IMG/VR virus record: IMGVR_UViG_3300011118_000025
Span: 1 to 28,056 of that record
DNA length: 28,056 nucleotides
Strand: one strand, 5' to 3'
Origin: a virus
The notes below the pieces were generated by a model, which made no database searches, was not told the origin of the DNA, and saw nothing but the letters and a program-made list of their open reading frames with translations. Below, piece by piece: positions 1-28,056 of this stretch; the stretch's first letter is position 1; every line of letters starts with the position of its first letter. The translations under genes and the position numbers were made by a program.

Positions 1-201
1 CGGGGAGCCCCCTACTTCGCGCCGGAAGCCCCAACCCACCAGGGCGTAGGGGTCGGTACCGAGCGGTCGTTGCCAGACAATCCAGTTCTCGCGGTTGCCG
101 TCATCGAGCCGCTCCAGCCAGATCGGTTCGTCCCGGCGCGCCGCGCCGGCCATCCGCCGCGTCTGAACATCCACGGCGCCGCCTGCGATTCCAGTAGGCA
201 T
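1..201 (-). CDS. Partial phage protein, cut by the left window edge
   Basis: The first 67 codons are visible and the frame is still open at base 1. The start at 201 is chosen because a GAGGAG ribosome site lies just upstream and the previous gene stops only 10 bases before. The visible part is hydrophilic with several tryptophans (WLERLDDGNRENWIVW) and has no signal peptide or membrane segment. I do not recognise the family. Its place at the end of the head gene run suggests a head-completion or tail-related protein, but that is inference from position only. Confidence 0.55.
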   Translation of the reverse strand, partial: MPTGIAGGAVDVQTRRMAGAARRDEPIWLERLDDGNRENWIVWQRPLGTDPYALVGWGFRREVGGSP

Positions 202-211
202 GATCGGCTCC

Positions 212-598
212 TCAGACCGCCGGGCCGGCGATCGTGACCGTCGCGCCCGGGCCCTTGGCGCGGTAGCGGATGGCGTAGACGCCGCGGACGTTGTGGCACA
301 ACGTCAGCCGCCCGCCCTTGGCCAGGGCGTTGACGTAGTTGCCCGCGGCGTCGATGCCGCTCAGCTCGCCGTCCCGGAACTTGGCCGGGTTGGCCCAATC
401 CGTGCCGGCCAGGAGAACGTCCCAGTTGCCGGCGTCGAAATCCCCCTCGGTCATCACCACCGCGTAGTCGAAGTCCGTGAGCGGGGCGCCGCTCGCGTAC
501 ACGCTGCTCGTGGCCCACTGGCAGCCCCCGTGCAGCTCCTTCGTGCCGATCAGGGCCAGGGCCGCCCCGGCCGCGCCGCTCATCTGGATCATTTCCAT
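212..598 (-). CDS. Small hypothetical structural-region protein, 128 aa
   Basis: This is a complete 128-residue frame between the adaptor-like gene (12 bases upstream) and the partial gene at 1-201. The composition is Gly/Ala-rich and compact, with strand-like stretches such as FDYAVVMTEGDF and a C-terminal RYRAKGPGATVTIAG, which suggests a small beta-rich domain. No catalytic motif, signal peptide or membrane segment is visible. The product is not recognised. Position in the head cluster makes a minor virion or head-tail joining role the likeliest guess. Confidence 0.6.
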   Translation of the reverse strand: MEMIQMSGAAGAALALIGTKELHGGCQWATSSVYASGAPLTDFDYAVVMTEGDFDAGNWDVLLAGTDWANPAKFRDGELSGIDAAGNYVNALAKGGRLTLCHNVRGVYAIRYRAKGPGATVTIAGPAV

Positions 599-610
599 GA
601 TGGTGCTCTC

Positions 611-1561
611 CTAGCTCAGCGTCCCGCCGTCCAGGCGGTAGGTCGGATCGTCCGGGACGGGGCGGGCGTTCGAGGGGTCCAGCATCGGCCCGAGGACCTG
701 GCTCTGCTGCTCGCCGTCGCGGTCGATGCTGACCAGCAGCAGCTTCTCGGCGGTCTTGTGCTCGTCGCCGCCGCTGGCGTGTGTCTTTTCGGCCTCCACG
801 GCGGCGAAGCAGAACTGGCGGATCGTCGCGGCGTGGATCTGGCCGCCCAGGGGGTACTCCCCGTCGTCGGCCATCTTGGTCGGTTCCAGACGGCAGCGGA
901 AGTTGACCAGCTTGACCGTCGCCGGCGCGGGGAACGCCATCAGGTTCCAGCGGTCGCCCTCCGTGCTGGTGAACGCGCGCTTCTCGACGGCGTAGAGCCG
1001 GGGGGTCCCGCTGGAGCTGCCGAGGCTCCTCCGCTGGCGGATGTCGCCCGGCGTGGTCCGGCGGATCGCGGGGTAGCCCTGGGCCGGCTGGTAGATCAGG
1101 CGCTCGGACAGCATCGCCCCGAAGTTGGCCGGCAGGTAGTAGTCCCCGTCCGCCGTGACGGTGATCGTGTCGCCGTTGGCCTCGCCGCCGGCGTCGCCCG
1201 TCACCTTGACGGCCGTCCCGGACGTGTAGGTGCAGATCACGTAGCTGCTGCCGGCGGTGAAGGCCAGCGTCCGGCCGACCATGTTCGGGTAGAACATCGT
1301 CGCCGCGGCCGTGACGGTGCTCGTCCCGTTGTCCTTGGCCGGCGCTCCGGCCGCCGTCGAGCTCTGCGTGGGCCAGAGTGTGAAAGTCGTGTTGGGTCTC
1401 AGGATGTTCCAGCTTCGCCGCTGGTAGAAGTTGAGGCAGCCCACGTTGACGATCCGTTGGGCCTCGGCCTTCTGGTCGGCCGTGAGGCCCCCCGGATCCC
1501 AGCCGAAGCGCCGGGCGACGTCCTCGTAGAGGTCCTTGAATGTCCAGACGAGCTGCGCCAT
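611..1561 (-). CDS. Putative head-tail adaptor-like protein, 316 aa
   Basis: The N-terminus has the pattern seen in many phage adaptor proteins: a short helix (LVWTFKDLYEDVARRFGW), a charged stretch, then RIVNVGCLNFYQRRSWNIL, where a conserved Trp follows a helix that packs on the connector. The middle (about 50-140) is Thr/Val-rich and beta-like, and the C-terminal third is alpha/beta with a conserved-looking PATVKLVNFRCR. The gene sits downstream of the major capsid gene, where connector/adaptor genes usually lie. Assignment rests on pattern and position rather than alignment, so it could also be another head-completion protein. Confidence 0.5.
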   Translation of the reverse strand: MAQLVWTFKDLYEDVARRFGWDPGGLTADQKAEAQRIVNVGCLNFYQRRSWNILRPNTTFTLWPTQSSTAAGAPAKDNGTSTVTAAATMFYPNMVGRTLAFTAGSSYVICTYTSGTAVKVTGDAGGEANGDTITVTADGDYYLPANFGAMLSERLIYQPAQGYPAIRRTTPGDIRQRRSLGSSSGTPRLYAVEKRAFTSTEGDRWNLMAFPAPATVKLVNFRCRLEPTKMADDGEYPLGGQIHAATIRQFCFAAVEAEKTHASGGDEHKTAEKLLLVSIDRDGEQQSQVLGPMLDPSNARPVPDDPTYRLDGGTLS

Positions 1562-1581
1562 CGCGGAGACCTAGATGGTGG

Positions 1582-1596
1582 GCCCGGCCCCCGGGC
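1582..1596. other. Perfect GC hairpin in a 102-base intergenic gap
   Basis: GCCCGG and CCGGGC flank a three-base loop inside the non-coding gap 1562-1663. A second GC-rich symmetric stretch follows at about 1636-1652. Neither is followed by a T-run on the minus strand, so neither is a textbook terminator for the leftward genes. They could slow or attenuate transcription between the 407-aa gene and the adaptor-like gene, or simply reflect base composition. Confidence 0.3.
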
Positions 1597-1663
1597 AGCT
1601 CGCTCCGCGTCGCCCCGCGCAACGACTTGGAGGAGAGCCCGGGGCCCGAGGCCCGTTTTGTCC

Positions 1664-2887
1664 TTACGCCACCTGCGCGACGCGGAACGCCTTGACCCGG
1701 AGATCGTCGGCGTCCTCGGCCCCGCCGCCGCCCTTGGTGAAGATCGACAGGTACATATCCCTGGTGTCCGGGAAATCGACCGCCGCGATGTCCGTCGCGA
1801 GGATCGGATCCTCGGTGTCGGTCCCGTCGACGTACACGGTGATCGTGCTGCCGTCGTAGTGCATGGCGAGGGTGACCGTGGTCGACGCGACCGGCACGCC
1901 GGCGGCGGCCTGATGGTCGTTCTGGGCCTGGGCCGCCTCGTCGTAGATCACGTCGATCTCGGCGCCGGCGTCGTTCTTGACCTGGAAGCCGATCGACCCG
2001 CCGTCCTTGAGGACCTGCGTGGCGTCGGCGAGCATGTCGCCGTCCAGCGTCTCGGCCACGTGGAGCCCCAGGAACCAGGGCAGGTCGTCCGTCGTGACGG
2101 TCGTGAGGTCGAAGGCGATCTCGAACGCCCACGGCTTGCCGTCGATGTCGATCTTGCCCGGGAACTGGACCTCGGCGGCGTTGTTCTCGGCGGTGGCCCC
2201 CTGTCCCAGCTCCAGCCACTTGCACGTGCCGATGGCCGTCCCGTCCAGCACATCGACGTTCGCGTTGGCGTCATCGAAGTGCGCGCAGACGGGCATGGGG
2301 GCCTGGGGGTGCTTGGCGGGGTCGTACTCCAGGAACGTGCCGAGTTGCGGGTTGCGCCGCAGATCGGTCAGGGGGAAGTTCTCCCAGACGGCGTCGGTGA
2401 AACTGCTGCTGGCGCCGATCTCCTGGTCGTCGGCGCGCTCCGCCGGCGGCAGGATGAGCTTGGCCAGCACCAGGCCGGCCACGGTGGAGCGATCCTCGGT
2501 CTCCATCGCCTTGGCGATGCGGACGGGCCCGCTCGCCCCGGCGGCGTAGGAGCCGATCTGGAGGTACAGCCACGTCGAGTCGAGGACGACGGACTCCTGG
2601 CAGTGGATGTCCGTCAGCGACCCGCACGGCCTGGCGATCTGGAGCTGGCAGGGCCCCGTCCGCCCGGCGCCCCCCAGCCCCGTCACCACGCCGGCGAAGT
2701 GGTGGACGTTGGCGGCCTTGCACTTCTCCACGCGGTTGAGCCGGCTGGGCTCGCGGTCGCCCGGGGTCCCGTGATCGCTGTTGTAGCACAGCAGGTACCC
2801 GTTGTGGATGGTGTCGCTGCCCTCGTACCACACCGCGAGCTTGGGCATGGGGGGCGGCCCGGGAACGATCTGCACTCTCTGGTCCAT
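1664..2887 (-). CDS. Probable virion protein with C-terminal jelly-roll-like domain, 407 aa
   Basis: This 407-residue frame lies directly after the major capsid gene. Residues 1-200 are Cys-containing and alpha/beta. From about 225 to 405 the sequence alternates short strands and turns (FPGKIDIDGKPWAFEIAFDL, then VTLAMHYDGSTITVYVDGTD), which is typical of LamG/concanavalin-type beta sandwiches. No hydrolase motif, signal peptide or membrane helix is visible. A capsid decoration or surface-binding protein is a reasonable inference from position and the beta-sandwich look. The exact family is not recognised. The ribosome site GGAGAGATGAACC precedes the ATG. Confidence 0.6.
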   Translation of the reverse strand: MDQRVQIVPGPPPMPKLAVWYEGSDTIHNGYLLCYNSDHGTPGDREPSRLNRVEKCKAANVHHFAGVVTGLGGAGRTGPCQLQIARPCGSLTDIHCQESVVLDSTWLYLQIGSYAAGASGPVRIAKAMETEDRSTVAGLVLAKLILPPAERADDQEIGASSSFTDAVWENFPLTDLRRNPQLGTFLEYDPAKHPQAPMPVCAHFDDANANVDVLDGTAIGTCKWLELGQGATAENNAAEVQFPGKIDIDGKPWAFEIAFDLTTVTTDDLPWFLGLHVAETLDGDMLADATQVLKDGGSIGFQVKNDAGAEIDVIYDEAAQAQNDHQAAAGVPVASTTVTLAMHYDGSTITVYVDGTDTEDPILATDIAAVDFPDTRDMYLSIFTKGGGGAEDADDLRVKAFRVAQVA

Positions 2888-2966
2888 GGTTCATCTCTCC
2901 CGCGCGGGGATTGGTGTTTCCGTCTCTCGCCTCTGTCCGATGCGCGGGGTTTGTCGCGGCCTGCGA

Positions 2967-4124
2967 TCAGGCCGCCTCGACGTAGCTGCCCATGGCTCCG
3001 AACAACTGCCGGTTGCGGACCCAGGGCTGGTAGCTCAGGTCCACGTGGGTCGTGGTCATGTCGGGGAGGTACTTGTCGCCGGCGAACGTCCGCTCCAGGA
3101 AAAACCTGCTCTCGCGGACGCAGACGCCGCCGAAGGTCCAGTTCACCAGGACGGTGGGGTAGAACCCGGCGAACGCGGTGTACGTGTCGAGCTGCCGCTG
3201 CCAGACGAACGGCAGCCCTCTGAACGTGGTCCCGGTCTGGCCGCGAGCCAGGTCCCAGCCCACCTGGTCGTTCTGCCGCTTGCTGGCCCGCCAGATCGAG
3301 GAGCGGCTCGTGCGATTGGTATACAATCGCAGGTCCCGGAAGGGCGTGTCGTTGAGCTGCTCGACGGTGGGGGGCGTCTCGAACTGCAAGAACTCGAAGG
3401 CCCAGCCGAGGCGCTCCTCGTTGGTCTCCGTCCAGACGCCGTTGGCGTTGTCCCAGCGGAAGTTGTAGCTTCGCCACCGCTTGTAGGTCTCGTCGTCCCA
3501 GCCGGTGGTCGCCACGTAGGCGCCGGGGTCGATGGCGTTGACGTCGCCGTAGCCCGTGGGGCATCCGCCCTGCCACGCGCCGGCCACGTCGCAGCCGTGG
3601 CTGCCGGTGTCCGTGACCTGCGTGCCCAGGATCGGGACGAGGTAGAACAACAGCGTCCGCGGCTGGGTGGCGCTGGCCACGTCCGGGGCGGCCCACAGCT
3701 CGTTCTCGATCAACAACGCCTGATCCATCTGCGCGACGGTCCGCCGCGCCTGGACGAGGCTGACGAGCTTCTCGGGGTTCCGGCAGCCGAGGACCTCCTC
3801 GTCGAGGATGCTCCAGTTGGAATTGGCATGCGCCCATCCGACGTGGGCCTTCGCCAAGACGTTCACGACGCCCGGCTGATACGTCGTTCCGGGCAACACG
3901 AACGCTGCCGTACCGTAGTCACGGTACGTCACGAAATTGGCCACCTGCTCGCCGCCACGCACGTCGATCCTCTCCTTGCGGAAGAGCCTCTTGCACAGCT
4001 CGAACGAGTGCGGCGCGTCGTGCCTGTGGAGGTAGTCGAACGTCTTGCCGGCCGGCTGGGCCTGCCGGGCGCTGATGACCAGGTCCGCCAGCTCCACCGG
4101 CCCGTATCCGTCTTGTCCTGCCAT
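2967..4124 (-). CDS. Major capsid protein, 385 aa
   Basis: Length, position (after a scaffold-like gene, before head-completion genes) and composition fit a phage major capsid protein. The N-terminal region (about 15-70) is charged and helical. The middle has an N-arm and peripheral-domain-like pattern (VNVLAKAHVGWAHANSNWSILDEEVLGC). The C-terminal half is rich in aromatic residues and beta-strands (FAGFYPTVLVNWTFGGVCV). No protease or membrane segment is present. Shell assembly around the scaffold, with genome entry through the portal encoded at 7055-8854, is the expected role. The assignment uses context and general fold features, not a signature motif. Confidence 0.7.
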   Translation of the reverse strand: MAGQDGYGPVELADLVISARQAQPAGKTFDYLHRHDAPHSFELCKRLFRKERIDVRGGEQVANFVTYRDYGTAAFVLPGTTYQPGVVNVLAKAHVGWAHANSNWSILDEEVLGCRNPEKLVSLVQARRTVAQMDQALLIENELWAAPDVASATQPRTLLFYLVPILGTQVTDTGSHGCDVAGAWQGGCPTGYGDVNAIDPGAYVATTGWDDETYKRWRSYNFRWDNANGVWTETNEERLGWAFEFLQFETPPTVEQLNDTPFRDLRLYTNRTSRSSIWRASKRQNDQVGWDLARGQTGTTFRGLPFVWQRQLDTYTAFAGFYPTVLVNWTFGGVCVRESRFFLERTFAGDKYLPDMTTTHVDLSYQPWVRNRQLFGAMGSYVEAA

Positions 4125-4149
4125 GATGTCGTGCTCCCGGCTGCTGCCG

Positions 4150-5322
4150 TCAGGGCCGATTTTCCAGGCCCAGCTCGCCCCACTTTGCGTTGAGGCGGTC
4201 CATGGCCTGCTGTTTCCTGTCGGGCATCCGGGCGATGCGGCGGCGCTGTTCGCCGCCGTGGGCGCCCTTGCCGCGACGTGCGGTCTGGCGGTGCAGTCGT
4301 TCGATCAGTGGGCTGCCCAACTGGCTCCGGAGGATCTCCAGGAGGTCCCGATCCTCGCCGTCCAGGGCGTAGGTCGTCTGGAGCTTGCGTGCGAAATCGA
4401 CCAGCTCCTCCCGCGCGGCCCGCTCGGCGCTCTTGGCCGGCAGTTCGTGCGTGGGGTGCGTGCCGTAGGCCTTGGCCAGCTCGCCCTCCAGCGATCCCCA
4501 GAATCCGTTGAGGCCCAAGGTGTCCAGTCGTTCGGTCAGCCTGCCGACGCTGGCGGCCAATGCCGTGATGTCCTCGCTGCGGTGCTCGCGCGCATGGCTG
4601 GCCATGCGATTGAGCGCCTGGGCGAGCTTCTCGTCCGACAGTTGGTCGTAGGCGTCGTGCAGATCCTCCACGCGGAAAGTGAGCTCGCCGTCGCCGTCGC
4701 CGGCGTGCCCGTTGTCCTGCCTCCGCGACCCCGTGGAGGAGTCCGTTTTGCGGTCGTCGACGCCGGCGTCATCGTCCTTGCCGCCCTCGCCGTCCGCCCT
4801 CGCCGCGGAAGCCAGTTGCGCCTCCAGCTCGGCCACGCGCTTCTTGTTCGCGTCGGCCTCCTGGAGGCGCCCCCCCATCTCGGCGGCCTTGCGATCCCAG
4901 CCCGTCGCGAACTTCCGGATGGCCCGCAGATCCTTGTCGGTGAGATCCGCGAGCTCCTCGTCCGTGTAGCCGAGCTGCTTGCCCGCCTCTTGCTCTCGCT
5001 GGCTCAGCTTCGGCGCCTGGCGATCATCGGCGTCCTCGTGCGACGAGTCGGTGTGGTCACCGTCGTCGCGCGAGCCCTCCGATGGGTCGCCCTCACCGCG
5101 GTCCTCCGACGCCTTGGGGTGTGCGTCCACGTCGTCAGAGCCTGGGGCGGTGTCGTCGCCGCCGTAGCCGGCCGGCTTGCTGCCGCCGATCCCCATGGAA
5201 CGCATCTGCTCACCAAGGGCGCTCATCTTCTGGGGATCGGGCTTGGTCTCTTCGGTGGGGCCGTCGTCGACGGCCTCGCGCCGCTCGTTGTCCGGTATCA
5301 CGACCTGCGTTTGCGGGGGCAT
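4150..5322 (-). CDS. Capsid assembly scaffold-like coiled-coil protein, 390 aa
   Basis: The ATG at 5322 is preferred over one 13 codons upstream because GAGGAG lies at the right distance and the upstream gene ends 10 bases before it. The protein is very acidic and low in hydrophobic residues over 1-130 (long runs of D/E/S/G). It has a heptad-like coiled coil around 150-230 and a basic C-terminus ending with a KQQAMDRLNAKW-type helix. Acidic, coiled-coil proteins encoded just before the major capsid gene are usually internal scaffolds. No protease catalytic motif is visible, so it appears to be scaffold alone. Confidence 0.65.
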   Translation of the reverse strand: MPPQTQVVIPDNERREAVDDGPTEETKPDPQKMSALGEQMRSMGIGGSKPAGYGGDDTAPGSDDVDAHPKASEDRGEGDPSEGSRDDGDHTDSSHEDADDRQAPKLSQREQEAGKQLGYTDEELADLTDKDLRAIRKFATGWDRKAAEMGGRLQEADANKKRVAELEAQLASAARADGEGGKDDDAGVDDRKTDSSTGSRRQDNGHAGDGDGELTFRVEDLHDAYDQLSDEKLAQALNRMASHAREHRSEDITALAASVGRLTERLDTLGLNGFWGSLEGELAKAYGTHPTHELPAKSAERAAREELVDFARKLQTTYALDGEDRDLLEILRSQLGSPLIERLHRQTARRGKGAHGGEQRRRIARMPDRKQQAMDRLNAKWGELGLENRP

Positions 5323-5332
5323 TGGGGTCTCC

Positions 5333-5830
5333 TCAGCGGCTTCGGCCGCCGCGCACCTCATCGTGGTCGATCATGCCGCGGGCCTTCATCAGGGCGAGCT
5401 TGGCCTTGCGGTCGCGCAGGCGGCACTTGCCGCCAGGCAGGTACCTCACGCCGTCGATGCAGCCGAAGCGGCGGTTGAACTCGCCGACCTGGTCGGGGTG
5501 GCAGCCCAGGGCGTTGCTGACGAACTGCTTGCTGTCGCGCTTGCGCGCGTTGGCCCGCGCGGCGTGGAGCTGCTCGGCCGTGAGATCGTTCACGTGGCGC
5601 AGCTCGCCGGCCTCGGCGTCCCAGACGTAGTGACCGGACCGCACGACCTTCGCCTCCGTGGAGCCGCCGAAGATGCGATCCCAGCCGGCACGGTAGGCCT
5701 GCCGGTCGCGATGCTCGGAGCCCGCGTTGCGAGCTTCCACGCGCTTGCGCTGCTCGCTGCGCTCGGCGGCCTGGCGGCGCCGGTGTCGCGACGCCAGCGG
5801 TTTCGGGATGCCTCGCGCGTCTCTGCGCAT
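5333..5830 (-). CDS. Basic hypothetical phage protein, 165 aa
   Basis: The frame is open further upstream, but the ATG at 5830 has a GAGGA site and avoids reading through the hairpin terminator at 5859-5900, so the short form is chosen. The product is strongly basic, with an Arg-rich N-terminus (1-40), a predicted helix (NDLTAEQLHAARANARKRD), and a C-terminal segment with two Cys residues (CIDGVRYLPGGKCRLRDRK). It sits right before the scaffold-like gene. It may bind nucleic acid or act in head assembly. The family is not recognised. Confidence 0.55.
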   Translation of the reverse strand: MRRDARGIPKPLASRHRRRQAAERSEQRKRVEARNAGSEHRDRQAYRAGWDRIFGGSTEAKVVRSGHYVWDAEAGELRHVNDLTAEQLHAARANARKRDSKQFVSNALGCHPDQVGEFNRRFGCIDGVRYLPGGKCRLRDRKAKLALMKARGMIDHDEVRGGRSR

Positions 5831-5858
5831 CGCCACGTCCTCTGCCCGGCCGCCCGAC

Positions 5859-5900
5859 GAAAAGACCCTCCCCAGCCCCTGGCCAGGCTGAGGAGGGTCT
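5859..5900 (-). terminator. Strong Rho-independent terminator for leftward transcription
   Basis: AGACCCTCC (5863-5871) pairs perfectly with GGAGGGTCT (5892-5900), and CAGCC/GGCTG extends the stem inward after a one-base bulge on each side. Read on the minus strand the hairpin is followed at once by TTTT. It lies between the SEC-C protein gene and the 165-aa gene, so it would separate transcription of the terminase-portal block from the scaffold-capsid block. Confidence 0.75.
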
Positions 5901-5972
5901 CGGTACCGTGCGCCGGTTCCACGGGCCGGCCAGCCCGCTCGCCGGGGATTTCTCAGGTTGTCCGCCGCCCGC

Positions 5973-6278
5973 CTACACCAGCGCCAGGCAGCACCTCTTC
6001 GTCTTGCGTCCGCTGCCACAGGGGCAGGGGGCGTTTCTGTGCTTGTCCAGGACGGCTCGACCGAGGCTCATGCACAGCCGCGCGGCGGCCTCCTGTCGCT
6101 TCTGGGCGTCCGTCTTCGGCTCGCGCGGCTTGGGGTCGCCCGGGCGGTGCTCGACAAGCTGCCCGTCCTCCAGGGCCACGATCGGCGCGTCGCTGTTGAT
6201 CTTCTGGCGCGCGACGACGTCCTCGTAGGCCCGGGCCGCCCGCTCATGGGGGCTCGTTGGCACAAGGATGCGACTCAT
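5973..6278 (-). CDS. SEC-C motif protein, 101 aa
   Basis: The C-terminus carries a clear SEC-C zinc motif, APCPCGSGRKTKRCC, with zinc ligands C85, C87, C96 and C97. This short motif was first described at the end of SecA and is found as a stand-alone tail on many small proteins. The N-terminal 70 residues are helical and charged with no other domain. The ATG at 6278 is chosen for its AGGAGAAGGG ribosome site, and it overlaps the stop of the 49-aa gene. The motif is a zinc-binding interaction module. What it binds in a phage is unknown. Confidence 0.8.
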   Translation of the reverse strand: MSRILVPTSPHERAARAYEDVVARQKINSDAPIVALEDGQLVEHRPGDPKPREPKTDAQKRQEAAARLCMSLGRAVLDKHRNAPCPCGSGRKTKRCCLALV

Positions 6279-6424
6279 CGTTTGCCCTTCTCCTGCTTGT
6301 GCTTCACGTGGCCGGGGTACTTGCGCTTGCCCAGCCAGCAGACGTGGCGGTATCGACCGCCACCGAGCTGCTCCGTGCGGACCCGGCCGCCGGCCTGGAC
6401 GCAATGCTCAAACGCCTTGGGCAC
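6275..6424 (-). CDS. Small conserved-type phage protein, 49 aa
   Basis: A short frame starting with GTG at 6424 encodes VPKAFEHCVQAGGRVRT, then a Tyr/His/Cys stretch, and ends GHVKHKQEKGKR. The PKAFExCVxxGGRVRT opening is a pattern I know from many small uncharacterised phage proteins found near portal genes. Its stop overlaps the ATG of the SEC-C gene (ATGA), which supports real translation. The start is uncertain: an AGGAA lies too close to the GTG, so translation may depend on coupling from the upstream 216-aa gene, which it overlaps by 17 bases. Function unknown. Confidence 0.6.
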   Translation of the reverse strand: MPKAFEHCVQAGGRVRTEQLGGGRYRHVCWLGKRKYPGHVKHKQEKGKR

Positions 6425-7058
6425 TTCCTGTCGCCTGTTGCGGGATGGTCTGCTGCTGCGGAAGAGCGGGGGCCTGCTCGCCGGCGGCGGCGGGAGGCGC
6501 CGTGCCTCGCCGCGACGCCTTGGCCCTCGGCCGCGGCGGCGGCGCCTGGGCCTCGGCCTGCTCGGCGAGCTTGGCCTGGAGCGCCTGCTCGGCGGCCTCG
6601 GCCTCCTCGACGGACAGGTACGGCCCCTGCCACTCCATCCGGGGCACGTCGGTCCAGCCGCCTCCCTCTCGCCGGCGCAGGACCTTTCGGCGCAGGCGGA
6701 TGTCGGGGCCGCTGACGACCCACCAGCCGGGGTCCCGCCAGGTCTGCCCGTGATAGCGCTGGACGGGGATGTTCGGGGGCAGGCCGGCCACGGCGAGCTC
6801 GTAGCGCCGTTGGGCCGCGGCGCGGCGAAGCATGAACCCCTCGGCGATGGGCCCTTCCAGCGCGATCACCTGACCATCCGGGCGGGTCGTGGTCGGCCGC
6901 TGGTCGAGGATCGGCGGGCGCTCGATCTGCATACTCCGTTTGAGGTTCCGGTCCAGCTTGTAGGCCTCCTCGCGCGGGACCATGATCTGCCGGGCGTCCC
7001 GGGCCTCTCCACCGCCGTCGCCGTGCTCGAAGACCTCGATGACGCGGGTCTCGATCAT
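6408..7058 (-). CDS. Hypothetical portal-adjacent protein, 216 aa
   Basis: The start at 7058 forms an ATGA overlap with the portal stop, which fixes the frame. Residues 1-130 look folded (repeated Arg/Trp patterns such as GQTWRDPGWWVVSGPDIRLRR). Residues 130-216 are Ala/Gln/Pro-rich and coiled or disordered (EEAEAAEQALQAKLAEQAEA, then a polyGln-Pro tail). No enzyme motif is visible. Being coupled to the portal suggests a head-assembly accessory, but no family is recognised. Confidence 0.6.
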   Translation of the reverse strand: MIETRVIEVFEHGDGGGEARDARQIMVPREEAYKLDRNLKRSMQIERPPILDQRPTTTRPDGQVIALEGPIAEGFMLRRAAAQRRYELAVAGLPPNIPVQRYHGQTWRDPGWWVVSGPDIRLRRKVLRRREGGGWTDVPRMEWQGPYLSVEEAEAAEQALQAKLAEQAEAQAPPPRPRAKASRRGTAPPAAAGEQAPALPQQQTIPQQATGSAQGV

Positions 7059-8854
7059 GATGGTGTGCTCCTGGGGCTCTGGCCGGGCGTGCCGGCCATG
7101 GCGTTGCCGGTGCGAATGCCCCGGCCGCCGAGGTTGACGCTGTTTCGATCGCCGCCGATGACGGCCGGGCCGGCCATGGTCTGCGGCTGGGCCCGGCGGA
7201 ACCACTGATTGACACCGAGGATGTGCCGGCGCCGGGCGAGGTCGCGAACGAGCGCCTCGACGTCGACGTACACGCCCTGGGCCGCGGCGTTGGCGGCCAG
7301 GGGAACCATCACGGCCTGCACGAGCTCCATCGTCCCGCGGTACTGATCCTCCGGGCTCGCCGGCCCGTGCGAGTAGAGCTCCAGATCCCAGTTGACGCGG
7401 TCCAGGGCCTCGCGCCTCTCGGCCGCCGGCCACTCGACGCTGAGGTCCCATGCCCCGCCCTCCAGGGGCATGGTGAGGACGCGATCGTCGCCGTCGCGCT
7501 GGTAGAGCCACCAGGCGAGGTTGCCGACGCTCTCGACCAGGTGGCCGTACGCCTGGCCGCGCATGCGCCCCAGGCGCGTGCTCGCATTGGCATACTTCAA
7601 CTGATCCTGCCCGAGGGTCCGCGCGCTGGCCTCCAGGCCGCCGAGCATGTCCGGGTTGGGCCCGTTCTCGTTGAGCCAGCGCCCGAACGTCTCGATCGCC
7701 TCGTACAGCTCCTTGGTGGGGCCGGGGTACGTGACGGCGGCCACGGTCTTGGGATCCGCCACGCCCACGAACTCGCCGTCGGGCGCGCGGCGGATGTTGT
7801 CCGCCGCATCCGTGTGCTGTTGCAGATAGGTGAACACGGTCTTCATCCGGTCCGCCTGGTGCTTCGCCTTGGTCCCCAGGGCGTTCAGGATGGCGTCCAG
7901 GTCGCGCACGCTGTTCAGCGGGGCCAGGGGGAAGGGGTTGTCCGGCGGGTACTCGTAGCCGAGCATCCTGTACATGCCCCCCTCCGGGCCCTCCCACTCC
8001 TCGACGTGGAGGAAGTCGAGGATGCCGGCGTTGTAGGGCGCGACGACCGCGAGCAGGCCGTTGGGCCCCTCCCGGGGCAGCCACAGGTCGGCGACCTCGT
8101 AGTGCGGATACAGTTCATCGGCCTGGCCCGTCCCGCGGCCGGCGGTGATGTCGGCGGCCTGGGGATCGCTGCCGTGGTGCCGGCGGAACGTCTCCATGGC
8201 GTCGAGGCCCTTGCGGTCCCAGCCGGCCCGCCAGGCGTCGTCGACGGCGACGTGGTAGATGTCCCCCTCCAGCTCGGCGGCCTCTCGCCGGGCGCAGTCC
8301 GGGTCGAGGATGTAGTTGTCGAGGCTCGCCCGCGAATACAGCGGCAGATCCCAGTCCGCCCGCCAGTCCGTGAACTCGCGCTGTCCGGCGATCGGAACCC
8401 GCGGCATGGCGATCTTCGCCACGGTGGGCCCGAACATCGAGTCGACGACGAGCTCCCCGTAGGTCTTCGCTGCCTGGATGCGCTTGAGGCAGCTCGTGAC
8501 GTCCTGGCTCAGCATCAGGGCGGTACGTTGCTGGGCGGGATCGTCGCTGGAGAAGTCGCACGTGAGATCGGTCAGGCCGATCAAGGGGGCGATGATGGTC
8601 ACGTACGAGTAGATCTTCGCCAGCGGCTGGTGTTCGGGAAGGGGCCCGCCGCTGGCGCTGTGGCCGTAGTAGGGGCCGCAGAACTTGCGGAGGACCTGGT
8701 GGCGCGACCGGCGGAACGGCGCGAGCCGCTTGTCGCTGCGAGCGATCGTCTCGATGAGCCTGCTGACGAAGGCCGTGCGATCGGTCTTCAGCGTCGGCAC
8801 GGGCGGCTCGTAGACCGTATCGACCGCCGGGCTCTCTGCCGTCTCAGCGACCAT
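7055..8854 (-). CDS. Portal protein, 599 aa
   Basis: Size and context (after large terminase, before scaffold and capsid genes) fit a phage portal, the dodecameric ring through which DNA enters and leaves the head. Residues 30-130 form the wing-like N-terminus (RRSRHQVLRKFCGPYYG). A beta-rich part follows, and residues 330-460 hold the long helical crown/stem region, with QADRMKTVFTYLQQHTDAA and ASARTLGQDQLKYANAS resembling portal stem helices. The C-terminus is flexible, Gly/Arg-rich. A GGGGAG ribosome site lies nine bases before the ATG, and the start overlaps the 85-aa gene by 11 bases. Confidence 0.8.
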   Translation of the reverse strand: MVAETAESPAVDTVYEPPVPTLKTDRTAFVSRLIETIARSDKRLAPFRRSRHQVLRKFCGPYYGHSASGGPLPEHQPLAKIYSYVTIIAPLIGLTDLTCDFSSDDPAQQRTALMLSQDVTSCLKRIQAAKTYGELVVDSMFGPTVAKIAMPRVPIAGQREFTDWRADWDLPLYSRASLDNYILDPDCARREAAELEGDIYHVAVDDAWRAGWDRKGLDAMETFRRHHGSDPQAADITAGRGTGQADELYPHYEVADLWLPREGPNGLLAVVAPYNAGILDFLHVEEWEGPEGGMYRMLGYEYPPDNPFPLAPLNSVRDLDAILNALGTKAKHQADRMKTVFTYLQQHTDAADNIRRAPDGEFVGVADPKTVAAVTYPGPTKELYEAIETFGRWLNENGPNPDMLGGLEASARTLGQDQLKYANASTRLGRMRGQAYGHLVESVGNLAWWLYQRDGDDRVLTMPLEGGAWDLSVEWPAAERREALDRVNWDLELYSHGPASPEDQYRGTMELVQAVMVPLAANAAAQGVYVDVEALVRDLARRRHILGVNQWFRRAQPQTMAGPAVIGGDRNSVNLGGRGIRTGNAMAGTPGQSPRSTPS

Positions 8855-9101
8855 GCGGCTGTACTCCCCGTTGCAGGCTGCCCCCGGGGCGAGGGCCCTG
8901 GTACGTGTACGTGGTCCCGCCAGGCGGGTCGGCCCGGTAGACGTGCTCGATGACGGGCAGGGCCACCCAGGCGTGCAGGCCGGGATCCCCGACGACCTCC
9001 AGATGAACGAGGTCCTGGCCGTTCACAGGCACGTCCTCGACCATGCCATCGCGCGGCCCGCCGACGAGCTGAACCAGATGTGTGTGCTGGTCGATCACCA
9101 T
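8844..9101 (-). CDS. Small hypothetical protein between terminase and portal, 85 aa
   Basis: The frame begins MVIDQHTHLVQLVGGPRDG and overlaps the terminase C-terminal gene by 7 bases and the portal by 11. The opening LVQLVGGPRDG resembles small proteins often placed beside phage portals, whose signature is a (V/L)GGPxDG loop followed by a Tyr-rich strand region (here VIEHVYRADP and TYTYQG). A GGGGGAG ribosome site precedes the ATG. Function is unknown. A small beta-barrel-like fold is suggested. Confidence 0.65.
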   Translation of the reverse strand: MVIDQHTHLVQLVGGPRDGMVEDVPVNGQDLVHLEVVGDPGLHAWVALPVIEHVYRADPPGGTTYTYQGPRPGGSLQRGVQPHGR

Positions 9102-10378
9102 TGCTCCCCCTTGCGCTGGAGCTGCTGGCGCTCGTAGACGTCGTCCCGCCACGCCAGGCTCCCGTACGGGGCCACGTCGCGCTTGCGTGCCCGGAGCCAC
9201 CGGGGCATGTCCAGTGCGGCGCGGTAGGCCAGGGCGGCCCCCACCACCAGGTCGCCGTGGCGCTCGCGGACCTCGACGGGCTGATCGGCGAGTGCCTGGT
9301 GTGTGATGCGCCCGCCGACGTCGTAGATGTACTGGATCATCTGCCGCCAGAGCGTGGAGCTGTGGAGGATCACGCGGGAGTACTGCATCGCGTCGATCCA
9401 GCCCCCGAACAGCAGCGGGCTGGTGACCTCGCCACCCCGCCAGCCGAGGCGATCGGTCGGCACCTGCGCCACGCGGTCGGCAATGCGATCGTGCCAGATG
9501 GCCGGGTAGGCGCACTCGTCGCTCATGGTGCGGATGACTGTCAGGCCGTGCATCTTGCGGACGGGGCACATCAAGGCCGTGTTGAAATACCCCCCGATGG
9601 CGCACGCTATCCTCCCCAGGTCCGCCGGCCGGATCGTGTTGGACGCGAACTCGGCCGCTTGCTCCTTGGTGTCGGCCGCGAGCACGACGACCGTCGAGTC
9701 GCTGGCCGCGACGCCCTCGCCCACGTCGGAGCCGCCGGCGAAGCACCTGGTCACCGCCTCGATCGTGCTCGGCAGGTAGGCCGGCTGCTGCCACGGCGGC
9801 ACCCAGACGGCCACGCGGCCGCGGGTGCGGGGGACGAGCCACCGCCAGGCCTCGCGCCGGCGCTCGAGGGGGTGGAGCCGCCAGAACGCCGCGCCGAGGC
9901 CAATCGACTGATCGGGCAGGCGCCGGACCACCTCCCCCTGGTCACGGACCACGCGGACGCCCTCGGGGGGATCGGCCAGCGCCTGCTGCCAGGTCAGCTC
10001 CGCGATCGTCACGTCGACGTCCATTCGGTACAGGGGATCGCGGAGGCTCGCGGCCTGGCGGTCCATCCACTCCTGGTCGAACACGGGCTTGCCGGCACTC
10101 GCCTCGGCATCGCGCAGATACTCCTTGCGGAATCTCCAGGAGAGCTGCCACGTGCCATTCGGCCTCTGCCGGCAGCCGAGGCGGCGCATCTCCGACTCGA
10201 CCACCTCGTCGGTGAACACCTCCGGATCGGCCCCCATGCCCAGGTCCACCGCGACGAAGCCGCTGGACAGCGGCCGCGCGACCAGGCCGATGTCGTGGCG
10301 GTTGCCTTCGATGAGGACCGTCTCGCGCGTCACCGGGCCAACGGCCATGGGGTCTGGCATGTCAGGCCGTGTCGACAT
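9095..10378 (-). CDS. Large terminase, C-terminal nuclease part, 427 aa (split)
   Basis: This half carries the RNase H-like nuclease of large terminase. The motif FAGGSDVGEGVAASDSTVVV (about 220-240) supplies the first catalytic Asp, and the YFNTALMCPVRKMHGLTVIR stretch matches the usual segment before the last acidic residue. Upstream, LSWRFRKEYLRDAEASAGKP matches the linker after the ATPase domain. The nuclease cuts concatemeric phage DNA at packaging start and end. The ATG at 10378 has GAGGA eight bases upstream and overlaps the ATPase half by 17 bases. The frame differs from that of the ATPase half, so the enzyme is either two polypeptides, joined by frameshifting, or broken by a base error. 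Confidence 0.8.
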   Translation of the reverse strand: MSTRPDMPDPMAVGPVTRETVLIEGNRHDIGLVARPLSSGFVAVDLGMGADPEVFTDEVVESEMRRLGCRQRPNGTWQLSWRFRKEYLRDAEASAGKPVFDQEWMDRQAASLRDPLYRMDVDVTIAELTWQQALADPPEGVRVVRDQGEVVRRLPDQSIGLGAAFWRLHPLERRREAWRWLVPRTRGRVAVWVPPWQQPAYLPSTIEAVTRCFAGGSDVGEGVAASDSTVVVLAADTKEQAAEFASNTIRPADLGRIACAIGGYFNTALMCPVRKMHGLTVIRTMSDECAYPAIWHDRIADRVAQVPTDRLGWRGGEVTSPLLFGGWIDAMQYSRVILHSSTLWRQMIQYIYDVGGRITHQALADQPVEVRERHGDLVVGAALAYRAALDMPRWLRARKRDVAPYGSLAWRDDVYERQQLQRKGEQW

Positions 10379-11096
10379 CGAGGCGATCCTCGTGCAGATC
10401 GTTAGCAGCCCCAGGATGAGCAGTAGACAGAGAGACGAACCATCCGCCTCCCCGAATACACGGGGCGCTCGCGGCGTAGGCGTTTCCGAACTCGTCCTGG
10501 AAGTGGCTCTCATCGCTCAGGATTCCCGAGGCCGTCCTCTGCCGGATCACGTGCGCCCCCTGGGGGATCGCCCAGATCGTGCTGTGGATCGGCTTGAAGA
10601 CGAGCCTGGTCTCCCGCTTGTGCTTGCGGGGGTCGTACCACGGCAGGACCATCTCCCTGTACGGGATGTTGTTGAGGACCACCTTCGCCCTGCCCAGGGG
10701 GCCGTCCCCGGAGCTCTCGTCGCCCACGGCATCCTCCAGGCGTTTGCTCTGGAGCATGATGAGCTTGCCCTTGTGGACCAGCGCGTCCCAGAGGCTCAGG
10801 GCGGCGAAGAGCCACGTCATCACCATCTGCCGGCTCTTGCGGATCGACAGGAGGCGGTTGTGCTGCCAGATCCTCACGATCGTTTGGATGTGCGGCCTCT
10901 GCCACGGGAAGGGCCTCAGCGGGTCCGTCCCCTCGGGCGCATGTTGGTCCAGCGTCCACGTGAACCATCGCAGGAACGGGATCGGGTCCCGCCGTGCCCA
11001 TTCCCACCGTGCCCGGACGCGCTGGACCTCCACCCGCCGGCTCATCCCCCACCGCTGGCGGATCGCCAGGGGGCTCGTCGTCTGCATCGACGGCAT
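10362..11096 (-). CDS. Large terminase, N-terminal ATPase part, 244 aa (split)
   Basis: The ATPase motor half of large terminase. WQRPHIQTIVRIWQHNRLLS leads to a Walker A-like loop (IRKSRQMVMTW, lacking the classic GKT but common in terminases). ILSDESHFQDEF is the Walker B with its catalytic acid, and FVSLSTAHPG is the coupling motif III. The frame stops at 10362 right after motif III, before the nuclease domain. The ATG at 11096 has GGAGG seven bases upstream. A second ATG at 11045 (MSRRVEV) would start the protein closer to the usual N-terminus. It powers DNA translocation through the portal. Confidence 0.8.
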   Translation of the reverse strand: MPSMQTTSPLAIRQRWGMSRRVEVQRVRARWEWARRDPIPFLRWFTWTLDQHAPEGTDPLRPFPWQRPHIQTIVRIWQHNRLLSIRKSRQMVMTWLFAALSLWDALVHKGKLIMLQSKRLEDAVGDESSGDGPLGRAKVVLNNIPYREMVLPWYDPRKHKRETRLVFKPIHSTIWAIPQGAHVIRQRTASGILSDESHFQDEFGNAYAASAPCIRGGGWFVSLSTAHPGAANDLHEDRLDVDTA

Positions 11097-11670
11097 GGGC
11101 TCGCCTCCGCAGCTCCTCGATGGGCAGGTCCGCCAGGTCGCCTCCGAAGCCGAGCTCCACGCGCTCGGGCTCTGCCAGGCCGAGGATGCGTGCGAGGACC
11201 TCGATGGCGTGGAGCTTGTCGACCATGACGAGCTGCACGGCCGTCCCGTGCTCGTTGGGGGTCTTGCGCAGGCTCTTGAGCAGGTCCAGGTTCACCCCCT
11301 TCTCCAGGAGCTTGCTCGGCTTGGTGGTGCCGTCCAGGAGTTCCTCGAAGTCGGCGATGTTGCCCCCCCACAGGTAGCTGGCCGCGGTCTCGGCGAGCCG
11401 CTCGCGCGTGATTCCCGCCTCTGCCGCCAGCTCGGCGATCGCCGCCATCACCCGGCGCTTGTGCCTGAGCTTGTAGCCGGCCTGGTTGGCCCGATGGTCC
11501 TTCTTGCCGGCCGCGCGGGCCGCCGCGGAGGCGTTGTAGGTCCGCAGGAAGCAGGCCACGAAGCGCTTCTCGTCCGGGGGCAGGGCGTCGTAGGCGCTGC
11601 TCCGGCCCGCCTCGATCCCGGGCTCGTCCTCGCGGCCTTCGGCCGCCTGAGCTGTCTGAGGATCGCTCAC
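11042..11670 (-). CDS. Small terminase subunit (probable frame error at its 3' end)
   Basis: The N-terminal half has the small terminase pattern: LPPDEKRFVACFLRTYNASAAARAAG, a helix-turn-helix that recognises the packaging site, then repeated helices (MAAIAELAAEAGITRERLAE) and a DFEELLD segment. A GTG start at 11670 is used; a TTG at 11712 is also possible and neither has a strong ribosome site. In the given sequence the frame has no stop until 10510, deep inside the ATPase gene. One extra base in the C-run at 11046-11050 would end it at a TGA overlapping the ATG at 11045, so coordinates follow that reading. It selects phage DNA and stimulates the large subunit. Confidence 0.7.
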
Positions 11671-11770
11671 ACGGCAATTGTCGGCCTGCCACGGGCCGCT
11701 GTCGGCCGGCAATCCTGTAGGCTACAAACCCCCGCCCTGGCCCCCCCCGAACGGTCGCCAACGATCTGCC

Positions 11771-11820
11771 AGCCGCTGCGAGCCGGTCCAGGCCGCTGCG
11801 AGCCGCTGCCAGCCGCTCCA
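11771..11820. repeat. Five phased 10-bp repeats
   Basis: Five consecutive decamers share the core (A/G)GCCG(C/G)T: agccgctgcg, agccggtcca, ggccgctgcg, agccgctgcc, agccgctcca. The period is one helical turn, so all copies face the same side of the DNA. CCGCTGCGAGCCG occurs exactly twice, 20 bases apart (11773 and 11793). Ten is not a multiple of three, so this is not a protein repeat. Confidence 0.7.
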
Positions 11821-11907
11821 GGAGCCGCGAGGATGCCCTCACACGGCTCGCCCCGCTGAAGGAGGGATCTCCCCGCCCCGCCCCCGATCGCCCAGGAGCC
11901 GCCAGCC

Positions 11908-11927
11908 AGGGGCCGCCAGCGGCCCCT
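11908..11927. repeat. Perfect 9-bp inverted repeat
   Basis: AGGGGCCGC and GCGGCCCCT are separated by two bases. The spacing is too short for a good RNA hairpin loop at full length, so a two-fold symmetric protein binding site is as likely as a stem. Confidence 0.55.
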
Positions 11928-11949
11928 GTAGCCGCCGCGCCGCCCGAAC

Positions 11950-11967
11950 CTCGCGCGCCCGCGCGAG
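11950..11967. repeat. Perfect 8-bp inverted repeat
   Basis: CTCGCGCG and CGCGCGAG flank two bases. It is followed at once by a tandem direct repeat, TGTCACCC at 11970-11977 and again at 11980-11987, with the same 10-bp step as the decamer array nearby. Confidence 0.55.
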
Positions 11968-12098
11968 CGTGTCACCCATTGTCACCCGCCCGAGGCGGCT
12001 CCTGGCTGGGCATGTGCCCACCGCCAGCCTCGTAACCCCCTGCGATCTCGCCCCTTGCAGCTGGGCACGCCGCTGGGCATACCGACCGCGCACAGCAA

Positions 12099-12126
12099 GG
12101 GCCCGGCAGCTGCAACCACCGGGCCC
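12099..12126 (-). terminator. Possible hairpin terminator after the 82-aa gene
   Basis: GGGCCCGG and CCGGGCCC enclose a 12-base loop 20 bases past the stop of the gene at 12146. The stem is strong but no T-run follows on the minus strand, so termination is only possible, not shown. It closes the operon that starts at the promoter near 13952. Confidence 0.4.
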
Positions 12127-12145
12127 GGCTCTTCCAAGGACACTC

Positions 12146-12394
12146 CTACCCTGACTCTCGCGCCGCGGCCTCTGCCGCCGCGACGGTCGGGTAGCTCTGC
12201 GCCTCGTGGCGCCCCACCAGGGGCGAGTACATCGTGCTGTCCTGCCCCCGCCCTCGCGCATAGTACTCGACCCGTACCCGCTCAACCAGCGGGTGGTCCT
12301 CGTTGATCTCGTGGTACCGGAGAGCCCCGTTGCCTGTGTCAAACACCCCGGGGTTCTCCGAGCATCCTATGTCCGTCCGTCCCTTCCAAGCCAT
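12146..12394 (-). CDS. Small hypothetical protein, 82 aa
   Basis: Last gene of the run 13807-12146. A clear AGAGGAGA ribosome site precedes ATG at 12394. The product (MAWKGRTDIGCSENPGV at the start) is hydrophilic, with a charged centre HPLVERVRVEYYARGRG and an Ala-rich C-terminal helix (TVAAAEAAARESG). No known domain is visible. Normal codon composition and the ribosome site support it as a real gene; the function is unknown. Confidence 0.6.
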   Translation of the reverse strand: MAWKGRTDIGCSENPGVFDTGNGALRYHEINEDHPLVERVRVEYYARGRGQDSTMYSPLVGRHEAQSYPTVAAAEAAARESG

Positions 12395-12446
12395 GATCGT
12401 CTCCTCTCTGCCCCTTCGGGCTACCTGCCAGCCACATCAGCAGATC

Positions 12447-12638
12447 TTACCGTTCCGCCACGGCTCGGGCAAGCTCCGCCGCCTGTTCCAGCTCCTCGGC
12501 GTTGTCCACGAGCCGCTCGCCGGCGTCGGCCTCCTGGAGGCCCTCCGGCAGATTGTCGTGTGCCTGCTGCTCGTCGCCCGCGAGGATCTCCAGCTCGCCG
12601 ACCAGTTCCAGTAGCTTCTGGCGTCTCGCCTTGTTCAT
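12447..12638 (-). CDS. Small acidic coiled-coil phage protein, 63 aa
   Basis: The sequence opens MNKARRQKLLELVGELEILA and continues with a DNLPEGLQEADAGER segment and an acidic helix. This basic start, heptad-like Leu/Glu pattern and central DNLPExLQ signature is a small protein type I recognise from many unrelated phages, without known function. The ribosome site GGAGAAGGGAC precedes the ATG at 12638. The start overlaps the stop of the DUF488 gene by four bases. Two helices forming a small bundle is the likely fold. Confidence 0.7.
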   Translation of the reverse strand: MNKARRQKLLELVGELEILAGDEQQAHDNLPEGLQEADAGERLVDNAEELEQAAELARAVAER

Positions 12639-13093
12639 GTCCCTTCTCCTTCTGGTTCTCTGAACAACTCGCCCTGGCCCCGCCCGTGAGGCGGGAACAG
12701 GTGGCGGAGGCCGTACTGCCCCCAGCGGTCCAGCAGTCTCGCCGCGACCACCAGCCGATGGCACTTGGCCAGGTCCTCGCACGCACACATCAGGACCACG
12801 CGACGACGCGTCTCGCCGGACAGATTCAGGACATGCTCCAGCCGGTTGGCGCCGGTCGCGAAGTCGCTGACCTCCAGCCGGCCCGTCTTGTAGCGCGGAT
12901 TGCCCCACTCCCGGATGTGTAGGTAGCCCTTGCCCAGGGCTTCCTCGAAGGCCCGGCCGCTCCAGGCCGCCCGGCGCGTGCGCCTCGACCACCGGCAGTC
13001 CACCAACAGGGCTCCCAGCTCCCGCACCTTGGCGTACAACTGCTCAGGCTCCCACTGGCGGTAGCCGATGGTGTAGATGGGGTTGCGTCTCAT
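12635..13093 (-). CDS. DUF488 family protein, 152 aa
   Basis: The N-terminus IYTIGYRQWEPEQLYAKV, the LLVDCRWSRRTR loop, and the C-terminal VVLMCACEDLAKCHRLVVA match the DUF488 family: a TIGY start, a D-R pair, and a conserved Cys-(A)-Cys-E...CHR cluster. Length (about 150) is normal for the family. DUF488 proteins have no firmly established activity; the Cys/His cluster suggests nucleotide, metal or redox chemistry. It starts with an ATGA overlap with the zinc protein upstream, inside a run of small zinc proteins. Confidence 0.8.
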   Translation of the reverse strand: MRRNPIYTIGYRQWEPEQLYAKVRELGALLVDCRWSRRTRRAAWSGRAFEEALGKGYLHIREWGNPRYKTGRLEVSDFATGANRLEHVLNLSGETRRRVVLMCACEDLAKCHRLVVAARLLDRWGQYGLRHLFPPHGRGQGELFREPEGEGT

Positions 13094-13290
13094 GCCAGCG
13101 CCTGCCTTCGCCTCTGCCCGCGGTATTTCCGCCAGCGCTTGCGTCGCGCACGCAGCCGGCAGTAGCGGTCGCAGTAGCGTCGGCCGGGCCTCGCCCTGTA
13201 GATCTCCTTGCCGCAGTGCCGGCAGCGCTGAGGTTGCCAGCGGTCGATCGTCTCGTTGCCCTCTCGTCTGGGTCGCTGTCGCGTACTCAT
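13090..13290 (-). CDS. Small basic zinc-ribbon-like protein, 66 aa
   Basis: CRHC at residues 23-26 and CDRYC at 40-44 form a CxxC...CxxxC zinc site. The C-terminus is an Arg/Lys-rich helix (LRARRKRWRKYRGQRRRQ), so it should bind nucleic acid. It resembles small zinc proteins (HNH-like or FCS-like fingers), but no HNH His residues are visible, so nuclease activity is not claimed. It overlaps both neighbours by ATGA. Confidence 0.7.
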   Translation of the reverse strand: MSTRQRPRREGNETIDRWQPQRCRHCGKEIYRARPGRRYCDRYCRLRARRKRWRKYRGQRRRQALA

Positions 13291-13535
13291 GGTGCCACCG
13301 TCCTCTCAGGTTGGCCCTGGACGAAGCCCGCGCCCAGGCAGCCTTCCAGGTCGTCGTGCATCCCGAACCAGTTTGGCCCGGTGGGGATCCGGTCCAGCCG
13401 GATCACCGTCAGCTGCGACAGGTGGCTCGTCTGCTCGAGCGCCTTGCGGCAGATCGGGCAGAACGTCCGGCGCCGTCTGGCGTGCCCCGGCCACGTGAAT
13501 CGCTTCCCGCAGTTCTTGCACTTGCCCTGTGTCAT
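13287..13535 (-). CDS. Small zinc-ribbon protein, 82 aa
   Basis: CKNC at 6-9 and CPIC at 26-29 form a four-Cys zinc ribbon at the N-terminus with the usual KRFTWPGHARRRRTF spacer. Residues 35-82 are a neutral tail with Gly/Phe. Short ribbons of this sort mediate DNA, RNA or protein contacts. It is coupled by ATGA overlaps to the genes on both sides, making it a co-translated pair with the 66-aa zinc protein. Function unknown. Confidence 0.7.
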   Translation of the reverse strand: MTQGKCKNCGKRFTWPGHARRRRTFCPICRKALEQTSHLSQLTVIRLDRIPTGPNWFGMHDDLEGCLGAGFVQGQPERTVAP

Positions 13536-13807
13536 GTTTGTCCCCCCGGGCCCCCGCCCATGCCGAGGATCGTGGTCGTCTCATGGTGTAGGTAGTGCTG
13601 GCTCCCCTCGACCCACCAGAGCCCGCTCCCGTGATAGAGCTGGCGGGTCCGATCCGCCCCCATCTCCGCGAGGGCGTCCACCAGGGCCTTCACCCTGGCC
13701 TTCCTCTGCCTCTCCACACTCTTGAGGTAGTCCTCCGCGCCTCGTTTGGCCAACTTGATCGACTCGAGCGCCTCGACCGCCGCCTTCGCCCGTCCCAACG
13801 CATCCAT
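13532..13807 (-). CDS. Hypothetical phage protein, first gene of its operon, 91 aa
   Basis: An amphipathic N-terminal helix (1-50, LGRAKAAVEALESIKLAKRGA) with many Lys/Arg is followed by an aromatic, His-containing segment (LYHGSGLWWVEGSQHYLHH). GGTGA lies just before the ATG. It is the first gene downstream of the promoter/operator at 13952-14000, with a leader of roughly 140 bases. No family is recognised. Confidence 0.65.
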   Translation of the reverse strand: MDALGRAKAAVEALESIKLAKRGAEDYLKSVERQRKARVKALVDALAEMGADRTRQLYHGSGLWWVEGSQHYLHHETTTILGMGGGPGGQT

Positions 13808-13951
13808 GTCTCACCTGCCTCTCTGCCCGTGGGGGCGCATAGGAATGGCCCGTGCCCAGGCGGTGACACCACGGCCATGGAAGGACGAGGAGGACCCAGG
13901 CACAGGCCGTCTCTGCATGGTAGCGGATGGGTCATGGTATCACCAGACCCA

Positions 13952-14000
13952 ATGGTAGGCGGCCGGCCCAGGGATGTCAAGGGATTTATGGGAGAATCCC
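13952..14000 (-). promoter_or_regulatory. Leftward promoter with upstream operator
   Basis: On the minus strand there is a perfect -35 TTGACA (13975-13980), a 17-base spacer and -10 TACCAT (13952-13957). Abutting the -35 on its upstream side is GGGATT-8-AATCCC (13981-14000). The block TGTCAAGGGATTT...ATCCCACA recurs nearly unchanged at 26914-26941, before the early operon. It would drive the genes 13807 to 12146. The repeated element suggests shared control, plausibly by the ribbon-helix-helix protein at 26669. Confidence 0.75.
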
Positions 14001-14012
14001 ACAGAGCCTGGC

Positions 14013-14225
14013 TTACCCCAGGTGAACCCGCCGGCACGCCGGCCAGGGCAGCTCCACCCCGAGCAGGGCGCCCGACGCCGTCCCCAGGCGCACGCGGGGC
14101 GGCCCCACCACCGGCAGCACCGACGCAATCAGCCCGCGGATGAGATACGGGCCGTGGATCCTCTGCCGCGTCGGGACGATCACGACGCGCACCCCTGGCA
14201 GCTCAACTGGCAGCGCTGGAATCAT
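14013..14225 (-). CDS. Possible small protein, 70 aa
   Basis: The frame (MIPALPVELPGVRVVIVPTR start) overlaps the end of the upstream HTH-like gene by 23 bases and has GGAG ten bases before its ATG. It contains a hydrophobic stretch, LIRGLIASVLPVVG, that is too short and broken for a clear membrane helix. It ends just before the operator at 13981-14000. The residue pattern is more protein-like than the other frames here, but the call is moderate only. Confidence 0.4.
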   Translation of the reverse strand: MIPALPVELPGVRVVIVPTRQRIHGPYLIRGLIASVLPVVGPPRVRLGTASGALLGVELPWPACRRVHLG

Positions 14226-14553
14226 GGAGCCAGATCTCCAGGCCGGCCGCGGAGCGCCGAGCGGCCCACGCGTCGGCGCGCTGTTTCGCCGCCGGCCAGG
14301 CCGTGTCCCGAATCGAGTATACCACCCCGTAGCCGTGGAGCTTGCGCTGCTCGCGGTCGGGATTGCAGGCGTGGCGGACGACGCCGCGAGCTGCGAGGCG
14401 CGTGAGACCCTCGCGCACGGTCGCGCGGGCGTGGCGATCGTTCTGCCCGAGGATGTCCTGGGCCAGCAGTGGGACCGGCTGCCAGACGGGCGCACGGCTC
14501 AGGTGGCACAGGAGGGAGTACTCGACGGTTGTCCAGGGGCCGCGCGGGGCCAT
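14203..14553 (-). CDS. Putative winged-helix DNA-binding protein, 116 aa
   Basis: The segment TTVEYSLLCHLSRAP, then DRHARATVREGLTRLAARGVVRH, is a typical winged helix: helix, recognition helix and turn into a wing, followed by HGYGVVYSIRDTA as the wing strands. Residues 75-116 form a helix (AAKQRADAWAARRSA). It probably binds DNA as a regulator or accessory replication factor. The ribosome site is weak. It sits in the same run as the initiator-like gene. Confidence 0.6.
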   Translation of the reverse strand: MAPRGPWTTVEYSLLCHLSRAPVWQPVPLLAQDILGQNDRHARATVREGLTRLAARGVVRHACNPDREQRKLHGYGVVYSIRDTAWPAAKQRADAWAARRSAAGLEIWLHDSSAAS

Positions 14554-14586
14554 AGGCGCGAGATCGGCAGGCCCACGGGCAGGCGA

Positions 14587-14862
14587 TTACTGGATTTGTG
14601 GCCGTCGCAGGTGGCGAGCTACCTCGCCGAGCTTGATGCCCACGACGGCGCGGTGCCGCCGTTGCGGGTCCACCAGGACGAGTGAGACCCCGGAGCTGGC
14701 GCTGTGCCAGGCGGCGACCACGCGGAGGATCTCCCCCGCCTCGAAGCGCTCCCCGCCCTGGGTGACGGCCACTTCGCAGAGATGCACGTGCTGTCCGATC
14801 AGCTCCCGGAGGCGCCCCACGCCCAGGCGGATCAGCTCCCTCTTGGTCTCGGGCATGATCAT
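14587..14862 (-). CDS. Hypothetical protein coupled to the initiator-like gene, 91 aa
   Basis: Its ATG at 14862 overlaps the stop of the initiator-like gene (ATGA) and has GGAGG seven bases upstream. The protein is mixed alpha/beta: a basic N-terminal helix (TKRELIRLGVGRLRELIGQH), then strands (HLCEVAVTQGGERF, GVSLVLVDPQRRHRAVVG). The second half resembles a small beta-barrel. No motif is recognised. Confidence 0.6.
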   Translation of the reverse strand: MIMPETKRELIRLGVGRLRELIGQHVHLCEVAVTQGGERFEAGEILRVVAAWHSASSGVSLVLVDPQRRHRAVVGIKLGEVARHLRRPQIQ

Positions 14863-15647
14863 CGCCTGACCTCCGCGAGCTTTCTGCGCGCGTTGCTGAG
14901 TTCCGAGACGAACATGCCCAGGGGCTTGCGTGCCGGCGGCCGGCGGTGGCCGATCTGGTGGGCCCGCGTCTGGACGGCTTCGTCTACCCGCTGCGGGGGG
15001 CCCAGCTCTCCGGCCAGCAGCTTGCTCGCCCAGCTCGTCAGGAGTGCCTCATCCCTCTCGACCTGCTCGTCGCTCCGCGTCTGCTCGTCGAGTCCCAGGA
15101 GATGCGCCCAGTCTGCCGCGATTTCCTCTGCCGTGTGGCACGGAGCTTGCTCAGCGCAGCGCTGTTTCTTAGTGTCCTTAGTGTCTGCAGAGTGCTTCAG
15201 AGGTACGAACTCAGTTCGGGGGGGGTACGAACTCAGTTCGGGGGGGGGTACGAACTCAGTTCGGGGGGTCGGGCGTTCCTCGGCAGCCGCCGGCGGAATT
15301 TCTTGGGATAAAAACGCGATGCCGCTCGTGGACGCCGGGCGGTGCCTCTGCTCGATCAGCCCACGAGCCTCCAGCTTCGCCAGGGCCTTCTGCACGCCGC
15401 GGACGGTCAGCGCGGTCATGGCCGCCAGGCGGCGCTGGGATGGGTAGATCCAGAAGACCGCGTCGCTGACCAGGTGATTGAGCAGGGCCGCGTAGACGAG
15501 CTTCTCCGCCCAATGCACGTCCGATCGCTCCAGGAGCCACAGGGGGATGCTACAGTAGTGGCCGCTGCGGAGGATCTCCGGGCGCCGGGCGTGGGCGCCC
15601 GGCGGGTGCTTGGGTGGCTCCGTGTACGGCAGGTTCCGCTGCTTCAC
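14859..15647 (-). CDS. Replication initiator-like HTH protein with internal iterons, 262 aa
   Basis: A GTG start at 15647 with GAGGA six bases upstream. Residues 35-100 form a helix-turn-helix domain (WAEKLVYAALLNHL, then RRLAAMTALTVRGVQKALAKLEARGLIEQ) as in phage O-type and DnaD-like replication proteins. Residues 120-160 are a Pro/Glu-rich linker whose DNA carries three repeats (see 15203-15268). The C-terminal part (about 165-262) is helical and may contact helicase or loader. The arrangement matches lambda O, in which the origin lies inside the initiator gene. The exact family is not certain. Confidence 0.65.
   Translation of the reverse strand: MKQRNLPYTEPPKHPPGAHARRPEILRSGHYCSIPLWLLERSDVHWAEKLVYAALLNHLVSDAVFWIYPSQRRLAAMTALTVRGVQKALAKLEARGLIEQRHRPASTSGIAFLSQEIPPAAAEERPTPRTEFVPPPELSSYPPRTEFVPLKHSADTKDTKKQRCAEQAPCHTAEEIAADWAHLLGLDEQTRSDEQVERDEALLTSWASKLLAGELGPPQRVDEAVQTRAHQIGHRRPPARKPLGMFVSELSNARRKLAEVRR
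15203..15268. repeat. Three iteron-like repeats inside the initiator gene, candidate origin
   Basis: GTACGAACTCAGTTC followed by a G-run occurs three times. The 11-base core GAACTCAGTTC, itself an inverted repeat, is at 15207, 15229 and 15252, steps of 22 and 23 bases. Because 22 and 23 are not multiples of three, the middle copy is read in another frame than the outer two, so selection acted on DNA, not protein. AT-richer patches flank it (15163-15200 and 15297-15317). This is the layout of an initiator-binding origin. Confidence 0.7.
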
Positions 15648-15669
15648 GATCCATCCTCACGCTCGCGGC

Positions 15670-16053
15670 TCAGGACAGGTCCGGCCGACCATCGGCGCCA
15701 TTGTCCGTGTCGAGGCCCGCCTCGACGCGCCGGCGCATCAGCTCAATCTTGCCCTCGCTGCCGGGCGGCGCGTCGCTGGGCTCGTCCGGCCTGCCGCCGC
15801 CGTTGCCCCCCTCGTAGACGTTCTGGATGAACGTCGCTCCCTTGAACCTGCGTTCGCCCAGGAGGACGTCGAAGACGAACTTGGCCGCCCGCGTGTCGCC
15901 GGCCTTGGCCTCGGCGAGCAGGCCCTTGACGATCTCCGCCACGTCGTCCGCGCTCACGCCGAAGGCGGCCTCCCGCAGCGCCCCGAGCCACTTCGGCTGC
16001 ATGAAGTCGGTGGGCGGGGCCAGGTCACGAACTCGCGGCTGTTGTCCGGGCAT
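15670..16053 (-). CDS. Small helical hypothetical protein, 127 aa
   Basis: AAGGAG eight bases before ATG 16053. The core (about 20-75) is helical: WLGALREAAFGVSADDVAEI, then LLAEAKAGDTRAAKFVFDVL, the A-x-x-GD-x-x-A pattern seen in a family of small phage/plasmid helical proteins sometimes related to small terminases. Residues 90-127 are Gly/Pro-rich. A nucleic-acid role is likely, but no function is assigned. It overlaps the end of the 316-aa gene. Confidence 0.6.
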   Translation of the reverse strand: MPGQQPRVRDLAPPTDFMQPKWLGALREAAFGVSADDVAEIVKGLLAEAKAGDTRAAKFVFDVLLGERRFKGATFIQNVYEGGNGGGRPDEPSDAPPGSEGKIELMRRRVEAGLDTDNGADGRPDLS

Positions 16054-16975
16054 CGGGCACGCTCCTTTCGATCCAGGGGGGGAGGCTGTAGACGTAGCAG
16101 CGCGAGCCGCGGCCGGCGGCGCTGCGCGACTGCGCGAAACGCCCGAGGCGCACGACCAGGCCCCGTGCCTGGAGGTGGGCGAGGTAGCTGCCCTCGGGAT
16201 CGTTGCTGCTCAGCGAGGCGCGGGAGCCCTTCCAGCGCATCCCGATCGCGTCGGCGATCTGGCGGCGCGTCATCGGCCCGCGGTCCCAGAGGGCGTTGAG
16301 GATCTGGACGCTCCGCGGGCGGAGGTCCTCGGGCCACCCGCAGCGGCGCGCGGCCTGCCGGAACCGCTTGGCCTTCAGCTCGGCGAGGTTGGCGACCCCC
16401 TCCCGCCGGCACTGCTCGCGCGTCGCCTGGCGGATCTTGGCCCGCACGTGCGGCGAGTAGGCGTTGCTCGCCAGCCCCAGGCGCGCGCGCAGGCCGGTGA
16501 CGGCGTGGCGGCAGACGCCCCCCCAGGCCGCGCCGATCTCGGTGTCCGACCAGCCGGCGGCGCTGCGCTCGCGGAGGAACGCCTCGAACGCCGGCGTGCC
16601 GATCCGCTGCGGGATGGTCAGCCCGAGGCGCTGGGCGGCGGCGCGGACCTGGTCGACCGGCCGCCCGATGTCCGCCGCGATCGCCGCGGCCGGCCGGCGC
16701 CGGTAGTCGCGCCGGAGGAGCTGCTTCTCGGCGTCGCTCCAGATCCGGGGATCGCCCGGCCGTCGCGCGCAGTTGGCCCGGCAGTGGCGGGCGTAGCGCG
16801 CCGGGCCCAGGCGGCGGACCAGCAGCTCCCGGACGGGCCCGTAGCCCAGGTGCTCCCGCCGCATGAGCTCGGCGACCGTCGTCTCGCCGGCGGCGAAGCG
16901 CCGGGCGGCCTCGGCCTCGGCGGCGTCCAGGGCGGCCCGGAGCTGGGGAATCGTCATGCGCTCGAGCGCCGTCAT
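16025..16975 (-). CDS. Multi-HTH DNA-binding protein, 316 aa
   Basis: Its ATG overlaps the stop of the upstream gene (ATGA). Two SANT/Myb-like repeats are visible: WSDAEKQLLRRDYRRRPAAA with IGRPVDQVRAAAQRLGL (about 80-120), and WSDTEIGAAWGGVCRHAVTG with LRARLGL (about 140-168). The same spacing occurs in proteins that count on IAxxLGR recognition helices. The C-terminal part (about 225-300) is a winged helix (RRQIADAIGMRWKGSRASL...YLAHLQARGLVVRLGRF). It probably binds DNA at several sites. Whether it regulates or replicates is unknown. Confidence 0.65.
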   Translation of the reverse strand: MTALERMTIPQLRAALDAAEAEAARRFAAGETTVAELMRREHLGYGPVRELLVRRLGPARYARHCRANCARRPGDPRIWSDAEKQLLRRDYRRRPAAAIAADIGRPVDQVRAAAQRLGLTIPQRIGTPAFEAFLRERSAAGWSDTEIGAAWGGVCRHAVTGLRARLGLASNAYSPHVRAKIRQATREQCRREGVANLAELKAKRFRQAARRCGWPEDLRPRSVQILNALWDRGPMTRRQIADAIGMRWKGSRASLSSNDPEGSYLAHLQARGLVVRLGRFAQSRSAAGRGSRCYVYSLPPWIERSVPDARTTAASS

Positions 16976-17262
16976 GTGGGCCCCTTGTCCAGCTCGCCAA
17001 GCAGCTCGTCGATCACATTGGCGAAGCCGATGGCGATCAGGGCCGTCAGCATCATCGCCGTTGCCTGGTCGCCGAACACCGCGCTCACGAGGTAGGCACG
17101 GACGACCAGCGGGAAGTGGCCCGCCCGGACGCTCCGCGCGAACTCCTCGAACGATAGGCGGGCCGGGTTGTCGGGCGCGAGGTCCCTGAACGCCTGGGCC
17201 AAGTCCCGCACGGTGTCCCGGATTCTGCGGCGATCGTCTGCGTCGAGGCGTCTGGCGACCAT
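16972..17262 (-). CDS. Small hypothetical helical protein, 96 aa
   Basis: GAGGAG precedes ATG 17262. The N-terminal half is charged and helical (RRIRDTVRDLAQAFRDLAPD). A hydrophobic stretch follows (VVRAYLVSAVFGDQATAMML TALIAIGF, two weakly hydrophobic helices) that could be a membrane-associated or bundled helix pair, though it lacks a clean transmembrane profile. Coupled to the 316-aa DNA-binding protein. Family not recognised. Confidence 0.6.
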   Translation of the reverse strand: MVARRLDADDRRRIRDTVRDLAQAFRDLAPDNPARLSFEEFARSVRAGHFPLVVRAYLVSAVFGDQATAMMLTALIAIGFANVIDELLGELDKGPT

Positions 17263-17274
17263 CGGCAGTTCTCC

Positions 17275-18033
17275 TCACAGCACGGGCAGCATGGGCTGTG
17301 CCGGCGCCAGGGCCGGCGCGAAGAGCTCGAGCTGCTCGGCGACGGGGATCGCCGGCAGCGTGTAGACGGCCAGGTTCACGCCCGGGGACTCGTCGGGCCG
17401 CCCGTAGCGCTTGGCCGCCTGGTGGAAGACGACCTGGCCGTCGTCGCCCCAGAGCGTCCCGGTCAGGGCGTCCTCCGTGCCTCGCAAGAGCTTCGTGAGG
17501 TCCGGGCGCCACGCCGGCAGCGGCTCGGCGCTGGCCTTGAGCCTGCCGGCGTTTGCGCCCGTGCCGTAGTGACCCTTGGGGCGGGGCAGGATGAACTCCG
17601 TGGCAAGGGCCAGGGGCCCGGCCAGGAGCGCCCAGTCGGCCGGGAGCTGTGCGTAGGCCGTCCGCTGGACGAGGCGGCGCCACTTCGGCCCGCCCTTGGC
17701 GGCGTCGTGGAGCTGACAGAACATGCCGCTCGGGCGGTACCAGCGTTTCCCCTGCTCCGTGAGGAACGGCACATCCTTCCGTGGCAGGATGGGCCCCGTC
17801 TTGCTGCCGGCCGGCGCCGGCTCGATCGCGTTGCCCTTGCGGTCGAGGCCGGAGATCTCCGCCGCCGCCGCCGGCCGCCACGTGGGCAGCACGCCCTGGC
17901 GCACGATGGCGCGCACGGGGCGAAGGGCGCGGGCGAGCTCCGCCGCCGAGCTCGTCGGCAGGCGGTCGATCGCGCGCTCGCAGGCGACCACCAGGGCGCC
18001 GAGCGCGTCAAGCTGTTGGATCGCTGTCGCCAT
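17275..18033 (-). CDS. RusA-type Holliday junction resolvase, 252 aa
   Basis: The RusA signature is present: RPDLTKLLRGTEDALTG (177-192), then DDGQVV (197-202) and K208, giving acidic D178, D188, D197/D198 and a basic residue as in RusA. Canonical proteins have PDxDN; here it is PDLTK, so one usual Asp is replaced. RusA resolves four-way junctions formed in recombination and replication of phage DNA. At 252 residues it is longer than E. coli RusA (about 120), mainly by an N-terminal extension of about 85 residues. It overlaps the upstream gene by 26 bases. Confidence 0.8.
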   Translation of the reverse strand: MATAIQQLDALGALVVACERAIDRLPTSSAAELARALRPVRAIVRQGVLPTWRPAAAAEISGLDRKGNAIEPAPAGSKTGPILPRKDVPFLTEQGKRWYRPSGMFCQLHDAAKGGPKWRRLVQRTAYAQLPADWALLAGPLALATEFILPRPKGHYGTGANAGRLKASAEPLPAWRPDLTKLLRGTEDALTGTLWGDDGQVVFHQAAKRYGRPDESPGVNLAVYTLPAIPVAEQLELFAPALAPAQPMLPVL

Positions 18034-18550
18034 CCTTGGCGTCCGTCTCGCCCGCCGGCTGGGGCTCGCGCTGCTCCAGCTCCTGGGTCAGTCGGCGGGC
18101 CATGCGCGTCAGGAGCTTCCCCGCGGCCTCCCTGTCCTCGAGCGTCAGGGCCCAGGAAAGGGTCAGGACAAACTCATCGAGGATGGTCGTCGGGTCCTTG
18201 GGGGCCAGCTGCGCCAGGCGGTAGCCGGCCGCCCGCACCACGTCGTGGACCAGGTGCGGACTGTGCTCCATCAGCTCCGCGACGACGGTATCGACCTCCA
18301 GGCCCTCGGGCAGACGCTGGCCGGGCTGCTTGCGCAGCATGGTCTCGCTGACCGGCGTGACGGAGAAGATCGCCTGGGCACCGAAGTAGCGCGTGAAGCG
18401 CAACCCGTCGGCGGCCTCGACGTTCACCGCGATGAGCCCCACGCCGGCGACGTTGCCCGGCCAGACGATGCCCGCCAGGACGCTGTGCCCCATCAGCTCG
18501 ACGATCGCCGGGCCCTGGTAGCCTGCTGACTGCTCTGTCGGATCGGTCAT
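18008..18550 (-). CDS. Conserved-type phage protein with VELMGH motif, 180 aa
   Basis: The ATG at 18550 overlaps the stop of the zinc protein upstream. The N-terminal domain (15-90) reads PAIVELMGHSVLAGIVWPGN, then a strand-rich stretch ending RYFGAQAIFSVTPVSE. I recognise this (V-E-L-x-G-H-x-x-x-A-G, Y-F/S...AI...TP) from uncharacterised proteins in phages and plasmids. The C-terminus (95-180) is helical and charged (LEDREAAGKLLTRMARRLTQ). It is often encoded near replication genes. No activity is known. Confidence 0.65.
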   Translation of the reverse strand: MTDPTEQSAGYQGPAIVELMGHSVLAGIVWPGNVAGVGLIAVNVEAADGLRFTRYFGAQAIFSVTPVSETMLRKQPGQRLPEGLEVDTVVAELMEHSPHLVHDVVRAAGYRLAQLAPKDPTTILDEFVLTLSWALTLEDREAAGKLLTRMARRLTQELEQREPQPAGETDAKDGDSDPTA

Positions 18551-18801
18551 GCGTTTGGTCCTTCCGTGGTTGGATGAAGGTGGGAACTGTGCTTCTCTCT
18601 GAAGTGCCTCTCCGCGCAGCGGCTGCACAACCACAATCCGCAGTAGTAGCATTTGTAGGCGCGACGCAGGATCATCCGACGCCCGCACGGGCAGTAGATC
18701 ACCTGATGCCGCGCGGGGCCCATCTGCCGGAGCTGGCGGCGCAGCATCTCCCGCTTGCCGTGGATGTCGGCCTCGTCAACCTCTCGCGCCGTGAGGATCA
18801 C
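18547..18801 (-). CDS. Zinc-finger protein, 84 aa
   Basis: GTG at 18801 is chosen because GAGGAG lies four bases upstream; a TTG five codons earlier is less likely. YCPCGRRM, CYYCG and LCSRCAERH supply six Cys and a His (C37, C39, C51, C54, C59, C62, then H66, H71), enough for two zinc sites in a treble-clef or ribbon-like fold. The tail is Ser/His-rich. It probably binds DNA or RNA. It overlaps the DUF3268-like gene by 26 bases and the next gene by ATGA. Confidence 0.65.
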   Translation of the reverse strand: MILTAREVDEADIHGKREMLRRQLRQMGPARHQVIYCPCGRRMILRRAYKCYYCGLWLCSRCAERHFREKHSSHLHPTTEGPNA

Positions 18802-19171
18802 AGTTCTCCTCGCCAACTCGTTGGTGTCTCGCTGCCACGGTGGCCTCGGCCGCCACCCTACGCGCCATGTCCGCGTCCAGGTGGCCGATGTGGGCCTGCT
18901 CCTGGTTGCAGCCGAGCACGTAGGCCAGCCAGCGGTAGGCTTCGCTGCGACTCATCGGGGCCCGCCGGCCCTGCCAGAGAGGATCGAACGCCGCGTGGGC
19001 CGCGCGGCGCGCGTCCCGCGTCTCCTGATCTGCCGGCGTGGACGTCGCCCCGCCCCAGCACATGACCGTGCAGCCCTCGACGGGGCAGTCCCACCGCAGG
19101 CCGTACCTCGTGCCCGTGCACGTCATTCGTGCCTGGTGGACGGGGCAGATTGTCTTGCGACGCTTGCTCAT
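18776..19171 (-). CDS. DUF3268-like zinc-finger protein, 131 aa
   Basis: The core matches the DUF3268 zinc-finger-containing family: two Cys-rich turns (CPVH at 9-12, CPVEGC at 29-34), then RDARRAAHAAFDPLWQ, and MSRSEAYRWLAYVLG followed by AHIGHLDADMARRV. The family is small, phage- and plasmid-borne, without proved function. Here the gene is coupled by ATGA to the radical SAM gene upstream, so the two are made together. Confidence 0.75.
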   Translation of the reverse strand: MSKRRKTICPVHQARMTCTGTRYGLRWDCPVEGCTVMCWGGATSTPADQETRDARRAAHAAFDPLWQGRRAPMSRSEAYRWLAYVLGCNQEQAHIGHLDADMARRVAAEATVAARHQRVGEENCDPHGARG

Positions 19172-20022
19172 TCGCCCGCCTTTGCCTTGACCAGCCCGTT
19201 CTCGATCGTGACGCCCTCGGGCGCGAGCAGCTCGCGGATCGAGTCCTTCCACCGAATGAGCCTGTGATCGCGCTTCGGCCATCGGTCCGACTGCGGATGG
19301 ATCTCGAGGTTGAGCCGGCGGACGTACTCCCAGACGCGCCCGGGCTTCTGGTACCACAGGAGCCAGCGGACCATGGGGTGGTGCTCGCCGATCTGCGCCC
19401 AGGCCGTCCGCTCGACGAGCTCCCTGGCCAGTCCGACCCAGATCGGATGCGTCACTTCGACCTTGAGCAGGCCCACCAGCTCGTCGATGGCCGGCGGCTC
19501 GAGCAGGGGCTCCATCGAGACGCTCGTCCAGTACCCGGCGTCGGCGGCCAGGCGGAGGTAGTGGATGCGGTTGGCGATGGTCGGGGCGTTGGGCTCCCAG
19601 AACTGGCGGTATCCGCGATCGTTCAGGCAGGTGATCGTCAGGCGGAAGGCCACGCGCGGCTGGTGCCGGCGGCAGACGGCGTCCAGGTGAGGGAAGACGG
19701 CGGGATCGCCCTTGGTCACGATCAAGACGTAGTTGCCGGCGTCGAGGAGCTTGGCGAGGACCTCGCAGCAGCTCTGCCAGTTGCCGGCGTGGATGTCATG
19801 CGTCGAGGGGAACATGATGATCCCATCGCGCTTCTTCCAGCCCTTCTCGAGCACGTCGCGCCTCAGCTCCTCATCCTGCCACTGCGAGCCCTCGTTGATC
19901 CGGCGGTAGGTCAGTGCCTTGTGCCTGGCGTAGCAGTACAGACACGCGTATCGGCAGCCCTTGTAGAGATTGACGTTGTGCTGGGCCCACTCCCTGGTGC
20001 CGGTGGGTTTGGGGTCAGTCAT
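19168..20022 (-). CDS. Phage radical SAM protein (SplB/Gp37-Gp68-like), 284 aa
   Basis: CRYACLYC at 23-30 is the CX3CX2C cluster that binds a [4Fe-4S] centre and S-adenosylmethionine. The MFPSTHDIHAGNWQSCCEVL and NYVLIVTKGDPAVF stretches fit the barrel of the phage Gp37/Gp68 (DUF5131) branch, a relative of spore photoproduct lyase. These proteins probably do radical chemistry on nucleic acid, but no substrate is established. The gene is coupled by ATGA overlaps to a GNAT-like gene upstream and a zinc protein downstream. Confidence 0.8.
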   Translation of the reverse strand: MTDPKPTGTREWAQHNVNLYKGCRYACLYCYARHKALTYRRINEGSQWQDEELRRDVLEKGWKKRDGIIMFPSTHDIHAGNWQSCCEVLAKLLDAGNYVLIVTKGDPAVFPHLDAVCRRHQPRVAFRLTITCLNDRGYRQFWEPNAPTIANRIHYLRLAADAGYWTSVSMEPLLEPPAIDELVGLLKVEVTHPIWVGLARELVERTAWAQIGEHHPMVRWLLWYQKPGRVWEYVRRLNLEIHPQSDRWPKRDHRLIRWKDSIRELLAPEGVTIENGLVKAKAGE

Positions 20023-20504
20023 GTTCGTGCCTCGACGCGCCGCTCGAACACCAGCAGCGCACGCCGTCCATGCCCCCCTGGGGTCTGCCCGCAGCGGCGC
20101 CAGCCTGCCATCCGAAAGCAGTAGCCGGGATTGGGGCTCCGAACGGCGGCCGGGTCGACGTACGTGTAGAGCCGCTCGCCCGGCCATCGCCGCCAGGCCA
20201 AGCCGCAGGCATCGCGGATCAGGTAGCTCGAACGCCCCGCCCCCTCGTTGCGGAAGACCGCGCAGTTGACGCCGAGCTCGGGGCGCATGGAGCGGAAACG
20301 CCGCCAGACGAACAGAGCCCGCCCGTTGATGGCGAGCAGGACCATCTTCTCGCCGGGCCCGACGAACAGCACGCGCTTGCGGGCGTCGCGGTAGCGACGA
20401 CAGGAGTAGTGCCGCAGGTAGATGGCCAGCGCGGTGCGATTGCCGTCCGGCACAATGATCCACGGCGTCGCGAAGTCCAAGCCCATTTGCCGCCCGTCGG
20501 TCAT
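20019..20504 (-). CDS. Possible GNAT-fold (Mom-like) protein, 161 aa
   Basis: The order LAIYLRHYSCRRYRDARKRV (N-terminal helix with HYS), VNCAVFRNEGAGRSSYLIRD (central strand-helix), RLYTYVDPAAV and NPGYCFRMAGWRRCG resembles GNAT-type folds, including the Mom DNA-modifying enzymes of Mu-like phages. It is a recognisable conserved phage protein with a C-terminal NPGYCF-AGW signature. The assignment is by pattern only; it could be another fold. A role in DNA or protein modification is inferred, helped by the neighbouring radical SAM gene. Confidence 0.55.
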   Translation of the reverse strand: MTDGRQMGLDFATPWIIVPDGNRTALAIYLRHYSCRRYRDARKRVLFVGPGEKMVLLAINGRALFVWRRFRSMRPELGVNCAVFRNEGAGRSSYLIRDACGLAWRRWPGERLYTYVDPAAVRSPNPGYCFRMAGWRRCGQTPGGHGRRALLVFERRVEART

Positions 20505-20770
20505 GTCGGTTTCCCGCCGGCCTCGACCAGCTCGCGAAGGCGGCAGATCGCGACCTCGCTACGCATCGGGAGCCAGCGGCGATCCTCCAGGACGGCGACC
20601 ATTTCCGCGGCGCCCAGCCCGCCGCGCTCTGCCAGGCGGGCCAGCGTCTGAGAGTGGTTGGCCAGGGCCTGCGCCTCGTGGGGCGCGACGAGCGCCCAGC
20701 GGATACGAACCGGTTCCCCTTCGACGGGTGGCCGCGACGTCGGCATGATCGGAAACCATTCGGGAGTCAC
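20501..20770 (-). CDS. Small conserved-type phage protein, 89 aa
   Basis: GTG at 20770 is chosen for the GAGGA ten bases upstream; an ATG 24 bases later lacks a ribosome site. WALVAPHEAQALANHSQTLA followed by RLAERGGLGAAE is a pattern I know from many small phage proteins (NHxQTLxRLAERGGL), always without function. The C-terminus is helical and charged. It is coupled to the GNAT-like gene by ATGA. Confidence 0.65.
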   Translation of the reverse strand: MTPEWFPIMPTSRPPVEGEPVRIRWALVAPHEAQALANHSQTLARLAERGGLGAAEMVAVLEDRRWLPMRSEVAICRLRELVEAGGKPT

Positions 20771-20775
20771 TTCTA

Positions 20776-21042
20776 TCAATCCTCTTGCGGCGTCGCCGTC
20801 AGCGCGTCCTCGACCTTCTGGAGCCGCTGTCTCATCTGCCGGATGCCGCCCCGAAGGGCCCTTGCGATCCACAGAAACACGCCGGGGTTGGCGTGGATCA
20901 CTACGCAGGGGCCTTTCCCCTCTGCCTGCGTGAACCGGATCGTGATGTCCCCCCTCCAGAGATCCATGCCGCACAGCTCCACGTTATTGCAGTGACGAAT
21001 GTGAATCGTTCGCTGGCGTTGCGCCTTGCGTTGCTTGCTCAT
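20776..21042 (-). CDS. Small hypothetical protein, 88 aa
   Basis: ATGA overlap with the gene before. A basic start (MSKQRKAQRQRTIHIRH) is followed by short strands and turns (LCGMDLWRGDITIRFTQAE, KGPCVVIHANPGVF), then a basic helix (RGGIRQMRQRLQKVEDAL). No motif is recognised. It looks like a small alpha/beta protein, perhaps nucleic-acid binding from its charge. Confidence 0.6.
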   Translation of the reverse strand: MSKQRKAQRQRTIHIRHCNNVELCGMDLWRGDITIRFTQAEGKGPCVVIHANPGVFLWIARALRGGIRQMRQRLQKVEDALTATPQED

Positions 21043-21365
21043 CGGTGCTCCTCCGGCTGCACGATCGTCAGTGACGTAGTCAGGCCCTGGCACTGGTAGA
21101 CGGCCAACGGGACGGCCTTGCCGCCGGAGACGATGTCCAGCGCGGCGCAGACCGTCCAGAGGGCGGCGCGCGAGTAGAAGGGAACGGCGTCGGGCTCGCG
21201 CCTCGGCATGAAGCCCCACTCGCCGTCGGCGCCCTGCATGATCCAGCCGAGCACGACCCCGCGGCCGCATGCGCCGATGCCGGCGACCTCCCAGGCCGTC
21301 ACGTCCGGCGCCGGCCGCACGGGGCGCAGCGTGAAGCTCGGGCGCTGCTCCGTGGCGTTGGCCAT
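21039..21365 (-). CDS. Small hypothetical protein downstream of RecT, 108 aa
   Basis: Starts at the A of the RecT stop (TGATG), so it is coupled to it. Composition is alpha/beta (SFTLRPVRPAPDVTAWEVAG; GVVLGWIMQGADGEWGFMPR). No enzyme motif, signal or membrane helix is visible. It lies between RecT and the zinc/radical SAM run, so an accessory role in recombination is possible but not shown. Confidence 0.6.
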   Translation of the reverse strand: MANATEQRPSFTLRPVRPAPDVTAWEVAGIGACGRGVVLGWIMQGADGEWGFMPRREPDAVPFYSRAALWTVCAALDIVSGGKAVPLAVYQCQGLTTSLTIVQPEEHR

Positions 21366-22477
21366 CACTCGTCCCCGAACAGGTCGGGCAGCTCGTCGTC
21401 TGACTTCTCCTGGGCGTTGGCCGCGGGCGGCGGCGGGGGCGTTGCCGGCGGGGGCGTCGGCGACTGGAGCGCCTGCCGCTCGGCGTCCGTGAGGGCCGCG
21501 TCCTCGCCCTTGAGCGCCTCGACCTGTCGCGCCGCCTCGGACTGCGTGGCGGGGTCCGCCTCCTCGGCCGGCAGGGGCGGCGCGCCGTTGCTGCCGAGCA
21601 TGGCCGCGACCTGCTCGTTGCGGCTCTGGCCGGCGTCGGCGTCCACCCAGATCGCGTCGGCGTCGGCGTCGCCCTCCGCCTCCGCCTCGCGGGCCAGGGC
21701 GTCCGCCATCTCCGGGCTCAGGGGCAGCCACTTGCACAGGGCCTTGCACACGGTCTTGAGCGACATGGGGATGTAGTCGGTCACCCACGGGCCGTTGTCC
21801 TTCGCCCGGCTGCGCTGCCGGTGGCTCTCGACCTCCGCCATCGTCATCACGCGGAAGTCCTTCGCGCCCGTGCGGTAGGCCACCACGGCGTAGACGTAGC
21901 GCAGGTGCTCCTTGTCCTTCCGGGCGTCGGGTGACGCATTCGGCCGGTGAACGAGTCTCTGCTCGAGCCCCTCCTCGTACTCGAACTCGTCGCCCTCGAA
22001 GACGGCGACGGCCTTGATGTAGTCGATCTCCCCGCTGCGCCTCGCCAGGTCGCAGAGCCCCAGGTAGCCCGGGATGAACACGGCCTCGTACACGTCGCGC
22101 CGCATCTCGCGGCTCAGCCGGCCGTTCTTGAACGGGACGAGGTAGCCCCTCGCCAGCAGCCCGGAGCAGTCCAGCCCCAGGATCGCGGACTCCATCAAGC
22201 CCTTGAGGATGCTGGCCTGCGTGCATCGCAGTAGCATCGGCTGGCGGCTGACCGCCGTGATCGCCATGCGCGTCAGACGCTCGACGCTGATGTGCCGCGG
22301 CGCCGCCTTGCGCATGGCCTGCTTGAACTCCCTCCTCTCCAGCAGCCCCTTCAGCAGGCCCGGCTCTTGCAGAGGGGCATTGGCGTGGTAGGGCACCGGC
22401 GCGTGGTTCTCCGCCCGCTGGATCGCTCCGCCGGCCGGCTTGCCCTTCTGCGTCTTCTTGGTCGTGGTCGTGGTCAT
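21365..22477 (-). CDS. recT: RecT single-strand annealing protein, 370 aa
   Basis: Residues about 50-250 carry the RecT core: RLTRMAITAVSRQPMLLRCT, SILKGLMESAILGLDCSG, GYLVPFKN and FIPGYLGLCDLARRSGEI, followed by MSLKTVCKALCKWLPLSPEM. RecT anneals complementary single strands during phage recombination and works with the exonuclease encoded just upstream. The C-terminus (280-370) is a long Pro/Glu-rich tail ending in an acidic stretch (DDELPDLFGDE), as in many RecT proteins that bind SSB-like partners. The start is one base after the YqaJ stop. Confidence 0.92.
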   Translation of the reverse strand: MTTTTTKKTQKGKPAGGAIQRAENHAPVPYHANAPLQEPGLLKGLLERREFKQAMRKAAPRHISVERLTRMAITAVSRQPMLLRCTQASILKGLMESAILGLDCSGLLARGYLVPFKNGRLSREMRRDVYEAVFIPGYLGLCDLARRSGEIDYIKAVAVFEGDEFEYEEGLEQRLVHRPNASPDARKDKEHLRYVYAVVAYRTGAKDFRVMTMAEVESHRQRSRAKDNGPWVTDYIPMSLKTVCKALCKWLPLSPEMADALAREAEAEGDADADAIWVDADAGQSRNEQVAAMLGSNGAPPLPAEEADPATQSEAARQVEALKGEDAALTDAERQALQSPTPPPATPPPPPAANAQEKSDDELPDLFGDE

Positions 22478-22478
22478 G

Positions 22479-23339
22479 TCAGAGCCCTTTCTTCTTGTGG
22501 CGCAGGACGCGGTAGGTGGATTCTGCCACCGTGTACTCGCCGCGTTGCTGCTCGTAGTAGGTCACGGCCCCCGCCTCCCCGCACAGGGCGGCCTCCGCCT
22601 GGCCCATCGCCTCGATGATGTCCGCCTGAAGCTGCTCCTTGTGCTTCTTGGCCACCGTGGCCTCGGCGCGGGCCTTGAGCCAGTCGGCCACCAGGTCGGG
22701 CGCCACCTGGCCGACCTCGCCGGGGACGCGCTTCAGCAGCTTCACACTCGCCGGCGATGCCGAGCCCTCGGGGCGGCGCTGCTCCTCGACCAGCTTCCAG
22801 AAGTCCGTGGCGCCCTCCACGATCCGCTCGCAGATCGTCACGGACCTGGGCACGTGGTACAGCAGGAAGCCGCGCCCGCCCACCAGGGCCGGCACGTGAC
22901 AGATCGGCCTGTCCGTCACGAGCATGTGTACCTGGCACTGAATGAGCACGTGGGGCGGGACCTCGTCGCTCGCCTCGGCGCCCCACAGGTTGTCGGCCTC
23001 CACCCACGGGCGGACGATCGCCGCCGTCTTGGCCTCCACCGGCTCGCCGCTGGCGGAGACGATCCCGTCGATGTTGGCCATCAGGGGCTTGGGCCCCTCG
23101 ACCGCCACGGCCCGGCGCAGCTCGCCGAGGCGGCCCTCGGCCCACGCGAGCAGCACCGGCTCCAGCAGGTTGCCCGCCTGCATGGCGTTCGTGGGCTCGT
23201 CGCGTTCCACCAGCCGCCCGGTCTTCTCCATCCACACATCCACGGCCGTGCGCCACGGGCTCAGCCCGAGGACGGCGGCCACGTCGCTGCTGCCCAGGTG
23301 GCTGCGTCGCAGCAGCCGTTGCGTCTCAGTCAGTGGCAT
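22479..23339 (-). CDS. YqaJ-type viral exonuclease, 286 aa
   Basis: The YqaJ motifs are intact: GSSDVAAVLGLSPW at 16-29, catalytic E60 in GNLLEP, D91 in NIDG, and E102-x-K104 in VEAKT, the PD-(D/E)xK active site. The enzyme digests one strand of double-stranded ends to feed RecT annealing. The C-terminal 80 residues are helical and charged. AAGGAG precedes the ATG at 23339. It overlaps the end of the small gene upstream by 10 bases. Confidence 0.92.
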   Translation of the reverse strand: MPLTETQRLLRRSHLGSSDVAAVLGLSPWRTAVDVWMEKTGRLVERDEPTNAMQAGNLLEPVLLAWAEGRLGELRRAVAVEGPKPLMANIDGIVSASGEPVEAKTAAIVRPWVEADNLWGAEASDEVPPHVLIQCQVHMLVTDRPICHVPALVGGRGFLLYHVPRSVTICERIVEGATDFWKLVEEQRRPEGSASPASVKLLKRVPGEVGQVAPDLVADWLKARAEATVAKKHKEQLQADIIEAMGQAEAALCGEAGAVTYYEQQRGEYTVAESTYRVLRHKKKGL

Positions 23340-23536
23340 GATTGTGCTCCTTTGCGTCTGTCCTTGGCGCCGCCCCGCCTGTCGCCCGCTGCGACCAGAA
23401 TCCTCAGTGCGGCGATCTCGACCTGTCTCTCCCTCGCGCTCAGCTTGCCTTGGGCCGCACGCCCCAGCAGGTAGTGCAGGGCCCTGCCGGCCATGCCGAG
23501 CGCGGCGATCCGGTGCGTGGGGGCTCGTCTGCCCAT
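23330..23536 (-). CDS. Small basic protein, 68 aa
   Basis: Coupled by TGATG to the HTH gene upstream and overlapping the exonuclease start. A basic helix (HRIAALGMAGRALHYLLGR), then an Arg/Lys-rich helix (LSARERQVEIAALRILVA). Cationic helices of this size commonly bind nucleic acid, but no family is recognised. The translational coupling on both sides supports reality. Confidence 0.55.
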   Translation of the reverse strand: MGRRAPTHRIAALGMAGRALHYLLGRAAQGKLSARERQVEIAALRILVAAGDRRGGAKDRRKGAQSCH

Positions 23537-23757
23537 CAGGGCACCTCCCGCCGGATGTGCCGGACGAGGCGCCGGCGGATCCGCCGGCGCGAGCGACGGA
23601 CCCACCAGCGCGAGCGGCCGAGGACCTGGGCGATCTCCCGGTCGCTGAGATGGCGATCGTCGGCGGTCAGCAGCAGCAGCAGGCGATCGGAGCGGGGCAT
23701 GGCCTCGATCGACTCCCGCATCACGGCTCGCGCTCTGTCGCGCCATCGCCCGTTCAC
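23536..23757 (-). CDS. Sigma-region-4-like HTH protein, 73 aa
   Basis: GTG at 23757 has GAGGAG five bases upstream, so it is preferred to the longer open frame that runs into the gap. RSDRLLLLLTADDRHLSDRE followed by IAQVLGRSRWWVRRSRRRIR is a sigma-70 region 4 or LuxR-like helix-turn-helix with an Arg-rich recognition helix. It could be a small regulator or DNA-binding subunit. It heads the cluster ending with RecT. Confidence 0.65.
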   Translation of the reverse strand: MNGRWRDRARAVMRESIEAMPRSDRLLLLLTADDRHLSDREIAQVLGRSRWWVRRSRRRIRRRLVRHIRREVP

Positions 23758-24142
23758 GCGATCTCCTCGGCGAGGAGCTTGTGCCAAAGGAGCCCGAGGC
23801 CCTGTGCCCCGGGCACTGCCGCCGTGCCGGGGCTTAGCTTTCAGCAAACCGGTGTTGGCCACAGGGCACGGCGGCCCAAGGGCCCGCCGCCGATCGCTCG
23901 ACGACGAGCCCGCGAGGATACGACCTGGGGCGCTCTCGGAGTTGGACCGGACGGCGGGAGGGATCGGCCCGCCGGCAGCCGCTGCGCGCCCCGCGCGGGC
24001 CCGGCAATGTGGCTGGTGCCGGGGAAAGGAGGACGGAAACCCGGCGCCGGGCCCACGGGATCGAAGGGGACGGGGGCAACCGCAGGGTGGTTCCGCCGCA
24101 GAGCGGCGCGGCGCGCCCCGTCCCGCTATTCGGATGTCACGG
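23758..24142. other. 385-base non-coding gap with inverted repeats
   Basis: No frame reads like a protein. Inverted arms GCCGCCGTGCC (23818-23828) and GGCACGGCGGC (23865-23875) match perfectly. CCCTGTG (23800-23806) and CACAGGG (23860-23866) form a second pairing. The two right arms overlap by two bases, so the stems compete. No clear promoter or T-run terminator is seen on either strand. It separates the ATPase/HhH genes from the recombination genes. Confidence 0.45.
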
Positions 24143-24745
24143 TCAGGCGACGGCCTGGCCGGTCGGCTTCGGGGGCTCCGGGTGCTCCGTCAGCCACGCC
24201 TTCTCATGGCCGTCCAGGAGCGTCTCGATGCGCTGGGCCGTCTCGCGGCCGATGCCGGGAATCGCCTTCCACCAGTCCTCCTTCGCGATCCGCCAGTCCC
24301 GCAGCTCCTTGAACGTCTGAATGTCGCCGTCCATGAGGCGCTTGACGGGGATGCGCCGTCCGAGCTGGCAGATCGGCGTGGCGTAGAAATGCGCCCGCTC
24401 CTTCTCCCACTCCACCCGCGTCGCGGCCTCCGAGTGGCGGGCCGGCTTGGCGCCCTTGCCGGCCTGCCGGTTGGCGTAGTCGATCAGCGGGCCCGTCGCC
24501 GGCTTGCCGCGATGGGTGATCCGCTGGACGAGGTCCAGGACCGCCTGGCGGGCGAGGTCGGTCTGCTTGCGGGCCTCCTTGGCCCGCTCCGTGGCCGCCT
24601 CGCTGACGACCAGCTTCGCCAGGTAGGTCTCCTCGGCCTCGCCGAGTTGATCGAGCAGCTCCGGCGGGACGCGGTCCTTCTTCTGCGCCTCCTCCGTCGC
24701 GGGTGCCGCCCCGCCGGAGCCTGATTGCCGTCTGCGTTTGCGCAT
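24143..24745 (-). CDS. Helix-hairpin-helix protein, 200 aa
   Basis: ATG 24745 has AAGGAG eight bases upstream and the membrane peptide stops 10 bases before. The C-terminal third has a helix-hairpin-helix DNA-binding motif, AIPGIGRETAQRIETLL (about 160-178), preceded by KELRDWRIAKEDWW. The N-terminal half is highly charged and helical, with a Lys/Arg start (MRKRRRQSGSGGA). HhH modules bind DNA non-specifically through the backbone, often in repair factors. It lies next to a Rad50-like ATPase gene, so a joint role in DNA-end processing is inferred. Confidence 0.7.
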   Translation of the reverse strand: MRKRRRQSGSGGAAPATEEAQKKDRVPPELLDQLGEAEETYLAKLVVSEAATERAKEARKQTDLARQAVLDLVQRITHRGKPATGPLIDYANRQAGKGAKPARHSEAATRVEWEKERAHFYATPICQLGRRIPVKRLMDGDIQTFKELRDWRIAKEDWWKAIPGIGRETAQRIETLLDGHEKAWLTEHPEPPKPTGQAVA

Positions 24746-24755
24746 GCGTTGCTCC

Positions 24756-24848
24756 TTATGCGTTGTGCTTCCAGCGGCCAAGCGCGACGACGATCGTCAC
24801 CACGCCGATCGCCAAGACGAACCATCCGACGAATCGCTCGGCGGTCAT
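24756..24848 (-). CDS. 30-aa single-pass membrane peptide
   Basis: ATG 24848 overlaps the stop of the Rad50-like gene (ATGA) and the stop precedes the next ribosome site. The sequence MTAERFVGWFVLAIGVVTIV continues VALGRWKHNA: one hydrophobic helix of about 20 residues with a positive tail. This gives a small, coupled membrane peptide. Function unknown. A tie between the ATPase and the membrane or a cell-killing role would be guesses. Confidence 0.55.
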   Translation of the reverse strand: MTAERFVGWFVLAIGVVTIVVALGRWKHNA

Positions 24849-26233
24849 GCCGTCTGCCCCTGGGCGATCAGCTCGCCGCCGTGGATCTCCAGGCAGCTGC
24901 CCTCGGCCACGCGCGCCTGGATGATCTGCCAGCCGTACTCCGTCGCGACGCGCTCGAGCATCCCGAGCCGCTCGGCGTCCAGCGCCTCGCCGTTGTCGAT
25001 GAAGATGGTCTTGAGCTCGGGCCGCTGCGCCATCGCCAGGACGATCGCCACCAGGAAGCGCCGGCTGCCGGAGGCGTTCGCCAGGGGCAGGCCCTTCCAG
25101 GTCAGGCCGGCCTCGGTGATCCCCAGCCCCTTGACGCGCGCGGCCAGCTCGCTGCCGGCCAGCAGCTCGCCGGCCTGGCGGTCGATCCCCTCCATGCGCT
25201 TGGTCAGCGCCGCGGCCGCCTCGCGCTTCCGAGCGATCTGGCGGTCCAGCTCGCGGGCCTGGCGGTTGCGGTCCACGGCGGCGTTGATCCGCGTGGCGCT
25301 GGCGATCGCCGTGTCCAGCTCGTCGGCCGGCTGTACCTCGGCCACGTGGAGCATTCGCTCGTTGAGCTCCTCCCGCGCGGCCTCGATCTCCGCCCCGTCC
25401 GCCTCGTCGCTCTCCCGCCCGCTGGCGACGAGCTGTTCGCGGGACTGCCTCGCGGCCCGCAGCTCCGCCTCCAGGCGCTCGATCTGCTGCTCCAGGTCGG
25501 CGTAGCGCAGCTTGAGCTGTCGGCGCTTCTCGGCTCGCTTCTGCTCGAGCATGTCGATGCGCCCGCGCCGCTGCTCGACGTCCTGTTTGGCGTCCCAGAC
25601 GGCCCTGTTGTGGGCCTCGACCCCCTGGCGTTTGGCGATGAGGGCCTCGACGTCGACCTCCTCCGTGCCCGCGTGGGCGTCCGTCTCGATCCCCTGGCGG
25701 CGGGCGGTGAGCTCCCGGAGCGTGCGGTTGGCCTCGGTCCGCTCGTCGTAGGCCTTCTCGCGCTGGGCCTGGACGTGTTCCCACGACTCGCGGCAACCCG
25801 CGGCGTCCAGTGCGCAGAGGACCTGCTCGCCCGCCTTCATCCGCTCGAACGCCAGGGGATCGGCCATCCGCGCCGTCAGGGCGCTGAGGACCTCCTGGGG
25901 ACGCCGCACGTGGCCGCCGTCGGCGCGCGTCAGGCGCAGGCGCCAGTCGATCCGCCCGCCCTCCGTCCGGCGGATCGTCCGGTGGATCGTGAGGGTCTCG
26001 ACCTCCCCGTCGCCGAGTGTCAGGTCGATCTCCCCGCGATCGGAGCCCTCCCGCAGCGGGTCCGCCAGTGCGGGCAAGCTCGTCGGTCCGAGCAGCCCGG
26101 CCTGCGTGCTGGCCAGCAGGGAGGACTTGCCGCACTCATTCGGCCCCTGGATGCTGACCAGGCCCTGGGCGAGCTGGGCGTCGATCGCCTCCAGCCCGAG
26201 GATGTCGCGAACGTGAACCTCTGTGATGTGCAT
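24845..26233 (-). CDS. Rad50/SMC-like AAA ATPase, 462 aa
   Basis: ATG 26233 has GGAG seven bases upstream. Walker A GPNECGKSS is at 30-38, and ANASGSRRFLVAIVLAMA near 380 corresponds to the ABC signature. Walker B is LKTIFIDNGEAL (about 407-418), where the usual Glu after Asp is replaced by Asn in IFIDNGEAL. Between them (about 140-350) is a long coiled coil rich in Arg, Glu, Gln. This is the layout of phage Rad50/SbcC-type ATPases. At 462 aa it is about half of Rad50, so the coil is short. A nuclease partner is not seen adjacent; YqaJ is the nearest. Confidence 0.85.
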   Translation of the reverse strand: MHITEVHVRDILGLEAIDAQLAQGLVSIQGPNECGKSSLLASTQAGLLGPTSLPALADPLREGSDRGEIDLTLGDGEVETLTIHRTIRRTEGGRIDWRLRLTRADGGHVRRPQEVLSALTARMADPLAFERMKAGEQVLCALDAAGCRESWEHVQAQREKAYDERTEANRTLRELTARRQGIETDAHAGTEEVDVEALIAKRQGVEAHNRAVWDAKQDVEQRRGRIDMLEQKRAEKRRQLKLRYADLEQQIERLEAELRAARQSREQLVASGRESDEADGAEIEAAREELNERMLHVAEVQPADELDTAIASATRINAAVDRNRQARELDRQIARKREAAAALTKRMEGIDRQAGELLAGSELAARVKGLGITEAGLTWKGLPLANASGSRRFLVAIVLAMAQRPELKTIFIDNGEALDAERLGMLERVATEYGWQIIQARVAEGSCLEIHGGELIAQGQTA

Positions 26234-26273
26234 GGCCAATCTCCTTTCCCCCCCGCGTGTCTCGATCCAGCCA

Positions 26274-26672
26274 CTATTCGACCGCGAGGCGCAGGCGGGC
26301 GGGGCCATTGGGGGACGCATCCGACCCCGGCGGTCGCCCGGTTGTGGCACGGTCCCGGGAGCGCCCTGTTGCTCGGCGCGCCGCCTGTGCCCGCCCGCGC
26401 CCTCGCGGTTCCAACCCGTTGCTGTCGAGGCGGCCGATGGCCGCCATGAACTCGCTGAGGAGGTAGCGCCGCCGGCCGTGCGCCCCGCGGCGGACCAGGC
26501 CCGCCAGCTCCTCGAGGGCGTCGAGGTAGGCGTAGGCGCTGGTGCGCCCCAGCCCCGTGATCCGGCAGACCTCCGCGATGCCGATGAGGCGGTCGAGGCC
26601 GGCCGTCTCGAGGGCGGCCAGGCGCTCGTCGATCCGCTCGAGCTGCTCGGCGATGTGGTCCAGCGTGGTCAT
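26274..26672 (-). CDS. HTH protein, 132 aa
   Basis: Start overlaps the ribbon-helix-helix gene (ATGA). Residues 30-78 hold a helix-turn-helix (GIAEVCRITGLGRTSAYAYL, EELAGLVRRGAHGRRRYLL) like MerR/AlpA-type small regulators. The N-terminus is a coiled-coil helix (IAEQLERIDERLAALETA) likely for dimerisation. The last 45 residues are Arg/Gly/Pro-rich and disordered. A phage regulator or excision-type accessory is plausible. Confidence 0.7.
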   Translation of the reverse strand: MTTLDHIAEQLERIDERLAALETAGLDRLIGIAEVCRITGLGRTSAYAYLDALEELAGLVRRGAHGRRRYLLSEFMAAIGRLDSNGLEPRGRGRAQAARRATGRSRDRATTGRPPGSDASPNGPARLRLAVE

Positions 26673-26836
26673 CCCTCGCGCTCGGCCTCCAGCTCGTCGA
26701 GTCGCCGGGTCAGCATGACCTGGGCGGCCCCGGAGGGCAGCGCGCCGGTCTTGGTGGCGTACCGTTTCAGGCGCAGCCAGAGGTCCCGCTTCACGTTGAT
26801 CTGGTGGTACTCCTTCTTCCTTCTCTTGCGTGGCAT
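26669..26836 (-). CDS. Ribbon-helix-helix regulator, 55 aa
   Basis: ATG 26836 has GGAGG six bases upstream. The Lys/Arg N-terminal arm, one strand (EYHQINVKRDLWLRLKRYA), a turn and a second helix (SGAAQVMLTRRLDELEAE) fit the Arc/CopG ribbon-helix-helix fold, which dimerises and reads inverted half-sites. It is the first gene after the promoter and repeated half-sites at 26888-26938, so autoregulation is likely. It is a candidate binder for the matching operator at 13981-14000. Confidence 0.75.
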   Translation of the reverse strand: MPRKRRKKEYHQINVKRDLWLRLKRYATKTGALPSGAAQVMLTRRLDELEAEREG

Positions 26837-26887
26837 CAGAGGCCTCCCTGGCTTAGACACGGTATAGCTGGGCAATCCCAGCCCAAA

Positions 26888-26938
26888 GGATTCTTAGGGC
26901 AGGGGGAATCCACTGTCAAGGGATTTTATGGGAATCTC
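26888..26938 (-). promoter_or_regulatory. Early leftward promoter with repeated operator half-sites
   Basis: Minus-strand -35 TTGACA (26914-26919) with -10 at 18 bases (AAGAAT, 26890-26895) or 17 (TAAGAA). Half-sites: GGATTC (26888-26893), GAATCC (26906-26911), GGGATT (26920-26925) and AATCTC (26933-26938). The block from TGTCAA through CACA matches that at 13975-14003 with one small gap and one change. It drives the leftward early genes from 26836. Confidence 0.75.
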
Positions 26939-27029
26939 ACACAAAAAATGGGAATGACTGCCCTACCATAGAGATGGAGGCCGGAGACAATGGAGGAGCC
27001 GGCAAGCGCCAGGCTAGCCCGGGAGAAGC

Positions 27030-27320
27030 ATGATCAAGCGCACCTACGATGTGGACGAGGCGATCGCGGCGGCCTTCGAGCAATGGGTGGATCGGCGGAT
27101 GCTCGTCCGCCGGCGCGTGGTCGAGGCCCTGCTGATCTACGTCACGACGCTCGGGGCCGAGGAGTTCACCCAGCTCGCCGAGGGTCTGCGAGAATGGCAG
27201 GAGCGGCAAACCGAAGGCGAGGCGGTCGAGGCGCACGCCGAGGCGGCGGTCCTGGCCGAGGCGGACAGCCCGCCAGCCGCTCGACGGCGCGGAGGACGCC
27301 GCAAAGCTGCTCGAGGCTGA
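27030..27320 (+). CDS. Putative small DNA-binding protein, rightward, 96 aa
   Basis: The only plus-strand gene with a plausible start here: GGGAGAAGC precedes ATG 27030. DEAIAAAFEQWVDRRMLVRR and VVEALLIYVTTLGAEEFTQL suggest a short helical, ribbon-helix-helix-type protein. Residues from about 75 are Arg/Gly-rich and may only mirror the opposite frame. It diverges from the leftward early operon across 26837-27029. A regulator is inferred. Confidence 0.55.
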   Translation: MIKRTYDVDEAIAAAFEQWVDRRMLVRRRVVEALLIYVTTLGAEEFTQLAEGLREWQERQTEGEAVEAHAEAAVLAEADSPPAARRRGGRRKAARG

Positions 27321-27408
27321 GCCAGCCGAGCCAATAGGCGATGCTCCCGGCGAGGGCATCGCGATCGGCGTGTCGCATGCGCGAAAGACAAACAGCAACC
27401 CGTTTCAT
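27166..27408 (-). CDS. Possible minus-strand small protein, 80 aa, overlapping
   Basis: ATG 27408 has a near-perfect ribosome site (GGAGG six bases upstream) and begins MKRVAVCLSRMRHADRD, then SIAYWLGWLSLEQLCGVLRA, which is strongly helical and protein-like. The rest is Pro/Arg-rich and shadows the plus-strand gene at 27030-27320, with which it overlaps tail to tail. Either only the first half is selected or the whole is real; the ribosome site is the main support. Confidence 0.4.
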   Translation of the reverse strand: MKRVAVCLSRMRHADRDALAGSIAYWLGWLSLEQLCGVLRAVERLAGCPPRPGPPPRRAPRPPRLRFAAPAILADPRRAG

Positions 27409-27751
27409 TGCCGTCCCTCCGGCTGGGTCCCCGCAGCACGAACCTTCCGAGGCACATCCCGATGATACCGCGCAAGGGCGGCGGCGCCAATGGGCAATCC
27501 TGGCCGTGGGCTACCTGCTGGTGGCGATGTGGTTCTGCGGCACGGCGATCCACTTCTGGAGCGCCTACCTGGCCTGGCGGCATTGGGGCGTCGGCTGGGG
27601 CATCGCGACGCTGGCCGTGCCCGGCATCGGCGACATCGTCGCGATCGTCGCGGCGTTCTGGTGGGGCGAGTGGGCCTACCTGGCGCTGGTCGCCGTCTGG
27701 ATCGTGGTGGTCTTGGGGGCCAGTCTCGTGCGGGCGGTGACGAAGCGGTGA
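27377..27751 (+). CDS. Putative small membrane protein, 124 aa
   Basis: Three hydrophobic segments (WAILAVGYLLVAMWFCGTAI, then GWGIATLAVPGIGDIVAIVA, and LALVAVWIVVVLGASLV) with short polar loops suggest an inner-membrane protein. No ribosome site supports the ATG at 27377 or one at 27341, and its N-terminus overlaps the minus-strand gene above, so the start is uncertain. Lysis or superinfection functions are often small membrane proteins, but nothing specific can be claimed. Confidence 0.45.
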   Translation: MRERQTATRFIAVPPAGSPQHEPSEAHPDDTAQGRRRQWAILAVGYLLVAMWFCGTAIHFWSAYLAWRHWGVGWGIATLAVPGIGDIVAIVAAFWWGEWAYLALVAVWIVVVLGASLVRAVTKR

Positions 27752-27790
27752 GGTTTCACCATTTGGTTTCACACCTGGAAGCGCAACGGC

Positions 27791-27840
27791 CGGACGCGAC
27801 CGGGCGCAGCCGGATGCGTCCGGACGCCAGCGGCTGCGAC
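27791..27840. repeat. Five phased 10-bp repeats next to the tRNA fragment
   Basis: Decamers cggacgcgac, cgggcgcagc, cggatgcgtc, cggacgccag and cggctgcgac run without gaps. The common core is CGG(A/G/C)(C/T)GC. The step equals one helical turn. They lie about 95 bases before the tRNA fragment, where integrase arm sites or bending sites often lie. Also GGTTTCAC occurs twice at 27753-27772. Confidence 0.6.
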
Positions 27841-27933
27841 AGGTTCTGTGGACATCGCGGCTTGCCGGCGCCGCCGAGGCAACCCTGGGCAGCGCCACGG
27901 CTTGCCCGTTCCGCGCTGCGGGGGGCCCGAACC

Positions 27934-27977
27934 GACTCTTAATCAGCGGGTCGTAGGTTCGAGTCCTACACGGCGTA
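27934..27977 (+). tRNA. 3' half of a tRNA-Lys(CUU), probable attachment-site core
   Basis: Anticodon loop CTCTTAA (CTT at 27938-27940), stem arm TCAGC, variable GGGTC, T arm GTAGG-TTCGAGT-CCTAC and acceptor arm ACGGCGT are present. The 5' half is not: the bases before the loop (ACCGA) pair badly with TCAGC, and no acceptor or D arm precedes. Such a 3' fragment is what a tyrosine integrase leaves or carries (attR or attP) when it uses a tRNA gene with crossover near the anticodon loop. Confidence 0.75.
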
Positions 27978-27984
27978 GTGATAA

Positions 27985-28013
27985 GCCCCCGCAATACCGG
28001 GAATTGCGGGGGC
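27985..28013 (+). terminator. Hairpin after the tRNA fragment
   Basis: GCCCCCGCAAT (27985-27995) pairs perfectly with ATTGCGGGGGC (28003-28013) around a seven-base loop, followed by only a short TTT after GCGC. It looks like a tRNA-gene terminator moved or kept with the 3' half, and is symmetric enough to act from either side. Confidence 0.6.
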
Positions 28014-28056
28014 AGCGCTTTGCACGGCGAACGCGACTCGGGTTGCTGCGCCACGC

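Follow-up and report, generated by a model that had tools for sequence, protein, structure and literature searches.

A palindromic iteron array within a winged-helix initiator gene as a probable replication origin of an uncultured phage

An array of three palindromic repeats, located inside a replication initiator gene of an uncultured high-GC phage, very probably forms the binding part of the replication origin of this phage. The most likely arrangement is an in-gene iteron origin in the style of lambda O, SPP1 gp38 and the RepA_N proteins, and the locus provides a mapped candidate origin for the phage. A likely origin inside the initiator gene had been proposed in an original prediction, which is now supported by the initiator matches of the gene, by its lambda O-like anatomy and by the presence of arrays in homologues. 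The arrangement is already known; beyond it, one word recurs in divergent initiators, and other words occur on the same layout. All coordinates refer to the whole stretch of DNA analysed, which is 28,056 nt long and is called the window hereafter.

The unit GTACGAACTCAGTTCG was found as three exact copies on the plus strand, at positions 15203-15218, 15225-15240 and 15248-15263, each with a G-run, that of the third copy reaching 15268. The steps from copy 1 to 2 to 3 are 22 and 23 bp. No further site was detected in the whole window with up to 3 mismatches allowed, and the chance expectation of GTACGAACTCAGTTCG in shuffled sequences was 0.07 per window. The core, GAACT-C-AGTTC, is an odd palindrome. 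Flanking GTAC and G-runs had been announced and both are present, but GTAC lies on one side of the core only, with the G-run on the opposite side. The iterons occupy codons 131-153 of the stop-to-stop frame, and the cores are read in frames 1, 0 and 1 of the 262-aa ORF, encoding RTEFVP, ELSS and RTEFVP in this order. The outer copies therefore share a frame from which the middle copy (15225-15240) differs, as predicted together with the 22/23 steps, and such steps thus break the reading frame.

The half-sites GAAC and GTTC are identical to those of the Gram-positive LexA box, whose consensus is GAACNNNNGTTC. That the array consists of SOS boxes of this type is hardly credible, since every copy has a spacer of 3 bases where GAACNNNNGTTC has 4, and the sites form arrays in the middle of genes rather than lying in promoters.

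The gene harbouring the array (14859-15647, minus strand) starts with GTG, encodes 262 amino acids and shows a gene-typical GC content by codon position. Its description as replication-initiator-like was borne out by Pfam, with a match to HTH_36 (PF13730) at 28.3 bits for a cut-off of 25, and by PHROG, with matches to group 270 'replication initiation protein' (E=4e-11) and to 'O-like' groups (1.3e-6), the initiator PHROGs matched being 270, 345 and 428. The lambda O family (Phage_rep_O) was not among the Pfam matches, which list HTH_36 and other winged helices, and neither was the RepA_N family. An AlphaFold2 model, built on an 18-row alignment, together with Foldseek comparisons, delineated three parts on the minus strand. 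A winged helix-turn-helix domain (residues 30-115, 15303-15560), with its recognition helix near TVRGVQKAL, was modelled with pLDDT values mostly above 78 and of about 90-97 in the core. A disordered linker (residues 116-172, 15132-15302; pLDDT about 46-68 across most of it) is encoded by the stretch holding the iteron array. The C-terminal helical domain (residues 173-261, 14865-15131) comprises four modelled helices of lower confidence and, by analogy with lambda O and RepA_N, presumably contacts a helicase, a loader or a primase. The closest PDB folds were RepA_N plasmid initiators (4pql, 4pt7 and 5kbj), and the N-terminal domain aligned with 4pql at E=7e-4 and a TM score of 0.52 over 96 columns. 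Searches of viral contigs and phages returned no close homologue of the 262-aa protein; one weak plasmid match, tried as a homologue, had no similar array and was set aside.

A winged-helix protein and palindromic repeats may also denote a transcription regulator and its operators, because MarR-like regulators typically pair winged-helix dimers with palindromic sites. The top PDB sequence matches of the protein profile were indeed MarR regulators, and GAACTWAGTTC triplets occur near regulator genes at actinomycete loci. We nevertheless consider an operator array quite unlikely. The repeats lie far from either end of the gene, some 390 bp into the coding sequence and within the linker, with no promoter context apparent; the PHROG matches are replication initiators; a C-terminal domain is present after the linker; and an AT-rich element recurs beside the arrays. 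Moreover, the cultured relatives of another motif-bearing initiator (L146) either carry the annotation 'replication initiation protein O' or adjoin DnaB helicase and cI/cro.

The AT-rich element favours the origin reading over operators, and the AT-richer flanks expected on both sides of the array were found. On the 3' side in the gene sense, the candidate DNA unwinding element at 15163-15200 is 55% AT, a value reached by 0.2% of windows of equal size in this genome of about 30% AT and 70% GC, and includes a perfect 9-bp tandem duplication, CTTAGTGTC x2, at 15168-15185. With the array itself left out, the AT maximum of the initiator gene over 40 bp immediately follows the repeats on their 3' side (rank 0), the position it also has in lambda. 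A second stretch, at 15297-15317 on the other side of the array, is 67% AT, which places it in the top 0.06% of equal windows. The side of the putative unwinding element is the same as in homologues: in a set of 39 genes, the 40 bp that follow the array on its 3' side came close to the AT maximum of the gene (Wilcoxon p=5e-7; median rank 0.02). At one of the loci (L343), the AT-rich part of the linker that follows the array consists of a 12-mer in tandem, AATAATATAGAT, reminiscent of the repeats of unwinding elements. The window locus combines an HTH_36 winged helix, three in-gene repeats at helical spacing and an adjacent AT-rich element.

The 28-kb fragment encodes a terminase, RecE/RecT, a RusA-like resolvase and an excisionase-like protein, and looks like part of a tailed phage that is probably temperate. 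The early region also encodes a radical SAM-like protein (PHROG 13321; 19168-20463, minus strand), adjacent to the genes for the resolvase and for recombination. Of the genes of the fragment that were tested, none was recognisable as encoding a helicase, helicase loader or primase, and the downstream ORF (14587-14862, 91 aa), which occupies the position of the P loader gene of lambda, gave no family match. GC skew showed no turn at the array, and the window holds no DnaA box (TTWTNCACA) of the kind expected at a DnaA-box-dependent origin; these two results speak neither for nor against the proposed origin.

A search for further pairs of cores spaced like iterons (GAACTNAGTTCN{5,25}GAACTNAGTTC) yielded 31 viral stretches and 118 genome stretches. 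In about half of the viral stretches, the array falls in a linker that directly follows a winged helix. About 15 winged-helix proteins other than that of the window have GAACTSAGTTC at the same place, with steps of about 22 bp, and these initiators are mostly very divergent from one another, most being 17-26% identical to the window protein. When L328, L334 and two loci from bacterial MAGs (Pyramidobacter L200 and Kiritimatiellae L260) are counted in, the set comprises 16 distinct genes, the window included; the winged helix of one member, L147, is doubtful. Arrays of this kind are present in 14 other virus records and 2 bacterial genomes, where the GAACTSAGTTC sites listed were confined to the array or arrays, and sites of a reversed-palindrome control were absent from those virus records. 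Other searches were less informative. A scan for single copies of GTACGAACTNAGTTCG gave 15 viral contigs with one site each, about chance level and in unrelated genes; the yield of a triple GTACGAA scan was largely tandem repeats in coding sequence with no relation to the array; comparing the array with phages by blastn gave nothing useful; and a literature search for the core found no relevant paper.

The copies of GAACTSAGTTC fall in frames 0, 1 and 2 in 37, 5 and 15 cases, respectively, and 11/16 genes mix frames. Since all three frames are used and most genes mix them, the DNA rather than the peptide is conserved. A 63-kb phage (L163/L167) carries two copies in the gene and four in a second, intergenic array, and conservation as DNA therefore extends outside any gene. 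A low-complexity linker grown by slippage, as a peptide-level or neutral tandem duplication devoid of binding, could be suspected from the three near-identical units, the slippage-prone G-runs and the disorder of the linker in the AlphaFold2 model. Such an origin of the repeats is very unlikely, because steps of 22 and 23 disrupt the reading frame and the same palindrome is found in divergent genes in three frames, and because the arrays are helically phased and their inverted repeats are longer than in shuffled sequences (43 arrays, p=2e-8). In addition, the reversed-palindrome pair control gave only 11 stretches, a single one of which (L325) lies in an initiator-like gene, with an array of its own.

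Several matches belonged to other settings. On a Lachnospira multipara contig (L185:1849-2508), 11 GAACTSAGTTC copies lie upstream of ParA/ParB-like genes, and from its sequence this array looks like a centromere or a plasmid origin using the same palindrome. Since the palindrome is also used elsewhere, as it is here, the motif alone is no proof of an origin. A centromere-like or other structural site, for partition or packaging, placed in the gene by chance would agree with the Lachnospira array and with the second array of one phage, which adjoins a terminase-like gene. We regard it as highly improbable for the window, where no parA/parB-like gene was found among the tested genes; across many contigs the recurring partner is a winged-helix initiator gene, and homologues hold arrays of other sequence in the same place. 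The genome matches centred on A/T were set aside as different classes. They include the intergenic, operator-like GAACTWAGTTC triplets of actinomycetes (L184, L190, L194, L215, L216, L226 and similar loci, in Amycolatopsis, Kutzneria and Actinomadura) and, in CPR bacteria (Parcubacteria, Falkowbacteria), a 32-bp palindrome, GGAACTAAGTTCCGAAGCTTCGGAACTTAGTTCC, which lies inside many unrelated coding genes with the in-frame reading ELSSEASELSS (L178, L198, L207, L231, L235, L240, L245, L246, L248, L264) and resembles Rickettsia palindromic elements. Finally, related viral contigs (L140, L141, L151, L329, L330, L331, L335, L336) bear repeats of GGAACTGAGTTCC, separated by AT-rich spacers and located outside long ORFs, which are possible intergenic origins of another virus group, as judged from their sequence.

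An in-gene origin was also considered from the protein side, by expanding two initiator families by protein similarity alone, blind to the motif. The corresponding linker of most homologues again contained a significant array of repeats, written in other letters, including GGTGAAAAACTTTCACC, GTGTAAAAATTACAC, GGTGTCAAAATGACACC, GACTCACAGTC and AGTAGCGCACT, and cultured Pseudomonas phages related to L146 have ACCCCCGCANNNNNTGC units at the same place. GAACTSAGTTC is not universal to HTH_36 proteins, as it was present in 0/30 motif-blind Bacillota genes, several of which had other arrays. No array was found in a few relatives (L366 and L367). Despite the change of letters, the arrays share a grammar. 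Repeat lags in 39 genes peaked at 21-24, 33-34 and 43-46, corresponding to 2, 3 and 4 helical turns, and runs of at least four C or G reached 3.3 per 100 bp in arrays versus 0.4 outside (111 runs in arrays versus 38.5 expected from shuffles, p about 2e-8). As to the expectation that homologues would conserve the repeats while the encoded linker drifts, the array is kept at 22-bp steps in most of them, but its letters are replaced. An array conserved while its letters turn over fits co-evolution of initiator and iterons.

We also looked at whether the protein carries a correlate of the site. On a winged-helix tree (n=49, tested columns removed), the GAACTSAGTTC label required 9 changes (8-10 over bootstraps), at least two of which are on well-supported branches, and only two well-supported independent pairs were available. 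The third residue after the Ser/Thr opening the recognition helix was not Thr/Ser in 16/16 GAACTSAGTTC proteins, compared with 5/33 others (Fisher 6e-9, a value which ignores kinship and comes from the data on which the pattern was noticed). This pattern tentatively agrees with the site being read by the winged helix itself and is a lead only. It is conceivable, if rather doubtful, that GAACTSAGTTC is a public specificity, reached or inherited repeatedly by unrelated initiators on the common grammar of a C/G-run spacer and a palindrome at 22-bp steps, and governed by a handful of residues where the recognition helix begins. If this were true, the iterons of a phage could be predicted from its initiator, and origins could be recognised across unrelated phages.

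By analogy with known initiators, we infer binding, unwinding, helicase loading and origin activity at the locus. The winged helix, probably as a dimer, would bind each GAACTSAGTTC palindrome, and the bound dimers may stack on one face of the DNA, because the three sites are two helical turns apart. The stacked dimers would strain the AT-rich stretch at 15163-15200 and lead to its opening; the C-terminal domain would then bring the replicative helicase, either via its loader or through the primosome of the host. In the protein, the segment that the array encodes would act as a disordered tether, so that the array could be kept as DNA at little cost to the protein. These findings suggest that many temperate-phage origins can be read from sequence alone by a simple rule: the linker of a winged-helix initiator, C/G-runs and a palindrome at 22-bp steps, then AT-rich DNA. 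Relatives with about half-identical winged helices and different iterons constitute a natural series for studying how specificity and replicon compatibility change, and one palindrome common to divergent initiators makes a recognition code testable.

Lambda-type phages keep their ori iterons inside the O initiator gene. When used as a positive control, the annotated iterons of lambda O were recovered by their repeats, in mid-gene and at steps of 20, 24 and 23. As in the window, they lie between the N-terminal DNA-binding part and the C-terminal part, with steps near 22, and oriLambda consists of inverted-repeat units with G-tracts, with an AT-rich unwinding region beside the array (PMC7466680), again as in the window. 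In contrast, the iterons are unrelated (GAACTSAGTTC in the window, TCCCTCAAAACGAGGGA in lambda), the window has separate C-run/G-run spacers, the Pfam family of lambda O was not detected in its protein, and no P-like gene was recognised beside the initiator. In SPP1, gp38 binds direct repeats in its own gene, beside an AT-rich element, oriL being in gene 38 and oriR elsewhere (PMC6316719). The likeness to the window is one of layout, with in-gene repeats and an AT-rich element; the two arrays of SPP1 recall those of the 63-kb phage, whereas one array was seen in the window. RepA_N replicons have their origin inside rep, where it encodes a linker that the protein can do without, and in plasmid pPR9, which replicates autonomously, the pfam13730 (HTH_36) N-terminal domain has been swapped together with the origin region (PMC5703833). 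RepA_N initiators (pSK41, pTZ2162) share with the window protein a winged-helix N-terminus, an origin-encoded linker and a helical C-terminus, but they belong to plasmids, not phages, have different site sequences and belong to the Pfam RepA_N family, which was not among the matches of the window protein. The Pseudomonas phage initiators (for example LESphi3 'replication initiation protein O' and PotUPM1) resemble the window in both layout and grammar, with arrays of ACCCCC plus a palindrome at steps of 17, 22, 34 and 44. Their palindrome is GCANNNNNTGC-like rather than GAACTSAGTTC, and among the motif-bearing initiators they are closest to L146 rather than to the window protein.
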